A stretch of DNA of 64,000 nt from Hyphomicrobiaceae bacterium (GTDB taxonomy: Bacteria; Pseudomonadota; Alphaproteobacteria; Rhizobiales; Hyphomicrobiaceae). Positions 1 to 64,000 of the stretch are shown piece after piece. A model generated the notes under the pieces. That model saw nothing but the letters and a program-made list of their open reading frames with translations, made no database searches and was not told the DNA's origin. Positions within the stretch are counted from its first letter, which is position 1. Every line of letters starts with the position of its first letter. The stretch is from positions 310,001-374,000 of the forward strand of contig JALHOW010000005.1 in NCBI GenBank assembly GCA_022842785.1, given 5' to 3'. Made by a program: the position numbers and the translations under genes.

Positions 1-2346
1 TTCGAGGCGCGCAGAGGAGTGCTCCGGCCCTTGGCCCTCGTAACCGTGCGGCAGCAGGCAGACGAGGCCCGACATGCGAAGCCACTTGCGCTCTCCAGAC
101 GACAGGAACTGATCGAACACGACCTGAGCGCCGTTGGCGAAGTCGCCGAACTGCGCTTCCCACATCACGAGCGAATTGGGCTCGGAAAGCGTGTAGCCGT
201 ACTCGAACCCGAGCACCGCTTCTTCCGAGAGCATCGAGTTGATGACCTCGAAGCGGCCCTGATCGGGAGAAACGTACTTGAGCGGTGTGTAGCGGCGCTC
301 GCTCTCCTGGTGGATCAGCACAGAGTGGCGCTGCGAGAACGTACCGCGCTCGACATCCTGGCCCGACAGGCGAACCGGGAAGCCTTCCTTGAGCAGCGTG
401 CCGAACGCGAGATGCTCGGCCATTGCCCAGTCGATGCCCTCGCCACTCTCGACCATCTCGCGACGGCGATCGAGCAGACGCTGGATCGTCTTATGAGCAT
501 TGAAATCCTGCGGAATGCTGGTGAGGCGGCGGCCCACATCGCGCAACACGTCGAGGTTGACGCCCGTATCACCGCGCCGCGCCTCGTCATCGGCGAAGCC
601 GATGTCGGCCCAGCGGCCATCGAGCCAGTCGGCCTTGTTCGGCTTGTAGCTTTCAGCGGCAGCCATCTCGTCATCGAGGCGCGCACGGTTCTGCTGGCGC
701 AGGGCCGTCTCGTCCTCAGCGGACACCACGCCTTCTTCGATGAGCTGCTTGGCATAGATCTGCGAGGTCGTCGCGTGCGAGCGGATCTTGCGATACATGA
801 GCGGCTGCGTGAATGCCGGCTCATCGGACTCGTTGTGTCCGTAGCGGCGGTAGCAGACCATGTCGATCACGACAGGCTTCTGGAAGCGCTGGCGGAACTC
901 GGTCGCGATCTTGGCGACGTGCACGACGGCTTCCGGATTGTCGCCATTCACGTGAAAGATCGGCGCCTCGACCATCTTTGCGACGTCGGTGCAGTACGGC
1001 GACGAGCGCGAGTAGCGCGGGTTCGTCGTGAAGCCGATCTGGTTGTTGATGATGAAGTGGATCGAGCCACCCGTGCGGTGTCCCTTGAGCCCGGAAAGGC
1101 CGAAGCATTCTGCGACCACGCCCTGGCCGGCAAATGCCGCATCACCATGGATGAGCAGCGGCAGTACCGCGCCGCGCTCGCCCGGCTTGCAGCCATGCTG
1201 GTCCTGTTTCGCGCGCACCTTGCCGAGCACGACCGGATCGACGATCTCGAGATGCGAGGGGTTCGCGGTCAGCGAGAGATGGACCTTGTTTTGATCGAAT
1301 TCACGGTCCGAGGAAGCACCGAGATGGTACTTCACGTCGCCCGAGCCTTCGACATCGTCCGGCTTGAAAGAGCCGCCCTTGAACTCGTTGAAGATCGCAC
1401 GGAGCGGCTTGCTCATCACGCTTGCTAGCACGTTGAGGCGCCCGCGATGCGCCATGCCGAAGACGATCTCCTTCACGCCGAGCTGACCGCCACGCTTGAT
1501 GATCTGCTCGAGGGCGGGGATCATCGCCTCGCCGCCGTTCAGACCGAAGCGCTTGGTGCCGGTGTACTTCACGTCTGCGAAGGTTTCGAAGGACTCGGAC
1601 TCGATCAGCTTATTGAGGATCGCGCGCTTACCCTCGGGCGTGAAAGTGATGTCCTTGTCCTGGCCCTCGATGCGCTCCTGCACCCACGCCTTCTGGAGGG
1701 GGCTCGTGATGTGCATGAACTCGACGCCGATCTGCGCGCAGTAGGTACGCCGCAGGATGCGCAGGATCTGGCGCATGGTCGCGGTTTCGAGACCGAGCAC
1801 CTTGTCGATGAAGATCGGACGGTCGAGATCGGCCTCGGTGAAGCCGTAGGTCTCGGGGCGCAGCTCCTTGTGGATCTTGCGCTCGCTGATGCCGAGCGGA
1901 TCGAGGTCGGCGGCGAGATGGCCCATCACGCGATAGGCGCGGATGAGCATGAGTGCGCGGAGACTGTCCTGCGTCGCGCGGTAGGAGGCGGCCGGAGATA
2001 GCTCATAGCCGAGCGTCTGCGCGCGCTGGCCGATCTTGGCGCTCACTTCCCGCTCGGCGGCGCCGTAGTCCGACGTCAGAGCCGCAACGAGCTCGCCTGA
2101 CGCGCCAGAGGACGACGCCTGCAGCTCATCGAGCGTGCGCCCCCAGGATGGGCCGCCATTTCCATTGCCCTCGCTCGCGTTGCGGGACTGCTCTTCTTGA
2201 AGACTTTGAAAAAACAGCCGCCACTGATCGCTGACCGAACCCGGATTGCGCTCGTACTGGGCCTGCATCTCCTCGATGTAGGCGGCGTTCACGCCATTCA
2301 AGAAGGAGGTGAGGGCAAAGGCTTGGTTGGAGTCCTGACGAGACAT
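1..2346 (-). CDS. sucA: 2-oxoglutarate dehydrogenase E1 component, 3' part beyond window
   Basis: E1 subunit of the 2-oxoglutarate dehydrogenase complex (TCA cycle), decarboxylating 2-oxoglutarate with thiamine diphosphate. 782 codons are present; the C-terminus lies beyond base 1 (family length is near 1000 residues). The N-terminus has the OGDH N-terminal helix (NAAYIEEMQAQYERNP). The ThDP region reads HGDAAFAGQGVV followed by NNQIGFTTNPR, and the last codons in the window read GPEHSSARLE, a conserved OGDH stretch. ATG at 2346 is the first start that gives the conserved MSRQDSNQAFALTSFL beginning. It lies downstream of sucD on the same strand, the usual alphaproteobacterial order; sucB would be expected beyond the window edge. 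Confidence 0.97.
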   Translation of the reverse strand, partial: MSRQDSNQAFALTSFLNGVNAAYIEEMQAQYERNPGSVSDQWRLFFQSLQEEQSRNASEGNGNGGPSWGRTLDELQASSSGASGELVAALTSDYGAAEREVSAKIGQRAQTLGYELSPAASYRATQDSLRALMLIRAYRVMGHLAADLDPLGISERKIHKELRPETYGFTEADLDRPIFIDKVLGLETATMRQILRILRRTYCAQIGVEFMHITSPLQKAWVQERIEGQDKDITFTPEGKRAILNKLIESESFETFADVKYTGTKRFGLNGGEAMIPALEQIIKRGGQLGVKEIVFGMAHRGRLNVLASVMSKPLRAIFNEFKGGSFKPDDVEGSGDVKYHLGASSDREFDQNKVHLSLTANPSHLEIVDPVVLGKVRAKQDQHGCKPGERGAVLPLLIHGDAAFAGQGVVAECFGLSGLKGHRTGGSIHFIINNQIGFTTNPRYSRSSPYCTDVAKMVEAPIFHVNGDNPEAVVHVAKIATEFRQRFQKPVVIDMVCYRRYGHNESDEPAFTQPLMYRKIRSHATTSQIYAKQLIEEGVVSAEDETALRQQNRARLDDEMAAAESYKPNKADWLDGRWADIGFADDEARRGDTGVNLDVLRDVGRRLTSIPQDFNAHKTIQRLLDRRREMVESGEGIDWAMAEHLAFGTLLKEGFPVRLSGQDVERGTFSQRHSVLIHQESERRYTPLKYVSPDQGRFEVINSMLSEEAVLGFEYGYTLSEPNSLVMWEAQFGDFANGAQVVFDQFLSSGERKWLRMSGLVCLLPHGYEGQGPEHSSARLE

Positions 2347-2671
2347 CTTCGGTTCTGTCCTGTTGTGGCCTCAAGCGCCGGGCACACGAATAGTACCGGG
2401 GCGAAGCGCATCCGGCTGAAGATTGCGGCGTTCCTTAGACCATATCCGACCGCGTGAGTAGTCATTACATCGGTACATCCTGTTGAGGATGCAATAGCTG
2501 AACGCGCAGCGCCGCGAGCGAAGCTGCGAGACATTACCGGCCACGCGTGACGTTTTGGTGCACGATCTTCAGGCGCCGGCAGGCACGCGCACGCATTTGC
2601 GCGCGGAACTCGACACTGAAACGCGCACAAATGCTGACATACAGTGAACTTGGCACCACTAAGCGTGCGAA
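2347..2671. other. Intergenic region between sucD and sucA
   Basis: About 325 bases between two co-directional genes, unusually long for an otherwise compact suc operon. A small inverted repeat (CATCCT-gttg-AGGATG, near 2473-2490) is present without a T tract. I see no convincing ORF or promoter. A secondary promoter for sucA could lie here but none was recognised. Confidence 0.4.
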
Positions 2672-3571
2672 TCAGCTCTTGGCGGCCGCGAGCAGCGTCG
2701 TGCCGAGGCTCGCCGGACTGTCGGCGACCGCAATACCAGCAGAACGCATGGCGTCGAACTTGTCTTCGGCCTTGCCCTTGCCGCCGGAGATGATGGCACC
2801 TGCGTGCCCCATGCGCCGGCCCGGAGGCGCCGTGGCACCCGCAATGAAGCCCGCCATCGGCTTCGAGCGCCCCTTGGCGGCCTCGCGCCGGATGAACTCG
2901 CAAGCGTCCTCCTCGGAAGAACCGCCGATCTCGCCGATCATGATGATCGCCTCGGTCTCGGCATCCGAAAGGAACATGTCGAGCACGTCGATGAAGTCGG
3001 TGCCCTTGACCGGGTCGCCGCCGATGCCGACAGCCGTCGACTGGCCGAGACCGGCATCGCTCGTCTGCTTGACGGCTTCATAGGTCAGCGTCCCGGAGCG
3101 CGAGACGATACCGACATTGCCCTTCTTGAAAATGTTGCCGGGCATAATGCCGATCTTGCACTGGTTGGGCGTCAGCACGCCGGGGCAATTCGGCCCGATG
3201 AGGCGCGACCAGCTCCCCGTAAGCGCACGCTTCACCTTGATCATGTCCATCACCGGAATGCCCTCGGTGATGCAGATGATGAGGGGAAATTCGGCGTCGA
3301 TGGCTTCCAGGATGGCGTCCGCAGCAAAAGGCGGGGGAACGTAGATGGACGTGGCGGTCGCTCCGGTCTTCTCCCTGGCTTCCTTGACCGTGTCGAAGAT
3401 GGGCACGTCCGCGAGATCGGGATCCGTGTGCTTGGAGCCGCCGCGACCGGGCGTCACGCCGCCGACGACCTGGGTCCCGTAGGCCTTTGCCGCCTTGGTG
3501 TGGAAGGTGCCCTGGCTGCCGGTGATGCCCTGACAAATGACTTTGGTGCTCTTGTCGACGAGGATGGCCAT
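2672..3571 (-). CDS. sucD: succinyl-CoA ligase (ADP-forming) alpha subunit
   Basis: Alpha subunit of succinyl-CoA synthetase; with the beta subunit SucC it couples succinyl-CoA cleavage to ATP synthesis. 299 residues, full length. N-terminal CoA-binding Rossmann domain ([14 protein letters not shown]), then the ligase domain. The phosphorylated His is H256 in [10 protein letters not shown]; it lies 43 residues from the end, as in the E. coli protein. AGGGA about 8 bases before the ATG is a plausible ribosome site. Oddity: sucC is not immediately upstream; the next gene on that side is an unrelated, divergently transcribed PcfJ-like gene, so SucC must be encoded elsewhere. Confidence 0.97.
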
Positions 3572-3841
3572 CCGTGTTTCCCTGGCGGCGGTTCTCTGAT
3601 TGCCCGCGCCCCGTTCTCCAACAGATTGCGGGCGCGATCAAGTGCCGCAATGGCTGCGGCAATGCGGCTTTCGACCTATCCGGGCGGGCCGGGTGCCGCC
3701 AAGCGCGCATGTCAGGGCTGTAGAAAACGGCAAACCCCTTCCGGCCCGCACCCGCTTTCGCCATCTTGTCGCACTAGGCGTTCCCCACGAGAAGGGCGGG
3801 CCGTACGGCTCGTCCAAGATTGCGAGCGGAGGCAAACGGGC

Positions 3842-4990
3842 ATGGTCTTGCGTTGCACCGATGTGCACGCGCCCGGCGCGGAAGACGGCAGCGGATCGCC
3901 GGACGCGTACCGCCATACCTTTCCTGCTGCCTATCGCGCGCAGATCGCCGAACTTGCCGAGAGCAACCGCAACATCGAGGATCTCGGCGCATCGTTCCCG
4001 GCGCTCCTGTTCGCGCTCGCGACCGGATACGCCACGCCCGAGCACCGACATGACGCGCTCGATGCGATTCTCGCCGGCCGCAAGCTCAAGGCCGCAGCAG
4101 AGATTCTCGGCCTCCCCTTCTGGCTGCGGCGTCTTCCACCGGCTGCCCTCACCGGGCCGCTCCCGCTGCTACCGGATGACCCCGAGTTCACTCTGGTCAT
4201 CGTGCCCGCGCTCCCGCGCCAGCCCGAAGCCATGCTTCCCTGGCTCGACTTCATCAGTCTCGCCGACCGCCTCGCAGGGCGCGACATCGCCATATGGCTC
4301 GCGCGACACCCGCGCCTCGTGCCACCCGCAACCACCGCGACCGAGGCGCTGTGGATGCTGGCTTGGGCTTTCTATGCCAAGCGCCCGGATACGCTCGCCG
4401 GGCGCATCCAGCGCCGTGCCTGGACTGCGCGGACCGGGCCACGTTCCGCACGCGACGAAACCGCGAACTGGCGCAAGCGCATCGAGGGCCTGCTGGCGCT
4501 CGGTAGCGGCTTCCCCAATACGTGGTTCGCCGACGGCACGGCCATGGGCTACCAGTTCGTCGCGTTGAAGGGCCCCGAGGATCTGTTCGCGGAATGCGCA
4601 TCCATGCGCAACTGCCTCGACCTCTATGCCCTGCGTCTCGGTCACATGCGCTCGCGCCTTTTCAGCGTGCGCAATCGCGGCAAGCCGGTCGCGACGCTGG
4701 AGCTTGGGCTGCGCAGTGACGAGGAGGGCGTGCCCTTCATCGTACAGCTCAGAGGCATCGGCAATCGCCGGGCGGCACCAGCCGTCTGGCAGGCCGTTCA
4801 CGCCTGGATGGGCAGCCAGTCGTTCGCCCATCTGGACCGCACGCCGCGCCCCAAGCGCATGTCCCTCGTGCTCAGGCGCGAATTGTGGGCGCCCTTGACC
4901 GCGGCGGCCGCCGCCATTGGTGTGAGCGATCGCATCGAAGCCCTGACGATCGGCCGCGCACCTGCACGCCGCAAATCGCCCTCGCGCTGA
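3842..4990 (+). CDS. PcfJ-like domain protein
   Basis: 382 residues, function unknown. Around residues 250-290 it carries a block (CASMRNCLDLYALRLGHM, then SRLFSVRNRGKPVATLEL) that resembles the PcfJ-like family: a Cys-containing helix followed by a beta hairpin in a 'read out and compare' style domain known from conjugative-plasmid and chromosomal proteins of unknown role. No signal peptide or membrane segment. The ATG at 3842 is chosen because GGAGG lies 9 bases before it; in-frame ATGs at 3650 and 3662 lack this. The long upstream open frame overlaps sucD antisense and is not real. It sits exactly where sucC would be expected. Assignment rests on motif memory only. Confidence 0.65.
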   Translation: MVLRCTDVHAPGAEDGSGSPDAYRHTFPAAYRAQIAELAESNRNIEDLGASFPALLFALATGYATPEHRHDALDAILAGRKLKAAAEILGLPFWLRRLPPAALTGPLPLLPDDPEFTLVIVPALPRQPEAMLPWLDFISLADRLAGRDIAIWLARHPRLVPPATTATEALWMLAWAFYAKRPDTLAGRIQRRAWTARTGPRSARDETANWRKRIEGLLALGSGFPNTWFADGTAMGYQFVALKGPEDLFAECASMRNCLDLYALRLGHMRSRLFSVRNRGKPVATLELGLRSDEEGVPFIVQLRGIGNRRAAPAVWQAVHAWMGSQSFAHLDRTPRPKRMSLVLRRELWAPLTAAAAAIGVSDRIEALTIGRAPARRKSPSR

Positions 4991-5010
4991 CGGCGATCGC
5001 TTCCCGCACC

Positions 5011-6021
5011 TTACTTCGGCAGCCCGAAAGCCGTCGCGAGCTGCTTCAGCGTGCGCGTGCGGACCTCGTAGGACGGCGCGATCGCAACGACAACCACCTC
5101 GTCGGCATTGAACTCCGTCCTGACGTCGGCGATGCGCGTCGCCACTTCATCCACCGAGCCGATCGTCGCACGCGGTCGCTCGCGGGCTGCAATGGCCGTC
5201 TCGCGCTCGGACATCTGGTAGGCAGCGGCTTCCTCGAGCGTCAAAATAGGCTTGTTGATGCCCATGGCCGCCCACGCCCAGCGAATGAGCATGGCCTTCT
5301 CGATGAGCTGAGCCTCCTCGGGGCTATCGGCGCACAATGCGATCATGGCGAGCGCAAGCCGCGGCGCCTCATCATGGCCTTTGCGGAAGTGCTCGCGATA
5401 GGCTTGCGCGACCTGCGCGCCGGAATACGCATTGATGAAGTGCGCGAAGGCGAAATGCATGCCGAGATGCGCGGCGAATGACGCGCCACCCGTCGATGAC
5501 CCGAGCACCCACATCTCGGGATTGGTCGGCCCAACCGGATTGGCGATCTCACCATGGAGCGGATGGCCGTCCGGCACTGTCCCCTTGAAGAGCGCTGAAA
5601 GCTCCATGAGCTGGCGTACGAAGCCTTCTTCGCTGTCGATGGGCTTACCGTCGAACAGCACGCGGGCCGTGCGCGGATGTCCGCCCGGCGCACGCCCGAG
5701 ACCGAGATCGATGCGGCCGGGATAGAGCGCTTCAAGCATCTTGAACTGCTCGGCGATCTTGAAGCTCGCATAGTAGGGCAGCATGATGCCGCCCGTGCCG
5801 ATGCGGATGCGCTTCGTCTCCGCACCGAGACGCGCGAGCAGAATCTCCGGGCTCGCATCGGCGAGGCCGAGCAGCCCGTGATGCTCGGCGAGCCAATAGC
5901 GGTGATACCCGAGCTGGTCGGCGAGCCGCGCAAGCTCGATCGTCGATCGAATGGCCTCAGCCGGCGTCGCGCCACCGATGATGGGCGACTGATCGAGCAC
6001 GGAAATGGGAAAATCTGCCAT
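5011..6021 (-). CDS. LLM class flavin-dependent oxidoreductase
   Basis: 336-residue member of the bacterial-luciferase-like monooxygenase superfamily, which uses reduced FMN supplied by a separate reductase. The N-terminus (ISVLDQSPIIGGATPAEAI) and the segment GRIDLGLGRAPGG are typical of the LuxA-like group often named MsnO8 or YhbW-like. Later WVLGSSTGGASFAA forms the phosphate-binding part of the barrel. The substrate cannot be read from sequence. Its ATG shares one base with the stop codon of the upstream rhodanese gene (TAATG), implying translational coupling. It converges on the PcfJ-like gene with 20 bases between stops. Confidence 0.9.
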   Translation of the reverse strand: MADFPISVLDQSPIIGGATPAEAIRSTIELARLADQLGYHRYWLAEHHGLLGLADASPEILLARLGAETKRIRIGTGGIMLPYYASFKIAEQFKMLEALYPGRIDLGLGRAPGGHPRTARVLFDGKPIDSEEGFVRQLMELSALFKGTVPDGHPLHGEIANPVGPTNPEMWVLGSSTGGASFAAHLGMHFAFAHFINAYSGAQVAQAYREHFRKGHDEAPRLALAMIALCADSPEEAQLIEKAMLIRWAWAAMGINKPILTLEEAAAYQMSERETAIAARERPRATIGSVDEVATRIADVRTEFNADEVVVVAIAPSYEVRTRTLKQLATAFGLPK

Positions 6022-6437
6022 TAAGTTTTCGCCGGCTTCTTGACGTATTCCTCGACCGGACCGCCGGCTTCCTTCCAGCCCTTGAAGCCGCCGAGAATAT
6101 GCGCGACGGGCTTCAGGCCCATGTCCTGCGCTGTCTTGGCTGCAAGCGCCGAGCGCATCGCGCCCGCGCAGAAGAAGACGAACTTCTTGTCTTCGGCGAA
6201 GATCGGCTTGAAGTAGGGGCTTGCCGGATCGATCCAGAATTCGAGCATGCCACGCGTCACGTGGAAGGCGCCGGGCACCTTGCCGTCGCGCTCGAGTTCG
6301 CGCGGATCGCGGATATCGACGAGAACGATATCGGGATTTCCATGCAGCTTGATGGCTTCCTCCGGCGGGAGCTCCTCGATCTGCTTCTTGGCCTCCTTGA
6401 CCATGGTCATGACGCTGTTGGTGATGTTCTGGGCCAT
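6021..6437 (-). CDS. rhodanese-like domain protein
   Basis: 138-residue single-domain rhodanese (sulfurtransferase). The active-site Cys is C90 in the loop CAGAMR; the CDC25/rhodanese signature VLVDIRDPRELERDG precedes it at about residues 38-52, and the C-terminal GGFKGWKEAGGPV is the family hallmark. No signal peptide, so likely cytoplasmic. Start at 6437 gives MAQNITNSV; a longer open frame to 6578 lacks rhodanese similarity. It is the first gene of a two-gene unit with the flavin monooxygenase, suggesting a link to sulfur compound handling, but this is inference. Confidence 0.92.
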   Translation of the reverse strand: MAQNITNSVMTMVKEAKKQIEELPPEEAIKLHGNPDIVLVDIRDPRELERDGKVPGAFHVTRGMLEFWIDPASPYFKPIFAEDKKFVFFCAGAMRSALAAKTAQDMGLKPVAHILGGFKGWKEAGGPVEEYVKKPAKT

Positions 6438-6602
6438 CGATCGGCTCCTCGCTCGAGATGTTTGAAACATGCGTTGGATGGACGATCGCACTGCCTGCAA
6501 AGGACGGCAAGAGCGGTGTCCTGCGCATGCCGACACGCATCCATGCACTTGACGACGCGTTGTAAGCGGGCTTAACACCCGAAGTGGTTGATGGAGATGC
6601 CT

Positions 6603-7031
6603 ATGAGCACCGCCTACGACAGCAGCAATATCTTCGCCAAGATCCTGCGCGGCGAGCTACCGGCGCACAAGGTTTACGAAGACGCCGACACGCTTGCCTT
6701 CATGGACATCATGCCGCGTTCGCGGGGACACTCGCTCGTGATCCCGAAGACGCCGGCGCGCAATATTCTGGATGCGAGCCCGACACAGCTCGCGGCGTGC
6801 CTCGCAACCGCGCAGAAGATCAGCCGCGCGTCGCTCAAAGCCTTCGATGCAGATGGTATCACGCTGCAGCAGTTCAATGAGCAGGCTGGCGGGCAGGTGG
6901 TCTTCCACCTTCATTTCCATGTCCTGCCACGCTGGAACAGCCAGAAGCTGCAGCCGCACACGGGCCAGATGGAAAAGCAGGAAGTACTCGCGGCCAATGC
7001 GGAGAAGCTGCGGCAGGCGCTGGAGAGTTAG
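6603..7031 (+). CDS. HIT family protein (histidine triad hydrolase)
   Basis: 142-residue HIT protein, probably acting on nucleoside phosphoramidates or AMP conjugates. The triad is H102, H104 and H106 in FHLHFHVLPRW. The N-terminus (NIFAKILRGELPAHKVYED) and the middle (GHSLVIPKTPARNILD) match the Hint/HinT branch. Of several closely spaced in-frame starts (TTG 6588, ATG 6591, 6597, 6603) the last is chosen because GGAG lies 6 bases before it and it begins at the conserved region. It is transcribed divergently from the rhodanese gene. Confidence 0.94.
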   Translation: MSTAYDSSNIFAKILRGELPAHKVYEDADTLAFMDIMPRSRGHSLVIPKTPARNILDASPTQLAACLATAQKISRASLKAFDADGITLQQFNEQAGGQVVFHLHFHVLPRWNSQKLQPHTGQMEKQEVLAANAEKLRQALES

Positions 7032-7108
7032 GAAGCTGTCGCCCTCTGCAGCGAGGCGGCGTAGTTCCTGACCACATCCCGATCCCACCAACGGCCTGGT
7101 GACTGCAC

Positions 7109-7462
7109 TCAAATGCCGAGTGCGTGGAGGGCCAGAAGCGCAAGCGTGCCGCCCACCACACCGGCACCAAGGCTCTTGCCGAACGCATAGAAGGCTGCGA
7201 TCCCGGCAGCGACAGCCGCGTAACGCGTGGGCGCGCTGAGCATTGCCATGGCACCCGTCGGCACGACTACCAGACGCGCGACGAGCCCGGCGACGATCGC
7301 GGAAGAAACCGCGCGCACCCAGATGAACACTTCGCTGTTCGGATCGAGATCGCGTCCGAGGAGCGCACCCGCCCAGCGCCAGGGTTCGCACGCCAGAAAG
7401 CCCGCGACGAAGAAAGGCAAGTAGCCGCCCCACGTGCCCCACACACCCGGGAGACTGCTCAT
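7109..7462 (-). CDS. azlD: AzlD family branched-chain amino acid exporter subunit
   Basis: 117-residue hydrophobic protein with three to four predicted membrane segments, typical in size and pattern for AzlD, the small partner of AzlC in branched-chain amino acid export. Segments include LPFFVAGFLACE and SSAIVAGLVARLVVV. Its ATG overlaps the stop of the upstream azlC gene by four bases (ATGA), as usual for this pair. The gene converges on the HIT gene; the 77 bases between hold no recognisable terminator. Confidence 0.85.
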   Translation of the reverse strand: MSSLPGVWGTWGGYLPFFVAGFLACEPWRWAGALLGRDLDPNSEVFIWVRAVSSAIVAGLVARLVVVPTGAMAMLSAPTRYAAVAAGIAAFYAFGKSLGAGVVGGTLALLALHALGI

Positions 7463-8199
7463 GTCCGCCTCCTGCGGCCGAGCACCCAGGCGAGCGTGCC
7501 GCCGGCGAGCCCTGTCACGAGTAGATCGAAGCCAGGCACCCAGATGTAGGCAACCGGCGCGATGACGACACCGGCAATGATGGCGAGGTAGTCCGTCCGT
7601 GCGCGCGAGGTCTCGACCATTGCGAGCAGGAATGTCAGCGGCATGGTAAAAAGCAGCGCCGCCGCCATCCATTGCGGGAGCGTGCCGGCGGCGAGATAAC
7701 CGAGCGCCGTTGAGACCAGCGTGCCGGTGAGAATGCCGATGCCGATGCCCAGGTAGTAGACGAGGCGCACCTCGGCAGGCGCAGTCGGCAGCCGCCGTAA
7801 GCCCTCGATCCACACGGTGACGGCAACAAAGTGCACGACCAGCAGCTCATGCCACCGCGGTCCGCCATGCCCCCTGAGCCACGGCATGAGCACGACGGTC
7901 ATGGGCAGAAAGCGCACCGCGGTGAGGCTGACGGCGAGCGCCGCCGCTGCGAGTGATGCGCCACGCGCCGCATGGTCGGCGAGCACGACCTGCGCCGGGA
8001 GCGCTTGAAGAAATATCGGCAGTGCCAGCGCCTGGCCGAGCGTGAGCCCCACCTCGCGTGCGAACGCGCCATAGCCGAGGATGCCGGCATAGAGCACCAA
8101 CGCCGGCACGCCGAACATGGCGAGCGTCCCCCGCCAGAAGGCACGCGTTCGTGTCATGCTCTGCGTCGGGGGCTCGGGCGTGGCGGATGGCTCAGTCAT
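7459..8199 (-). CDS. azlC: AzlC family ABC-permease-like branched-chain amino acid exporter
   Basis: 246-residue inner-membrane protein with about eight hydrophobic segments (for example LAMFGVPALVLYAGILGYG, AAALLFTMPLTFLLAMVE). The AzlC family exports branched-chain amino acids together with AzlD, which follows with a 4-base overlap. The start at 8199 (MTEPSATPEPP) is chosen because the open frame upstream runs into the strong terminator hairpin of clpA at 8247-8273, so a longer form starting at 8271 would begin inside the terminator. Substrate assignment is by family only. Confidence 0.85.
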   Translation of the reverse strand: MTEPSATPEPPTQSMTRTRAFWRGTLAMFGVPALVLYAGILGYGAFAREVGLTLGQALALPIFLQALPAQVVLADHAARGASLAAAALAVSLTAVRFLPMTVVLMPWLRGHGGPRWHELLVVHFVAVTVWIEGLRRLPTAPAEVRLVYYLGIGIGILTGTLVSTALGYLAAGTLPQWMAAALLFTMPLTFLLAMVETSRARTDYLAIIAGVVIAPVAYIWVPGFDLLVTGLAGGTLAWVLGRRRRT

Positions 8200-8246
8200 T
8201 GCTGCCCGATCGGAAGGAGAGTGCGCGGGCGAACGCCCAAACATGA

Positions 8247-8275
8247 AAATGCCCGCCGGCGAGGCGGGCATTTCA
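8247..8275 (-). terminator. Rho-independent terminator after clpA
   Basis: Perfect 11-bp inverted repeat AAATGCCCGCC / GGCGGGCATTT with a 5-base loop, followed on the minus strand by TTTTC. It lies 27 bases past the clpA stop codon and separates clpA from azlCD. Confidence 0.88.
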
Positions 8276-8301
8276 CTGTCTACGTTGCGCCGCGCGAGGC
8301 C

Positions 8302-10761
8302 TCAATCCTCTTTTCGACGGCGCGGCACGCTCGGCACAGCTCCCGACTGCTTCTTCGGGCCCGACAGCGAGCGCTTGGGCCCAGCTCCCACCAGAGCATC
8401 GGCCGGAGGATCATCGTCGACGACGTCATCGTCGTCCTCTTCTTCCTCTGCCTTGATCTTGGCCTGCTTCACAGCCGGATCCGCCGGGATGTACTCGAAG
8501 CTCAGCTTCTGATCCTCGCCCTCGCCTTCGGTCGCGATCTTGACGATCCCGCCGTGCTCGAGCTTACCGAACAGAAGCTCCTCTGCGAGCGGCTTCTTGA
8601 TGTACTCCTGGATGACGCGCGCCATGGGCCGGGCACCGAACTTCTCGTCGTAGCCCTTCTTCACGATCCACCTGGTCGCGGCTTCGCCGAGTTCGATCGT
8701 CACGCCGCGGTCGGCAAGCTGTGCCTCGAGCTGGAAGACGAACTTCTCGACGACCTTGGTAATGACCTCCTCGGGGAGGCCGCTGAAGGCCACCACGGCA
8801 TCGAGCCGGTTGCGGAACTCCGGCGTGAACAGCCGGTTGATCGCCTCCGTATCGTCGCCCTCGCGCTTCGTGCGGTTGAAGCCGATCGCCGCCTTGGCCA
8901 TGTCGGACGCGCCCGCGTTCGTCGTCATGATGAGGATGACGTTGCGGAAGTCGACCTGCTTGCCGTTGTGGTCGGTCAGCTTGCCGTGATCCATGACCTG
9001 CAGAAGGATGTTGAACAGATCCGGATGCGCCTTCTCGATCTCGTCGAGCAGAAGGACGCTGTGCGGATGCTGGTCGATCCCGTCCGTCAGGAGACCGCCC
9101 TGGTCGAAGCCGACATAGCCCGGCGGCGCGCCAATCAGGCGCGAGACCGTGTGCTTCTCCATGTACTCCGACATGTCGAAGCGCAGGAGCTCGATGCCCA
9201 TAAGGTTCGCGAGCTGCTTGGCGACTTCTGTCTTGCCGACGCCGGTCGGCCCCGAGAACAGGTAGGAGCCGATCGGCTTCTCCGGTTCGCGCAGGCCGGC
9301 GCGGGCCAGCTTGATCGCCGACGCCAGTGCGGTGATCGCGGCGTCCTGACCGAAGACGACGCGCTTCAGGTCCTTCTCGAGGTTCGACATGACCTCGGCA
9401 TCGGACTTCGACACGGTCTTCGGCGGAATACGCGCCATGGTGGCGATCGTCGCCTCGATCTCGGCAACACCGATCTTCTTCTTGCGCTTGCCTTCCTCGA
9501 CCAGCATTTGGCTCGCGCCGGTCTCGTCGATCACGTCGATCGCCTTGTCGGGCAGCTTGCGGTCGTGGATGTACTTCGCCGACAGCTCCACCGCGGCCTT
9601 GATGGCACCGCGCGTGTACTTGAGCTTGTGGAAGTTCTCGAAGTACGGCTTCAGGCCCTTCAGGATCTCGATCGTATCCTCGACCGTGGGCTCCTTCACA
9701 TCGATCTTCTGGAAGCGACGGACGAGCGCGCGATCCTTCTCGAAGTGCTGGCGGTACTCCTTGTAGGTGGTCGAGCCGATGCAGCGCACCGCACCCGACT
9801 GAAGCGCGGGCTTCAGCAGGTTGGACGCATCCATCGCGCCGCCAGACGTGGCGCCGGCGCCGATCACCGTATGGATCTCGTCGATGAACAGGATCGCGCC
9901 CGGATAGGCCTCGACCTCCTTCATCACGGCCTTGAGCCGCTCCTCGAAGTCACCGCGATAGCGCGTGCCGGCGAGCAGCGCGCCCATGTCGAGCGAGAAG
10001 ATCGTCGCGTCGCGCAGAACCTCCGGCACCTCGCCGCGAATGATCTTGCGCGCGAGACCTTCCGCGATGGCGGTCTTGCCGACGCCGGGATCACCAACGA
10101 ACAGCGGGTTGTTCTTCTGGCGGCGGCAGAGCACCTGGATCGTGCGCAGCACTTCCGGCAGGCGCCCGATCAGCGGATCGATCTTACCGTCGCGCGCCTT
10201 CTTGTTGAGGTTGACGCAGTAGGTGTTGAGCGCATCGGCACCGGGCTTCTTCTCGCCGGTCGCGCCTTCCGTACCACCTTCGTCGTCGGCGCCGCGGACC
10301 TGGCGCGGCTCGTTCATGCCCGGCCGCTTGGCAATGCCATGACTGATGTACTGGACGGCATCGAAGCGCGTCATCTCCTGCTCCTGCAGGAAGAACGCGG
10401 CATGACTCTCGCGCTCGGCGAAGAGCGCGACAAGCACCTGCGCGCCCGTCACCTCTTCGCGGCTCGAAGACTGGACGTGCACGACGGCGCGATGAATGAC
10501 GCGCTGGAACGCCGTCGTCGGCGCAGCCTCGACAGCATTCTTCGACACGTGCATGTCGAGCTCCTCGTCGAGGAACTCCGTCACGCGACGACGGATCTTC
10601 TCGATGTCCACGTTGCACGCGCGCATGACGCCGGCTGCATCGCCGTCGTCGAGCAGCGCCAGCAGCAGGTGCTCGAGCGTTGCATATTCATGCGACCGCT
10701 CGTTGGCATACTCGAGCGCGCGGTGGAGTGCCTGTTCAAGGCTTTGCGAGAAGGATGGCAA
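8302..10761 (-). CDS. clpA: ATP-dependent Clp protease ATP-binding subunit ClpA
   Basis: 819-residue AAA+ unfoldase that feeds substrates to ClpP. Two N-terminal Clp_N repeats (about residues 1-145), then the first AAA module with Walker A GDPGVGKT at 223-230 and Walker B ILFIDEIHT, then the second AAA module with GPTGVGKT near residue 503 and LLLDEIEKAHPD. No coiled-coil M domain is apparent, so it is ClpA rather than ClpB or ClpC. The C-terminal tail is acidic (EEEEDDDDVVDDD) and then basic. The adaptor gene clpS lies 7 bases upstream, the usual ClpS-ClpA arrangement for N-degron proteolysis. Confidence 0.98.
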   Translation of the reverse strand: MPSFSQSLEQALHRALEYANERSHEYATLEHLLLALLDDGDAAGVMRACNVDIEKIRRRVTEFLDEELDMHVSKNAVEAAPTTAFQRVIHRAVVHVQSSSREEVTGAQVLVALFAERESHAAFFLQEQEMTRFDAVQYISHGIAKRPGMNEPRQVRGADDEGGTEGATGEKKPGADALNTYCVNLNKKARDGKIDPLIGRLPEVLRTIQVLCRRQKNNPLFVGDPGVGKTAIAEGLARKIIRGEVPEVLRDATIFSLDMGALLAGTRYRGDFEERLKAVMKEVEAYPGAILFIDEIHTVIGAGATSGGAMDASNLLKPALQSGAVRCIGSTTYKEYRQHFEKDRALVRRFQKIDVKEPTVEDTIEILKGLKPYFENFHKLKYTRGAIKAAVELSAKYIHDRKLPDKAIDVIDETGASQMLVEEGKRKKKIGVAEIEATIATMARIPPKTVSKSDAEVMSNLEKDLKRVVFGQDAAITALASAIKLARAGLREPEKPIGSYLFSGPTGVGKTEVAKQLANLMGIELLRFDMSEYMEKHTVSRLIGAPPGYVGFDQGGLLTDGIDQHPHSVLLLDEIEKAHPDLFNILLQVMDHGKLTDHNGKQVDFRNVILIMTTNAGASDMAKAAIGFNRTKREGDDTEAINRLFTPEFRNRLDAVVAFSGLPEEVITKVVEKFVFQLEAQLADRGVTIELGEAATRWIVKKGYDEKFGARPMARVIQEYIKKPLAEELLFGKLEHGGIVKIATEGEGEDQKLSFEYIPADPAVKQAKIKAEEEEDDDDVVDDDPPADALVGAGPKRSLSGPKKQSGAVPSVPRRRKED

Positions 10762-10768
10762 GGGCGTC

Positions 10769-11116
10769 CTATTCCTTTTCCATAGTGCACTGCAACGGAT
10801 GCTGGTTCTGGCGTGCGAAGTCCATCACCTGGGCAACCTTCGTCTCAGCGATCTCGTACGTGTACACCCCACATATGCCGACACCTTTGTGGTGAACGTG
10901 CAGCATGATCCGGGTGGCATCTTCGCGCCCTTTGTTGAAGAAACGCTCAAGTACATGAACGACGAACTCCATAGGCGTGTAGTCATCGTTCAGCAGCAGA
11001 ACCTTATAGAGGCTCGGCCGCTTGGTCTTTGGACGCGTCTTGGTAACGAGGCCGGTCTTGCCTTCGCCGTCGCCACCATCGCCGCCGTCCGCTCCGTTTC
11101 CGTTCTTGCCCGCCAT
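10769..11116 (-). CDS. clpS: ATP-dependent Clp protease adaptor ClpS
   Basis: 115-residue ClpS adaptor, which recognises N-degrons and delivers them to ClpA. The core has the diagnostic [17 protein letters not shown] (binding-pocket N and D residues), then [19 protein letters not shown] and [13 protein letters not shown] flexible Gly/Asp-rich N-terminal tail precedes it. The start at 11116 (MAGKNGNG) gives normal family length; an in-frame ATG at 11140 would add eight residues. It forms an operon with clpA. Confidence 0.96.
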
Positions 11117-11580
11117 TGTCAGTAAACTTCGCTTCAGCATTTCCGAGCCCCAGCAACTTCCCAAGCTCGAAAGTCCTAACCGTAAGCTCTGCGGCCCCAG
11201 CTATAGAGTTCCAGCCGCACATCTCCTGCTGAGCGCATTCTAAAGGCAGCGCACGCGGGACTGCAATTCGTTCGATAGTGAAAGCCGGCCCGTGCATCAC
11301 GTCTTCGCGATCGGGTAGGCGCGCCGCCCCCGTTCCACCGGGACATATCTGGTGTCGCCACCGGACAAAATAAAGGCCGCCCCGCTTGCAGCGCACCTCT
11401 GCCCCGAAAATGCGGCGACGTGCCTCCCGCTGTGCCAGCCGCACTGGGCATTCGGGGATCACACGATTCGCTTGTGTGAAGGCCAATTCGGAATGCCTCG
11501 CTCTTGACCGGCGGCCCGCGATGGCATTTTGATCGAGCCAGCATATCCCAGTGCGCTCCTTCGAACCCGGAACCATTCCA
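11117..11580. other. Divergent intergenic region clpS / FAH gene
   Basis: 464 bases between divergent genes. No ORF is convincing. Two structures are visible: a bulged long-range repeat CCCCGAAAATGC (11402-11413) with GCATTCGGGG (11448-11457), and a TCACAC-N9-GTGTGA inverted repeat at 11459-11479, about 100 bases before the FAH-family start. Promoters for both genes should lie here, but I could not assign boxes with confidence. Confidence 0.45.
11459..11479. promoter_or_regulatory. Candidate operator, TCACAC inverted repeat
   Basis: A perfect 6-bp dyad TCACAC / GTGTGA separated by 9 bases lies upstream of the FAH-family gene and could bind a dimeric regulator. No regulator gene is adjacent, so the partner is unknown. 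Confidence 0.3.
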
Positions 11581-12264
11581 ATGAAATACGTGATCGATCC
11601 GCCGCGTCAGGCGGCCCTGCCTGTCCGTGGCTCGTCCGAACTGTTCCCCGTTCATCGCATCTATTGCATCGGCCGCAACTACGCCGAGCACGCGCGCGAA
11701 ATGGGGCACGATCCCAACAAGGAGCCACCTTTCTTCTTTCAGAAGAACCCGGACAACCTGCGTACGGACGGCAAGTTTCCCTATCCGCCCGGCACCTCCG
11801 ACGTGCACTTCGAGATCGAGATGATCGTGGCACTGAAGTCCGGCGGCCGCGACATCAAGACCGAGGATGCCATGTCGCACGTCTGGGGCTACGGCATCGG
11901 CCTCGATATGACGCGGCGCGATCTTCAGGGCGAAGCCAAGAAACTGGGGCGCCCGTGGGAGATCGGCAAGGCCTTCGAGCATTCCGCCCCTGCGACGGCG
12001 CTCATCCCGGCCTCCGAGATCGGCCATCCGGCAACGGGCGCCATCTGGCTCGACGTCAACGGTAAGCGCCGCCAGGCCGGCGACCTCAACCAGATGATCT
12101 GGGATATTCCGGGCCAGATTGCCTACATCTCGACCCTGTTCGAGCTCAAAGCCGGCGACATCATCATGACGGGCACCCCATCCGGCGTCGGCGCCATCGT
12201 GAAGGGCGACAAGCTGCACGGGCACGTCGACGGCGTCGGCGATCTCCACGTCGAGGTCGTGTAG
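11581..12264 (+). CDS. fumarylacetoacetate hydrolase family protein
   Basis: 227-residue member of the FAH family, which cleaves or decarboxylates acylpyruvate-type substrates with a bound divalent cation. Metal ligands are visible as E78 and E80 (HFEIEMIVALKSGG) and D109 (GLDMTRRDLQ). The N-terminal IYCIGRNYAEHAREMG and the C-terminal GDIIMTGTPSGVG are family signatures. It resembles the small single-domain fumarylpyruvate hydrolase/YcgM-like group. ATG 11581 is preferred over an in-frame GTG at 11551. A hairpin follows at 12310-12331 before the next co-directional gene. Confidence 0.92.
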   Translation: MKYVIDPPRQAALPVRGSSELFPVHRIYCIGRNYAEHAREMGHDPNKEPPFFFQKNPDNLRTDGKFPYPPGTSDVHFEIEMIVALKSGGRDIKTEDAMSHVWGYGIGLDMTRRDLQGEAKKLGRPWEIGKAFEHSAPATALIPASEIGHPATGAIWLDVNGKRRQAGDLNQMIWDIPGQIAYISTLFELKAGDIIMTGTPSGVGAIVKGDKLHGHVDGVGDLHVEVV

Positions 12265-12309
12265 GACTGGGTCTTCCGAGCGATTTCACCCGCCATTTCA
12301 TCCTCTGGC

Positions 12310-12331
12310 GCGTACCTGCTACAAGGTACGC
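12310..12331 (+). terminator. Hairpin between FAH and MDR genes
   Basis: Perfect 7-bp inverted repeat GCGTACC / GGTACGC with an 8-base loop, 46 bases after the FAH stop. There is no T tract, so it may be a processing or weak termination signal rather than a strong terminator. Confidence 0.4.
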
Positions 12332-12377
12332 CAACTGAAAATCGCGCCCCGTACGGGAGCGCCGGAGGAATTCGTCT

Positions 12378-13427
12378 ATGGCAAGCCCGAGCATCCCGAA
12401 AACCCAGCGCCGCGTCGTCCTCGCCAATCGCCCTGCGGGCGAGCCTTCAGGCCAGGATTTCCGGGTTGAAGAGGGGCCGGTACCTGAGCCCGGCCCAGGC
12501 CAGATACTCGTGCGAGCCATCTATCTTTCGCTCGACCCCTACATGCGCGGGCGGATGCGCGACGTGGTGTCCTATGCACCAGTCGTGCAGATCGGCGAGG
12601 TTATGCCCGGCGGCATCGTCGGCGAGGTCGTGAAGTCCAACAACCCGGGCTACAAGGTCGGCGATATCGTCGAGGAGCGCCTCGGCTGGCAGGAGTACGG
12701 CGTCAGCAGCGGCACCGCGCGCAAGATCGATCCGTCACTGGCGCCGATCTCGACGGCTAACGGCATTCTCGGCATGCCGGGGCTCACGGCCTACTTTGGT
12801 CTCCTCGAACTCGGCCAGCCGAAGCCCGGCGACACGGTCGTCGTTTCCGCAGCATCCGGCGCCGTAGGGCAGGTTGTCGGGCAGATCGCGAAGCTTGCGG
12901 GCTGCCGCGCCGTCGGAATTGCCGGTGGCCCCAAGAAGTGCGCCTTCGTCACGAACGAGCTCGGCTTCGATGCCTGCGTCGACTACAAGGCCGGCGGCGA
13001 CCTCACCGCGGCGGTCAAGGCGGCCTGCCCGGATGGCGTCGACGTCTATTTCGACAATGTCGGCGGCGTGGTCACCGACGCCGTGATCGCCAATATCAAT
13101 TTCTGGGCGCGCGTCGCCATCTGCGGCTCCATCTCTCAGTACAATTCGGACGCCGTCGAGATGGGGCCCCGCACACCGGGCTTCTTCGTCGGCCGCCGCG
13201 TGACGACGCGCGGCTTTATCGTCTCGGACTTCCTGACGCGCTTCCCCTTCGCCATGAACCGCATGGGAAAGTGGGTGCGCGAAGGCAAGCTGAAGTACCG
13301 CGAGGACATCGTGGACGGAGGGATCGCCAAGGCGCCCGAGGCCTTCATCGGGCTGCTCAAGGGCGATAATTTCGGCAAGCTCCAAGTCCGCGTTGGCCCC
13401 GAGCCGGCGGGCCTGCCGAAAGCCTGA
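12378..13427 (+). CDS. NADP-dependent oxidoreductase, zinc-independent MDR family
   Basis: 349-residue medium-chain reductase of the leukotriene-B4-dehydrogenase/CurA type, reducing alkenals, alkenones or quinones with NADPH. YLSLDPYMRGRM at about residues 50-61 is the hallmark of this zinc-free group; the nucleotide-binding loop is AASGAVGQVVGQIAK near residue 157. GGPKKCAFVTNELGFDACVDYK and VDVYFDNVGG also match. The start is supported by GGAGGAATT 8 bases upstream. Its physiological substrate cannot be told; CurA-type curcumin reductase is the nearest named relative I recognise. Confidence 0.93.
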   Translation: MASPSIPKTQRRVVLANRPAGEPSGQDFRVEEGPVPEPGPGQILVRAIYLSLDPYMRGRMRDVVSYAPVVQIGEVMPGGIVGEVVKSNNPGYKVGDIVEERLGWQEYGVSSGTARKIDPSLAPISTANGILGMPGLTAYFGLLELGQPKPGDTVVVSAASGAVGQVVGQIAKLAGCRAVGIAGGPKKCAFVTNELGFDACVDYKAGGDLTAAVKAACPDGVDVYFDNVGGVVTDAVIANINFWARVAICGSISQYNSDAVEMGPRTPGFFVGRRVTTRGFIVSDFLTRFPFAMNRMGKWVREGKLKYREDIVDGGIAKAPEAFIGLLKGDNFGKLQVRVGPEPAGLPKA

Positions 13428-13457
13428 CGCGCAATAGCGACGAGGGGGGACAGCGGC

Positions 13458-14399
13458 ATGAATGCTCTGCGAATGCCTGAGATCCTCGCAATCGGCGAGC
13501 CCATGGTCGAGTTCAACCAGTCGGGCGGACCGGGCTCGCGCAACTACTTGCAGGGCTTCGGCGGCGATACCTCGAACTTCTCCATCGCCGCCGCACGCCA
13601 GGGGGCCAAAGTCGCCTACTTCACGCGCCTCGGCGATGACATCTACGGCCAGATGCTGCGCGATCTGTGGGCACGCGAGGGCGTGGATGCGAGCACAGTG
13701 GAGAGCGATCAGGATGCCCCCACCGGCATCTACTTCGTGACGCACGGCGAGAATGGCCACCAGTTCTCGTTCTTCCGCACAGGCTCCGCGGCGAGCCGTA
13801 TGCATCCCGCCCATCTGCCGCTCGCCGTCATACGCGGCGCGCGCGTGCTGCATCTGTCGGGCATATCCTTCGCCATTTCGGCGAGCGCCGCGGATACCTG
13901 CTACGCCGCGATCGACGCGGCGCGGGCAGCCGGCGTCATGGTTTCGTTCGATACCAACCTGCGCCTGAGACTGTGGTCGAAGGACCGGGCACGCGCCGTT
14001 ATGACCGACGTCATCGGCCTCGCGGATATCTGCCTACCGAGCTACGACGACATCGTCGTCATTACCGGGCTTACCGATCCTGATGCGCTGGTCGACTACT
14101 GCCTCGATCGCGGCGCCCGCACCGTTGCGCTGAAACTCGGCGCGGATGGCGCGCTGGTTGCCGATCGCAATCGGCGGTTCCGCTTCGCGCCGCATCCCTG
14201 CAATCCGGTGGACGCCACCGGCGCGGGCGACACCTTCGGCGGCGCCTTCGTTGCCCGTCTCCTCGCCGGCGACGATCTCGCGGCCGCAGGCCTCCACGCG
14301 ACGGTTGCCGCCGCACTCTCGACGGAGGGTTTTGGCGCCGTCGAACCGATCCCGACGTCGGATGCCGTACGTCGCGTCATGATGGGAGCTTCAACGTGA
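13458..14399 (+). CDS. kdgK: 2-keto-3-deoxygluconate kinase, PfkB family
   Basis: 313-residue PfkB-family sugar kinase. Early EPMVEFNQSGG with GGDTSNFSIAAARQG is the substrate-binding region typical of KDG kinases; DATGAGDTFGGAF at 252-264 is PfkB signature 2 with catalytic D258. The next gene, a KDPG aldolase, starts 4 bases before this stop (GTGA overlap). Together they would phosphorylate 2-keto-3-deoxygluconate to KDPG and split it into pyruvate and glyceraldehyde 3-phosphate. The start has a strong purine-rich ribosome site (GGGGGGA). Confidence 0.9.
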   Translation: MNALRMPEILAIGEPMVEFNQSGGPGSRNYLQGFGGDTSNFSIAAARQGAKVAYFTRLGDDIYGQMLRDLWAREGVDASTVESDQDAPTGIYFVTHGENGHQFSFFRTGSAASRMHPAHLPLAVIRGARVLHLSGISFAISASAADTCYAAIDAARAAGVMVSFDTNLRLRLWSKDRARAVMTDVIGLADICLPSYDDIVVITGLTDPDALVDYCLDRGARTVALKLGADGALVADRNRRFRFAPHPCNPVDATGAGDTFGGAFVARLLAGDDLAAAGLHATVAAALSTEGFGAVEPIPTSDAVRRVMMGAST

Positions 14400-15040
14400 C
14401 TGCACTCAAGGCTGATGCGCGCGGCTGGCGCGAGCAGGCGATCATTCCGGTTCTCACTGTGCGCAAGGCCGAAAATGCAGCACGAACGGCTGCCGCACTG
14501 GCCGATGCCGGCCTCAAGTTTGTCGAGGTAACGCTGCGCACGCCGGAGTCGCTCGCCGCGATCCGAGCCATGGCCGCCGCCGACAGTGGTGCGATCATCG
14601 GCGCCGGCAGCATACGCTCGCCGCGCGATATCGACGACGCTGTGGCCTCAGGCGCCAAGTTCCTCGTTTCGCCCGGCCAGACTGATGCACTCCTCAAGGC
14701 AGGCCTCGCGGCGCCCGTACCGTTCATTCCGGCTGCCGCCACGCCCGCCGAAATGATGCGTGCGATGGAAGCCGGCTTTCCGGTCGTGAAGTTCTTTCCC
14801 GCCGAGGCCTCGGGCGGCATCAAGGCGCTCAGCGCGATCCTGGCGCCGCTCCATGATCTCGCCGTCATGCCGACGGGCGGCATCACGACGGCCAATGCGC
14901 TCGATTATCTGAAAATACCGAATGTCGTCGCCGTGGGCGGTTCCTGGATGGTCAAGCCCGACGACATCGATGCCGGCCGCTTCGATGAGATCGCCGCACT
15001 CGCGCGCGCCGCAGCAGCGATCGGCAAGCAGCGCAACTAA
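14396..15040 (+). CDS. eda: 2-dehydro-3-deoxy-phosphogluconate aldolase (bifunctional KDPG/KHG aldolase)
   Basis: 214-residue class I aldolase. The catalytic set is present: E44 and R48 in VEVTLRTPES, and Schiff-base K132 in VVKFFPAEA, matching the E. coli E45/R49/K133 arrangement. IIGAGSIRSPRD replaces the commoner GAGTV. It starts with GTG, overlapping the kdgK stop by 4 bases, so the two are translationally coupled. Role: final step of the Entner-Doudoroff or uronate pathway. No edd gene or regulator lies beside it. A perfect 9-bp hairpin follows directly after the stop. Confidence 0.94.
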   Translation: MTALKADARGWREQAIIPVLTVRKAENAARTAAALADAGLKFVEVTLRTPESLAAIRAMAAADSGAIIGAGSIRSPRDIDDAVASGAKFLVSPGQTDALLKAGLAAPVPFIPAAATPAEMMRAMEAGFPVVKFFPAEASGGIKALSAILAPLHDLAVMPTGGITTANALDYLKIPNVVAVGGSWMVKPDDIDAGRFDEIAALARAAAAIGKQRN

Positions 15041-15064
15041 GGATCAATCGGCGGCGATTGATCC
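15041..15064 (+). terminator. Hairpin directly after eda
   Basis: Perfect inverted repeat GGATCAATC / GATTGATCC with loop GGCGGC begins at the first base after the eda TAA. No T tract follows; a terminator or an mRNA 3'-end stabiliser is likely. Confidence 0.55.
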
Positions 15065-15208
15065 ATCGCAATGCTCCAGACCTGCTGATTGCCTAAGCCT
15101 TGACGTCACCCGTCGGGGCTCGCGCACTGTCGCATTCTGCGCGCCGCCACCCGGCTGTGCGGGGACATACCAATCAGCCCCATTGCTGGCATCAACCTGG
15201 AAGCCCGA

Positions 15209-17962
15209 ATGCCGGACCGACATGATCCTGCTTTGCCCGACAAGCCCTGGCATTCCCTGCCCGCCGAGGCGGTCATTGCCGCCACTGCGAGTTCGCGCGA
15301 CGGCCTCACCACGTCAGAAGTCACAGCTCGCCTCGCACGACACGGCCCCAATGCACTGCCGGCCGGAGTTGGAAAGTCGCTGCTGAAGCGCTTTCTCCTG
15401 CAATTCGACAATCTGCTGATCTACGTCATGATCGCCGGCGCCGCGATCACGCTGATGCTCGGGCACTATGTGGATACGGCCGTCATCCTCGCCGTGATCA
15501 TCATCAACGCCATCATCGGCGTCATCCAGGAGAACAGGGCCGAATCCGCACTCGAGGCCATCCGCGACATGATCAGCCCGCGCGCCTCGGTGCTGCGCGA
15601 AAGCCACCGCGTGACGGTCGATGCCGCGCACCTCGTACCGGGCGACATTCTGCTGCTGGAAGCCGGCGACCGCGTCACGGCCGACGTCCGCTTGATCAAG
15701 GCGCGCAACCTGCGCATCGACGAAGCCATCCTGACGGGCGAATCCGTCGCCGTGGACAAGGGCATTGATCCCGCTGCGGAGGCAGCAGCGCTCGGCGACC
15801 GCCGATCCATGGCGTACTCGGGCACGCTCGTCGCTGCCGGCCAGGGCGCGGGCGTCGTCGTCGCGACAGGCCCACACTCGGAGATCGGTCGCATCAGCGC
15901 ACTGCTGAGCCGCGTCGAGCAACTCGAAACGCCGCTCATCCGGCAAATGAACGAGTTCGCACGTCAGCTCACCTTCGCGATTCTGGCGCTGTGCGTCGTC
16001 ACGTTCCTCTTCGCTGTCTTCGCCCGCGACTATCCCTTCGATCTCGCTTTTCTCGCCGTCGTCAGCTTGGCTGTTGCCGCGGTTCCCGAAGGCCTGCCGG
16101 CCGTGATGACAATCACGCTGGCGATCGGGGTCCAGCGCATGGCCGCGCGAAACGCCATCATCCGCCACCTGCCCGCCGTCGAGACGCTCGGCTCGATCTC
16201 GACGATCTGTTCCGACAAGACGGGCACACTCACGCGCAACGAGATGACGGTGACCCGCGTCGTGCTCGCCGAGCGCGCGTATGATGTCGGCGGCGTCGGA
16301 TATGCTCCCAAGGGTGGTTTCAGCCTCTCCGGGCAGGAAACCGACCCCGCCACCGATGCCGCGCTCATGAGTGCCGCCCGCACCGCCATCCTCTGCAACG
16401 ACGCCGCACTGCGCGAGCGCGGTGACCAGTGGTCCGTCGACGGTGATCCCATGGAAGGCGCGCTCATGGCCTTCGGTCTCAAGGCCGGCCACGAGCGCGA
16501 CGCCCTCTCGAAGTCGCTGCCGCGGCTCGACGAGATCCCCTTCGATGCAGCCCATCGCTACATGGCCACGCTGCACCACAGTCACGACGGCGCGGTTTTC
16601 GCCTGCATCAAAGGCGCGCCGGAGCGCCTGCTCGACATGTGCCGCACCGAGGCCACGAGCAGTGGCGAAGTTCCGCTGAACAAGGCCTATTGGCTCGAGG
16701 CCATCGACGATCTTGCGAAGAACGGCCAGCGCGTCCTTGCGCTCGCCTCGCTCGACTTAGCCCACGACAAGCGCACGCTCGACTTCGGCGACGTGGAGCA
16801 GGGCTTGCGTCTCGACGGCCTCGTCGGACTCATCGACCCGCCGCGCCCCGAAGCCATCGCCGCCGTCGCCGAATGCCGCAGCGCCGGCATTACTGTCAAG
16901 ATGATCACCGGCGATCACGCGGCGACCGCCGGCGCCATCGCCGACCAGCTGGGACTTTCGACGCACGCCCACGCAAACGTCCTCACCGGCCGCGATCTCG
17001 ACGATGTGACGGCCGCCGCCCTGCCGGCACTGGCATCCGAGACGAGCGTGTTCGCGCGCACGAGCCCCGAGCACAAGCTTCGCCTCGTCGAGGCCCTGCA
17101 GGCGGATCGCGACGTCATTGCGATGACTGGCGACGGCGTCAACGACGCGCCGGCGCTGAAGCGCGCCGATGTCGGCGTCGCCATGGGGCGAAGCGGAACC
17201 GAGGCGGCCAAGGAAGCGGCCGACATGGTGCTCGCCGATGATAATTTCGCCTCGATTGTCGCCGCAGTGCGCGAGGGGCGCACGGTTTATGACAACCTCA
17301 CGAAGGTCATCGGCTGGACGCTGCCAACCAACGGCGGCGAGTTCCTCATCGTCGTCGCCGCCATCATCTTCGGCATCACGCTGCCCATGACGCCGGCGCA
17401 GATCCTGTGGATCAACATGGTCACCACCGTCGGCCTCGGCCTCGTGCTTGCCTTCGAGCCGGCCGAGCCGGACATCATGAAGCGGCCGCCCCGCGCTTCC
17501 GATGCGCCGATCCTGTCACCATTCCTGTTGTGGCGCGTTGCGTTCGTATCGGTGCTGTTCGCCCTCGGCGCGCTCGGCATCTTTACTTGGGCCATGGCTC
17601 GCGGCCTCGGCATCGAGACGGCCCGGACGATGGTGGTCAACACGGTGGTGGTGCTGGAACTCTTTTACTTGTTCTCCGTCAGGTACCTGTATGGGGCCTC
17701 GTTCACCTTACGCGGGATCCTCGGAACCCCGGCTGTGCTGACCGGCATCGCTGTCATCGTCGGCTTGCAGATGGCGTTCACGTACCTACCTGCGATGCAG
17801 TACCTGTTCCAGACCACTGACATCGGCTTTCTCGAAGGTGCAGCTATCATGGGCACGGGCATTGCCCTGTTCGTGATCCTCGAGATCGAGAAGCACGTCG
17901 GCCGGGCGCTCTTTCCGACGCTCAGACCCGGAGCCGCGAGACTGGAAGCTCGTACCGCCTGA
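15209..17962 (+). CDS. cation-translocating P-type ATPase (P2A, Ca2+-ATPase-like)
   Basis: 917-residue P-type ATPase. The actuator motif TGES is at residues 176-179, the phosphorylated Asp is D336 in CSDKTGTLTRNEM, the membrane motif PEGLPAV is near 295, and GDGVNDAPALK marks the hinge of the P domain. PEGL and the N-terminal cation_ATPase_N segment place it with the SERCA/PMR1-like P2A group rather than heavy-metal (CPx) pumps. Ten membrane segments are expected. It is followed 61 bases later by a universal stress protein gene, a pairing often seen for stress-linked cation pumps. The exact ion cannot be fixed by eye. Confidence 0.92.
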   Translation: MPDRHDPALPDKPWHSLPAEAVIAATASSRDGLTTSEVTARLARHGPNALPAGVGKSLLKRFLLQFDNLLIYVMIAGAAITLMLGHYVDTAVILAVIIINAIIGVIQENRAESALEAIRDMISPRASVLRESHRVTVDAAHLVPGDILLLEAGDRVTADVRLIKARNLRIDEAILTGESVAVDKGIDPAAEAAALGDRRSMAYSGTLVAAGQGAGVVVATGPHSEIGRISALLSRVEQLETPLIRQMNEFARQLTFAILALCVVTFLFAVFARDYPFDLAFLAVVSLAVAAVPEGLPAVMTITLAIGVQRMAARNAIIRHLPAVETLGSISTICSDKTGTLTRNEMTVTRVVLAERAYDVGGVGYAPKGGFSLSGQETDPATDAALMSAARTAILCNDAALRERGDQWSVDGDPMEGALMAFGLKAGHERDALSKSLPRLDEIPFDAAHRYMATLHHSHDGAVFACIKGAPERLLDMCRTEATSSGEVPLNKAYWLEAIDDLAKNGQRVLALASLDLAHDKRTLDFGDVEQGLRLDGLVGLIDPPRPEAIAAVAECRSAGITVKMITGDHAATAGAIADQLGLSTHAHANVLTGRDLDDVTAAALPALASETSVFARTSPEHKLRLVEALQADRDVIAMTGDGVNDAPALKRADVGVAMGRSGTEAAKEAADMVLADDNFASIVAAVREGRTVYDNLTKVIGWTLPTNGGEFLIVVAAIIFGITLPMTPAQILWINMVTTVGLGLVLAFEPAEPDIMKRPPRASDAPILSPFLLWRVAFVSVLFALGALGIFTWAMARGLGIETARTMVVNTVVVLELFYLFSVRYLYGASFTLRGILGTPAVLTGIAVIVGLQMAFTYLPAMQYLFQTTDIGFLEGAAIMGTGIALFVILEIEKHVGRALFPTLRPGAARLEARTA

Positions 17963-18023
17963 GCCGCGCTCCATCGCGGAGCCCATAACTACCCAACGCA
18001 GTAAGAAGGAAGGGATCACGATC

Positions 18024-18869
18024 ATGGCTTATAAATCTATCCTGGTGCATCTCAACAACGAGGGCCGCGTGGCACGCCTGATGAGCGCTGCGATGCAGCT
18101 CGCACTGCCCTCAAACTCCCATGTCACCGGGCTTTTCGTCGTTCCCGCCGCGCCGGCCAGGTCTCCACTCTTCCCCATGATCTCGGGCGGTGCCATTGCG
18201 AGCGCGATCGATGCCTACCGCAAATCCGGCGAAAACATCCGCAGCGCCTTCGACCAGGCAACGAGCGGCCAGCCCGTCGTCGGCGAGTGGCGCCTCCAGC
18301 AGGCGAAGCGGCCCGGTTATGTCGAAGCCGTGCTCGACCATGCGCGCCCGGCCGACATCGTCGTCGCGGCCCAGAAGGAAAGCGACTGGGACTACGCCGA
18401 CATGTTCGATGTGCCTGACTGGCTGGCCATGGACAGCGGCCGCCCGGTGCTCATTGTTCCGAAGGTCGGCGAACTCAACTCGATCGGCGAGCGCGTGGTC
18501 GTCGCATGGAACAACAGCCGCGAGTCATCGCGCGCGGTTTTCGATGCCATGCCGCTGCTGGTCAAGGCGAGCGAAGTGACCGTCCTCTCCGTCGAGGAAG
18601 CGGCAAAGCCGGAAGTGACGAGCGACATCGCCGGTGCCGAGATCGGCGCGACGCTCGCCCGCCACGGCGTCAAGGTCAACGTGCAACAAGTGAAGCCGGG
18701 CGCGCGCGGCGATGCCGGTGTCGAGCTGCTGTCTCAGGTCGCGGCCCACCGCGCCGACCTCCTGGTCATGGGCTGCTTCGGCCGCTCGCGTCTCAGAGAG
18801 TTCGTACTCGGCGGTGCCTCGCGGCATGTGCTCCAGAATGCCACCGTGCCGGTGCTGATGTCACATTGA
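18024..18869 (+). CDS. tandem-domain universal stress protein
   Basis: 281 residues with two UspA-like domains: N-terminal MAYKSILVHLNNE, and a C-terminal copy beginning at about residue 155 (GERVVVAWNNSRESSRAVFDAMP). The second domain keeps the ATP-binding type loop GCFGRSRLREFVLGG...S near the end, while the first is degenerate. GGAAGGGATC precedes the ATG. Being 61 bases behind the cation ATPase on the same strand, it is probably co-transcribed with it. A terminator follows. Confidence 0.92.
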   Translation: MAYKSILVHLNNEGRVARLMSAAMQLALPSNSHVTGLFVVPAAPARSPLFPMISGGAIASAIDAYRKSGENIRSAFDQATSGQPVVGEWRLQQAKRPGYVEAVLDHARPADIVVAAQKESDWDYADMFDVPDWLAMDSGRPVLIVPKVGELNSIGERVVVAWNNSRESSRAVFDAMPLLVKASEVTVLSVEEAAKPEVTSDIAGAEIGATLARHGVKVNVQQVKPGARGDAGVELLSQVAAHRADLLVMGCFGRSRLREFVLGGASRHVLQNATVPVLMSH

Positions 18870-18906
18870 GCATTCGGCCCCGCGTGACCGCGCGAGGCCA
18901 TGAGCT

Positions 18907-18937
18907 GAGGGGACGGGCCACGTGTCCGTCCCTTTAG
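18907..18937 (+). terminator. Rho-independent terminator after usp gene
   Basis: Inverted repeat GGGACGG / CCGTCCC (extendable to AGGGGACGG with one G-U pair) around a 9-base loop, followed by TTTAGCTTT, 38 bases after the usp stop. Confidence 0.75.
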
Positions 18938-19049
18938 CTTTCGCAGCCCAAATGCTCCCCGACTATTTGATACTGGTACTGAGCACTGCCATTTGCGATG
19001 ATCCGCTCAAAATACGGCCGGAGCGGCCGGGATGAATGGGAGCATCCAG

Positions 19050-20237
19050 ATGAGCGAGCGGCCGCCGGTCACAGACTGGCTGACGGATTGGGATCACCTC
19101 GCGCCCCAATGGGTCGATGACCCGTTCCCCATCTGGGCTGAGATCCGCAGCTCCAAATGCCCGATCGCTCATACAGAGCGCTATCGCGGCGCCTACCTGC
19201 CGACGCGCTACGCCGACATCCGCGAGATTGCCTACGACCCCGAGCACTTCTCCTCGCGTCAGGTGGTGGTCCGCGACAGCCAGCCCGTCACGGGCGGCGG
19301 CGCACCGCCGATCACATCCGACCCACCGAAACACCGGGCCGCGCGTATGGTGCTGCTGCCGCCGTTCACGCCGCAGGCCATCGAGAAGCTCACGCCCAAG
19401 GCGCGCGTCATCTGCAATGACCTGATCGATGCCTTCGCCGACAAGCGCGGCGTCGATGCCGCGGTCGAGTATGCCCAGCACATTCCCGTGCGCGTCATCG
19501 CCGCGATGCTCGGCATTCCCGAGAGCGACGGCGATCGGTTCCGCAAGTGGATCCACGAGATCCTGGAGCTCGGCACGACAGACGATGCCATTCTGCAGCG
19601 CGGCCTCAATGAGATCACCGAGTATTTCGCAGGCCACATGGCAGCGCGTCAGAGCGCACCGGGCGACGACCTGATCAGCTATCTCATGCGGGCCAGATAC
19701 CCCGACGGCGAACCCTTCAAGCCGAACCATGTGCTCGGCAGCCTGCGCCTGTTGCTCGTAGCCGGCATCGACACGACCTGGAGTGGTATTGGCGCCTCCA
19801 TCTGGCATCTCGCGCGCACGCCGGCCGATCGCGAGCGCCTCGTCCGCGAGCCGGCGCTTATCCCGACAGCGATCGAGGAATTCCTGCGCGCCTACGCGCC
19901 TGTCACAATGGCGCGTCTCGTCGCCAAAGAAACAACCGTCAACGGCTGCACCTTCGCCGAGGGCCAGATGGTGCTGCTGCCCTTCCCGGCCGCGAACCGG
20001 GATCCCGAGGCGTTTCCCGATGCGGACAAGGTCATCATCGATCGCCAGGAGAACCGCCACGCGGCCTTCGGCCTCGGCATTCACCGATGCGTCGGATCGA
20101 ATCTCGCGCGTATGGAGATGACGGTCGCCATCGAGGAGCTCCTTCGCCGCTGCCCCGAGTTCCACCTTGCGGGAGACGTGAGCTGGTCGCACGGCGCGGT
20201 CCGCGGTCCGCGACGGCTCCCGCTCGCCTTTTCCTGA
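19050..20237 (+). CDS. cytochrome P450
   Basis: 395-residue soluble bacterial P450. The haem-thiolate Cys is C347 in FGLGIHRCVGSNLARMEM; the I-helix oxygen-activation motif is AGIDTT, and the K-helix ExxR is EEFLR. No membrane anchor, as expected for class I enzymes needing a separate ferredoxin and reductase, neither of which is adjacent. The start at 19050 (MSERPPV) has GGGAG 7 bases before it; ATG at 19032 would add six residues. It resembles the CYP alkane/terpenoid-type hydroxylases of proteobacteria, but the substrate is unknown. Confidence 0.94.
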   Translation: MSERPPVTDWLTDWDHLAPQWVDDPFPIWAEIRSSKCPIAHTERYRGAYLPTRYADIREIAYDPEHFSSRQVVVRDSQPVTGGGAPPITSDPPKHRAARMVLLPPFTPQAIEKLTPKARVICNDLIDAFADKRGVDAAVEYAQHIPVRVIAAMLGIPESDGDRFRKWIHEILELGTTDDAILQRGLNEITEYFAGHMAARQSAPGDDLISYLMRARYPDGEPFKPNHVLGSLRLLLVAGIDTTWSGIGASIWHLARTPADRERLVREPALIPTAIEEFLRAYAPVTMARLVAKETTVNGCTFAEGQMVLLPFPAANRDPEAFPDADKVIIDRQENRHAAFGLGIHRCVGSNLARMEMTVAIEELLRRCPEFHLAGDVSWSHGAVRGPRRLPLAFS

Positions 20238-20279
20238 GACATTGACGCCCGGGCCGCGCCTATAGCCGCGACGGGGTGG

Positions 20280-20296
20280 CGCAAGCTGCGCTTGCG
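20280..20296 (+). terminator. Hairpin after cytochrome P450
   Basis: Perfect 7-bp repeat CGCAAGC / GCTTGCG with a 3-base loop, 42 bases after the P450 stop. No T tract. Confidence 0.4.
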
Positions 20297-20371
20297 GCTT
20301 GAAGATGGCTGTCTGAAATGGTTCAAGGAACGCAGCAATAAGCATCGCTGGAGATGGGACGGAAACGGGGC

Positions 20372-21529
20372 ATGACTCTTACGCGCAGAGCCTATCTCGG
20401 GGGCATGAGCGCGGCGCTTGGCGCCGGCCTGATGCCGGGGACGGCAGGTGCACAGGTCAAGCCGCTGCCAAATCTTCCCTCGACCATGATCTGGAGCGTC
20501 GGTGACGACGACGGCCCCCGCTACCGGGAGGCACAGGCGATCGCCGAGGCGATCAGCAAGGCGCACGGCACGCGCATCCGCCTTCAGGCCTCCGAGAATG
20601 CGTTCGGACGCATGGAGCAGCTCAAGGAGCGCCAGGTCACACACGCGCTGCTCGGCACGGAGGCCTATTTCGCGGCCGAGGGCCTCTTTTCCTATGTCGC
20701 GCCGACATGGGGACCGCAGGATCTACGTTGTCTGCTTGGGCGCATGAGCTCGATGTCGATCGTCGCGCGCGAAGCGAGCGGCATCACGAAGCTCCAGGAC
20801 ATCAAGGGAAAGCGGTTCGCGCGTACACCACGCAATCTGGCGCTGACATTCAGAACCGACGCACTCCTCGATGCGGCCGGCATCGCGATCAAGGATCTCA
20901 CTATCGTCGAATTCGAGCGCACGTCGGATGCGCTGGCCGCACTTGCGGCGGGCGAGGTCGATTGCGCCGCTGCCGTGACGACGGCGGCTTCTGCACAGGC
21001 TCTCGACACGTTCGCGGATTCGATCGTCTGGCTTGAGCTTCCCGCCACAGACAAGGATTTCTGGGGCCGGCTGCAGCGTTCACTGCCGCTCGCGCTCCCA
21101 TTCGTCGAGGATACGGGGCCTGGCATCAGCAAGACTGCGCCCAAAACCCTTATGGGCTATCGCGATCCCGTGGTGACCGTCTATGCGGATGCCGCGGAAC
21201 TCGAGGTCTATGCCGTCACCCGGGCAATCGCCGACAATTTCGAGCTATATCAGAGCGCTCTTCCCATTCTGTCGCGTTGGGAGCTGCCGCAGTCCGCAGG
21301 CTTTCCCTCATCGCTTCCCTACCACGATGGCGCGATCCGCTTTCTTAAAGAGAAGAATGTCTGGACGGCCGAGCACCAGCGTTGGCAAGAGGGGATCATG
21401 CGGCGTCATACCCGCCTGCGCCAGGCTTGGGCGGAGATGATGGCCAAGGAGCCAGCCAAGAGCGCCACTGCTGCTGCACTGGCCGAATTGTGGATCCCGC
21501 GTCGGGTCGAAATCCTGAAATCGCTCTAG
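20372..21529 (+). CDS. TAXI family TRAP transporter solute-binding protein
   Basis: 385-residue periplasmic binding protein. The N-terminus has a twin-arginine-like signal (TRRAYLGGMSAALGAGLMPGTAGA). The mature start WSVGDDDGPRYREAQAIAEAI and ASENAFGRMEQLKERQVTHALLGTEA match the TAXI (TRAP-associated extracytoplasmic immunogenic) fold. DIKGKRFARTPRNLALTFRTDALLDAAG is the ligand-domain hinge. An ATG at 20354 adds six residues; neither start has a strong ribosome site. Oddity: no DctQM-type membrane subunits are adjacent, so this is an orphan; it may serve a distant permease or a sensor. It follows the P450 on the same strand. Confidence 0.82.
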   Translation: MTLTRRAYLGGMSAALGAGLMPGTAGAQVKPLPNLPSTMIWSVGDDDGPRYREAQAIAEAISKAHGTRIRLQASENAFGRMEQLKERQVTHALLGTEAYFAAEGLFSYVAPTWGPQDLRCLLGRMSSMSIVAREASGITKLQDIKGKRFARTPRNLALTFRTDALLDAAGIAIKDLTIVEFERTSDALAALAAGEVDCAAAVTTAASAQALDTFADSIVWLELPATDKDFWGRLQRSLPLALPFVEDTGPGISKTAPKTLMGYRDPVVTVYADAAELEVYAVTRAIADNFELYQSALPILSRWELPQSAGFPSSLPYHDGAIRFLKEKNVWTAEHQRWQEGIMRRHTRLRQAWAEMMAKEPAKSATAAALAELWIPRRVEILKSL

Positions 21530-21897
21530 TCGGAAACTTCGCTCGCGGCTGGGCGTTGAGACCAGGGCGAACCCCGACATTGGCAGTTGCCGGCGCTCGT
21601 CCCGGCGGGTCTGTCCGCCCCCAATCGGGTTGGTAAATGTCCATACAAGCGGTTGCGCCTGCATCCCGTTCATGTGGGAGCATGTATGCGTGTTCTCCAA
21701 TGTCCCCCTAATGTTTTCATAACGTTGCCATTACATGCGGCGTTTTGACACTCACTTAACCATGCAACTCCCTGTTGTTGCCAGATTTCGACCGGCAAAG
21801 AGCCCCCAGCACCCGGCAGCTTCGGGTGCAGCAAAGACCCGAGGCCACAATAACAGGCCCGGGCACACGGGTGCAGACTAACGGGGGAGTTCATCCT
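21530..21897 (+). promoter_or_regulatory. Long leader of the M15-like gene with competing hairpins
   Basis: 368 bases without a gene. The last 90 contain elements that can pair in alternative ways: GCACCCG (21809-21815) with CGGGTGC at 21823-21829 or with a second copy at 21868-21874, while TCGGGT (21822-21827) can instead pair with ACCCGA (21838-21843). The two CGGGTGCAG copies are direct repeats. This looks like a structured 5' leader, though no known riboswitch class was recognised. The GC is lower around 21700-21770 (AT-rich run suitable for a promoter). Confidence 0.4.
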
Positions 21898-22323
21898 ATG
21901 TCTCGCGTACCAACCGTGCTCCGGCTCGTCGCCGGCGCATTCATCCTGAGTGTCGTCATGCTGGCGGGCGCAAAGCCCTCGTCGGCGCAATCCTCAACCT
22001 CATGCCTTCCAGGATCGGTGAAGAACACGCTGAACCAGATCCGCGCCAAGTTCGGTCCGGTCCGGGTCATCTCGACCTTCCGGCGCGGCGCCATCATCGC
22101 CGGCACGGGTCGTCGCAGCCTTCACGCCTCTTGCCGCGCCGTCGACTTCCATGCGCCTGCCGGCAAGCGTGCCGCGGTCATCGCTTGGCTGCGCTCGAAC
22201 CACAAGGGCGGCCTTGGCATCTATAGCTGTGGCATGAGCCATCTCCACATCGATAACGGCGGCAACTACACGTGGAACAAGTGCGTCGGCGGTGGCCGCC
22301 GCCGTGTTGCCGACGCGAACTGA
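21898..22323 (+). CDS. secreted peptidase M15/DUF882-like protein
   Basis: 141 residues. An N-terminal signal peptide (about residues 1-30, ending SSA-Q) directs export. The mature part contains the zinc-peptidase pattern H76-x6-D83 (HASCRAVDFH) and HLH at 115-117 (SHLHIDNGG), the ligand set of the M15 D,D-carboxypeptidase fold. It is a short member, so it may be a peptidoglycan carboxypeptidase or a non-catalytic relative. GGGGGAG lies 8 bases before the ATG. Cys residues 36, 79, 111 and 129 could form disulfides. Two hairpins follow the stop. Confidence 0.82.
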   Translation: MSRVPTVLRLVAGAFILSVVMLAGAKPSSAQSSTSCLPGSVKNTLNQIRAKFGPVRVISTFRRGAIIAGTGRRSLHASCRAVDFHAPAGKRAAVIAWLRSNHKGGLGIYSCGMSHLHIDNGGNYTWNKCVGGGRRRVADAN

Positions 22324-22339
22324 TCGCGACTAGTCCTCG

Positions 22340-22373
22340 GGCCATGGATGCGGCGCGAACCGCATCCATGGCC
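22340..22373 (+). terminator. 14-bp perfect hairpin after the M15-like gene
   Basis: Left arm 22340-22353 and right arm 22360-22373 are exact reverse complements (GGCCATGGATGCGG) with loop CGCGAA, 16 bases after the stop. No T tract, but the stem is very strong. Confidence 0.6.
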
Positions 22374-22374
22374 G

Positions 22375-22396
22375 ACGGTTCCCAAAGTGGAACCGT
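22375..22396 (+). repeat. Second small hairpin after the M15-like gene
   Basis: Inverted repeat ACGGTTCC / GGAACCGT with a 6-base loop immediately behind the 14-bp hairpin. Could be part of a double terminator or lie near the promoter of the next gene. Confidence 0.45.
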
Positions 22397-22488
22397 AGCG
22401 CGCCTGCTCAAGTTGCCCGATCATACTGGTGCCGCGCTCGCCCCTTAGACAGGCGAGTACCACTGATGACCGAGCCGGAGCCCCTCGT

Positions 22489-23631
22489 ATGCGCGCCCTT
22501 TTCAATGCAGCAGCCTCGCTTCTGATTCTGCAGGCGCTCGCGCCTGGACACGGGGCAGCAGCGGCGCAAACCGATGCCCCCTCGGCACCGCGGACGGCCA
22601 TCAAGGTCGAGACCATAGCCAAGGGGATCGTGCATCCCTGGGCTCTGCAGTTCCTGCCCGATGGCAGGATGCTCGTCACCGAGCGGCCGGGACGCCTGCG
22701 CATCGTCGCACGCGATGGCACCCTCTCGCCGACCATCTCGGGCGTACCCAAGGTGCACGCAGCCGGCCAGGGCGGACTTCTCGATGTCGCGCTCGCACCC
22801 GATTTCGCGACCTCGCAGGAGATCTTTTTCAGCTTCGCCGAGCCCCGCGACAGCGGCAACGGCACGAGCGTCGCGAGCGGCCGTCTCGCGCTCACCAGCA
22901 ATGGCGGCAGCCTATCGAATGTGCGGGTGATTTTCCGCCAGCAGCCTTCGTTCGCCACCAACCTCCACTTCGGATCGCGCATCGTCTTTGCCGCGGACGG
23001 CACTTTCTATCTCACGGTCGGCGACCGCTACTCGCAGATGAAAGAGGCGCAGAACCCCGCCAATCACATCGGCAAAGTCCTGCGTCTCAACCGCGACGGC
23101 ACACCCTTCAAGGACAATCCGAAGCTTCCCGGCTGGGATCCTGCGATCTGGTCGATCGGACACCGCAATGTTCAGGGCGCCGCACGCCACCCGGCCTCCG
23201 GCGAGCTCTGGACCGCCGAGCATGGCGCCCGTGGCGGTGACGAGATCAACGTCGTGCGCAAAGGCCTCAACTACGGCTGGCCCATCATCACCTACGGGCG
23301 GGATTATTCGGGCGCCGCGATCGGTGAGGGTACGGCGAAGGCCGGTTTGGAACAGCCACTCTATTACTGGGATCCCTCGATCGCGCCTTCAGGCGCCGCG
23401 TTCTACACGGGAGACCTTTTCCCTGCCTGGAAGGGCAATCTCCTCGTCGGTGGGTTGGCGACGCGTCAGCTCTCGCGGCTCGTGCTCGAGGGCGAGAAGA
23501 TCGTCGCCGAGGAAAGGTTGCTGGTCGATCTCGGCGCGCGCATTCGTGATGTCCGGGTCGGGCCCGATGGTGCCGTCTGGCTCCTCACAGACCAGACCGA
23601 CGGCCAGCTCCTGCGCCTGACGCCGGGCTGA
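22489..23631 (+). CDS. PQQ-dependent sugar dehydrogenase (aldose sugar dehydrogenase family)
   Basis: 380-residue exported six-bladed beta-propeller quinoprotein of the soluble glucose/aldose dehydrogenase (YliI/Asd-like) family. A signal peptide spans about residues 1-26 (MRALFNAAASLLILQALAPG). Family blocks are HPWALQFLPDGRMLVTERPG, GGLLDVALAPDF, VGDRYSQMKEAQNP, SIGHRNVQGAARHP and GGDEINVV. Start 22489 has GGAG 9 bases upstream; the longer open frame from 22429 has no signal peptide at its start. PQQ synthesis genes are not in the window. Confidence 0.92.
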   Translation: MRALFNAAASLLILQALAPGHGAAAAQTDAPSAPRTAIKVETIAKGIVHPWALQFLPDGRMLVTERPGRLRIVARDGTLSPTISGVPKVHAAGQGGLLDVALAPDFATSQEIFFSFAEPRDSGNGTSVASGRLALTSNGGSLSNVRVIFRQQPSFATNLHFGSRIVFAADGTFYLTVGDRYSQMKEAQNPANHIGKVLRLNRDGTPFKDNPKLPGWDPAIWSIGHRNVQGAARHPASGELWTAEHGARGGDEINVVRKGLNYGWPIITYGRDYSGAAIGEGTAKAGLEQPLYYWDPSIAPSGAAFYTGDLFPAWKGNLLVGGLATRQLSRLVLEGEKIVAEERLLVDLGARIRDVRVGPDGAVWLLTDQTDGQLLRLTPG

Positions 23632-23928
23632 GCTGCACATCCTGCCGCGAAAACGGCCTTATTGCGGATAGACTTGCGGTCGGATGCGCAGCGATAGACA
23701 TCGTGGCGTGTTCCTGATCGCAGGATGATTTGCCCCCACGTACTTCAAAAGCACTTCGAAACCCCGGAGCGCGCCTCGCCCGCCGACAAGCTTCAACACG
23801 TCACGTGAGGAGAGCGCGGAGCACGTCTTGATCCGGCGTCACCTTCGACTAGAGTGCGCCGAGCGTTTCCACAGGCACACACACGCGGCCGAAGTTATCA
23901 CTGCAGCACATTACGAGGACTTTGTTCG
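23632..23928. other. Intergenic region upstream of cvpA
   Basis: 297 bases with no convincing ORF, RNA gene or repeat. It should contain the cvpA promoter; I could not assign boxes. Confidence 0.4.
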
Positions 23929-24468
23929 ATGCTTGGCCCCTTGACCTACCTCGACGCGGCCGTGCTTGCGATCGCCCTGATCTCCGGGCTGCTCGCCATG
24001 TACCGCGGCCTGACGCGTGAGTTGCTCTCGATCAGTTCGTGGATCGCGGCGCTCGCGGCGGCCGTGTATTTCGTTTTTTATCACAAGGCCACCGCCGAGC
24101 AGATCGCGCAGCAGTTCCAGGCCCCACCGATCGTTGCGCAAGTCGTCGTGGGCGGCGTCATATTCCTGATCGTGCTGATCGTCGTGCATCTGGTCACGTC
24201 GCGCCTCTCGGACACGATCCTCGACAGTCGCGTCGGCATGATCGACCGCCTGCTCGGCCTCATCTTCGGCGCCGCGCGCGGCTTCATCATTTTCGTGATC
24301 CTGTACATGTTCTACGTGAAATTCTGGGCGCCCGACCCCGCCACGCAGGCGCAATGGGTCCGCGATTCGATATCGCTGCCGTACCTCCAGGCTGTCGGGC
24401 AGACGCTCGAGGAATTCCTCCTGCGCATCCTGCCAGAGGACGGGAGCCTGCCGACGCGTGGCGGCTAG
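23929..24468 (+). CDS. cvpA: CvpA family membrane protein
   Basis: 179-residue inner-membrane protein with four predicted helices (LDAAVLAIALISGLLAMYRG, WIAALAAAVYFVFY, VVGGVIFLIVLIVVHLV, FGAARGFIIFVILYMFY). The RGLTRELLSI and RLLGLIFGAARG blocks are CvpA signatures. CvpA is needed for colicin V production in E. coli and for envelope stress tolerance. ATG at 23929 is chosen over the longer open frame from 23854 because it starts at the first membrane helix and has GAGG about 9 bases before it. In many alphaproteobacteria purF follows; here the next gene is alr, convergent and 7 bases away. Confidence 0.9.
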   Translation: MLGPLTYLDAAVLAIALISGLLAMYRGLTRELLSISSWIAALAAAVYFVFYHKATAEQIAQQFQAPPIVAQVVVGGVIFLIVLIVVHLVTSRLSDTILDSRVGMIDRLLGLIFGAARGFIIFVILYMFYVKFWAPDPATQAQWVRDSISLPYLQAVGQTLEEFLLRILPEDGSLPTRGG

Positions 24469-24475
24469 CGGCTTT

Positions 24476-25633
24476 CTACGTTCCGGAGAGATAGACGCGC
24501 TGGAAACGGGGGCCGAGGCGCGTGAGGACCTCGTAGCCGATCGTGCCAGAGCTGTCGGCAAGGTCGTCGACCTGCACGTGGCGGCCGATGAGTTCCGCCC
24601 ACGCGCCGCGCTGTGCATACGCCGCAGGAATGTCCGTGACGTCGATGGTCACGACATCCATGGACACGCGGCCGACGATCGGTGCGGGATAGCCCGAGAT
24701 ATAGGCCGGCGGCGGCGGCCGGCCGATCGGGCCGCTGATCGAGCGCAGAAAGCCATCGGCATAGCCGGTGGCGATCGTCGCGAGGCGTGAGGCCCGCGTT
24801 AGCGTATATGCGGCGCCATAGCCGACGGTCTCGCCCGCGGGTGTCGCGCGGACCTGCAGGATGCGCGCTTCGACACGCACAACCTTGGCTGCCGGATTGG
24901 GCCGCCCCTCGACCGCGCGACCGCCATAGAGCGCAATTCCCGCCCTGACGAGGTCATAGCGGAAGTCCCCGCCGAGCAGGATTCCCGCCGAGTTGGCAAG
25001 GCTGGCCGGTGCCGGCGGCAGCTTCGCCCTCAGCGCGTCGAACAGGCTCTTCTGCCGCGCATTCATCGGCGATGACGGCGTGTCGCCACAGGCGAGGTGG
25101 CTCATGACCAGCGACACCGGAAAAGCCTCGAACGGCGCCGGATTCGCTGCCAGCGCCTCGACCTCGCCCGCCGTCAGGCCGAGCCGGTTCATGCCCGTGT
25201 CGATATGCACGGCGGCCGGAAGTCGCGTATCGGTGCTGCGCGCGTAGGCCGCCCATTCTTCGATCTCGGCGACACTGCCGAGGACCGGGCGTAGGCCGTA
25301 TGTCGGATAGAGCGGTGCCGTTCCCGGCATGAGCCCGTCGAGGACGTAGACAGTCGCCGCCGGGAGCACGACTTTGACGCGGCGCCCTTCGGTCAGAGTG
25401 GCGACGAAGAACGTCCGGCAATCCGCCGCCCACAGCGCCTTCGCCACGGGCTCGATCCCCATGCCGTAGGCATCGGCCTTGACGACGCCTGCGCATTCCG
25501 CGCCCCGCGCAACGGCAGCGAGCCAGCGCCAGTTCGCCTGGATACCGGCGAGATCCACGGTCAGCAGGCCGCGCGCGGCGGCACTTATGGCGCCCGGGTC
25601 ATGGGCAGGCGGGACAGCAGGGGCAGACAACAC
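24476..25633 (-). CDS. alr: alanine racemase
   Basis: 385-residue fold-type III PLP enzyme making D-alanine for peptidoglycan. The PLP lysine is K52 in VVKADAYGMG; the second catalytic base is Y272 in GYGAAYT; HIDTGMNRLGL and GGRVSMDV-like VGRVSMDVVTID are family blocks. It lies 11 bases behind dnaB on the same strand, the common alphaproteobacterial dnaB-alr arrangement; radA, often next, is absent here. Confidence 0.96.
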   Translation of the reverse strand: MLSAPAVPPAHDPGAISAAARGLLTVDLAGIQANWRWLAAVARGAECAGVVKADAYGMGIEPVAKALWAADCRTFFVATLTEGRRVKVVLPAATVYVLDGLMPGTAPLYPTYGLRPVLGSVAEIEEWAAYARSTDTRLPAAVHIDTGMNRLGLTAGEVEALAANPAPFEAFPVSLVMSHLACGDTPSSPMNARQKSLFDALRAKLPPAPASLANSAGILLGGDFRYDLVRAGIALYGGRAVEGRPNPAAKVVRVEARILQVRATPAGETVGYGAAYTLTRASRLATIATGYADGFLRSISGPIGRPPPPAYISGYPAPIVGRVSMDVVTIDVTDIPAAYAQRGAWAELIGRHVQVDDLADSSGTIGYEVLTRLGPRFQRVYLSGT

Positions 25634-25644
25634 ACAACTCTCGC

Positions 25645-27168
25645 TTACTCGTGCCGCTCGGGCAGATACTGATCAAGTGCCAGATTGCCGAACCGCGTGT
25701 ACTGGCCTTCGAACGACAGCGTCACCGTGCCGACCGGACCATGGCGCTGCTTGCCGATGATAGCCTCGGCCTTGCCGCTGACCATCTGCATTTTTTCCAT
25801 CCAGGTCTGGAATTCGGCCGTACCCTCACTCGGCTTGGTACGCTCGATGTAATATTCCTCACGATAGACGAACATGACAACGTCCGCGTCCTGCTCGATC
25901 GAGCCCGATTCACGCAGGTCCGAGAGCTGCGGCCGTTTGTCCTCGCGCTGCTCCACCTGTCGCGAGAGCTGCGAGAGGGCGATGATCGGGACGTTCAATT
26001 CCTTGGCGAGCGCCTTGAGGCCGGTCGTAATTTCCGTGATTTCCTGAACGCGCCCCTCGGACGTGCGCTTGGAACCCGTCAGCAGCTGCAGGTAGTCCAC
26101 GATCAGCAGGCCGAGACCGCGCTGCCGCTTGAGCTTGCGCGCCCGCGCCGCAAGCTGCGCGATCGAGATGCCACCCGTCTGGTCGATATAGAGCGGCAAT
26201 GTGGACATCTGTTGCGAGACCTGAACGAGGCGCTTGAACTCCGCTTCGTTGATCATGCCGCGGCGGATCTTCTCCGAGGAAATCTCAGCCTGCTCGGCGA
26301 GAATACGTGTGGCGAGCTGCTCTGCGGACATTTCGAGCGAGAAGAAGCCAACGATGGCACCGTCGAGTACTTTCTCGGTGCCGTCAGGCTGCTTCTCGGC
26401 TTTGAAATTCTTGGCAACGTTGAAGGCGATGTTCGTTGCGAGCGCGGTCTTTCCCATCGACGGGCGGCCGGCGAGGATGATCAGGTCCGAAGACTGCAGA
26501 CCACCCATCTTGTTGTCTAGGTCCCTGAGGCCCGTCGAGATACCCGAGAGCCCACCCTCACGCTGGTAGGCGTTGTTCGCCATCTCGATGGCGTGCGTGA
26601 GTGCCGATCCGAAGCCGACGAAGCCCTGCCCGTACTTGCCCGATTCCGCGAGGCCGAAGAGGCGGCCCTCGGCATCCTCGATCTGCTCCGTCGGCGGGAA
26701 GTCGATCGGCGCGTCGTACGCCGAATTGACCATGTCCTCGCCGATGAGAATGAGCTGCCGGCGGATCGCGAGGTCGTAGACCGTGCGGCCATACTCGTAG
26801 GCATTGATGATCGATGTCGCATTCGCCGCAAGCCGCCCGAGGTACTGCGGCACAGACAAGCCCGGTTCGATCGGCGGCGCCGTCTCGAAGTATGTGCGCA
26901 GCGTCACCGGGGTCGCCGGCCGGCCGGCCGCAATGAGCTTGCCCGCCGTCTCATAGATCTGCTGATGGAGCGGATCGAAGAAGTGGTGCGGATCGAGGAA
27001 GCTCGACACGCGCTCGTGGGAATCATTGTTGACCAGGATGGCACCGAGCAGGGCCTGCTCGGCGTCGAGATTGTGGGGGGCTGCGCGCAGCGGCAGCGCC
27101 TCGGCGTCGGCGTTCGCAGCACCGGCGGCAAGGCTCAGGAGATCGGTGGCAGTACGGGGCTTGTTCAT
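25645..27168 (-). CDS. dnaB: replicative DNA helicase
   Basis: 507-residue hexameric replication fork helicase. The N-terminal primase-interacting domain starts PHNLDAEQALLGAILVNN; the RecA-like domain has Walker A GRPSMGKTALATNIAFN and Walker B GLLIVDYLQLL; SQLSRQVEQREDKRPQLSDLRESG is the DnaB-specific motif. No intein is present. The start at 27168 (MNKPRTATDLL) is favoured over the much longer open frame to 27543, whose extension has no family similarity. Divergent from purH, with 220 bases between. Confidence 0.97.
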   Translation of the reverse strand: MNKPRTATDLLSLAAGAANADAEALPLRAAPHNLDAEQALLGAILVNNDSHERVSSFLDPHHFFDPLHQQIYETAGKLIAAGRPATPVTLRTYFETAPPIEPGLSVPQYLGRLAANATSIINAYEYGRTVYDLAIRRQLILIGEDMVNSAYDAPIDFPPTEQIEDAEGRLFGLAESGKYGQGFVGFGSALTHAIEMANNAYQREGGLSGISTGLRDLDNKMGGLQSSDLIILAGRPSMGKTALATNIAFNVAKNFKAEKQPDGTEKVLDGAIVGFFSLEMSAEQLATRILAEQAEISSEKIRRGMINEAEFKRLVQVSQQMSTLPLYIDQTGGISIAQLAARARKLKRQRGLGLLIVDYLQLLTGSKRTSEGRVQEITEITTGLKALAKELNVPIIALSQLSRQVEQREDKRPQLSDLRESGSIEQDADVVMFVYREEYYIERTKPSEGTAEFQTWMEKMQMVSGKAEAIIGKQRHGPVGTVTLSFEGQYTRFGNLALDQYLPERHE

Positions 27169-27388
27169 GCGCGTGAAGATGGCCGATTCGGGCTCCGTCC
27201 GGGGACGAGCAAGGACGTTCTGACAAGAGGACTCCACGCTTTGCACAGACGTGCATAGGCTAGGCGAAGCGCCGCTTGCCGTGCGACCGAATCGCCGACA
27301 GTACGAATTGTGCTGGCATGCTATGGCAGGGGCGAGGCGCCGCCGGTTGTAGCGGCCGCACCGAAGCGATTCACCGAGGAAAGACGCC

Positions 27389-28966
27389 ATGACTGCCCCC
27401 CCCCGCATTGCCCGCGCGCTCATCTCGGTGAGCGACAAGCGGGGTGTCGTCGAACTGGCGCAGCGGCTTGCGTCAACGGGCGTCGAGATCCTGTCCACAG
27501 GCGGCACGGCGACTGCACTCAAGGCTGCCGGCATCCGCGTCAAGGACGTCGCCGATCACACGGGCTTTCCCGAGATGATGGACGGGCGCCTGAAGACCCT
27601 GCATCCGAAGGTGCACGGCGGGCTGCTCGCGATTCGTGGCGATGCCGCGCATGAGGCTGCCGCCAAGGCACATGGCATCGCGCCGATCGATCTGCTGGTC
27701 GTCAATCTCTATCCCTTCGAGGAGACGGTTGCGAAGGGCGCTTCGCTCGATGATTGCATCGAAAACATCGACATCGGCGGCCCGGCCATGATCCGCGCCG
27801 CAGCAAAGAACCACGCCGGCGTCACCGTAGTCGTCGACCCTGATGACTACGAGCGCCTGCTCAATGAAATGAGTGCGCACGGCTGCGCGACGACACTCGA
27901 ATTCCGGCGCCAGCTCGCCGCCAAGGCGTTTGCACGCACCGCCGCGTATGACGGCGCGATCTCGAATCACCTCGGCGCGCTCTTCACGGGCGGTGAGAGC
28001 GCCGAGACGGGCTTCGGGCCGACCTTCACCATCCAAGGCCGCAAGGCGCAGGACCTGCGTTATGGCGAGAACGCCCACCAGCGCGCGGCCTTCTACGTCA
28101 TCCCGCCCGTCGAGACCGGCACGATTTCATCGGCGCGGCAACTCCAGGGCAAGGAATTGTCCTACAACAACATAGCCGATACGGACGCCGCACTCGAATG
28201 CGTGAAGCAATTCGCCGATCCGGCATGCGTGATCGTGAAGCACGCCAATCCGTGCGGCGTGAGCGAGGCCGTCAGCATCTCCGACGCCTATGACCGCGCC
28301 TTCGAGACCGATACCGAGTCTGCCTTCGGCGGCATCATTGCCTTCAACCGCGAGCTGGATGCAGCGACAGCCTCGCGCATTGTCGAACGCCAGTTCGTCG
28401 AGGTGATCATCGCGCCGAGCGTCGCATCCGGCGTCGAGGCGATCGTCGCCGCGAAGAAGAACGTACGTCTGCTCATCAGTGGTGACTGGCCCGCGACCAC
28501 AGCGCCGCGCCTCGACCTGAAAAAGGTCGCGGGCGGCTTGCTCGTACAGGATTCGGACCTCGCACTCCTCAATGGCTCGCAAGTCGTCAGCAAGCGGCCA
28601 CCTTCGGCGCAGGAGATGGCCGATCTGCTCTTCACCTGGAAAGTCGCCAAGTTCGTGAAGTCGAATGCGATCGTTTATGGGCGGGACCGGCGCACGATCG
28701 GCGTCGGCGCCGGCCAGATGAGCCGCGTCAACTCCGCCCGCATTGCCGTCATCAAGGCGGAGCAGGCCGGCCTCGACGTGAAGGGCTCTGTTGTTGCCTC
28801 CGACGCCTTCTTTCCGTTTGCCGATGGCCTGATTGCTGCCGCGGAAGCCGGTGTTACTGCCGTCATCCAGCCCGGTGGCTCCATGCGCGACCGGGACGTC
28901 ATTGCTGCTGCCGACGAGCGCGGGCTCGCTATGATCTTCACGGGCCTGCGCCACTTCCGTCATTGA
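27389..28966 (+). CDS. purH: bifunctional AICAR transformylase / IMP cyclohydrolase
   Basis: 525 residues catalysing the last two steps of purine synthesis. N-terminal MGS-like IMP cyclohydrolase domain ([40 protein letters not shown]), then the AICAR formyltransferase domain with the catalytic Lys-His in [11 protein letters not shown] and the C-terminal [22 protein letters not shown] precedes the ATG. A GNAT gene follows 7 bases later. Confidence 0.97.
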
Positions 28967-28973
28967 GGCACCC

Positions 28974-29468
28974 TTGGCCACCATCACGCTGCGCCCTGTC
29001 GAGCCTCCGGACTGGGATCGCGTGCGCGCGTGGCTGCAACAGGCTGAGATCCAGGCCTGGTGGGGCGGGCTTTCTGCGGCCGAAGCCGAGATCGCGATCG
29101 CGGCCGAAAGCCCTTCCGCAATCTGCCGCCTCATACTCGCGGATGGAATGCCGGTCGGCTACGGCCATGCCCTCGATGCCAATATCGTGCGCAGCGGCCG
29201 CACGGACGGTCTGCCGGTCGGCGCCTACATGGTGTCGCTCTTCATTGCCGATCCCGCACATCGCCAGCGCGGTGCAGGCGAGACAGCGCTCGCAGCCCTG
29301 ACCGGCGAGGTGTTCACGTCGACGCTTGCGCCGGCTTCGGCAACGCTTGTGCCGGTGCGCTACGAGGCGGCCGTGCGCGCTGCCGAACGTGCCGGCTATC
29401 GATGGATTGGCGTGCGAGATGATGGCGCGAGCGGGCAGAGCTGGCTCATGATGCGGGATCGACCCTAG
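28974..29468 (+). CDS. GNAT family N-acetyltransferase
   Basis: 164-residue acetyltransferase of the AAC(6')/RimI-like fold: N-terminal ITLRPVEPPDWDRVRAWLQQ, substrate strand VSLFIADPAHRQRGAGETALAAL with the acetyl-CoA pyrophosphate loop (Q-R-G-A-G). The start codon appears to be TTG (28974), with GAGG 6 bases before it; the next in-frame ATG is nearly 60 codons later and would remove the first strands. It is 7 bases behind purH. Its 3' end overlaps the convergent hpt gene by 4 bases. Substrate unknown. Confidence 0.82.
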   Translation: MATITLRPVEPPDWDRVRAWLQQAEIQAWWGGLSAAEAEIAIAAESPSAICRLILADGMPVGYGHALDANIVRSGRTDGLPVGAYMVSLFIADPAHRQRGAGETALAALTGEVFTSTLAPASATLVPVRYEAAVRAAERAGYRWIGVRDDGASGQSWLMMRDRP

Positions 29469-30010
29469 GCGACCACTCTCCCAACAAATGGCAACTCGCG
29501 AAAGCGGCTCGCGAGATCCATGCCGTAGCCCACCACGAACACCGGCGGACACTCGAACGCGACGTAATCCGCCTCGATAGCCACGGACCGGCGCGCCTTC
29601 TTGTCGAGCAGAACGCAGGAGATCACGCGCTTGGCGCCGCGCGCCGCGATCAGATCCTTGGCGAAGGCAAGCGTGCGGCCGGTATCGAGAATATCGTCGA
29701 TGAGCAGCACGTTGCGGTCGGCAACATCGAGCCTCAGATCGCGCAGGATATCGACCTGCCCGAGAGACTTGGTGCCGTCGCGGTAGCTGGAGACCGACAG
29801 GAAATCGACTTCGGGCGCGAGCCCGGCCCGATGCAGGCCGCGCAGAAGATCGCTGGCAAACACGAAGCTCCCCGTGAGAACCGGCACGACCAGAAGACGG
29901 TCGAGGTTCAGCCCGGCGACAGTCTCGGCGAGCTCGGTGATTCTATCGGCGATCGCCTCGGCGGTGTAGATAACCTCGATGGTTTCCGTTCCTGGGGCGC
30001 TTTCAGGCAT
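29465..30010 (-). CDS. hpt: hypoxanthine phosphoribosyltransferase
   Basis: 181-residue purine salvage enzyme converting hypoxanthine (and guanine) with PRPP to nucleotides. The PRPP loop is LLIDDILDTGRTL at 102-114; VVPVLTGSFVFASDLLR and DFLSVSSYRDGT are HPRT family blocks, and VGYGMDLASRFRELPFVG is the C-terminal purine-binding region. Next to purH, so purine synthesis and salvage sit together. It is divergent from ftsE. Confidence 0.95.
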   Translation of the reverse strand: MPESAPGTETIEVIYTAEAIADRITELAETVAGLNLDRLLVVPVLTGSFVFASDLLRGLHRAGLAPEVDFLSVSSYRDGTKSLGQVDILRDLRLDVADRNVLLIDDILDTGRTLAFAKDLIAARGAKRVISCVLLDKKARRSVAIEADYVAFECPPVFVVGYGMDLASRFRELPFVGRVVA

Positions 30011-30185
30011 GTATTTCGCTCACACAGTGCAAACTCAGGGTTGCAGGCGGACAGTCGCGAGGTATAGCAGGCTGATGACGGCATTGCGATGCGCGGAAGC
30101 ACGGTGCTGCGGCGCGCCACCGCACCGAAGGGGGAAAGGGGCCCATTACCGTGCCACATTCCTTGTTGATTGATCGCGCGGCGGG

Positions 30186-30203
30186 ACCACCCGGTGAGGT
30201 GGT
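30186..30203. repeat. Small inverted repeat between hpt and ftsE
   Basis: ACCACC / GGTGGT with a 6-base spacer, 49 bases before the ftsE start, in a divergent promoter region. Could be an operator or a leader hairpin. Confidence 0.3.
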
Positions 30204-30251
30204 AGGCAGGCGCTGCTAACTGAGCGTCGGCCGCTGCAGGGGGAATTCGGG

Positions 30252-30908
30252 GTGATCAGGCTCCAGAACGTCGGATTGAAATACGGACGCGGCGAGGATG
30301 TTCTCCGCGACGTCTCGTTCCATCTCGAACCGGGCTCGTTCCACTTCCTTACCGGCCCCTCCGGCGCCGGGAAGACCTCGCTGCTGCGCCTGTTGTTCCT
30401 TTCGCTGAAGCCGACGCGCGGCACCATGGAACTGTTCAACCATAATGTCAGCCGCGCCGACACCGCGCGCCGCTCGGAGCTGAGGCGCCGTATCGGCATC
30501 GTCTTCCAGGACTTCCGCCTGCTCGATCATCTCTCGACCTGGGAGAATGTCGCGCTGCCGCTGCGCGTCATCGGCCGCCGGCTCGACGAGTACCGTGAGG
30601 ACGTGACCGATCTCCTGCAATGGGTCGGCCTCGGCGAGCGCATGCACGCGAATCCCTCCGTACTTTCAGGCGGCGAGAAGCAGCGCGCGGCCATCGCGCG
30701 CGCTGTCATCGGCAAGCCCGAGCTGCTGCTCGCGGACGAGCCGACCGGCAACGTCGATCCACAAATGGCGCGCCGCCTGCTGCGCCTGTTCGTGGAACTC
30801 AATCGCCTCGGCACATCCGTCGTCATCGCCACGCACGACCACCAACTTATGCGCCAATACCGAGCGCCGCGCCTGGAGCTGAACGAAGGCCATGTCCGGA
30901 TCGTATGA
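30252..30908 (+). CDS. ftsE: cell division ATP-binding protein FtsE
   Basis: 218-residue ABC ATPase that, with FtsX, controls peptidoglycan hydrolases at the divisome. Walker A GPSGAGKT at 35-42, Q-loop VFQDFRLLDHLSTWENVALPL (typical of FtsE), signature LSGGEKQR and Walker B ELLLADEPTGNVD. It starts with GTG behind GGGGGAATTC. ftsX begins 17 bases before the ftsE stop in another frame. Confidence 0.96.
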   Translation: MIRLQNVGLKYGRGEDVLRDVSFHLEPGSFHFLTGPSGAGKTSLLRLLFLSLKPTRGTMELFNHNVSRADTARRSELRRRIGIVFQDFRLLDHLSTWENVALPLRVIGRRLDEYREDVTDLLQWVGLGERMHANPSVLSGGEKQRAAIARAVIGKPELLLADEPTGNVDPQMARRLLRLFVELNRLGTSVVIATHDHQLMRQYRAPRLELNEGHVRIV

Positions 30909-31992
30909 CAGGCCGAACTGGCCACGCGGCCGACCACAAGGGTCGCGCCAGTACGACGATGTCGACGATTACACGATATCGCCGACCGGCCCACCGCAGG
31001 CCGATGACTACACTCAGCCGCTCGAGCTCGGAACGCCTGCGCACGAGCACGCCGCGCCGTCCGGTCTTCCACCTGTCGATATGGCGTCGATCCAGATCAA
31101 TTCCTCGATCGTGCCAGCGGGGACCGTGACGGGCACCTCGCTCACGCTCGTCGTGTCGATCATGTGCTTCCTCGCCTGCCTCACGGCCGGTGCGGTCTAC
31201 ATGATCAACCAGTCGGCATCGGCTTGGCTGCGTAACGTCTCGAGCGAGGTGACCATCCAGATCGAGCCGCGCGAGAACGTCGATATCGAGCGCGTCGTGC
31301 GTGATGTCACGGTGTTCCTCGCCGGCCAGCCGGGCGTGCGTGGCGTCAGGCCTCTCAGCCTCGACACCGCCACCGAGCTGATCGAGCCCTGGCTCGGAAA
31401 ATCACAGGTTCTGAAGGAGCTCCCGGTCCCGCGCCTGATTGCGCTGGAGCTCGATCGCAATGCGCCACCCGATCTGGAGCGGCTGCGCACCAGCCTCGGC
31501 GAGCAATTCAAGAACGCGACGCTCGACGACCATCGCCTTTGGCAACAGCAGATCCGCGCGGTCACCCGGTCTCTTGCCCTTGGAGGGATCGCGATCCTCG
31601 TCCTTGTCGGCGCAGCGACCATGGCCATCATCATCTCGGCGACGCGCAGCGCCATGGCCTCCAACCGCGAGATCGTGGAAGTGCTTCACTTCGTCGGCGC
31701 GACCGACCGCTTCATCGCCCGGGAATTCGAGACGCAGTTCCTTCGCCTCGGCATTCGCGCGGGTTTCGTCGGCGCAGTCTGCGCCATGGGCGTGTTCTTC
31801 CTGATGCCGACGATGACCGAGTTCCTCGGCGGTGGGGGTCTGACCATGGCGGAGCTCCGACGCTTGGTCGGCGCCGGCACGCTCGACATGCTCGGCTATC
31901 TCGTGCTGGTCCTGGTCGTGCTGATCATAGCAGTGCTGTGCATGTTCACCTCCCGCCTCAGCGTCAAACGAATCCTCCACAGCCAGCATTGA
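30892..31992 (+). CDS. ftsX: cell division protein FtsX
   Basis: 366-residue permease-like partner of FtsE. A Pro/Asp/Tyr-rich cytoplasmic extension of about 80 residues precedes TM1 (LTLVVSIMCFLACLTAGAVYM); a periplasmic domain of about 130 residues follows (VTIQIEPRENVDIERVV); then three more membrane helices including LALGGIAILVLVGAATMAIII and LVLVLVVLIIAVLCMF. The 17-base overlap with ftsE indicates coupling. The N-terminal extension is longer than in E. coli. Confidence 0.93.
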   Translation: MSGSYDRPNWPRGRPQGSRQYDDVDDYTISPTGPPQADDYTQPLELGTPAHEHAAPSGLPPVDMASIQINSSIVPAGTVTGTSLTLVVSIMCFLACLTAGAVYMINQSASAWLRNVSSEVTIQIEPRENVDIERVVRDVTVFLAGQPGVRGVRPLSLDTATELIEPWLGKSQVLKELPVPRLIALELDRNAPPDLERLRTSLGEQFKNATLDDHRLWQQQIRAVTRSLALGGIAILVLVGAATMAIIISATRSAMASNREIVEVLHFVGATDRFIAREFETQFLRLGIRAGFVGAVCAMGVFFLMPTMTEFLGGGGLTMAELRRLVGAGTLDMLGYLVLVLVVLIIAVLCMFTSRLSVKRILHSQH

Positions 31993-32038
31993 TGCTCCAC
32001 AGGGACAACCGCCGATTGCCGCATCGGGCATCCGCGCG

Positions 32039-32067
32039 TTGACACGGCTCGGTATGTGGGCACAAAT
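32039..32067 (+). promoter_or_regulatory. Candidate sigma-70 promoter for the ydcF-like gene
   Basis: TTGACA (32039-32044), 17-base spacer, then ACAAAT (32062-32067) as a weak -10. It sits 120 bases before the proposed ydcF start in a 194-base gap after ftsX. Confidence 0.35.
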
Positions 32068-32186
32068 CCGCTTCGCGCGGCATCCGGCGTCCGCGCCTTG
32101 AGCATGATCACCCCGGTTCGCCGTGCTGCGCGGCCATCCGGCGTGTGATGCAGCTCTGCACTCCAGGGGGAAACCGGATCCAGCCG

Positions 32187-32801
32187 ATGATGCGGCTCAT
32201 ATACGCCCTGCTGAGCCTCGCGATCGCCGGTCTCATCGGCGGCTTCGTCGCGTTTGCTGTCAGCGCCACGACGGAGCCCGAACTGCCGGCGCCGAAGGCG
32301 GATGCTATTGTCGTTGTCACCGGCGGCGAGGACAGGATCAGCGCAGCCCTCGGCCTCCTGCGCGAAGGCGGCGGCCAGCGGCTGCTCATCTCCGGCGTCA
32401 ATCCGCGTACCAGTGCGGCCGCTATCCGCGATCAGGCCGGTGAGGGGCGCCAGCTCTTCGAATGCTGCGTCGATATCGGGCGCGAAGCGAGCGATACGAT
32501 CGGAAATGCCGAGGAGACGCGCGACTGGGCAGCGACGCACGGCTATCGCACGCTGATCGTCGTGACCTCGAGCTATCACATGCCACGCACGCTGACCGAG
32601 TTCGCGCGCGCCATGCCGCACATGGATTTCGTCGCGCATCCGGTCGTCTCGCGGCACATGCGCGACACGCCTTGGTGGCAGCACCCGAGGTCGCTGCGCC
32701 TACTGGCGAGCGAGTACGTTAAGTTCATCGCCGCCATAACGCGTCTCGGCTGGGCGCGTGCCCAGGATGTCCTCGGCACGCCCCGTACTGGAGCAGCCTA
32801 A
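32187..32801 (+). CDS. YdcF family (DUF218) membrane-anchored protein
   Basis: 204-residue DUF218/YdcF-like protein with an N-terminal membrane helix (IYALLSLAIAGLIGGFVAFAV). The Rossmann-like core has ADAIVVVTGGEDRISAAL, the conserved acidic EASDTIGNAEETRDW and the VVTSSYHMPRTL motif. The family may act on envelope precursors, but the reaction is not established. It commonly follows ftsEX in Hyphomicrobiales, often with plsC behind; plsC is absent here. Start 32187 is preferred over 32145 because it lies close to the membrane helix. The TAA stop lies inside palindrome A, which begins in the last sense codon. Confidence 0.85.
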   Translation: MMRLIYALLSLAIAGLIGGFVAFAVSATTEPELPAPKADAIVVVTGGEDRISAALGLLREGGGQRLLISGVNPRTSAAAIRDQAGEGRQLFECCVDIGREASDTIGNAEETRDWAATHGYRTLIVVTSSYHMPRTLTEFARAMPHMDFVAHPVVSRHMRDTPWWQHPRSLRLLASEYVKFIAAITRLGWARAQDVLGTPRTGAA

Positions 32802-32874
32802 AGCGTCGGACCTTAAATGCGACCCGCACCCGTGCCGATCTCAAAGTTTCATTTGAGGTCCAAAGACGCTTTAG
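32798..32874. repeat. Bulged palindrome A (pair A-B)
   Basis: Outer stem CTAAAGCGTC (32798-32807) with GACGCTTTAG (32865-32874); bulge AAA at 32862-32864 in the right arm; inner 12-bp stem 32808-32819 with 32850-32861, all pairs complementary except one G-U if transcribed; loop about 30 bases. It supplies the stop codon of the ydcF-like gene. Confidence 0.85.
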
Positions 32875-32886
32875 AGACATAGTATC

Positions 32887-32962
32887 CTAAAGCAACTTTG
32901 GACTTGAAATTCACTCCCCGCCTAGCCTCGAACCGAGGTGAATTTCAAGTCCGTTGCTTTAG
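32887..32962. repeat. Bulged palindrome B (pair A-B)
   Basis: Outer stem CTAAAGCAAC (32887-32896) with GTTGCTTTAG (32953-32962); bulge TTT at 32897-32899 in the left arm; perfect 15-bp inner stem GGACTTGAAATTCAC (32900-32914) with its complement 32938-32952; loop 23 bases. It starts 12 bases after element A and is in opposite orientation, so the two bulges face each other. Confidence 0.88.
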
Positions 32963-33142
32963 CGCATGTTGCAACGCCGCGGCGTTATCCAAAGCCCGAG
33001 AAGTTCCGGTCACCGCCTGTGGACGCCACAGGGTAGCTGACCTATAACGCCGGTGATGCATGTCGCCGCCTGTTTGATGCCGTATGCGAGGAGCTGCGCG
33101 ACCGACTGCAGCGCGCTTTCAAGCGACGTCCGGAGCTGAAAG
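32963..33142. other. Region between palindrome B and the fur/mur gene
   Basis: Holds a 14-bp perfect palindrome AACGCCGCGGCGTT at 32973-32986, about 155 bases before the regulator start. No promoter boxes or known Fur-, Mur- or Irr-box are evident. With the palindromes, the full gap from 32802 to 33142 has no other gene. Confidence 0.4.
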
Positions 33143-33589
33143 GTGGGCATTACCGAAGTGGCTCGTGAACAGGCCAGCAGAATCGAGAGGCTTTGCGCCG
33201 AGCACGGCTTGCGCATGACGGCGCCGCGTCGCGTGATTGCCCGCGTTCTTTCGGAAGCTTCCGATCACCCCGACGTGGATGAAGTTTATCGACGCGTGAG
33301 TGCCGTCGATCCCCGCATTTCGCTCTCCACCGTCTATCGCACCGTTGGTCTTCTGGCCCGCAAGGGAATCATTGCGCGCCACGACTTCGGTGCTGGCCGT
33401 ATGCGCTTCGAGGAAGCCTCGGGCCAGCACCACGATCATCTCATCAATGTCGAGACCGGCGACGTCATCGAGTTCCGCAACGAGGAAATCGAGCGCCTGC
33501 AAGAGCGCGTTGCGAAGGAACTCGGCTTCGAGCTGGTCGGCCATCGACTGCAGCTCTTCGGCGTGCCGATCAAGCGGCGGCGCGGCTAG
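33143..33589 (+). CDS. Fur family transcriptional regulator (Fur/Mur type)
   Basis: 148-residue metal-responsive repressor. Winged-helix part: HGLRMTAPRRVIARVL, HPDVDEVYRRV and SLSTVYRTVGLL; the metal-binding hinge reads HHDHLINVETGDVIEF. It lacks the C-terminal CxxC zinc site, as do alphaproteobacterial Fur proteins that act mainly as manganese regulators (Mur). It does not show the haem motif of Irr. The GTG start at 33143 has GGAG 7 bases upstream. No metal transporter gene is adjacent. Iron versus manganese cannot be decided from sequence. Confidence 0.9.
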   Translation: MGITEVAREQASRIERLCAEHGLRMTAPRRVIARVLSEASDHPDVDEVYRRVSAVDPRISLSTVYRTVGLLARKGIIARHDFGAGRMRFEEASGQHHDHLINVETGDVIEFRNEEIERLQERVAKELGFELVGHRLQLFGVPIKRRRG

Positions 33590-33634
33590 ACCGCGGCCTC
33601 AGCCTGCGGCATCCTGCGGCCCATATCCGCCCGG

Positions 33635-33901
33635 CTACTTGCAACGGGACGAGCAGCCGGTCGCCGCCATTCCTGTTGCAGTTCCTTGCTTCGCCATGCA
33701 GCGATTGAAGCACTCAGGCCCTTTTCCTTTTTGCTTACCCGCGCCCTTCTGCTTGCCCCAGCCCTTACCCTTCTTCTTCTGGACTGGGATGAGTGACTGT
33801 TCCGGCGCGGCCATTTGAAAGCCGATGGGCGCCGATCTGATCGCGGGAGCGCTACCCAATACAAACAGCAAGACACTCGCAATGACGAGCCAAGTGCGCA
33901 T
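33635..33901 (-). CDS. small secreted Lys/Gly-rich protein with twin CX3C motifs
   Basis: 88 residues, no family recognised. A clear signal peptide (MRTWLVIASVLLFVLGSAPA) is followed by a strongly basic low-complexity stretch at about 42-61 (repeats of KGKG, KQKG) and a C-terminal module C64-x3-C68 ... C83-x3-C87. The start is supported by GGAGG 5 bases upstream, so it is likely expressed despite its size. It converges with the fur/mur gene. A periplasmic metal-binding, nucleic-acid- or polyanion-binding role is conceivable but unproven. Confidence 0.7.
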   Translation of the reverse strand: MRTWLVIASVLLFVLGSAPAIRSAPIGFQMAAPEQSLIPVQKKKGKGWGKQKGAGKQKGKGPECFNRCMAKQGTATGMAATGCSSRCK

Positions 33902-34024
33902 GGACGCCTCCGATGAAAACTCGCAAGTATGAACTTGAGTAACCAAGCGCACATACTGCGCGCACCCCTTTGAGGGCGTCAATCGGGACGAACGAGGAGG
34001 TTGGCTTCAGGTGTCGGCAGCGCC

Positions 34025-34795
34025 CTACGACACTTCCAGCGCATCACCGACCGCCAGCTCGCCGCCGCCGATAACCTTGGCATAGATACCCAGGTCACCG
34101 TGCCCCCAGGTGCGCCGGATAAGCGTGGGCAGCCCCATGTCACGCGCACCGGTCTGCGGATCGACGTTGGTGGCTTCGCAGCGCACGGTCCGGTCAACAA
34201 TGCTCGTGCGCACGCCACCGAGCGTCAGCTCGCGGCCGACCCAGCCGAGTTCAGCCCACGGCTCGATGCCATCAACGTAGACGTTGGCCCGAAATCGCAG
34301 CGGATCAACGGGACGGCCAAGAACGCGCGCGAGATCGCGCACCGACGCAAGATTGACGACGTGCAGGCATTTGAGGGCAACATCCGAGAAGCTGTGCCCC
34401 GGTGCGAACACGACCTTCGGCGGGCCGCGCAGCTCCGTCTTCATGTAGGCCGCGAAGAACTGCTCGATCATCTTGCGACCGAGCGGCGTCGTGAGCTGGC
34501 CGCGCGCCACTTGCTTGCCAGCGCGGTTCACCGTCAGCGTTTCCGTGGCATCGTCGAAGGTCGTGACGAGCGTTGCGAGGCGCTCATCGCGCATGAGCAT
34601 GAGGAATGTGATCTTCGGCAGATGGCGCGGGTTGTCCGCATCGAAGCGGCCGGGTCCGTTTTCGATGGCGTAAGCGCGATCGAACGGCATCGTGCCGCCC
34701 GGCTCGAGCGTCACCCGCTCCCGCGCTTCGGGACTGAGACCTTTGACGGCATAGCGATAGAGCGCCGTGACAGTCGGCGTCGCAGATCCGGTCAT
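34025..34795 (-). CDS. MOSC domain-containing protein
   Basis: 256 residues with an N-terminal MOSC_N beta-barrel (VTALYRYAVKGLSPE, GTMPFDRAYAIENGP) and a C-terminal MOSC domain (CLHVVNLASVRDLARVLG, RANVYVDGIEPWAELGWVG). The Cys of DRTVRCEATNVDP, proposed to handle molybdenum cofactor or sulfur in mARC/YcbX/YiiM relatives, is present. No 2Fe-2S domain is attached. It follows an alpha/beta hydrolase gene by 21 bases on the same strand and is probably co-transcribed with it. Confidence 0.9.
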   Translation of the reverse strand: MTGSATPTVTALYRYAVKGLSPEARERVTLEPGGTMPFDRAYAIENGPGRFDADNPRHLPKITFLMLMRDERLATLVTTFDDATETLTVNRAGKQVARGQLTTPLGRKMIEQFFAAYMKTELRGPPKVVFAPGHSFSDVALKCLHVVNLASVRDLARVLGRPVDPLRFRANVYVDGIEPWAELGWVGRELTLGGVRTSIVDRTVRCEATNVDPQTGARDMGLPTLIRRTWGHGDLGIYAKVIGGGELAVGDALEVS

Positions 34796-34816
34796 GCTCT
34801 CAGCCTCCGCGGCGCG

Positions 34817-35485
34817 TTATTCGGCCTCGCGCTTCGCCTTCTCGATTTCGACCATGCGGCGATCGACGTACGAGCCGACGATTTCGCTCAGCTCCTCGTT
34901 CTTGTCCTCGAAGAAGTGGCCGGCGCCCGCAATGGTCGTGTGCTCGATCTTGATGCCCTTCTGGGTCTTGGTCTTGCGTGACATCTCCTCGACGGCGGCC
35001 GGCGGCACAACCTTGTCACGTTCACCGGAGATCACGAGGCCCGACGACGGGCACGGCGCGAGGAACGAGTAGTCGTAGAGGTTCGCCGGTGGGGCGACGC
35101 AGATAAAGCCGTCGATTTCCGGCCGGCGCATGAGCAGCTGCATGGCAATCCATGTGCCGAACGAAACGCCGGCGATCCAGCACGAGCGGCTGTCCACATT
35201 CTGCAGCTGCAGCCAGTCGAGCGCGGAAGCCGCGTCGGAGAGCTCTCCGGGGCCGTTGTCGAAGTAGCCCTGGCTGCGGCCGACGCCGCGGAAGTTGAAC
35301 CGCAGGACCGAGAAGCCGCGCTCCTGGAAGGTGTAATAGAGGTGATAGACGATCTGATTGTTCATCGTCCCGCCGAACTGCGGGTGCGGATGCAGGATCA
35401 GCGCGATCGGGTTCTCGCTGCGCCCTTCGTGGTGATAGCGGGCTTCGAGACGGCCAGCCGGGCCGTTGATCATGATTTCGGGCAT
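34817..35485 (-). CDS. alpha/beta hydrolase (dienelactone-hydrolase-like)
   Basis: 222-residue hydrolase. The oxyanion segment is LILHPHPQFGGTMNN, the nucleophile Ser is in GVSFGTW, and the catalytic His in AGAGHFFEDK near the end; the acid is probably the Asp of SGERDKVVP. This small 'HPHPQFGG' type is conserved in alphaproteobacteria and frequently lies next to the suf gene cluster, as here. Substrate unknown. The gene is divergent from the iscR-suf operon. Confidence 0.88.
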   Translation of the reverse strand: MPEIMINGPAGRLEARYHHEGRSENPIALILHPHPQFGGTMNNQIVYHLYYTFQERGFSVLRFNFRGVGRSQGYFDNGPGELSDAASALDWLQLQNVDSRSCWIAGVSFGTWIAMQLLMRRPEIDGFICVAPPANLYDYSFLAPCPSSGLVISGERDKVVPPAAVEEMSRKTKTQKGIKIEHTTIAGAGHFFEDKNEELSEIVGSYVDRRMVEIEKAKREAE

Positions 35486-35846
35486 GGGACCTTTCGGGCT
35501 CTCGGCACTTGTGGCGGGCTATCGTCCGGGCTCAGGCGAGCCCTGCGCTTGCGCGTCCGTATGCACACGATGCGGCCCAGATCGGCGTCTTGAGGCTCGG
35601 CATCGAAAATACTTGACTCGCTCGCTCGGAATTTCCATATACAGGTCAGGATTTAGAAGCGCTCCAAACTGAGCGTGCCGTACCGGGCCTGTGTCGCGCG
35701 TCTCTTAGCACGTAACCATGCCTCGAATGCAAGGTCGTTGTGGCCGCGCGGCACCGCCCCTTGTGGCGATCGAGCCCAGGGGACGCGAGCTGCGGCCGCG
35801 CGGGTACGCCTCGGTATTGGACAGGTTGCGTGAGACGAGTGGGGCC
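35486..35846 (+). other. Divergent control region of the Fe-S assembly operon
   Basis: 361 bases between the hydrolase and the Rrf2 regulator. Contains the candidate promoter at 35613-35641. The open frame upstream of the regulator start (from 35718) has no family similarity and is considered leader. Nothing else recognised. Confidence 0.5.
35613..35641 (+). promoter_or_regulatory. Candidate promoter / IscR-type site of the suf operon
   Basis: TTGACT (35613-35618), 17-base spacer, CATATA (35636-35641). The sequence ATACTTGACT over the -35 resembles the left half of a type 1 IscR site, so autoregulation by the first gene product is plausible; the right half is not well conserved. Confidence 0.45.
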
Positions 35847-36320
35847 ATGGAACTGAACACCAAAGGGCGGTACGCCGTGATGGCCATGGCGGATCTTGCC
35901 AGCCAGGACGTGCGGGACGCGACGCCGCTCCCGGCCATCGCCGAGCGCCAGCAGATCTCCATCGCCTATCTCGAGCAGATTTTCATCCGTCTGCGTCGTG
36001 CCGGCCTCGTCGAGAGCGCCCGCGGCCGCTCCGGCGGCTACCGGCTCGCCCGACCGGCCAGCGGGATCGTGATCGCCGACATCATGTCCGCCGTCGAAGA
36101 GGACACGCGCATGACGCGGTGCCGGGGCGAGGACGGCGCGCCCTGCCTGCCCGGGCATCGGTGCCTCACGCACAATCTCTGGGAAGCCCTCGGCGCCCAG
36201 ATCGCCGGCTTCCTAACCACTGTGACGCTGCAGGATGTGCTCGACGGCGTGCCGACGCCACGCGGTGCGTCCACCGTCGACGCTTTCATAAGCCCTCCCG
36301 AGGCGCGGACGGCCCGATGA
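35847..36320 (+). CDS. iscR: Rrf2 family transcriptional regulator, IscR-like
   Basis: 157-residue Rrf2 winged-helix regulator heading the Fe-S assembly operon. MELNTKGRYAVMAMADLA and GLVESARGRSGGYRLARP are diagnostic; C92, C100 and C106 (RCRGEDGAPC, GHRC) should bind a [2Fe-2S] cluster, with Cx7Cx5C spacing instead of the Cx5Cx5C of E. coli. It presumably represses the operon when clusters are plentiful. ATG 35847 is the start of the family-conserved region. The next gene overlaps its stop by 4 bases (ATGA). Confidence 0.9.
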   Translation: MELNTKGRYAVMAMADLASQDVRDATPLPAIAERQQISIAYLEQIFIRLRRAGLVESARGRSGGYRLARPASGIVIADIMSAVEEDTRMTRCRGEDGAPCLPGHRCLTHNLWEALGAQIAGFLTTVTLQDVLDGVPTPRGASTVDAFISPPEARTAR

Positions 36321-37459
36321 CCACCGAGCGCACATATCTCGACTGGAATGCGACCGCGCCACTGCTTCCCGAGGCGCGGGCAGCCATCGAGCGCGCGCTC
36401 GACGTCCACGGCAATCCCTCCTCCGTTCATGGCGAAGGGCGCCGGGCACGCGCCGTCGTCGAGACCGCGCGTGAGCAGGTTGCGGCCCTTGTCGGCGCAC
36501 GCCCGTCCGAGGTGGTCTTCACGAGCGGCGCGACAGAATCGTGCGGCACTGTGATTGCCGCGCCCTGGCAGGCCATTCTGCTCGCGGGCGTCGAGCACGA
36601 CGCCGTGCTGCAGCCGGCCGATCACGTGACTGGCCAGCGCATTTCGCTCGACGTGGGCCACGATGGCCGCGTCGATCCGGCTAACGTGGCGGCGAAAATC
36701 CACACGGCCACCGCCGCACATGCTGCCGGCCGCGTTCTCGTAGCCCTTCAGCTTGCGAACAACGAGACAGGCGTGCTTCAGCCGGTCGCAGACGTGGCCG
36801 CTGCCGCCCGCGAGGCCGGTGCACTGCTCTTCACCGATGCAGCCCAAGCAGCTGGCCGCATTCCCGTCGATTTCGCAGCGATCGGCGCGGATTTCATGGC
36901 CATCTCAGCGCACAAGCTCGGCGGCCCCAAGGGCATCGGCGCACTCATCATACGCGACGGCGTGGAACTGCCGGCATTGATCCGCGGTGGCGGCCAGGAG
37001 CGGCGGCGCCGCGGTGGGACCGAGAACATCCCCGGCATAGCGGGCTTCGGCGCCGCGGCCGAGACCACGCGCAAGACGCTCGGCGAGCGCGACCGGATCG
37101 CTCAGTTGCGCGATCGCCTGGAGGCAGGCCTTATCGAGCTGATGCCGGATGCCCATATTATGGGTTCGGGCGCGCCACGACTGCCGAATACGACGTGCGC
37201 CGCACTTCCCGGCCACACCGCCGAGACGCTGGTCATCCGCTTCGACCTCGCCGGCATCGCCGTGAGCGCGGGCGCGGCCTGCTCGGCCGGCAAGATCGGC
37301 GCGAGCCACGTTCTCATGGCCATGGGACGCGACGAGGCGACCGCGCGGTCAGCCATCCGCATCAGCATCGGCCCGACGACCGCCGCCCGCGACATCGACC
37401 GCTGCCTTGCTGCCTGGCGCGAGATCGCCGCCGATCCGCGCGCACGCACGGCAGCTTGA
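36317..37459 (+). CDS. cysteine desulfurase (IscS/NifS type)
   Basis: 380-residue PLP enzyme (class V aminotransferase fold) releasing sulfane sulfur from cysteine. PLP lysine K200 in SAHKLGGPKG; catalytic Cys C322 in SAGAACSAGK, on a loop lacking the long IscS C-terminal LRDLSP motif, closer to the NifS/IscS-like proteins found at the head of alphaproteobacterial suf operons. It overlaps iscR by 4 bases. A second, SufS-type desulfurase lies later in the same operon. Confidence 0.93.
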   Translation: MTTERTYLDWNATAPLLPEARAAIERALDVHGNPSSVHGEGRRARAVVETAREQVAALVGARPSEVVFTSGATESCGTVIAAPWQAILLAGVEHDAVLQPADHVTGQRISLDVGHDGRVDPANVAAKIHTATAAHAAGRVLVALQLANNETGVLQPVADVAAAAREAGALLFTDAAQAAGRIPVDFAAIGADFMAISAHKLGGPKGIGALIIRDGVELPALIRGGGQERRRRGGTENIPGIAGFGAAAETTRKTLGERDRIAQLRDRLEAGLIELMPDAHIMGSGAPRLPNTTCAALPGHTAETLVIRFDLAGIAVSAGAACSAGKIGASHVLMAMGRDEATARSAIRISIGPTTAARDIDRCLAAWREIAADPRARTAA

Positions 37460-37504
37460 ACGAGAAACAACAGAAACGACACGATCAGGAGCACGGAGAA
37501 CAAG

Positions 37505-39037
<1,533 letters not shown>

Positions 39038-39251
39038 CTGACGCCGATGAACACTGTTCTGTTGCGAGCTTTCAGGAAAAATTCATGTGCGAAAGCCTGC
39101 CAATTGAACCTGGAATGTGTAGGATGGCGACATTCGGCCACAGGTCGGACCAAAAAAGATGGTGTCGGGTCGAGGGGCCCATCACCACGTCGTGCTGGGA
39201 GCGAAGCGAGGGGGCGCCAATGCGGTGGCTGCCCAACCTGAGGAGCAAGCA

Positions 39252-39530
39252 ATGAGTGACGCAGCTGGATTCGGTCAGGTGACGATGAGGGCACGGCTCA
39301 CACGCGAGATTGGGGAGAGCGAGTGCAAACAGCGCAACGCCTTGTCGATCAAGCGGCCCGGCCTCACGCTTCGCCAGGGGTCCCAGGTGACGGTCATCGA
39401 GACATTGGAGCAGGGCCAGGCCTTCCTCGTGGAGTTCGGGCACAAGTCGCCGGACGCGTGTGATTGGCTCGGTGTGCTCTATCCCTCGGAGATCGAGCTG
39501 GAAGGGGCGAGCCCACAGCAGGCCGCCTGA
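39252..39530 (+). CDS. small protein of unknown function inside the suf operon
   Basis: 92 residues, not recognised. Strong ribosome site GAGGAG 6 bases before the ATG supports translation. The C-terminal half (about 37-85: RPGLTLRQGSQVTVIETLEQ, AFLVEFGHKS, LGVLYPSEIEL) reads like a small SH3-type beta barrel and faintly recalls DUF4926; this is a guess. Two cysteines, C25 and C70. It lies between sufB and sufC, an interruption not standard for suf operons, preceded by a 214-base gap with AT-richer patches. Confidence 0.7.
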   Translation: MSDAAGFGQVTMRARLTREIGESECKQRNALSIKRPGLTLRQGSQVTVIETLEQGQAFLVEFGHKSPDACDWLGVLYPSEIELEGASPQQAA

Positions 39531-39699
39531 GCCTCAAAGACCTGAGCGAGCTGACGACACGGGGGTGCCGCGGCAGCGGCGCTGAAGGATGAGTTTTTGC
39601 GGCTCGACGGGCCGCGGAAGACGCAGACGTAAGATGGACCACCTGACGCCACCGGGCGCGGGCGGCTGAGCCAAGAAGAACCAGGAGACCCGTACGGCC

Positions 39700-40455
39700 A
39701 TGCTCGAGATCAAGAACCTGCACGCCTGCATTGCCGACGACGGCACCGAGATCCTGCGCGGCATCGACCTCGTCATCCCCAAGGGTGAGGTGCACGCCAT
39801 CATGGGCCCGAACGGCTCCGGCAAGTCGACGCTCGCCTACGTCCTCGCCGGCCGCGACGACTACGAGGTTACCGAGGGCGACATTCTCTGGAATGGCGAA
39901 TCGATCCTCGAAATGGGCCCCGATGAGCGCGCCGCCAAGGGCGTGTTCCTGGCCTTCCAGTACCCCATGGAAATCCCCGGCGTCGCGACCATGACCTTCC
40001 TGCGGGCGGCCCTCAACGCCGTGCGCAAGAAGCGCGGGGAGAAGGAGCTGACGACACCCGAGTTCCTGAAATTCGTGCGCGCAAAGGCTGCCGAGCTCGG
40101 CGTCAGCGATGAGATGCTGAAGCGCCCGCTCAATGTCGGCTTCTCCGGCGGTGAGAAGAAGCGCATGGAGATTCTGCAGATGTCCGTGCTGGAGCCGACG
40201 CTCTGCGTGCTCGACGAGACGGACTCTGGCCTCGACATCGACGCCATCCGAATCGTCTCCGAGGGCACGACCAAGCTGCGCGGCCCGGATCGCGCCATGC
40301 TGGTCATCACGCATTACCAGCGCCTGCTGAACTACATCGTGCCCGACAAGGTGCACGTCCTTGCCAAGGGCCGCATCCAGAAGACCGGCGGCAAGGAGCT
40401 GGCGCTCGAACTCGAAAAGTCCGGCTATGCCGATTTCACCGGCCAGGCCGCGTGA
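39700..40455 (+). CDS. sufC: Fe-S cluster assembly ATPase SufC
   Basis: 251-residue ABC-type ATPase of the SufBCD scaffold. Walker [11 protein letters not shown]-loop [13 protein letters not shown] (SufC-specific), signature [14 protein letters not shown] and Walker [13 protein letters not shown]. Same strand as sufB and sufD. Two palindromes (C and D) fill the gap to sufD. Confidence 0.98.
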
Positions 40456-40457
40456 GG

Positions 40458-40533
40458 CTAGTGCGATGATCGAGAAATTCGCCAGTGCTCGCCGCCGCCC
40501 TGTGAGCGAATTTCTCGATCTGAATCGCACTAG
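40458..40533. repeat. Bulged palindrome C (pair C-D)
   Basis: Outer stem CTAGTGCGAT (40458-40467) with ATCGCACTAG (40524-40533); bulge TGA at 40521-40523 in the right arm; perfect 15-bp inner stem GATCGAGAAATTCGC (40468-40482) with 40506-40520; loop 23 bases. It begins 3 bases after the sufC stop. Confidence 0.9.
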
Positions 40534-40546
40534 CAGGACAATGCCT

Positions 40547-40624
40547 CTAGTGTCCCTCTTGATTGCGAAGTTCGCTCGGGACACCAGCATTGACGCGCGG
40601 CGAACTTCGCAATCGGGACACTAG
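40547..40624. repeat. Bulged palindrome D (pair C-D)
   Basis: Outer stem CTAGTGTCCC (40547-40556) with GGGACACTAG (40615-40624); bulge TCTT at 40557-40560 in the left arm; perfect 15-bp inner stem GATTGCGAAGTTCGC (40561-40575) with 40600-40614; loop 24 bases. It lies 13 bases after element C in opposite orientation and ends one base before the sufD ATG. Confidence 0.9.
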
Positions 40625-40625
40625 A

Positions 40626-41948
40626 ATGAATGTTACGACACTGAAGACCAAAGCCGAAGGCCAGCTGCGCGAGCAGTTCGATGCCGCAGCAGGAAGCCTG
40701 CCGGGCACCGGCTGGGTTGGCGCGCTGCGCGCCCGCGCTATGGACGCCTTTGCAGCCGATGGCTTGCCGAGCCGCCGCGTCGAGGAATGGAAGTACACCG
40801 ACCTGCGTGAGCGCCTGCGCGACGTGCCGGCCCCTGCATCGGCGACGTCCAAGCCCGTCAGCGCTGCAGACATCGATAGCGCCCTCGGGCCACTCGCTGG
40901 CCTCGACGCCGAGCGCATTGTTCTCGTCGATGGCGTCTACAGTGCCGAGCTCTCGAAGGTCACGGCTGAAGCCACGGTCATCGAGCTGATGTCGCTCGCG
41001 GCCATGCTCAAGAAGGCGCCGGCGTGGCTCGAAGGTAAATTCGCCTCGGACAGCGGCGTCGTTGTCGCGCTCAACACCGCCTTCATGAGCGACGGCGTGC
41101 TGCTCAAAGTGCGTAAGGATCAGGATCCTGGCCGGCCGGTGCTTCTCGTGCACGCGCGCGCCGCGGCTCAGTCAAGCGCCGTTGCCGTGCGCAATGTCGT
41201 GAGCCTGGAAGCCGGCGCGAAACTCACGCTGATTGAGGCGCACGTCGCGCTCGACAGCGCGGCGAGCGGTGCGCTCGCCAACGTCGTCACCGACGTCACA
41301 CTCGGCGATGGCGCCACCTGCGACCACATCAAGAGCCTCGTCGATGCGGCCGGCTCGACGCATCTCGCAACCTGGAACACGAAGCTCGGCAAGGACGCGA
41401 CCTTTCGCGGCTTCCAGCTCACTGCGAGCCCGGCGCTTGCGCGCAACGACATCAACATCACGTTCGACGGCGAGGGCAGCAAGCTCGACCTCTCCGGAGC
41501 CTTTCTCGCGCGTGGCGCTGAGCACATCGACACGACGCTCGTCGTCGACCATGCCGTGCCGCATTGCGAGAGCCGCGAGCTCTTCAAGGGCGTGCTCGAT
41601 GGACGTGCCCACGGCATCTTCCAGGGCAAGATCATCGTGCGCCCCGATGCCCAGAAGACCGACGGCAAGCAGATGTCGCAGGCACTCATGCTCTCGCCGG
41701 ACGCGCAGTTCTCCTCGAAACCCGAGCTCGAGATCTACGCCGACGACGTTGTTTGCGGCCACGGCGCGACCTGTACCGAGATCGATGCCGACTTGCTCTT
41801 CTACTGTCGCTCGCGCGGCATTCCGCCGGACATCGCGCGCGCCATGCTGACGGAGAGCTTCATCGGCGAGGCCGTCGAGAAGATCGAGAACGAAGCGGTG
41901 CGCGAGGCGCTCGGGACGCTGGCCATTGGATGGCTGCGCGCCGGATAA
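40626..41948 (+). CDS. sufD: Fe-S cluster assembly protein SufD
   Basis: 440-residue SufB paralogue forming the SufBC2D scaffold. Blocks: PSRRVEEWKYTDLRERL at the N-terminus, VVDHAVPHCESRELFKGVLDG, IFQGKIIVRPDAQKTDGKQM, KPELEIYADDVVCGHGATC and FYCRSRGIP near the end. The ATG at 40626 fits the family start, but only GGGA at the base of palindrome D precedes it, so no normal ribosome site exists; translation may depend on the hairpin or on reinitiation. An in-frame TTG at 40563 inside the palindrome is a less likely alternative. Confidence 0.95.
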   Translation: MNVTTLKTKAEGQLREQFDAAAGSLPGTGWVGALRARAMDAFAADGLPSRRVEEWKYTDLRERLRDVPAPASATSKPVSAADIDSALGPLAGLDAERIVLVDGVYSAELSKVTAEATVIELMSLAAMLKKAPAWLEGKFASDSGVVVALNTAFMSDGVLLKVRKDQDPGRPVLLVHARAAAQSSAVAVRNVVSLEAGAKLTLIEAHVALDSAASGALANVVTDVTLGDGATCDHIKSLVDAAGSTHLATWNTKLGKDATFRGFQLTASPALARNDINITFDGEGSKLDLSGAFLARGAEHIDTTLVVDHAVPHCESRELFKGVLDGRAHGIFQGKIIVRPDAQKTDGKQMSQALMLSPDAQFSSKPELEIYADDVVCGHGATCTEIDADLLFYCRSRGIPPDIARAMLTESFIGEAVEKIENEAVREALGTLAIGWLRAG

Positions 41949-41995
41949 CCGAACGAGCAACCGGGCCGCGAACATAGCCCGGATAGGATGAGATC

Positions 41996-43255
41996 ATGGC
42001 AACCACCGAAACAACCGCTAAGACGCCATCGGGCGCCGCGGGCTTCGATGTCGAACGAGTCCGGGCGGACTTCCCGATCCTCTTCCGCGAAGTCTATGGC
42101 AAGCCGCTCGTCTATCTCGACAACGGCGCCTCGGCGCAGAAGCCGCGTGCCGTTCTCGACGCGATCGATCACACCTACAAGATGGAGTACGCGAACGTTC
42201 ACCGCGGCCTCCACTATCTCTCCAATACCGCGACAGCCAAGTTCGAGGAGGCACGCGAGATCGCGCGGCGCTTCATCAATGCGCCGAGCGTCGATCAGGT
42301 GATCTTCACGAAGAGCATCACCGAGGCGGTGAACCTGCTCTCCTACAGCTTCGGCGCGGACTTCAAGGAGGGTGATGAAATCGTCCTCTCGATCATGGAG
42401 CACCATTCCAACATCGTGCCCTGGCATTTCCTGCGCGAGCGCAAGGGCTGCGTGCTGAAGTGGGCGCCGATCAGCGACGACGGCGTGCTCGACCTCGAAG
42501 CCTTCGAGAAGCTGCTCAGCCCGCGCACGCGCCTCGTCGCTGTGACGCACATGTCGAACGTGCTCGGCACGGTCGTACCCATCAAGGACGTGGTGCGGAT
42601 TGCACGCTCGCGAGGCATTCCGGTGTTCGTCGATGGCGCGCAGGCCGCCGTGCACATGCCGGTCGACGTGCAGAGCCTCGATTGCGACTTCTATGCCTTC
42701 ACCGGCCACAAGGTGTATGGGCCGACCGGCATCGGCGTGCTGTACGCGAAGAAGAAGCATCTCGATGCCATGCCGCCCTTCCTCGGCGGCGGCGAGATGA
42801 TCGAGACCGTGACGACGGACAACGTCACGTACGGTGTCACGCCGCACAAGTTCGAGGCTGGCACGCCGCCGATCGTCCAAGCTATCGGCCTCGGCGCTGC
42901 ACTCAGCTACATGATGCAGATCGGGCGCGAGAATATCGCCGCGCATGAGGCGGACCTGCGCGCCTACGCGCATCAGCGCCTGGCCGAGTTGAACTGGCTC
43001 AAGATCTACGGCCGCGCGCCCGGCAAGGGCGCCATCGTCGCCTTCAATATCGACGGCATGCACCCGCACGACATCTCGACGATCATCGATCGCTCGGGTG
43101 TCGCGGTACGCGCTGGCCATCATTGCGCGCAGCCGCTGATGGAGCGCCTCGGCGTCTCCGCCACGTGCCGCGCATCATTCGCCATGTACAATACGCGCGC
43201 CGAAGTGGACGCCCTCGTCGAGGCGCTCATCAAAGCGCACGACTTCTTCGCGTAA
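41996..43255 (+). CDS. sufS: cysteine desulfurase SufS
   Basis: 419-residue group II cysteine desulfurase feeding sulfur to SufB. PLP lysine in FTGHKVYGPTGIGVLY, catalytic C377 in RAGHHCAQPLMERLGV, and the N-terminal FPILFREVYGKPLVYLDNGAS and YANVHRGLHYLS blocks are SufS-specific. No sufE or sufU partner gene is in the window. AGGATGAGATC precedes the ATG. Confidence 0.97.
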   Translation: MATTETTAKTPSGAAGFDVERVRADFPILFREVYGKPLVYLDNGASAQKPRAVLDAIDHTYKMEYANVHRGLHYLSNTATAKFEEAREIARRFINAPSVDQVIFTKSITEAVNLLSYSFGADFKEGDEIVLSIMEHHSNIVPWHFLRERKGCVLKWAPISDDGVLDLEAFEKLLSPRTRLVAVTHMSNVLGTVVPIKDVVRIARSRGIPVFVDGAQAAVHMPVDVQSLDCDFYAFTGHKVYGPTGIGVLYAKKKHLDAMPPFLGGGEMIETVTTDNVTYGVTPHKFEAGTPPIVQAIGLGAALSYMMQIGRENIAAHEADLRAYAHQRLAELNWLKIYGRAPGKGAIVAFNIDGMHPHDISTIIDRSGVAVRAGHHCAQPLMERLGVSATCRASFAMYNTRAEVDALVEALIKAHDFFA

Positions 43256-43268
43256 AGGAGTGAGCCCC

Positions 43269-43721
43269 ATGGACGGAAAACCAGTGGAGCGCGATACGCT
43301 GACGCTCGGTGGTGATGCCCCGGAGAAGACCGACGCGACGCCGGCTCGCACCTCGGCACCTTCGCTCGCGGAGGGCGGCACACCCGTCGAGGGCTCGAAA
43401 CTTTCGGCCGAGCAACTCGAGCAGATGACGGCCGACATCGTCGCCGCGCTCAAGACCGTCTACGATCCCGAGATTCCGTCGGACATCTACGAGCTCGGCC
43501 TGATCTACAAGATCGATATCGACGACGACCGGAACATCGGCATCGACATGACGCTGACGGCGCCGGGCTGCCCTGTCGCCGGCGAGATGCCCATCTGGGT
43601 CGAGAATGCGGTCGGCAGCGTTGATGGCGTCGGGCAGGTCACGGTGAACCTGACCTTCGATCCGCCGTGGGATCAGAGCCGCATGTCGGACGAGGCGCGA
43701 CTCGCGCTCAATATGTTCTGA
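43269..43721 (+). CDS. sufT: SufT / MIP18 family Fe-S maturation protein
   Basis: 150 residues. The C-terminal 95 residues form a DUF59/MIP18 domain (VYDPEIPSDIYELGLIYKID, LTAPGCPVAGEMP with the conserved Cys) used in Fe-S cluster delivery. The N-terminal 50 residues are Pro/Ala/Gly-rich and probably disordered. ATG 43269 has GGAG 8 bases upstream; a GTG at 43260 is possible. Last gene of the operon; sufA, often next, is not present. Confidence 0.93.
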   Translation: MDGKPVERDTLTLGGDAPEKTDATPARTSAPSLAEGGTPVEGSKLSAEQLEQMTADIVAALKTVYDPEIPSDIYELGLIYKIDIDDDRNIGIDMTLTAPGCPVAGEMPIWVENAVGSVDGVGQVTVNLTFDPPWDQSRMSDEARLALNMF

Positions 43722-43730
43722 GCCGCGTTC

Positions 43731-44546
43731 TTACGGCGCCCTGAGCGCCATGACAGCGATCACGCCGATATGGTCTGATGCCGGCCAGTGCGTGCGATCG
43801 AGCAGCCGCACCTCGCGCACATCCAGAAACTTAGGATCGACGAAGACATAGTCGATGCGCGCGCCCGGCACCGGCTGGGATTGGCGCATGAATGTCGGGT
43901 GCCGCGCGGCTTCGCTCGCCCCTTTGGCCGCCACGATGGCCGTGACATCCGTGAGGCGCGCGCGTATGGGCGCAATCCGTTCCGACTTCGGTCTCGCATT
44001 GAAGTCGCCGAGCACGATCAGCGGTCCCTCGATGGAGGAGATGCGCTCTAGCGACCGTTTGATCGGTGCGCCGTCCTTCAGATCCTTGTCAGTGTGGACA
44101 TTCACGACCGTCACGTTGCGATCGCCGATGCGGATCACAGCGGTAAGATCGCTCCGTGTATTGCCGCGCCCCGAACTCGTGCCATCGGCGTGATGACTGA
44201 CAATCTTGTGGCGTGAAAGGATTGCAAGGCCCCACCAGTTCCCATGCGTCGCCCCATGACGCGCATAGACATGCGTCATGCGCAGTGCCGTCGCAATTTC
44301 CCGCGCTTGGCTTTCGCCCACCACCTCCTGCAAAGCGATCACATCGGCGTCGGCGGAGCGGATCGCGGCCACCACCGGCTTCAGATTCTGCTTGCTACCA
44401 CGCGCTTCGATCGGATTGCGGTCCGGCTCGGCACTGCCAAGACCAGCGCGCATGTTGTAGGTCATGACCGTGAATGAAGCGGCCTCCGCGATCGTCGGAC
44501 CGGCAGAGCCCAGCATCAAAGCGATCAGCAGGACGACACGCAGCAT
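43731..44546 (-). CDS. secreted endonuclease/exonuclease/phosphatase family protein
   Basis: 271 residues with a signal peptide (MLRVVLLIALMLGSAGPTIA). EEP fold motifs in order: FTVMTYNMRAG, VIALQEVVGES (metal Glu), VTVVNVHTDKD, LIVLGDFNARPKSE and HWPASDHIGVIAVM (catalytic Asp-His). Probably a periplasmic or extracellular phosphodiesterase or nuclease; substrate unknown. It converges on sufT with 9 bases between, and lies 48 bases behind the glutamine-synthetase-like gene on the same strand. Confidence 0.88.
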   Translation of the reverse strand: MLRVVLLIALMLGSAGPTIAEAASFTVMTYNMRAGLGSAEPDRNPIEARGSKQNLKPVVAAIRSADADVIALQEVVGESQAREIATALRMTHVYARHGATHGNWWGLAILSRHKIVSHHADGTSSGRGNTRSDLTAVIRIGDRNVTVVNVHTDKDLKDGAPIKRSLERISSIEGPLIVLGDFNARPKSERIAPIRARLTDVTAIVAAKGASEAARHPTFMRQSQPVPGARIDYVFVDPKFLDVREVRLLDRTHWPASDHIGVIAVMALRAP

Positions 44547-44594
44547 GGCACCATTTTCCTCATGGTGGCGCGAGAGGCGAGCGTCCCTGCGCGC

Positions 44595-45896
44595 CTAGCA
44601 ATCCAGCGTCGTCTGGCGCTCCCAGTCGGTCAAGTGCCGAGCATAATCGTTCCAGTCGGCGTGGCGCAGCTTGGCATAGGCAGCGACCGTGCCCTCGCCA
44701 AACGCCGCCTTCAGCATGTCGCTCGTCTCGAAGTTGCGGAGCGCATCCAGCAGATTGAGCGGCAGGCGGCGCACGTCCTTCGCCGTGTGTCCCTCGGTGT
44801 ACATGTTGATGTCGAGGCGCTTACCTGGATCGCGCTTGTTGCGCATACCGTCGAGCCCTGCGGCCAGGATCGCGGCCTGCAGCAGATAGGGGTTCGCCGC
44901 GCCGTCCGCGAGACGTATCTCGAAGCGTCCAACATCGGGAATTCGGATCATGTGCGTGCGGTTGTTGCCCGCATAGGAAATCGAGCTCGGCGACCATGTG
45001 GCGCCAGATGTCGTCGGCGGCGCATTGATGCGCTTGTAGGAGTTCACGGTTGGATTGGTGATCGCGGCAAACGATCCAGCCGAGTGCATGAGGCCGCCGA
45101 TGAAGTGATAGGCCATCTGCGAGAGGCCGAGTTCACCCGCAGGATCCTCGAACACGCACTTCCCGCTGCTCGTCGACCACAACGACACGTGCGCGTGGCA
45201 GCCATTGCCCGTGAGGTTCGCGAAGGGCTTCGGCATGAACGTCGCCCGCAGCCCGTGCTTCTCCGCAATCGACTTCACCATGAACTTGAAGAAGGCGTGC
45301 TTGTCCGCCGTCTTGATGCAGGTGTCGAACTCCCAATTCATTTCGAACTGGCCGTTCGCGTCCTCGTGGTCGTTCTGGTAGGGCCCCCAGCCGAGCGTGA
45401 TCATGGAGTCGCAGATCTCCTTGATCACGTCGTAGCGGCGCATCAACGCCTGCTGGTCGTAGCAAGGCTTGGCCTGGAAATCGGCCGCATCGGAGATCGA
45501 CGTACCGTCGGGCGAGATCAGGAAGTACTCGCACTCGACACCCGTCTTCATTTCGACCCCGTCAGACGCCGCAGAAGCAATGACGCGCTTCAGCACCTGA
45601 CGTGGGTTCTGATCGACCGGCTTGCCATCCATGACGAGATCGCCCGTCACCCAGGCCACCTCCGGCTTCCAGGGAAGCTGAATGACTGTTTCGGGATCGG
45701 GCGACACGAGCACATCGGGATGCGCCGGCGTCATGTCGAACCACGCAGCGAAGCCGGCAAAGCCGGCGCCGGACTTCGCCACGCTATCGATGGCCGTTGC
45801 CGGAACGAGCTTGGCGCGCATCGAGCCAAAGAGATCCACGAACGAGATCAGGAAGTATTTGATCCCGTGCTGCTTGGCATACTCTGACAAAGACAT
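44595..45896 (-). CDS. glutamine synthetase family protein, type III (GlnT / gamma-glutamylmethylamide synthetase)
   Basis: 433-residue GS-fold ligase. Motifs: YFLISFVDLFGSMRAKLVP, GVECEYFL (metal Glu), YQNDHEDANGQFEMNW, GNGCHAHVSLWS, PTVNSYKRI (latch) and GRFEIRLADGAANPY. It belongs to the GlnT/GmaS branch, which makes glutamine or gamma-glutamylmethylamide. Upstream in the same unit are three glutamate-synthase-like genes matching mgsABC (glxBCD); with them, GmaS would perform the first step of the N-methylglutamate route of methylamine use. In rhizobia the same set is called glxBCD-glnT, so the symbol is left open. Confidence 0.88.
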   Translation of the reverse strand: MSLSEYAKQHGIKYFLISFVDLFGSMRAKLVPATAIDSVAKSGAGFAGFAAWFDMTPAHPDVLVSPDPETVIQLPWKPEVAWVTGDLVMDGKPVDQNPRQVLKRVIASAASDGVEMKTGVECEYFLISPDGTSISDAADFQAKPCYDQQALMRRYDVIKEICDSMITLGWGPYQNDHEDANGQFEMNWEFDTCIKTADKHAFFKFMVKSIAEKHGLRATFMPKPFANLTGNGCHAHVSLWSTSSGKCVFEDPAGELGLSQMAYHFIGGLMHSAGSFAAITNPTVNSYKRINAPPTTSGATWSPSSISYAGNNRTHMIRIPDVGRFEIRLADGAANPYLLQAAILAAGLDGMRNKRDPGKRLDINMYTEGHTAKDVRRLPLNLLDALRNFETSDMLKAAFGEGTVAAYAKLRHADWNDYARHLTDWERQTTLDC

Positions 45897-45935
45897 GCGA
45901 TGCGCGCCTCCGGCGTGTGACGATGTTGTGTGTCT

Positions 45936-46373
45936 CTACTTCCCGTCCGCCACCTTGTTGACAAAGGCCTTGAAGCCCTCATCCGTGACAGGTGCTCCGA
46001 TCTCCTCGGCCTTCTTGAACACCGCGTCCGCGGACTTGCCTTTGCCATCGGCGAGCAGAGCGTGCGTGACGGCACGACCGCCAGCCGCGCAGTGCACATA
46101 TACGGCGCCATCCGTCTCTTCGATGGCCTTGGTCACAGCAGCGGCCGACGACGGATCGAGATTCTTCGGATCGACGGGCACGTGCAGATACTCGAGGCCC
46201 GCGGCGCGCACGACGGCACCTTCGGCATCGGGATCGAGCGGCTGATTCTGCTCGCCAGGACGACGCAGGTTGATGATCTTGCGCACGCCGGCGGCCTTGA
46301 GCGCCGCGATATCCTCCTCGCTCGGCTGGCCGCCAGCGCTGATCTTGGCGCTCACTTTGGTCGGTTCTTTCAT
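45936..46373 (-). CDS. DUF442 / protein tyrosine phosphatase-like protein
   Basis: 145-residue cytoplasmic protein of the beta-lactamase-hydrolase-like (TIGR01244, DUF442) group, a phosphatase-like fold. KISAGGQPSEEDIAALKAAG and KIINLRRPGEQNQP are typical; the P-loop is VHCAAGGRA, a C-x4-R variant usual for this group, so true tyrosine phosphatase activity is doubtful. Helical tail ending VNKVADGK. GGGAG 9 bases upstream. It sits within the gmaS-mgs-like unit between the GltB-like subunit and the ligase. Confidence 0.85.
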   Translation of the reverse strand: MKEPTKVSAKISAGGQPSEEDIAALKAAGVRKIINLRRPGEQNQPLDPDAEGAVVRAAGLEYLHVPVDPKNLDPSSAAAVTKAIEETDGAVYVHCAAGGRAVTHALLADGKGKSADAVFKKAEEIGAPVTDEGFKAFVNKVADGK

Positions 46374-46406
46374 TGCGTCGTACTCCCTAGTTGAGATGCT
46401 TAGTGG

Positions 46407-47744
46407 TTAGTCCTGTGAACTACGGCCCGGAACCCAGTTCGTTCCTGCCAGCGGCACACCGGCCATCGCCGCGGCCTCCACCGTCAGCGCGACCAGATCC
46501 TCAGGTTCGAGATTGTGCACGTGGCTCTTGCCGTTCGCGCGTGCGATCGTCTGGCACTCGAGCGCCAACACGGAGAGGTAGTTTGCCAGGCGCTTCCCCG
46601 CGGCGACTGGATCGAGCCGCTTGGTCAGCTCTGGATCTTGCGTGGTGATACCCGCCGGGTCTCGCCCTTCGTGCCAATCGTCGTAGCTGCCTGCGGTCGT
46701 GCCGAGCTTGCGGTACTCCTCCTCCCAGCGCGGATGATTGTCGCCGAGGGCGATGAGTGCCGCCGTACCGATCGAGACGGCGTCCGCACCGAGTGCCAGT
46801 GCTTTGGCAACGTCCGCGCCTGAGCGAATGCCGCCCGACACGATAAGCTGCACCTTGCGATGCATGTCGAGCTCGGTCAGTGCCTTCACGGCCGGCCGAA
46901 TCGCGGCGAGCGTTGGCAGGCCGCAATGCTCGATGAACACGTCCTGCGTCGCTGCCGTGCCACCTTGCATGCCATCCAGCACGACCACATCTGCACCAGC
47001 CTTCACCGCGAGCGCCGTGTCGTAGTACGGCCGTGCCGCACCGACCTTCACGTAGATCGGCTTTTCCCAGCCCGTGATCTCGCGCAGTTCGAGTATCTTG
47101 ATTTCGAGATCATCAGGACCGGTCCAGTCGGGGTGGCGGCACGCCGAGCGCTGGTCGATGCCCGCCGGCAGTGTGCGCATGTTCGCGACGCGCTCGGAAA
47201 TCTTCTGTCCCAACAGCATACCGCCGCCACCGGGCTTAGCGCCCTGACCGATGACGATCTCGATGGCATCGGCGCGCCGGATCTGGTCGGGCTCCATGCC
47301 ATAGCGCGAGGGCAGATACTGATAGACGAGCAGGCTCGATGCCGCGCGCTCCTCCTCCGTCATGCCGCCATCGCCGGTCGTCGTCGACGTGCCGACCGCC
47401 GAGGCGCCGCGCCCCAGCGCTTCCTTCGCCGGCCCCGACAGCGAGCCGAAGCTCATGCCCGCAATGGTGATCGGGATCTTGATCTCGATGGGTTTCTTCG
47501 CGAAGCGCGTGCCGAGCACGACGTTCGTGCCGCACTTCTCGCGATAGCCTTCGAGGGGATAGCGGCTGATCGAGGCGCCGAGAAACAACAGATCATCGAA
47601 GTGCGGCAGCTTCCGCTTCGCGCCGAAGCCGCGAATGTCGTAGATGCCCGTCGCCGCGGCGCGGTGAATCTCCGCGATGGTGGCACGGTCGAACGTGGCG
47701 GACTCGCGCGGCGGGGTGTGGATCCAACGGTCGTCGTCGGCCAT
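46407..47744 (-). CDS. FMN-binding glutamate synthase family protein (MgsC / GlxD-like)
   Basis: 445-residue FMN barrel homologous to the synthase domain of glutamate synthase. Motifs: ITIAGMSFGSLSGPAKEALG, STTTGDGGMTEEER, IVIGQGAKPGGGGMLLGQKI and VVLDGMQGGTAATQDVF, then LIVSGGIRSGADVAKALALGA. Cysteines near residue 205 and 290 and CQ near 410 could hold a cluster. As MgsC it would catalyse N-methylglutamate synthesis from methylamine-derived intermediates; as GlxD a glutamate-synthase-like reaction. Start ATG shares one base with the upstream stop (TGATG). Confidence 0.9.
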   Translation of the reverse strand: MADDDRWIHTPPRESATFDRATIAEIHRAAATGIYDIRGFGAKRKLPHFDDLLFLGASISRYPLEGYREKCGTNVVLGTRFAKKPIEIKIPITIAGMSFGSLSGPAKEALGRGASAVGTSTTTGDGGMTEEERAASSLLVYQYLPSRYGMEPDQIRRADAIEIVIGQGAKPGGGGMLLGQKISERVANMRTLPAGIDQRSACRHPDWTGPDDLEIKILELREITGWEKPIYVKVGAARPYYDTALAVKAGADVVVLDGMQGGTAATQDVFIEHCGLPTLAAIRPAVKALTELDMHRKVQLIVSGGIRSGADVAKALALGADAVSIGTAALIALGDNHPRWEEEYRKLGTTAGSYDDWHEGRDPAGITTQDPELTKRLDPVAAGKRLANYLSVLALECQTIARANGKSHVHNLEPEDLVALTVEAAAMAGVPLAGTNWVPGRSSQD

Positions 47745-48466
47745 CAGTAGGACCCCAGGTTATCGATGTGGAAATGATAGAGCGTGCGCGCGGAGCCGTA
47801 GCGTGTGAACTCAGCGACGTCGACCTCGGGACCGATACCGGCAGCATCGAGTAGTCCACGCAGCAGCGTGCGGTGCTCCTCGCGCATTTCCTTCGCGATG
47901 CAGTCCGTGCCGAGGCTCTTGACCTTGCCGCGCACGAAAAGGCGCGCCTCGTAGATGCTGTCGCCGAGCGCGTCACCGGCATCGCCAAGCACCACGATAT
48001 TGCCTGCCTGCGCCATGAACGCGGCCATGTGGCCGATTGATCCCTTCACGACGATATCGAGCCCCCGCAGCGAGATGCCGAGGCGCGCCGACGCATTGCC
48101 GTCGATGACGAGAAGTCCGCCGCAGCCCGTCGCACCTGCCGACTGGGATGCGTCGCCCTTCACATGCACGCGGCCCGACATCATGTTTTCGGCGACACCG
48201 GTGCCGGCGTTGCCGTTGATCGTGACGCTGGCCTCCTGGTTCATGCCGCCACAGTAGTAGCCGACGTGCCCATCGATGGTGACGTCGATCGGCGTCGTCA
48301 GCCCCGCCGCCAGCGCGTGCGCGCCGCGCGGATTTGCGACGGCAAATGCGCCTGCTTCAGCTTTCTGCAGCGTCTCGTTCACCTGCCGCAGCGACAGGCT
48401 GGCCATATCCAGGCTGGTGTTGCGCGTGTCGTGCGCAGTCTTCACACCCATCCGCACTGACGGCAT
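47744..48466 (-). CDS. GXGXG-motif protein, glutamate synthase C-terminal-like (MgsB / GlxC-like)
   Basis: 240 residues forming a right-handed beta-helix like the GltB C-terminal domain. Repeated Gly-rich turns occur: VTIDGHVGYYCGGMNQEAS, VTINGNAGTGVAENMMSG, VHVKGDASQSAGATGCGG and IVVLGDAGDALGDSIYEA. The middle subunit of a three-gene split glutamate-synthase-like enzyme; overlaps mgsC-like by one base and follows the amidotransferase by two. ATG 48466 is used; ATGs at codons 6 and 21 are possible. Confidence 0.9.
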   Translation of the reverse strand: MPSVRMGVKTAHDTRNTSLDMASLSLRQVNETLQKAEAGAFAVANPRGAHALAAGLTTPIDVTIDGHVGYYCGGMNQEASVTINGNAGTGVAENMMSGRVHVKGDASQSAGATGCGGLLVIDGNASARLGISLRGLDIVVKGSIGHMAAFMAQAGNIVVLGDAGDALGDSIYEARLFVRGKVKSLGTDCIAKEMREEHRTLLRGLLDAAGIGPEVDVAEFTRYGSARTLYHFHIDNLGSY

Positions 48467-48468
48467 GC

Positions 48469-49365
48469 TCAGCTCCGGCTCCAGGCATAGACAGTAGCCG
48501 GTGCCGGCTCCCAGATGCGCGCGGCGTCGATGCCGGGCAACGCCGCGAGTGCACGAAACTCCGAGCCGAAAGCCACCCAGGCATCCGTCTCGGCCATTAC
48601 TGCCGGCTTGCAGGCGATCGGATCGCGCAACACGGCAAAACCGTCCCGCGTACCAACGACGAATGTATAGAAACCGTCGAGATCATCGAGTGCGTGCTCG
48701 AGCGACTGCTCGAGGCTGTCGCCCGCCTTCATGCGCCAAGAGAGATAGCCTGCCGCAACCTCGGTATCGTTTTCGGTCTGGAAGCGCTCGCCGTGGCGGC
48801 GCAGCGTCTCACGCAGGCGGTTGTGATTGGAGAGCGAGCCATTATGCACGAGGCAGGTATCACGCCCTGTCGAGAAGGGATGCGAGCCCGCGATCGTCAC
48901 GGCGCTCTCCGTCGCCATGCGCGTGTGCCCGATGGCGTGCGTGCCGCTGAAGGACGCGAGCCGGAGCCGCTCGCTGATCGCGTCTGGATCGCCGACACCC
49001 TTGTAGATCTCGATGGCCTCGCCTTCGCTGAGCACTGTCGCTTCGGGAACATTCTCGATCAGCCACGTGCGCGCCGCAGTGCCATCGCCATCGATGCGAA
49101 TGACGGCGTGATCCTCGATGATCTCGTACCTGACTTTTCTGCCAATGGCCTGTTCGAGGCGCTTAGCGACGTCCGCCCAGTCGAGGTTCGATGCGCGCCG
49201 CACGGCGCAGATCTTCGACGTCCCGCCCGCTCCGCTGCCGTAGACGGCAAACCCGGCGCTATCCGGCCCGCGCCCGCACATTTCATGCAGCATGGCAGCC
49301 GTAAGACGCCCGAGCTCCGGCTCCAGCGCCTTGTCCTTCAGAAACAACCCGACGATACCGCACAC
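48469..49365 (-). CDS. class II glutamine amidotransferase (MgsA / GlxB-like)
   Basis: 298-residue Ntn-type amidotransferase. The GTG start at 49365 is decisive: it places Cys at position 2 (CGIVGLFLKDKALE), the required N-terminal nucleophile; the longer open frame would bury it. Other motifs: MCGRGPDSAGFAVYG, GTHAIGHTRMATES, SHPFSTGRDTCLVHNGSLSN and NDTEVAAGYL. First gene of the unit. It would release ammonia or transfer the amide or methylamine nitrogen to the FMN subunit. Confidence 0.9.
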   Translation of the reverse strand: MCGIVGLFLKDKALEPELGRLTAAMLHEMCGRGPDSAGFAVYGSGAGGTSKICAVRRASNLDWADVAKRLEQAIGRKVRYEIIEDHAVIRIDGDGTAARTWLIENVPEATVLSEGEAIEIYKGVGDPDAISERLRLASFSGTHAIGHTRMATESAVTIAGSHPFSTGRDTCLVHNGSLSNHNRLRETLRRHGERFQTENDTEVAAGYLSWRMKAGDSLEQSLEHALDDLDGFYTFVVGTRDGFAVLRDPIACKPAVMAETDAWVAFGSEFRALAALPGIDAARIWEPAPATVYAWSRS

Positions 49366-49450
49366 GTGCGCATTCCCGCTTGCTGCTCTCCGCAACGGCC
49401 CGTGGACAGCGCTAGGTGTGCACCATCACCGGGCATCCGCCTACTAATAT

Positions 49451-49502
49451 AGGCAATCGGCGTGCTGGCAATCTGTCCAGCAAGCACGCATTGCCTCTTT
49501 TT
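49451..49502. promoter_or_regulatory. Imperfect long hairpin with T-run in the mgsA/NtaA divergent region
   Basis: AGGCAAT (49451-49457) pairs with ATTGCCT (49490-49496); inside, CGTGC/GCACG and TGG/CCA also pair. On the plus strand it is followed by CTTTTT. It lies about 130 bases before the monooxygenase start and about 85 before mgsA on the other strand. Could be a terminator-type attenuator for the plus-strand gene or an operator for both. Confidence 0.45.
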
Positions 49503-49634
49503 CGAGCGAGAAGCCCAGCCAACTTCCTCGCAGGCACGCTCATCATACCTGTCAGGCCGTCCCGGCGGCTGCAGTGCCCGCTCATCCGCGCTAGGCTCCG
49601 GCAAAACACACGAAACTCGCCAGGGCGGAACAAC

Positions 49635-50957
49635 ATGGGACGGCAACTCCATCTGAACCTGTTCATCAACAGCCGTGGGCATCACGAGGCCTCCTGGCGG
49701 CATCCGAAGTCTTCGCCCCGCGCGATGACGGACATCCGCTACTTCCAGGAGCTTGCCCAGAAGGCGGAGGCCGGCCTTTTCGACTCGATCTTTCTCGCCG
49801 ATCAGCTCGCGCTTGCCGACGACATCGCCAGCGCGCCACGCACATGGCTGGAGCCGGTCACGGCGCTCGGCGCGCTCGCAGTCTCGACCTCGCGCATCGG
49901 GCTCATTGCCACGGCCTCGACCACCTACACCGAGCCCTTCAATCTCGCGCGCCAATTCGCTTCGCTCGATCACATCAGTGGCGGCCGCATCGGCTGGAAC
50001 ATCGTCACGTCATGGATGGCTGCCGCCGCACGCAACTTCGGCGGTGCGGGACAGGTTTCGCACGCCGATCGCTACGCGCGCGGCGAGGAATTTATGCAGG
50101 TCGTGCGCGCACTGTGGGATAGCTGGGACGACAACGCCGTGCTCGATGATCGCGCGAGCGGTCACTACGCACGCGCCGGGGACGTCCGGCCTATCAATCA
50201 CACGGGCGAGCACTATCAAGTCGCCGGGCCGCTCAACGTCCCGCGCTCGCCTCAAGGGCGGCCCGTGCTTGTGCAGGCCGGCTCCTCCGATACAGGCCGC
50301 GCATTTGCCGCGCGGCACGCGGAAGCCGTCTTCACCGCACACATGGAAAAGGCGACGGCACAGGCCTTCTATACCGATCTCAAAGCGCGCGTTGTCGCCT
50401 TGGGCCGGCGTGCGGATCAGGCCCTTATCCTTCCCGGTCTCAGTCCGATGATTGCTTCCACTGAAACGGAAGCACGGCGCCTCGAACGCGAACTCAACGA
50501 GCTGAGCGATCCAGAGGTCGGAAGGAAACGCCTTTCCGCGCGCTTCGGCGGTCACGACTTCTCGCACCTACCGCTCGACAAGCCACTTCGCCTGGAAGAT
50601 TTCCCGAGGCCCGACGCGCATGAGGCTGCACGCAGCCGCACCGAGGTGATCGTCGGCCTCGTCGAGCGCGAGCAGCTGACGTTGCGCCAGCTTCTTGCGC
50701 GTCTGGCCGGCGCGCGCGGCCATTTCACATTTGCAGGCACGCCCGAGCAGGTCGCCGCTCTGATGATCGACTGGTTCGAGAACGGCGCCGCCGACGGCTT
50801 CAATGTCATGCCGCCGATCCTGCCGTGGATGCTGGATGTCTTCATCGCCGAGGTCGTGCCGCTACTGCAAAAGCGCGGTCTCTTCCGCACGGCCTATGAA
50901 GGCACGACGCTGCGCGCGCACTACGGGCTGGACAGACCGTCGGTGGTCGCGAAGTGA
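49635..50957 (+). CDS. NtaA/SnaA/DszA family flavin monooxygenase
   Basis: 440-residue LLM-class FMNH2-dependent monooxygenase. LHLNLFINSRGHHEASWRHP, LFDSIFLADQLAL, RIGLIATASTTYTEPFNLAR, ISGGRIGWNIVTSW and QAGSSDTGRAFAA are hallmarks of the nitrilotriacetate/pristinamycin/dibenzothiophene sulfone group. It needs an external flavin reductase, none adjacent. GGCGGAA precedes the ATG at 49635; the open frame continues upstream to 49416 without similarity. Substrate unknown; members use N- or S-containing organics. Confidence 0.93.
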   Translation: MGRQLHLNLFINSRGHHEASWRHPKSSPRAMTDIRYFQELAQKAEAGLFDSIFLADQLALADDIASAPRTWLEPVTALGALAVSTSRIGLIATASTTYTEPFNLARQFASLDHISGGRIGWNIVTSWMAAAARNFGGAGQVSHADRYARGEEFMQVVRALWDSWDDNAVLDDRASGHYARAGDVRPINHTGEHYQVAGPLNVPRSPQGRPVLVQAGSSDTGRAFAARHAEAVFTAHMEKATAQAFYTDLKARVVALGRRADQALILPGLSPMIASTETEARRLERELNELSDPEVGRKRLSARFGGHDFSHLPLDKPLRLEDFPRPDAHEAARSRTEVIVGLVEREQLTLRQLLARLAGARGHFTFAGTPEQVAALMIDWFENGAADGFNVMPPILPWMLDVFIAEVVPLLQKRGLFRTAYEGTTLRAHYGLDRPSVVAK

Positions 50958-51136
50958 TCCGCCAAGCAATTTCAATGCGTTAGCTCAGCTGGATTGATGA
51001 TGAACGTTCATTCAGATGAACGGCCATTAAGCCGCTGAAAAATTTACAAAAATCGCGACGGAAGAATATTCACCATAGCGTTTCCCTTGTGCACGCCGCG
51101 ATGAACATCCGCGGCCGAAACAGAGGAGATCACGCC
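50958..51136. promoter_or_regulatory. Leader/promoter region of the small secreted protein gene
   Basis: 179 bases containing a 12-bp perfect palindrome ATGAACGTTCAT at 51000-51011, with ATGAACG repeated at 51016, and an AT-rich tract at 51035-51075. Possible operator and promoter. A tRNA-like D-arm fragment at about 50978-50991 is discussed under rejected items. Confidence 0.35.
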
Positions 51137-51478
51137 ATGAAATCCGCCATTCTCGCCGCTGCTGCCGCCACCGCTGCTGCGCTCACGTTTTCCGCCAGCG
51201 CCGCCTTCGCCGACACGGCCAACACGTCGACCTGGCGTCCGCACGGCACACACGCCGGCAAGATCTACCGCGCGACGCCGCGCGCCGAGCATCGTCACTA
51301 CGACTACCGGCCGGCGTACCGTCCCGTCTATCGGCCCGGCCCAATTCAAATGAGCGCCTCGGAACTCGCCGCAAAGAGGCGCGCAGCGTTTGCTGATGGC
51401 CGCATCACGTTCGTTGAGAAGCTCAAGCTCAATGCTGCCCAGCGCCGGCATGAGTCTCTCGTGCGTTCTTACCGCTAA
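51137..51478 (+). CDS. small secreted Tyr/Arg/Pro-containing protein
   Basis: 113 residues, unknown function. Signal peptide MKSAILAAAAATAAALTFSA (cleavage after AFA at about residue 26). The mature part has a YRP repeat stretch (YDYRPAYRPVYRPGP, about 64-78) followed by a basic helix SASELAAKRRAAFADGRITF that recalls C-terminal helices of small alphaproteobacterial secreted proteins. GAGGAG lies 8 bases upstream, so expression is credible. A strong terminator follows. Confidence 0.75.
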   Translation: MKSAILAAAAATAAALTFSASAAFADTANTSTWRPHGTHAGKIYRATPRAEHRHYDYRPAYRPVYRPGPIQMSASELAAKRRAAFADGRITFVEKLKLNAAQRRHESLVRSYR

Positions 51479-51531
51479 CGGGCCGCTAACGCGTTTTCGG
51501 CGACTTGCATCCCCCGTGCGTGGTCGCTGAT

Positions 51532-51567
51532 GTGGAGGGCCGTACCCCTGCGGTCCTCCACTTTTTT
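51532..51567 (+). terminator. Rho-independent terminator
   Basis: GTGGAGGGCCG / CGGTCCTCCAC (one mismatch) around an 8-base loop, followed by six T. It ends the small secreted protein gene and lies just before the convergent hydrolase stop. Confidence 0.92.
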
Positions 51568-51580
51568 CCTCGGAGGCGAA

Positions 51581-52618
51581 CTAAGGTGTCGCCCAAGCAT
51601 CCGGCACTTTCATCGCAAGCCAACGCGCGAGCGCTGCATTCACCGCAACGGGCTGCTCCTGCGCCATCCAGTGGCCGGACGGAACCACGGCTTCGGTGAG
51701 GTTCGCGCAGGCGGCTCGCATCGGATCGGCTAGACGCGATACCGTCGTTTCACACACGACATCGTAATCACCGTGCAGGAACAGCACCGGCATCGACAAT
51801 CGTCCGCCATGCGGTGCGCGGCGCGCGTAATCGCTATTGCGCGCATGATTCATGTACCAGCTATCCGGCCCGAAGAAGCCATTGCGCTCGAGCGCCTCGA
51901 CGTAAACGGTCAGCTCCTCCTCACTCAGCACGCGCGTATCGAGCGGAAGAGGCGGCGCGCGATCCAGTGGCGCGAACCATCCGCCACGCCGCCGCACATC
52001 GGATGTTCGCGCAGGCTTTCCTTTGCCAGCGGCCGTTCCGGCGCGGAAGAGCGCCTTGATGGTGCTCGCGACGTCCGCCTCGAAATGACCGCGCACCTTC
52101 TCGAAGTTCTCCTCGTAGAAGAGCTGGTAGTCCCACTGCCCAACCGGATACTGCGCCTCGGGATAAACATTGCGATCGACGAACGGCACCATGATCTCCG
52201 GGCGGAAGCCGCTCGGAAAATAGGGCACGCAGAGGCTCGCTACAGCCTTGCAGCAATCGGCGTGATGGCTCGCAAGGCTCCACACGACCGGGCTGCCCCA
52301 ATCGTGCCCGACCCAGATTGCGCTTTCATGACCGAGGGCGGCCAACAGCTCGAGCATGTCCTCGACGATGACCTCGAGCGCATAATCCTCATGACGCGCA
52401 TAGATCGCCGACCGCCCGTAACCGCGCATATCCGGCGCGATGGCACGGAACCCGAGACTGGCGAAGCAGGGAAGCTGATGCCGCCAGCTCAGCGATAACT
52501 CCGGCCAACCATGGACGAAAATGATCGGCGGTGCGTCCGGCGCCCCGCAGGCGAGGAACGACGTCTTGTGTCGCGCGGTCGCAATCGTATGCTCGGTCAC
52601 GGGAAAGAGCGACTTCAT
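51581..52618 (-). CDS. alpha/beta hydrolase, epoxide hydrolase-like
   Basis: 345 residues. The oxyanion motif HGWP (36-39), nucleophile D106 in GHDWGSP and a C-terminal catalytic His in PSGHWMAQ fit soluble epoxide hydrolases and haloalkane dehalogenase relatives; cap-domain tyrosines expected for epoxide opening (WYMNHARN region) are present. Substrate unknown. It converges on the small secreted protein gene across the terminator. Confidence 0.88.
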   Translation of the reverse strand: MKSLFPVTEHTIATARHKTSFLACGAPDAPPIIFVHGWPELSLSWRHQLPCFASLGFRAIAPDMRGYGRSAIYARHEDYALEVIVEDMLELLAALGHESAIWVGHDWGSPVVWSLASHHADCCKAVASLCVPYFPSGFRPEIMVPFVDRNVYPEAQYPVGQWDYQLFYEENFEKVRGHFEADVASTIKALFRAGTAAGKGKPARTSDVRRRGGWFAPLDRAPPLPLDTRVLSEEELTVYVEALERNGFFGPDSWYMNHARNSDYARRAPHGGRLSMPVLFLHGDYDVVCETTVSRLADPMRAACANLTEAVVPSGHWMAQEQPVAVNAALARWLAMKVPDAWATP

Positions 52619-52766
52619 GACACCCCCTCATTCTTGCGTGCGGGCATACCTGTGCCGCATGTGCATTCTCGCGTCATTTCCCAACCGGCGCCATCCGAAA
52701 CAGGTATAAGCCGCCCGAAGCAGTAGCGATCGTCAAGCCGTCATCGGAAGCGGGACACCACGCGCC

Positions 52767-53705
52767 ATGCAGCGCAATGCGGGCGGCGAGACAGCCGAAG
52801 CCGGAACCAATGTGCTCAGGGGCATCGGCCTCATGTGCGTGGCGCTGGTGCTGTTCTCTGCGCTCGACGGAACGGCAAAATATATTGCGACGCGCAGCGG
52901 CCTTCCTGTCTCACAGGTGACCTGGCTGCGCTTCATGAGCCAATTCGTCCTGGTTGTGCTCACTTTCGGCGTACTCGCTGTCCCGCACCTTCTCTACAGC
53001 CGGAAGTGGATGCATCAGATGGTCAGGTCGTTTCTGATGCTCGGCTCGACCATGTTCAACTTCATGGCGCTGAAGACGCTGCGGCTCGACCAGACATTGA
53101 CGATCGGCTTTCTCGCACCGTTCATCGTTGCGCTGCTTGCCGGGCCATTTCTCGGCGAGTGGATCCGCTGGCGGCGGATGCTCGCGATCATCGTCGGCTT
53201 CTGCGGCATTCTGGTCGTTGTGCGGCCGGGCTATGCGAGCTTCGAGGTGGGCATGATCTTCGCCGCGCTCGGCACGCTCTGCTACGCGGTGTTCATGCTG
53301 CTGACGCGCTATCTCACGCGCTTCGATCCGCCCGAGGTGACGATCTTCTATTCGATGCTGGCCGGCGTCTTCGTCATGGCGCCGTTCGCGATCGCCGAAT
53401 GGATCTGGCCAGCCGATGCCTTCACTTGGGCCCTCCTACTATCGACAGGTCTATGGGGCGGACTCGGACATTACATCTTCATTCTGGCTTATCGCCACGC
53501 GCCCGCCTCGACGCTCGCGCCATTCATCTACTTCGGGCTGATCACGCACACGGCGCTCGGCTATCTCGTCTTCGGTCAGCTGCCGGATGGATGGACGATC
53601 GCCGGCGCAATGATCGTCATCGCCTCAGGCGTGTATCTCGTGCATCGCGAGCACGTGACTGCAACGGAACGTCGAAAAGCTGAGGAAGAGACCGCTAAGT
53701 CTTAG
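52767..53705 (+). CDS. EamA/DMT superfamily transporter
   Basis: 312-residue inner-membrane protein with ten hydrophobic helices in two EamA repeats ([20 protein letters not shown] first; [21 protein letters not shown] second). Typical of drug/metabolite transporters exporting amino acids, metabolites or riboflavin-like compounds; no substrate can be assigned. Its 3' end overlaps the convergent tgt gene by 11 bases. Confidence 0.92.
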
Positions 53706-54849
53706 CGATGCGCGCCTTGGTCTCCGCTGCCCAGTCAGCGAAGCGGCCCTCGCGGATCGCCGTGCGCATGGCCGACATGAGCTCCTGATAAAACGCCGTA
53801 TTGACCCATGAGAGCAGCATCCCGCCGAGCAGCTCGCCCGACTTCACGAGATGATGGAGATAAGCCCGCGAATAGTCGCGTGCCGCTGGGCACGTGCTTT
53901 CTGGGTCGAGCGGTGCCATGTCCTCGGCGTGCTTCGCATTGCGCAAGTTCACGCGACCATTCCATGTGAAGGCGAGGCCATGGCGGCCATTGCGCGTCGG
54001 CAACACGCAATCGAACATGTCGACGCCGCGCCGCACCGCCTCGATGAGATCTTCCGGTGTTCCGACACCCATGAGGTAGCGCGGCTTTCGCGCCGGCAGG
54101 AATGGCAGCGTCGCCTCGAGCGTGCGCAACATAACCTCGTGCCCCTCACCGACCGCGAGACCGCCGACCGCGTAGCCCGGTAGATCCATACCGACGAGCG
54201 TTTCCGCCGAACGCCGTCTCAGATCGTGCTCGACGCCACCTTGCACGATGCCGAACAGCGCCTGCCCTGGACGCGCGAGACCGCTTTCGAGGTTCTTCGC
54301 GAACGCGATCTTGCACCGCTCGGCCCAGCGCAGTGACAGCTCCATCGCACGCGCCGTCTCCTCGCGGCTCGCCGGCAGCTCGATGCATTCGTCGAGCTGC
54401 ATCTGGATATCCGAGCCCAGCAGGCACTGGATCTCGATCGCGCGCTCGGGGCTGAGCACATGCCGCGAGCCATCGATATGCGATTGGAAGAGCGCGGCAT
54501 CCTCCGTCACCTTGCGGATCTTCGAGAGGCTCATGACCTGGAAGCCACCGGAATCCGTGAGGATCGGGCCCTCCCAACGCATGAATTTATGCAGCCCGCC
54601 GAGCCGGTGAATGCGCTCGGCCGTCGGTCGCAGCATGAGATGATAGGTGTTGGCGAGCAGGATATCCGCTCCCGCTTCCTTCACCTGCTCCGGATAGAGC
54701 GCCTTGACGGTCGCCACCGTCCCGACCGGCATGAATGCTGGCGTGCGGATGATGCCGCGCGGCGTCGCGATCTCACCGAGGCGCGCGTACCCATCCTCGG
54801 CGAGGAGTGTGTAGCCGAAAGCCGGTGCGGATGTGTGTGTGTCGAGCAT
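53695..54849 (-). CDS. tgt: queuine tRNA-ribosyltransferase (tRNA-guanine transglycosylase)
   Basis: 384-residue TIM-barrel enzyme exchanging guanine 34 for preQ1. Catalytic D99 ([12 protein letters not shown]) and nucleophile D280 ([14 protein letters not shown]) are present, as are [10 protein letters not shown] and [11 protein letters not shown]. Oddity: aligned on the Zymomonas enzyme, zinc ligands C318, C323 and H349 read S318, A323 and V349; only C320 remains ([20 protein letters not shown]). ATG 54849 starts the family-conserved region. queA lies 60 bases upstream on the same strand. Confidence 0.96.
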
Positions 54850-54909
54850 GGCAGCCCTATAGCCCGGCGCGCGCACTTTCGCACGCCCGCTTTATCTTAT
54901 GCTGAACGC

Positions 54910-55998
54910 TCAGGCAGGCGCGGGATGCAGCAGGCAGGCATCGCCATAGGAATAGAAGCGATAGTCGTGCGCGATCGCGTGCGCATAGGCCGCCTTCATG
55001 GTCTCGAGGCCGGAGAAGGCCGACACCAGCATGAACAGCGTCGAGCGCGGCAGATGGAAATTCGTCATGAGGACGTCGACCGCACGAAAGCGATAGCCCG
55101 GCGTGATGAAGATCCCCGTCTCACCGCGGAACGGACGGATCGTGCCGTCCGCATCTGCCGCTGATTCAAGAAGCCGCAGCGCCGTCGTTCCGACCGCGAC
55201 GATGCGCCGACCAGCCCGGCGCGCCGACATCAATCGCTCGGCCGTCTCGGGCGTGACCTCGCCCCACTCGACATGCATGCGATGATCGTCCGTATCGTCG
55301 ACCTTCACAGGCAGGAACGTGCCTGCGCCCACATGCAGCGTCACGAGTTCGGTGCTGGTGCCTGACGCTTTCAGGCGTTCGACGAGGGCTGGCGTGAAAT
55401 GCAGCGCCGCCGTCGGTGCCGCAACCGCGCCTTCGCGCTTGGCGAACATGGTCTGATAGCTCTCGCGATCCTCAGGGCCAGCCGGACGTCGCGAGGCGAT
55501 ATAAGGCGGCAATGGCATGCGCCCGAGCGCCTCGATGGCCTCATCGAGAAACGCACTGTGGAACGAGAAGGCCAGCTCGACCTCGCCATTGTCGTGCTTG
55601 GCGGCAACCGTCGCATCGAGCGTGCCGAGAAGACATACACGCCCGTCGGTCTCGGCTCCGAAGCGGATCAGATCGCCGACCTTGAGCCGCCGCGCCGGCT
55701 GCGCAAACGCGCGCCAGCGGCTCTCGTCCACGCGCTTCGTCAGGTTGAATGCCACGGGCGTCTCGTGCGGGCCACGAACACGCATGCCTTCGAGCGCTGC
55801 CGGGATCACACGCGTATCATTGAACACCAGGACATCATCATGCCGCAGGAGCCCCGGAAGATCGCCGACCACACGGTCTTCGAGCAGCGGCTTTCCGCCG
55901 GGCCTCACGACCAGCAGGCGCGCGGCGTCGCGGGGCACAGCCGGATGAAGGGCAATGCGGTCTTCTGGCAGCTCGAAGTCGAAATCAGCGGTACGCAT
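54910..55998 (-). CDS. queA: S-adenosylmethionine:tRNA ribosyltransferase-isomerase
   Basis: 362-residue enzyme transferring the ribosyl part of SAM to preQ1-modified tRNA, forming epoxyqueuosine. [15 protein letters not shown] at the N-terminus, [38 protein letters not shown]-like [13 protein letters not shown] and [17 protein letters not shown] are QueA signatures. Start 55998 is preferred over the open frame to 56097. Forms a queuosine operon with tgt. Confidence 0.97.
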
Positions 55999-56154
55999 GA
56001 GCTTTCGATCAGGGATTTCCGATAGTGGCGCCGGGCGATCGAGACCTCCCGGGCAGCTCCGCTCTGTACATCGTTCCGCCCCATCGGTACTAGACAATTA
56101 CAGAAGTCGGGAACGGCGCTCGCCAAGCCCACAGCCCTTCAGGGAGAACCGCTC

Positions 56155-56952
56155 ATGAAGTCGACCGTCAATGGCATCGCCATCAATTATGAGCTGTCCG
56201 GCGTCGCCGACGGGCCCGCGGTCGTCCTCCATCATCCGCTCGCGACAAGTCTCAATTCCTGGGACGAGCTGACGGCGGCTCTCGAGCACAAGTATCGCGT
56301 ACTGCGTCTCGATGCGCGCGGCCACGGCCAAAGTGACGCTCCTGCCGGCCCCTATGCCTTCGAGACGCTCGCCAAGGACGTCGTCGATCTGATGACAGCG
56401 TGCGGCATCGACAAGGCGAGCTTCATCGGGCTCTCCATGGGCGGCATGGTCGGCCAGTACCTCGGCCTCATCCATCCTGCGCGCTTCAACTCTCTCATGC
56501 TGGTTTCGACGTCGAGCCGCATTCCCGACGAGGCGAAGCCCATCTGGGAGCAGCGCATTGCCGCCGCCAAGAAGGACGGCATGGCCTCGCAGGTCGACGG
56601 CGCCATGGCGCGGTGGGTATCGCCGCGTGCGCTCGCAGAGGACGCCGCGCTCGTCGAGCGGCTGCGCAAGTTGATCCTCTCGACACCGATCGATGGTTAT
56701 CTCGGTTGGTGCGAAGCCATTCGCGGTCTCAATGTCACGAGCCGCCTCGCCGCCATTAAATTGCCGACCCGCGTCATTGTAGGCGAGCTCGATCCGGCGA
56801 CACCCGTCGCCGCCTCTCAAGCCATTCATGAAGCCATTCCCGGCTCCGATCTTGTGATCGTGCCCGGTGTTTCGCATATGTTGCACAATGAGGAGCCGGA
56901 GCTGTTCCACTCCCATGTATTGCCGTTCCTCGATAATCACGCGGGCAGGTAG
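56155..56952 (+). CDS. alpha/beta hydrolase, 3-oxoadipate enol-lactonase (PcaD)-like
   Basis: 265 residues. Oxyanion region LHHPLATSLNSWDEL, RLDARGHGQSDAP, nucleophile Ser in GLSMGGMVGQYLG and catalytic His in PGVSHMLHNEEP. The overall pattern follows PcaD-type lactonases, but no other beta-ketoadipate genes are nearby, so the role is open. GGGAGAA 7 bases before the ATG. The next gene begins inside its 3' end. Confidence 0.88.
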   Translation: MKSTVNGIAINYELSGVADGPAVVLHHPLATSLNSWDELTAALEHKYRVLRLDARGHGQSDAPAGPYAFETLAKDVVDLMTACGIDKASFIGLSMGGMVGQYLGLIHPARFNSLMLVSTSSRIPDEAKPIWEQRIAAAKKDGMASQVDGAMARWVSPRALAEDAALVERLRKLILSTPIDGYLGWCEAIRGLNVTSRLAAIKLPTRVIVGELDPATPVAASQAIHEAIPGSDLVIVPGVSHMLHNEEPELFHSHVLPFLDNHAGR

Positions 56953-58567
56953 CCGCGCGAAACTACTGAGCCTCGGCCTGCTCGCTCTCGCGCTCCTGCT
57001 TGGTGCGCCGATCGTCGACGCGCGCGCGGACGAAGCCTTGGCAGCACGCGCCCGCGACGTACTCGCAGCGCATTGCCCCGCATGTCGCGAGGTCGGAGAC
57101 ACCACCGCCGCGCCCGATCTTGCGGCCATCGCACGCGATCCCACGCTTATCCGGCCCGGCAATCCCGACGGCTCTCCAATTTACACAACGCTGCTGCGCC
57201 GGTTCGGCGGCAGCGGATCCAATGCGAGCGCGGACGAACTCACCGCGTTGCGTAGCTGGATAGAAAATCTGCCGGCCGAAGCCGCGACGTGCCCGTCCGC
57301 TATCTTCGTCCCACGCGAACGCATTGAAGCCGAGCTCGCGCGCGTTGCCGCCAGCAGACGAAAGCCGGTATCGGCCTTTCGCGTCCTGAGCCTTGCCCAT
57401 CTTGATCTCGGCTGCGCGTCGCCAGCTCTGCTTGCCGAGTGGCGGCAGACGCTCGAGTTTGTTCTTGGCGCGCTCGCCGGCACGCATCCCGCACCGAGCC
57501 ACGTTCTCGATGCCCAGGGACACAGCCTCGCCTTCGACATCCAGGATCTAGGCTGGGACAATCTCAAATGGCGTGCCGTACTGGGCGTCAAGACGCAAAT
57601 CCGGCGCGTCATCGGCCCGATAATCGTGCGTGCCGACCAACTCGTCGCACAGGTGCTGCGCGGCGAGTTCGGCACGGCACTCGCCGGCCCAAATGGGCCC
57701 GTACCGGCGCATCTCGCCGACAGTCATCTCATGCAGGAGAACGATCGCGAGATTGCGCGCGCGATCCTCACCCCCGTGACGCCGCCCGAAAAGATCGAGC
57801 GACATGCAGAGCTCATGCTCCAGCTCGCTCGCCAGCATCTGGCGCCCGTCAACCTGCCGCGCATGGCGGCGGAACTCGGCATGAGGCCTGAAGCACTAGC
57901 CCATGCCCTCGCGCCCGTGGCGAGCGGTGAGCGTCACTTACTGCGGCGGCTGATCTACGGCACCGTCCTCCGCAACGATATCGAGGATAGCTGGGCGCTG
58001 ATCCTGCGCCTTCTCAAAGTCACGCCGCCGGACCGTGCGGTACCGCTCGTGCCTCTCGACGCGGTGCGCCCCCCCATCACGGCCGCGACGCCAATAGATC
58101 TCATGCTGTATCCGGATCTGCCGCAGTACAAGGCCGGCGATGCCATCGAGATCACCGTACGCTCGAATGTCGATTGCATCCTGACGATCATCAGCATCGA
58201 TACAGCGGGCTTCGGTACAGTGATCTTCCCGAATGACCTCACGACGAACAATCGAATTGGTGCTCACCTAAGCGTGACGCTGCCCCCTCAAGGTTCGCGT
58301 TACCGCTTTCGTCTCAAGGAAAAGGGTCGCGAGCGCATCGTTGCACTCTGCACGCGCATGGAAGGCCTCGTCGAAGGCATTCGTCACGACTTCGAGCGCC
58401 AGCGCTTTCAGGAGCTCGGCCCCTACGCGGCCTTTCTCGACGCGAGCCTTCGCCGCCCTCCGCCTGTACCTGAGAGCGAGCGGAAGGAGGGCGCGCCGCC
58501 GCCCAGCCCTGCAATCGTGCCGCAGAACCAAATCTGGCGCACCGGTATCGTCATCGAAGTCAAATAG
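56915..58567 (+). CDS. DUF4384 protein with degenerate cytochrome-c-like motif
   Basis: 550 residues, role unknown. An N-terminal signal/anchor (LLSLGLLALALLLGAPIVDA, about 18-37) is followed by a cytochrome-c-like start (ALAARARDVLAAHCPACREVG) where the haem-binding CxxCH reads C54-P-A-C57-R58. The C-terminal part (about 415-500, YPDLPQYKAGDAIEITVRSN, DCILTIISIDTAGFGTVIFP) matches DUF4384, a domain of surface or secretion-linked proteins. ATG 56915 is the nearest start to the signal; it overlaps the hydrolase gene by 38 bases and has no clear ribosome site, so the start is uncertain. Confidence 0.75.
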   Translation: MYCRSSIITRAGSRAKLLSLGLLALALLLGAPIVDARADEALAARARDVLAAHCPACREVGDTTAAPDLAAIARDPTLIRPGNPDGSPIYTTLLRRFGGSGSNASADELTALRSWIENLPAEAATCPSAIFVPRERIEAELARVAASRRKPVSAFRVLSLAHLDLGCASPALLAEWRQTLEFVLGALAGTHPAPSHVLDAQGHSLAFDIQDLGWDNLKWRAVLGVKTQIRRVIGPIIVRADQLVAQVLRGEFGTALAGPNGPVPAHLADSHLMQENDREIARAILTPVTPPEKIERHAELMLQLARQHLAPVNLPRMAAELGMRPEALAHALAPVASGERHLLRRLIYGTVLRNDIEDSWALILRLLKVTPPDRAVPLVPLDAVRPPITAATPIDLMLYPDLPQYKAGDAIEITVRSNVDCILTIISIDTAGFGTVIFPNDLTTNNRIGAHLSVTLPPQGSRYRFRLKEKGRERIVALCTRMEGLVEGIRHDFERQRFQELGPYAAFLDASLRRPPPVPESERKEGAPPPSPAIVPQNQIWRTGIVIEVK

Positions 58568-58608
58568 GTAAGAGCATAACTGGCGCGAAGTCGCACGGAG
58601 CAACATGG

Positions 58609-59034
58609 ATGACGGAAACACCCTGCGCCGAAGCCTGGAACAATTTTGTTATGCACGTCGCGCCCAACGACTTCGAAACGGGCAGCAGCTATAGGACCGC
58701 AGCCATCGCAAATCTCTACATGGGCCTGTCCAACAACGGCGGCATAAACTCTTTCTTGACGTTCAGCCACGAGTTCGATGCGAAAGAGGTACTCGAAGCC
58801 TTGGTCTCGATTGGCGAATTGACGGCAGCGAAGCAGTTCAACCAAGTGCTTCAAAGCCTAAACGTGCCGGTACCAGCTTCGTCTCAGGAAGCTAGATTCC
58901 AACTGCTGGAGCGGCACTGGCCCAGCCTGCTGGACGAGCTAGATGTCCTATCACAAGAAGCTGACCGCGACTTGCTCCGAGCGCTGGAGCAGCATGTGGC
59001 GAAGCACGAGACATTCTACCTGACGCTCAACTGA
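58609..59034 (+). CDS. DUF4375 / DMP19-like protein
   Basis: 141 residues. NLYMGLSNNGGINSFLTFS and KEVLEALVSIGELTAAKQFNQVL resemble the DUF4375 family, whose founder DMP19 is an acidic DNA-mimic; net acidity here (EALEQH, LLDELDVLSQEADRD) is moderate. No catalytic motif. GGAG 8 bases before the ATG. Base composition is visibly more AT-rich than flanking genes, suggesting recent acquisition. Sits between the DUF4384 gene and uvrD. Family match by eye only. Confidence 0.65.
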   Translation: MTETPCAEAWNNFVMHVAPNDFETGSSYRTAAIANLYMGLSNNGGINSFLTFSHEFDAKEVLEALVSIGELTAAKQFNQVLQSLNVPVPASSQEARFQLLERHWPSLLDELDVLSQEADRDLLRALEQHVAKHETFYLTLN

Positions 59035-59043
59035 CCGCCTTAT

Positions 59044-61485
59044 TCAGGCCTTCGCCAGAAAGCTCTCGATCACGCGCTTCCGGTCGCCGCTGTCGAATTC
59101 GATAGTGAGCTTGTTGCCATCAACGAGCGCCACCGTGCCGAAACCGAGCTTCTGATGGCGCACGCGGTCGCCTTTCGCGAAAGCCGACTCGTGATCGGAT
59201 GAGGCTACGAGCTGGCCTTCGATCGTCTGCGGCGGTGGGCGTGCGGGACGCGCGGTTTTCCACTGCTCCTGCGCACGCTGCCAACCCGGCGTCGTGTAGT
59301 TCGTCGCGAACGGTGCCGGCGCATCGTCGAAGCGGCTCTTGCCGTAGGGATTGGCGCGGCCATAGCGCGGCTCGCCGCCCATGCTCGCATAGACGCCGCC
59401 AAAGGGACTGCGCGATTCCTGAACTTCGAGATGCGCTTCGGGAAGCTCATCGACGAAACGCGATGGCGCCGCCGACTGATAGAGCCCGCGATTGCGCCGG
59501 TTCTGCGCGAAGCTCACCTGTACGCGCCGCTTGCCGCGCGTGAGCCCCACATAGGCGAGGCGCCGCTCTTCCTCGAGGCCGGCAAGGCCGCTTTCGTCGA
59601 GCGAGCGTTGATGCGGAAAAAGCCCTTCCTCCCAGGCCGGCAAAAAGACCGCCTCGAACTCCAGCCCCTTGGCGGCGTGCAGCGTCATCAGCGACACGCG
59701 ATCGCCGTCATCGCCTTGCTCGACATCCATGACCAACGCCACGTGCTCGAGGAACCCGCCGAGGGTCTCGAACTGATGCATGAAGCGGATCAGCTCTTTC
59801 AGGTTCTCGAGCCGCGATTGCGCTTGCGGGCTCTTGTCCGCCTGCCACATGGACGTGTAGCCGCTCTCGTCGAGGATAAGCTCGGCAAGCTCGGTGTGCT
59901 TCACGCCCTCGGCCTGCCCACGCCAGCGCATGAACGCCGCGACAAGATCAGCAAGCGCACGCCGCGCCTTGGGCTTCAGCTCGTCGCTTTCGGCGATCTG
60001 GCGCGCCGCCTCGAACATGGGCACGCCGCTCGCCCGCGCGAGATCATGGATCTGCTTGATGGTCGCATCACCGAGCCCGCGCTTGGGTACGTTTACGATG
60101 CGCTCGAACTTCAGATCGTTGGATGGATTGTGCGTGACTTCGAGATACGCGATCGCATCCTTGATTTCCTGGCGCTCGTAGAAGCGCGGACCGCCGATCA
60201 CGCGATAGGGAAGGCCGAGCGTGATGAAGCGGTCTTCGAACACGCGCATCTGAAAGGACGCGCGCACCAGGATCGCGACCTCATTGAGCCGGTGCCCGCT
60301 CTTGGCCAGGCGCTCGATCTCTTCGCCGATCGCGCGCGCTTCCTCCTCATCGTCCCACACGCCGAGAATGGAAACCTTCTCGCCGGGTGCATCGTCCGTG
60401 AAGAGCGTCTTGCCGAGGCGGCCGGTGTTGTGCGCGATGAGCCCCGCTGCGGCCCCGAGAATATGGCCCGTCGAGCGGTAATTGCGCTCGAGGCGGATGA
60501 CGACGGCGCCTGGAAAATCCTTCTCGAAGCGCAGGATGTTGTCGACCTCGGCACCGCGCCAACCGTAGATCGACTGGTCGTCGTCGCCGACGCAACAAAG
60601 GTTCGGTTGTCCGCCCTGTACTTGCGCGATCAATCGCAGCCACTGGTACTGGACGACATTGGTATCCTGATACTCGTCGACGAGGATGTAACGGAAGCGG
60701 CGCTGATAGTCGGCAAGCACATCCGGGTGCTCGCGGAAGAGCCTCAGCGTCTCGAGCAGGAGGTCGCCGAAGTCGACAGCGTTGAGTTCCTTGAGACGCT
60801 GCTGATAGGCCGCATAGAGACGCGCGCCGATCCCGGCGAAGGCCTGCGCGTCGCCCGTGCTGACCTTGTCCGGCGTCAGCCCCTTGTTCTTCCAGTTGTC
60901 GATCATCCCAGCGAGCTGGCGCGCCGGCCAGCGGTCCTTGTCGAGACCCTCGGCCTCGATGACCTGCTTGATGAGACGAATCTGGTCGTCCACGTCGAGG
61001 ATCGTGAAGCCGTCCTTGAGGCCGACCAGCTCAGCGTGACGGCGAAGGATCTTCACGCCGATCGCATGGAACGTGCCGAGCCACGGCATGCCCTCGACGG
61101 CACCCCCGATGAGCGTGCCGATGCGCTCCTTCATTTCGCGCGCGGCCTTGTTCGTAAAGGTCACCGCGAGAAGCTGCGAGGGATAGGCCTTCCGGCTCGC
61201 CAGGATGTGGGCGATACGAGTTGTAAGCACCCGCGTTTTGCCAACGCCAGCACCGGCGAGCACCAGCACCGGCCCCTCGGTCGCCTCGACAGCACGTCGC
61301 TGCTCTGGATTGAGCCCATCGAGATAAGGCACCGCAGCCTGCACGGCCGCGCGCTCCGACACGGTCAGCCGCGCCGGGGTCTCGGGCCTCGGCGGGGACG
61401 CATTCGGCGCCATGGGAAGGTCGAACGGCGGCTCGTCGTCGTCCTCGGCCGGCAGCCCACTCATTTTCACCTGATTCGCTGACAT
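59044..61485 (-). CDS. uvrD: ATP-dependent DNA helicase UvrD/PcrA
   Basis: 813-residue SF1A helicase in nucleotide excision and mismatch repair. Walker A AGAGVGKT at 77-84 (V81 where most have T or S), then VTFTNKAAREMKERI, FRYILVDEYQDTNVVQYQWL (Walker B), DDDQSIYGWRGA, LERNYRSTGHIL, VSLMTLHAAKGLEF and AYVGLTRGKRRVQVSFA. A 58-residue Pro/acidic N-terminal extension precedes the helicase core, and a C-terminal PcrA-type RNA-polymerase-interacting Tudor segment (GDRVRHQKLGFGTVALVDG) closes it. ATG 61485 or the GTG one codon before it may be the start. Confidence 0.96.
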   Translation of the reverse strand: MSANQVKMSGLPAEDDDEPPFDLPMAPNASPPRPETPARLTVSERAAVQAAVPYLDGLNPEQRRAVEATEGPVLVLAGAGVGKTRVLTTRIAHILASRKAYPSQLLAVTFTNKAAREMKERIGTLIGGAVEGMPWLGTFHAIGVKILRRHAELVGLKDGFTILDVDDQIRLIKQVIEAEGLDKDRWPARQLAGMIDNWKNKGLTPDKVSTGDAQAFAGIGARLYAAYQQRLKELNAVDFGDLLLETLRLFREHPDVLADYQRRFRYILVDEYQDTNVVQYQWLRLIAQVQGGQPNLCCVGDDDQSIYGWRGAEVDNILRFEKDFPGAVVIRLERNYRSTGHILGAAAGLIAHNTGRLGKTLFTDDAPGEKVSILGVWDDEEEARAIGEEIERLAKSGHRLNEVAILVRASFQMRVFEDRFITLGLPYRVIGGPRFYERQEIKDAIAYLEVTHNPSNDLKFERIVNVPKRGLGDATIKQIHDLARASGVPMFEAARQIAESDELKPKARRALADLVAAFMRWRGQAEGVKHTELAELILDESGYTSMWQADKSPQAQSRLENLKELIRFMHQFETLGGFLEHVALVMDVEQGDDGDRVSLMTLHAAKGLEFEAVFLPAWEEGLFPHQRSLDESGLAGLEEERRLAYVGLTRGKRRVQVSFAQNRRNRGLYQSAAPSRFVDELPEAHLEVQESRSPFGGVYASMGGEPRYGRANPYGKSRFDDAPAPFATNYTTPGWQRAQEQWKTARPARPPPQTIEGQLVASSDHESAFAKGDRVRHQKLGFGTVALVDGNKLTIEFDSGDRKRVIESFLAKA

Positions 61486-61502
61486 CACGGGGCCTTATAG
61501 CA

Positions 61503-61557
61503 CGGGATCGGCGGCAACAATTCGGCGTTTGTTCTCCATGTCGGGGTTCCGATCCCG
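61503..61557. promoter_or_regulatory. Inverted repeat in the uvrD/SDR divergent promoter region
   Basis: CGGGATCGG (61503-61511) and CCGATCCCG (61549-61557) are exact reverse complements separated by 37 bases. Possible hairpin or a spaced operator. Confidence 0.35.
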
Positions 61558-61642
61558 GGTGACAAGGCCGCTTCCTTTACTGGACGCCCCAGCGTAGTGT
61601 TCGGCCCCAGCAGATCAGGGACTTACGGGGAGAGAAATAGCC

Positions 61643-62425
61643 GTGCAGCTCAAAATGACCGGCCGAAATGCGCTCGTCACCGGGGCCAGCAAAGGCATCG
61701 GACTCGCGATCGCCAAGGCTTTCATGGGGGCGGGCGCCAATGTGGCCATCGTTGCCCGGCGCCAGGAGAGCCTGGACGCCGCCAAGGCGGAGCTGTCCAA
61801 GCTCGGCGGCGGCAAGGTCGCCACCATCGCCGGCGACGTGAGCAAGGCCGAGGATTGCGCGCGGGTATTTGCCGAGGCCGAGAAAGCCCTCGGGTCACTC
61901 GACGTGCTCGTGAACAATGCGGGCACCTCCAAGACGGGCCAGTTCGAGACCATCACCGACGAAGTCTGGCAGGCCGATATCGACCTCAAGCTTTTCGCCG
62001 CCATCCGACTCTGCCGCCTCGCATTCCCCGGCATGAAAGCGCGCAGTTACGGCCGCGTCATCAACGTGCTCAACACGAGCGCCAAGGCACCCGCCGGCGG
62101 GCGCGCGCCGACGGCCGTCTCGCGTGCAGCCGGCATGGCGCTGACCAAAGTCCTCGCCGGAGAGGGCGCGCCTCACAATATCCTCGTCAATGCCGTCCTC
62201 GTCGGACGCATCGAGAGTGATCAGTGGGTGCAACGCCACGCGCACGAGAACAAGGGCCGCAGCCTCGCCGCCTACTATGAGGAGATGGGCAAGGACATTC
62301 CGCTCGGACGCGTCGGCACGGCGGAGGAATTCGCCAACATGGTGCTGTTCCTCGCCTCCGACGCGGGCAGCTACATAACAGGCACCGCGATCAACATCGA
62401 CGGCGGCGCCTGCCCGGTCGTCTGA
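61643..62425 (+). CDS. SDR family protein with altered catalytic residues
   Basis: 260-residue Rossmann SDR. Cofactor motif TGASKGIG (13-20), NNAG (91-94) and the C-terminal INIDGGACPVV are intact, so NAD(P) binding is likely. The catalytic YxxxK is replaced by T157-A-V-S-R161 (APTAVSRAAG), and the upstream Ser region reads NVLNTSAKAP. It may be a non-oxidoreductase SDR or use a different acid/base. GTG start with GGAGA upstream. Divergent from uvrD. Confidence 0.87.
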   Translation: MQLKMTGRNALVTGASKGIGLAIAKAFMGAGANVAIVARRQESLDAAKAELSKLGGGKVATIAGDVSKAEDCARVFAEAEKALGSLDVLVNNAGTSKTGQFETITDEVWQADIDLKLFAAIRLCRLAFPGMKARSYGRVINVLNTSAKAPAGGRAPTAVSRAAGMALTKVLAGEGAPHNILVNAVLVGRIESDQWVQRHAHENKGRSLAAYYEEMGKDIPLGRVGTAEEFANMVLFLASDAGSYITGTAINIDGGACPVV

Positions 62426-62465
62426 GAATGTCGGCGGCCGGAATTTGCGCACTGGAGACTTGGTA

Positions 62466-64000
62466 ATGCGTATCGACGTTCGGTGGCTGGCGCGAGTGGC
62501 TGCCGTCATTGTCCTGACGACCACGCCACTCGCAGCGGCGGATGTAGCCGGGACGTCGACGATTACGGCGGTGACCGTCTTCTCGCGCGGCGCCGAGGTG
62601 ACGCGCACGGCCCTTCTCAAAATCGAGCAGGGTGAGCACGTCATCGTCTTCAAGGATCTGCCCGCGCAGGCCATCGAAAGTTCGATCAGGATCGAGGGCC
62701 GCAGCACCGGCCGCCTCGATATCGGCTCCGTCGATACACGCCGCGTCGAGATCCCCCGCCTCGATCCTGCGGTCAGCAAGAGCGAGCGGCGCAGGCTCGA
62801 GGAAGCCATCGAGAAGCTCCAGGACGAGCGCGCTGTCATTGCAGCAGACGTAGAGGCTGCCGAAGCACAAAAGCGCTTCGTCGAAGGGCTAGTGACGCTC
62901 CCATCGCGCCCGACTGCAAAACCGGGCGAAAAGGCCGAAAAAGGCGAGGAATGGGGCGATATCTTCGCCTTGATCGGCAGCCGGCTCGCCGAGGCCGAGA
63001 AAGCACGCCTCACGGCGGGCCTCAGAGTGCGCGAGCTCGACCATCGCATCACCGATCTCGAGCGGGCGCTGTCCGACCTCGCGCCGGTGGAAGACGCGCG
63101 CACGGAGGTTCGTGTCAACGTCACGGCCGCCGCCGCACTCGAGGCGAACCTGCTGCTGCGCTATCAGGTGCCCGCTGCGTCCTGGCAATCTCTGTACGAT
63201 GCACGGCTGATGACGGGCGCGCGCAATGTCGCGCCGAGCCTCGTACTCATCAGGCGCGCCGCGGTGCAGCAGCGCTCGGGCGAGGACTGGAGGGACGTTG
63301 CGTTGACGCTGTCGACCGCCCGGCCGACGAACGGCGCATCGGCGCCGAGCCTCGATACGACGACCATCGATTTCGTACCAGAAGTGCCTCTGCCGCGCCC
63401 TGTGGCGAGCGCGCCGTCACCGGCCGCGCAGGCAACGCGAGAGCGGCGATCGGGCCTCGACGCGAGCAGCAGCCCGGCCGAGGCCGGCGCCGCCGACAAA
63501 AAGCAGGATGAGGAATTCGCGATCGGAGAGCAGCAGGCGAGTGCCGACATTTCCGCGTTCCAGGCCCGCTTCGATATTCCCGGCCGCACCACCATCCTCG
63601 CCACGAGCGAGGTCAAGCGCGTGCTGATCGACCAGGCGACCATCGAGCCGACGCTTGTCGTGCGCACCGTGCCGCGTTTGCGCCCGCAGGCTTATCTCTA
63701 CGCCAAGCTCGTCGCGCCGAAGACGTCGGCCTATCTCCCCGGCGCGATCGCGCTCTTCCGTGACGGGACCTTCGTCGGCATGGGTAAGCTGCCGTTGCTG
63801 GCCCCTGGGCAGGAGCAGGAGATCGGCTTCGGCGCCGACGACTCCGTCCGCGTCAGATATGCGACCGTCGAGGACAAGCGCGGCGAGACGGGGCTCATCT
63901 CGTCCCAGCAGACGGACACGCGCGCGTTTCGCATCTCGGTCAAGAACCTGCACGAGCGCGCGATCGCGATCTCGGTGCAGGACAACATCCCGACTTCGCG
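62466..64000 (+). CDS. DUF4139 / mucoidy inhibitor MuiA family protein, truncated by window end
   Basis: 511 codons present, C-terminus beyond the window. Signal peptide MRIDVRWLARVAAVIVLTTT ends near residue 25. The N-terminal beta domain (ITAVTVFSRGAEVTRTALL, HVIVFKDLPAQAIESSIRIEG) is followed by a long coiled coil (about 100-215: SKSERRRLEEAIEKLQDERA, AEAEKARLTAGLRVRELDHR) and the DUF4139 beta domain (LLLRYQVPAASWQSLYDARL). Function unknown; relatives are linked to envelope and mucoid phenotypes. GGAG 8 bases before the ATG. Confidence 0.9.
   Translation, partial: MRIDVRWLARVAAVIVLTTTPLAAADVAGTSTITAVTVFSRGAEVTRTALLKIEQGEHVIVFKDLPAQAIESSIRIEGRSTGRLDIGSVDTRRVEIPRLDPAVSKSERRRLEEAIEKLQDERAVIAADVEAAEAQKRFVEGLVTLPSRPTAKPGEKAEKGEEWGDIFALIGSRLAEAEKARLTAGLRVRELDHRITDLERALSDLAPVEDARTEVRVNVTAAAALEANLLLRYQVPAASWQSLYDARLMTGARNVAPSLVLIRRAAVQQRSGEDWRDVALTLSTARPTNGASAPSLDTTTIDFVPEVPLPRPVASAPSPAAQATRERRSGLDASSSPAEAGAADKKQDEEFAIGEQQASADISAFQARFDIPGRTTILATSEVKRVLIDQATIEPTLVVRTVPRLRPQAYLYAKLVAPKTSAYLPGAIALFRDGTFVGMGKLPLLAPGQEQEIGFGADDSVRVRYATVEDKRGETGLISSQQTDTRAFRISVKNLHERAIAISVQDNIPTS

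What the first reader, a model, noticed from the sequence alone, without database searches (positions are those of the whole stretch)
32798..40624. Family of paired, bulged palindromes with conserved architecture but different stem sequences
Four elements (32798-32874, 32887-32962, 40458-40533, 40547-40624) occur as two pairs. Each has a 10-bp outer stem starting CTA and ending TAG, a one-sided 3-4 nt bulge at the same position, an inner stem of 12-15 bp with rough pattern GAYYnnRAARTTCRC, and a 23-30 nt loop. Arms differ between elements yet stay complementary within each, including one G-U. In both pairs the first element has its bulge on the right arm and the second on the left, spaced 12-13 nt, giving a BIME-like unit. 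This suggests selection on structure, for example mobile REP-like units moved by a RAYT-type transposase, or RNA-level elements.
Basis: partly seen in the sequence, partly recalled or inferred. Interest (0 to 1): 0.78.

Follow-up and report, generated by a model that had tools for sequence, protein, structure and literature searches.

The report
IS630-type mini-transposon built from hairpins
The paired bulged palindromes are copies of a short "hitch-hiker" transposon that jumps into the sequence CTAG, very likely using an IS630-family enzyme, and each of its two ends has grown a folded-back copy of itself that is kept intact for reasons not yet known.

Summary
The four elements are real and exactly as described. 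They are two copies of a roughly 165-bp mobile unit: two bulged hairpins, bulges facing each other, 12-13 nt apart. The genome holds at least 32 pairs and 8 single hairpins. The model matched 56 of 103 genomes of the family (record titles: Hyphomicrobium and relatives) and 0 of 24 from other families of the order. In one relative the whole pair recurs, mostly 96-99% identical, at different sites. A nested insertion (one pair inside another) and filled/empty sites show insertion into CTAG with TA on both sides, which explains the "CTA...TAG" ends. RAYT is not supported: 20 of 22 element-bearing genomes have no Y1 transposase. Instead, IS630-family elements in three relatives carry terminal repeats matching the outer arms (up to 23 of 25). 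The two hairpins correspond to the two ends of that IS. These are therefore IS630-type MITEs. A family A donor was not found, and the window's own genome has no IS630 gene. New here: each end carries an inverted, 3-4-nt-offset copy of itself, absent from ten IS ends examined, conserved almost like the terminal repeats while loops drift; arms change in compensating pairs. Why the hairpins are kept is open.

The parts
32798..32962 (.). MITE copy, family A (165 bp): two bulged hairpins and a 12-nt spacer, read as C-TA-[AAGC...GCTT]-TA-G
   Evidence: end structure shown by a nested family A copy in L246
32798..32874 (+). hairpin A1, 10 bp + 3-nt bulge on the right arm + 12 bp, loop 30 nt
32875..32886 (.). 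12-nt spacer
32887..32962 (+). hairpin A2, 10 bp + 3-nt bulge on the left arm + 15 bp, loop 23 nt
40458..40624 (.). MITE copy, family B (167 bp): two bulged hairpins and a 13-nt spacer, read as C-TA-[GTG...CAC]-TA-G, between sufC (39700-40455) and sufD (40626-41948); absent at the corresponding place in the four genus relatives examined
   Evidence: genes named
40458..40533 (+). hairpin B1; its outer arm resembles the IS630 end upstream of the transposase gene
40534..40546 (.). 13-nt spacer
40547..40624 (+). hairpin B2 (4-nt bulge); its outer arm resembles the IS630 end downstream of the transposase gene

Best explanation
Each pair is one copy of a miniature inverted-repeat transposable element (MITE) of the IS630/Tc1-mariner type. 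Shown: the unit that moves is the pair; it enters CTAG and TA ends up on both sides; family B outer arms match the terminal repeats of IS630-family elements in relatives, one hairpin per IS end. Inferred: an IS630 transposase acting in trans cuts at the two outer ends and pastes the unit into CTAG; family A uses another, unfound IS630-type enzyme; the enzyme has been lost from the window's genome. Each end also carries an inverted copy of itself, offset by a 3-4 nt insertion between an outer and an inner box, so that the end forms a bulged hairpin. My preferred reading of that part, clearly weaker, is that the inner arms and their pairing are kept because copies able to fold (or to bind extra transposase) at the ends transpose better, while loops drift freely; the offset marks the inner arms as different from true ends so that cutting happens only outside.
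For: Mobility: 21 copies of 164-166 bp at different sites in relative G006 (the search required the CTAG ends, the flanks differ apart from two look-alike cases), 92-100% and mostly 96-99% identical. In the genus, the family B pair of the window is absent from the corresponding place in G001-G004. Target: in L246 a family A pair sits inside a family B pair as ..GAGTCACA-C-TA-[AAGC...GCTT]-TA-G-CGAGG.. where other B pairs read CACACTAGC. Filled/empty comparisons: 7 of 13 (9 insertion sites) have exactly four extra bases in the empty site: CTAG, CTAA, CTGG, CGAG, CCCG, CCCC, TCAC; four of these seven differ from CTAG by at most one base. CTAG is rare here (0.42 per kb). Unit integrity: bulges face the spacer in 106 of 109 distinct pairs; spacer 13 nt in 86 and 12 nt in 13. 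Transposase: IS630-family ISs in G006 (1174 bp), G029 (1175 bp) and G003 (1167 bp) with C-TA..TA-G ends; Pfam DDE_3 and NCBIfam transpos_IS630 at 274-288 bits, cut-off 100. Their six ends match MITE outer arms at 23, 20, 18, 21, 20 and 16 of 25 (shuffled maxima 18, 18, 17, 19, 18, 17). In G006 and G029 the B1-like end lies upstream and the B2-like end downstream of the transposase gene. Inner arms: substitution rate 0.041 against 0.031 for outer arms, 0.298 for loops and 0.361 for spacers in 89 of 97 family B pairs, although no inverted copy stands next to ten IS ends.
Against: No IS630 transposase homologue in G000, G001, G002 or G004, all bearing many elements, so the enzyme is inferred from relatives. 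IS presence and element presence across 103 genomes are only weakly associated: 15 of 21 with a homologue carry elements against 41 of 82 without, Fisher p = 0.09. No IS with family A ends was seen. Of ten IS ends compared, five (one of G003, both of G031, both of G009) do not beat their shuffled maximum. Six of 13 filled/empty comparisons differ from +4 bases (-2, 3, 3, 5, 9, 10), and 21 of 109 pairs have outer ends other than CTAG/CTAG or CTAA/TTAG, some of them misdrawn boundaries; in six the outer CTCG (or CGAG) is mirrored on the spacer side, which a plain target duplication does not predict.
Confidence: 0.87

Rival explanations
1. REP/BIME elements moved by a RAYT (TnpA_REP) transposase acting on single-stranded hairpins.
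For: Paired hairpins in opposite orientation resemble BIMEs; PMC3733652 (section 16 read) describes double palindromic terminal repeats around RAYT-like genes.
Against: No Y1_Tnp in the own genome; none in 20 of the 22 element-bearing genomes. TA stands on both sides of the inserted unit, which HUH transposition does not make (recalled).
Confidence: 0.03
2. The hairpins are kept because they work as RNA: in transcripts they protect, process or terminate mRNA, so each copy is under selection in place.
For: Very stable RNA folds, z about -9; both window copies lie between co-oriented genes, one between sufC and sufD. Raw single-change cells favour G-T over A-C, 47 to 26.
Against: Counted as distinct changes G-T and A-C are equal (20 and 21 types); 25 of the 47 G-T cells are one change. 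The suf copy is absent from the four relatives. Rfam has no match in the window at its gathering thresholds.
Confidence: 0.1
3. The compensating changes are mutational, not selected: during replication one arm templates repair of the other (template switching at quasi-palindromes), so arms homogenise each other.
For: Double changes are almost all complementary, 111 against 1 in family B, many of them transversions; even the terminal CTAG is mirrored (CTCG with CGAG).
Against: Correction alone would not hold arms at 3-4% change while loops reach 30%, and should erase the 3-4 nt bulge, which persists in nearly all pairs. 52 of the 111 cells are two changes carried mostly by G006 copies (25 of 31 and 25 of 30 rows). 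Family A has few doubles, 3 complementary and 1 not.
Confidence: 0.3
4. All four arms are simply transposase-binding sites; complementarity follows because each arm is the same site in inverted orientation.
For: Outer arms are IS630 terminal repeats and inner arms have nearly the same sequence and conservation.
Against: Independent sites would also give many non-complementary double changes; only 1 of 112 is so in family B and 1 of 4 in family A.
Confidence: 0.25

Closest known systems
RUP of Streptococcus pneumoniae, thought to be mobilised by IS630-Spn1 (PMC2229807 and PMC3049150, passages read)
   Same: Small non-coding repeat in over 100 copies, terminal repeats like those of an IS630 element, TA target.
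   Different: 107 bp whose terminal repeats pair with each other; here each end is its own bulged hairpin, two per element, with both IS ends doubled.
IS630 family insertion sequences (PMC2170065 passages read; the title of Tenzen and Ohtsubo 1991, TA in CTAG, seen in its reference list)
   Same: TA duplication, preference for CTAG, terminal repeats matching the outer arms.
   Different: Ten ends of five IS630 copies in relatives (G003, G006, G009, G029, G031) lack an inverted copy: at most 9 of 15 and 6 of 10 bases, against 12-15 of 15 and 10 of 10 in the window's pairs.
REP/BIME with RAYT; TIRtrons with double palindromic TIRs (PMC3733652, passages and section 16)
   Same: Paired palindromes in opposite orientation, sometimes dimeric.
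   Different: No Y1 transposase; DDE-type target duplication.
Correia/NEMIS, ERIC and CIR repeats (table and passages in PMC2229807)
   Same: Small, palindromic, TA at the termini; CIR is alphaproteobacterial and carries GANTC.
   Different: Not described as two hairpins in the passages seen; sequences not compared here.
Stowaway MITEs of plants (recalled only)
   Same: Tc1/mariner-type MITEs with TA targets and strong folding.
   Different: Eukaryotic; not compared here.

Membership tests
MITE | Short repeat with terminal inverted repeats | tested here: met
   164-167 bp units, outer arms inverted
MITE | Presence/absence at corresponding sites with target duplication | tested here: met
   nested insertion
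IS630-type MITE | TA duplication, CTAG preferred | tested here: met
   exact; consistent in 7 of 13 comparisons
IS630-type MITE | Terminal repeats match a full-length IS630 element (family B) | tested here: met
   G006, G029, G003: five of six ends above shuffles
IS630-type MITE | Terminal repeats match a full-length IS630 element (family A) | tested here: inconclusive
   No such IS seen in the loci that were scanned
IS630-type MITE | Mobilising transposase present in the same genome | tested here: not met
   Absent from G000; present in G003, G006, G029
IS630-type MITE | Transposase acts on these ends | not testable with these tools
   needs biochemistry
REP/BIME with RAYT | Y1 (HUH) transposase in the genome | tested here: not met
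REP | 20-40 bp palindrome with GTAG or CGTC tag (as in PMC3733652) | tested here: not met
   76-78 nt hairpins beginning CTAG/CTAA
CIR | Sequence similarity to CIR repeats | not tested
   No CIR sequence held; only a review passage seen

The most novel reading that the evidence does not exclude
A DDE (IS630-type) mini-transposon that has evolved foldable ends, absent from the IS630 elements examined, because the hairpins themselves promote its transposition, for example by extruding at replication forks so that the transposase meets paired ends, with the 3-4 nt offset telling true ends from their mirror copies. This would be a single-strand-sensitive trick, known from HUH elements, in a cut-and-paste element.
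Probability: 0.2. Interest if true: 0.8.

Novelty: new variant of a known kind. Interest (0 to 1): 0.52.

Why it matters
It gives a large natural series (56 of 103 genomes of one bacterial family) of non-autonomous elements in which the ends of a mariner-like transposon were doubled into hairpins and then held under strong constraint while loops and spacers drift. Why MITEs out-copy their parents is a long-standing question; here a feature absent from the IS630 elements examined is conserved, so its effect on transposition can be measured directly. It also shows how compensating changes that look like RNA evidence can arise in a mobile DNA element.

Tried and rejected
RAYT/Y1 transposase: searched and absent. 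IS5/IS427 group (DUF4096), which also likes CTAG (recalled): found in 3 of 11 element-bearing genomes, with no matching ends in those three loci. A supposed autonomous copy in G002 (two hairpins 905 bp apart) turned out to be two ordinary pairs around a nitrile hydratase alpha gene (named). Terminal CTAG as a plain 4-bp duplication: does not fit family A (CTAA...TTAG) and was replaced by TA inside CTAG. RNA-level selection: no G-U strand bias once repeats of one change are counted once. Integron attC-like sites: considered because structure outlives sequence; dropped once the DDE-type target appeared, not tested separately. The distant blastn of the family A region against plasmids gave nothing. 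Literature: 7 paper searches; judged from titles and the starts of abstracts in their listings, none describes such repeats in Hyphomicrobium; the library holds open-licence papers only.
Full report
WHAT IS THERE. The four elements are confirmed at the given coordinates. They form two pairs, 32798-32962 (family A, ends CTAA...TTAG) and 40458-40624 (family B, ends CTAG...CTAG). Each hairpin has a 10-bp outer stem, a one-sided bulge of 3 or 4 nt on the side facing the partner, an inner stem and a loop of 23-30 nt. In a hand-picked 28-sequence alignment from the own genome, 95.9% of 699 cells pair and the covariation score is 0.620 against 0.209 for shuffles and at most 0.112 for slid partners. 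The measure of further pair types did not exceed shuffles (35 against 36.3), and the structure was drawn from the same sequences. The family A pair lies between a DUF218 gene and a Fur-family gene, the family B pair between sufC and sufD.

HOW MANY AND WHERE. Patterns found 22 places with family A ends (reversed-pattern control 3) and 33 with family B ends (control 35, so the count alone proves nothing; it is the listed sequences that show the architecture) in the own genome. A covariance model found 72 distinct hairpin places by my count of the rows: 32 pairs and 8 singles (150 of 3540 candidates scored, so a lower bound). Among 60 genomes, 22 of 36 of the same family match (the own genome included) and 0 of 24 from other families of the order (stricter filters). 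In the family 56 of 103 genomes and 19 of 25 genera match (stricter filters). The name of the window's own genome was not given.

THE PAIR IS THE MOBILE UNIT. In G006, 21 copies of 164-166 bp lie at different sites (the search required CTAG ends; flanks differ apart from two look-alike cases), and its listed places are 92-100%, mostly 96-99%, identical. Over all loci fetched by then, 109 distinct pairs were collected: 106 have bulges facing the spacer (one of the three exceptions is a misdrawn boundary), and the spacer is 13 nt in 86 and 12 nt in 13. The family B pair of the window is absent from the corresponding place in G001-G004, and the sequences printed for the family A place show no pair there either, though its exact junction could not be drawn.

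TARGET SITE. In Hyphomicrobium sp. CS1BSMeth3 (L246) a family A pair is inserted inside a family B pair..GAGTCACA-C-TA-[AAGCAACGG...GACGCTT]-TA-G-CGAGGCTATGATT.., where other family B pairs read CACACTAGC. So the target is CTAG and TA stands on both sides afterwards. Comparing filled with empty sites gave 13 comparisons from 9 insertion sites. Seven have exactly four extra bases in the empty site (CTAG, CTAA, CTGG, CGAG, CCCG, CCCC, TCAC); four of these differ from CTAG by at most one base. The others have -2, 3, 3, 5, 9 (ending in CTAG) and 10, in diverged intergenic DNA. A tenth site, in G004, shows CTAA in the empty genome but its flank is too diverged to count, and two more sites of the own genome (the family A pair of the window and C5:403708) could not be aligned closely. 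Against a simple picture, six family B pairs have an outer CTCG or CGAG that is mirrored on the spacer side while the other outer end is CTAG. CTAG occurs 0.42 times per kb in the window.

THE ENZYME. RAYT is out: no Y1_Tnp in the own genome and none in 20 of the 22 element-bearing genomes of the 60 searched (G007 and G013 have one and two matches). A first IS630 search looked discouraging, with DDE_3 in 3 of 11 element-bearing genomes, but those loci gave the answer. G006 carries a tandem dimer of a 1174-bp IS, and G029 and G003 carry ISs of 1175 and 1167 bp, all of form C-TA...TA-G, with terminal repeats like the outer arms. The proteins match DDE_3 and NCBIfam transpos_IS630 at 274-288 bits against a cut-off of 100. 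Best matches of ten IS ends to 70 distinct MITE outer arms: G006 23 and 20 of 25, G029 18 and 21, G003 20 and 16, G031 15 and 15, G009 16 and 13; shuffled maxima 17-19. So five of ten ends exceed their shuffles. The B1-like end lies upstream and the B2-like end downstream of the transposase gene in G006 and G029, so the two unlike hairpins of a pair correspond to the two unlike ends of the IS. Homologues of this transposase occur in 21 of 103 genomes and not in G000, G001, G002 or G004. Elements are in 15 of those 21 and in 41 of the other 82 (p = 0.09; 9 of 11 with strong hits, p = 0.06). I read this as old copies outliving their enzyme, which is inference. No family A donor was found.

THE HAIRPINS. 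Ten ends of five ISs (G003, G006, G009, G029, G031) have no inverted copy within 130 bases: at most 9 of 15 and 6 of 10 bases match, against 12-15 of 15 and 10 of 10 in the window's pairs. So the inner arms look like a feature of the small element. Yet they are conserved: in 89 of 97 family B pairs (8 divergent ones dropped) substitution rates are 0.031 outer arms, 0.041 inner arms, 0.115 bulges, 0.298 loops, 0.361 spacer; in 12 family A pairs 0.015, 0.020, 0.056, 0.099, 0.224. Changes on both sides of a pair are complementary in 111 of 112 cells of family B, where 26 doubles are expected from independent arms, and in 3 of 4 of family A (expected 0.67). 52 of the 111 are two changes carried mostly by G006 copies. 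Single changes give G-T in 47 cells and A-C in 26, but 25 of the 47 are one change; as distinct types they are 20 and 21. So no particular strand is clearly favoured and RNA-level selection has no firm support. What keeps the arms paired, selection for folding at transposition or arm-to-arm templated repair, is not decided; constraint on arm sequence argues that repair alone is not enough.

COMPARISON. It works like, and by most tests is, an IS630-type MITE; RUP with IS630-Spn1 is the closest known case (passages). The TA-in-CTAG preference of IS630 is in the title of Tenzen and Ohtsubo 1991, seen only in a reference list. The doubled, bulged ends are the new variant. In the listings of seven paper searches I saw no description of such repeats in Hyphomicrobium, in open-licence papers only.

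Noticed in passing
40455-40628: The family B pair ends one base before the ATG of sufD and separates it from the GAGG at the sufC stop, which in G002 lies 5 nt before the ATG; an SD-like GGGA inside the outer arm is now 7 nt upstream of the ATG.
   Followed up: partly
32798-32801: The inserted CTAA supplies the TAA stop codon of the upstream DUF218 gene (32145-32801); relatives end this gene differently.
   Followed up: partly
family B consensus; 40458-40624: The family B consensus holds four GANTC (CcrM-type, recalled) sites in 167 bp against 1.16 per kb in the window; family A has one. IS630 ends of G006 and G029 also contain GATTC.
   Followed up: partly
L299 327-2673 (G006 contig C84): Two IS630 copies stand head to tail sharing one TA, forming an end-to-end junction; the transposase reading frame ends in the TAG of the terminal CTAG.
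   Followed up: no
L013 1501-1576; L019 1501-1572: Single hairpins that look like hybrids of the left half of one pair member and the right half of the other, as if the middle of a pair had been deleted.
   Followed up: no
L056 1501-1664; L277 2482-2646: Rare pairs with both bulges on the same side; L056 mixes arms of different types, suggesting that hairpins can be reshuffled between elements.
   Followed up: no
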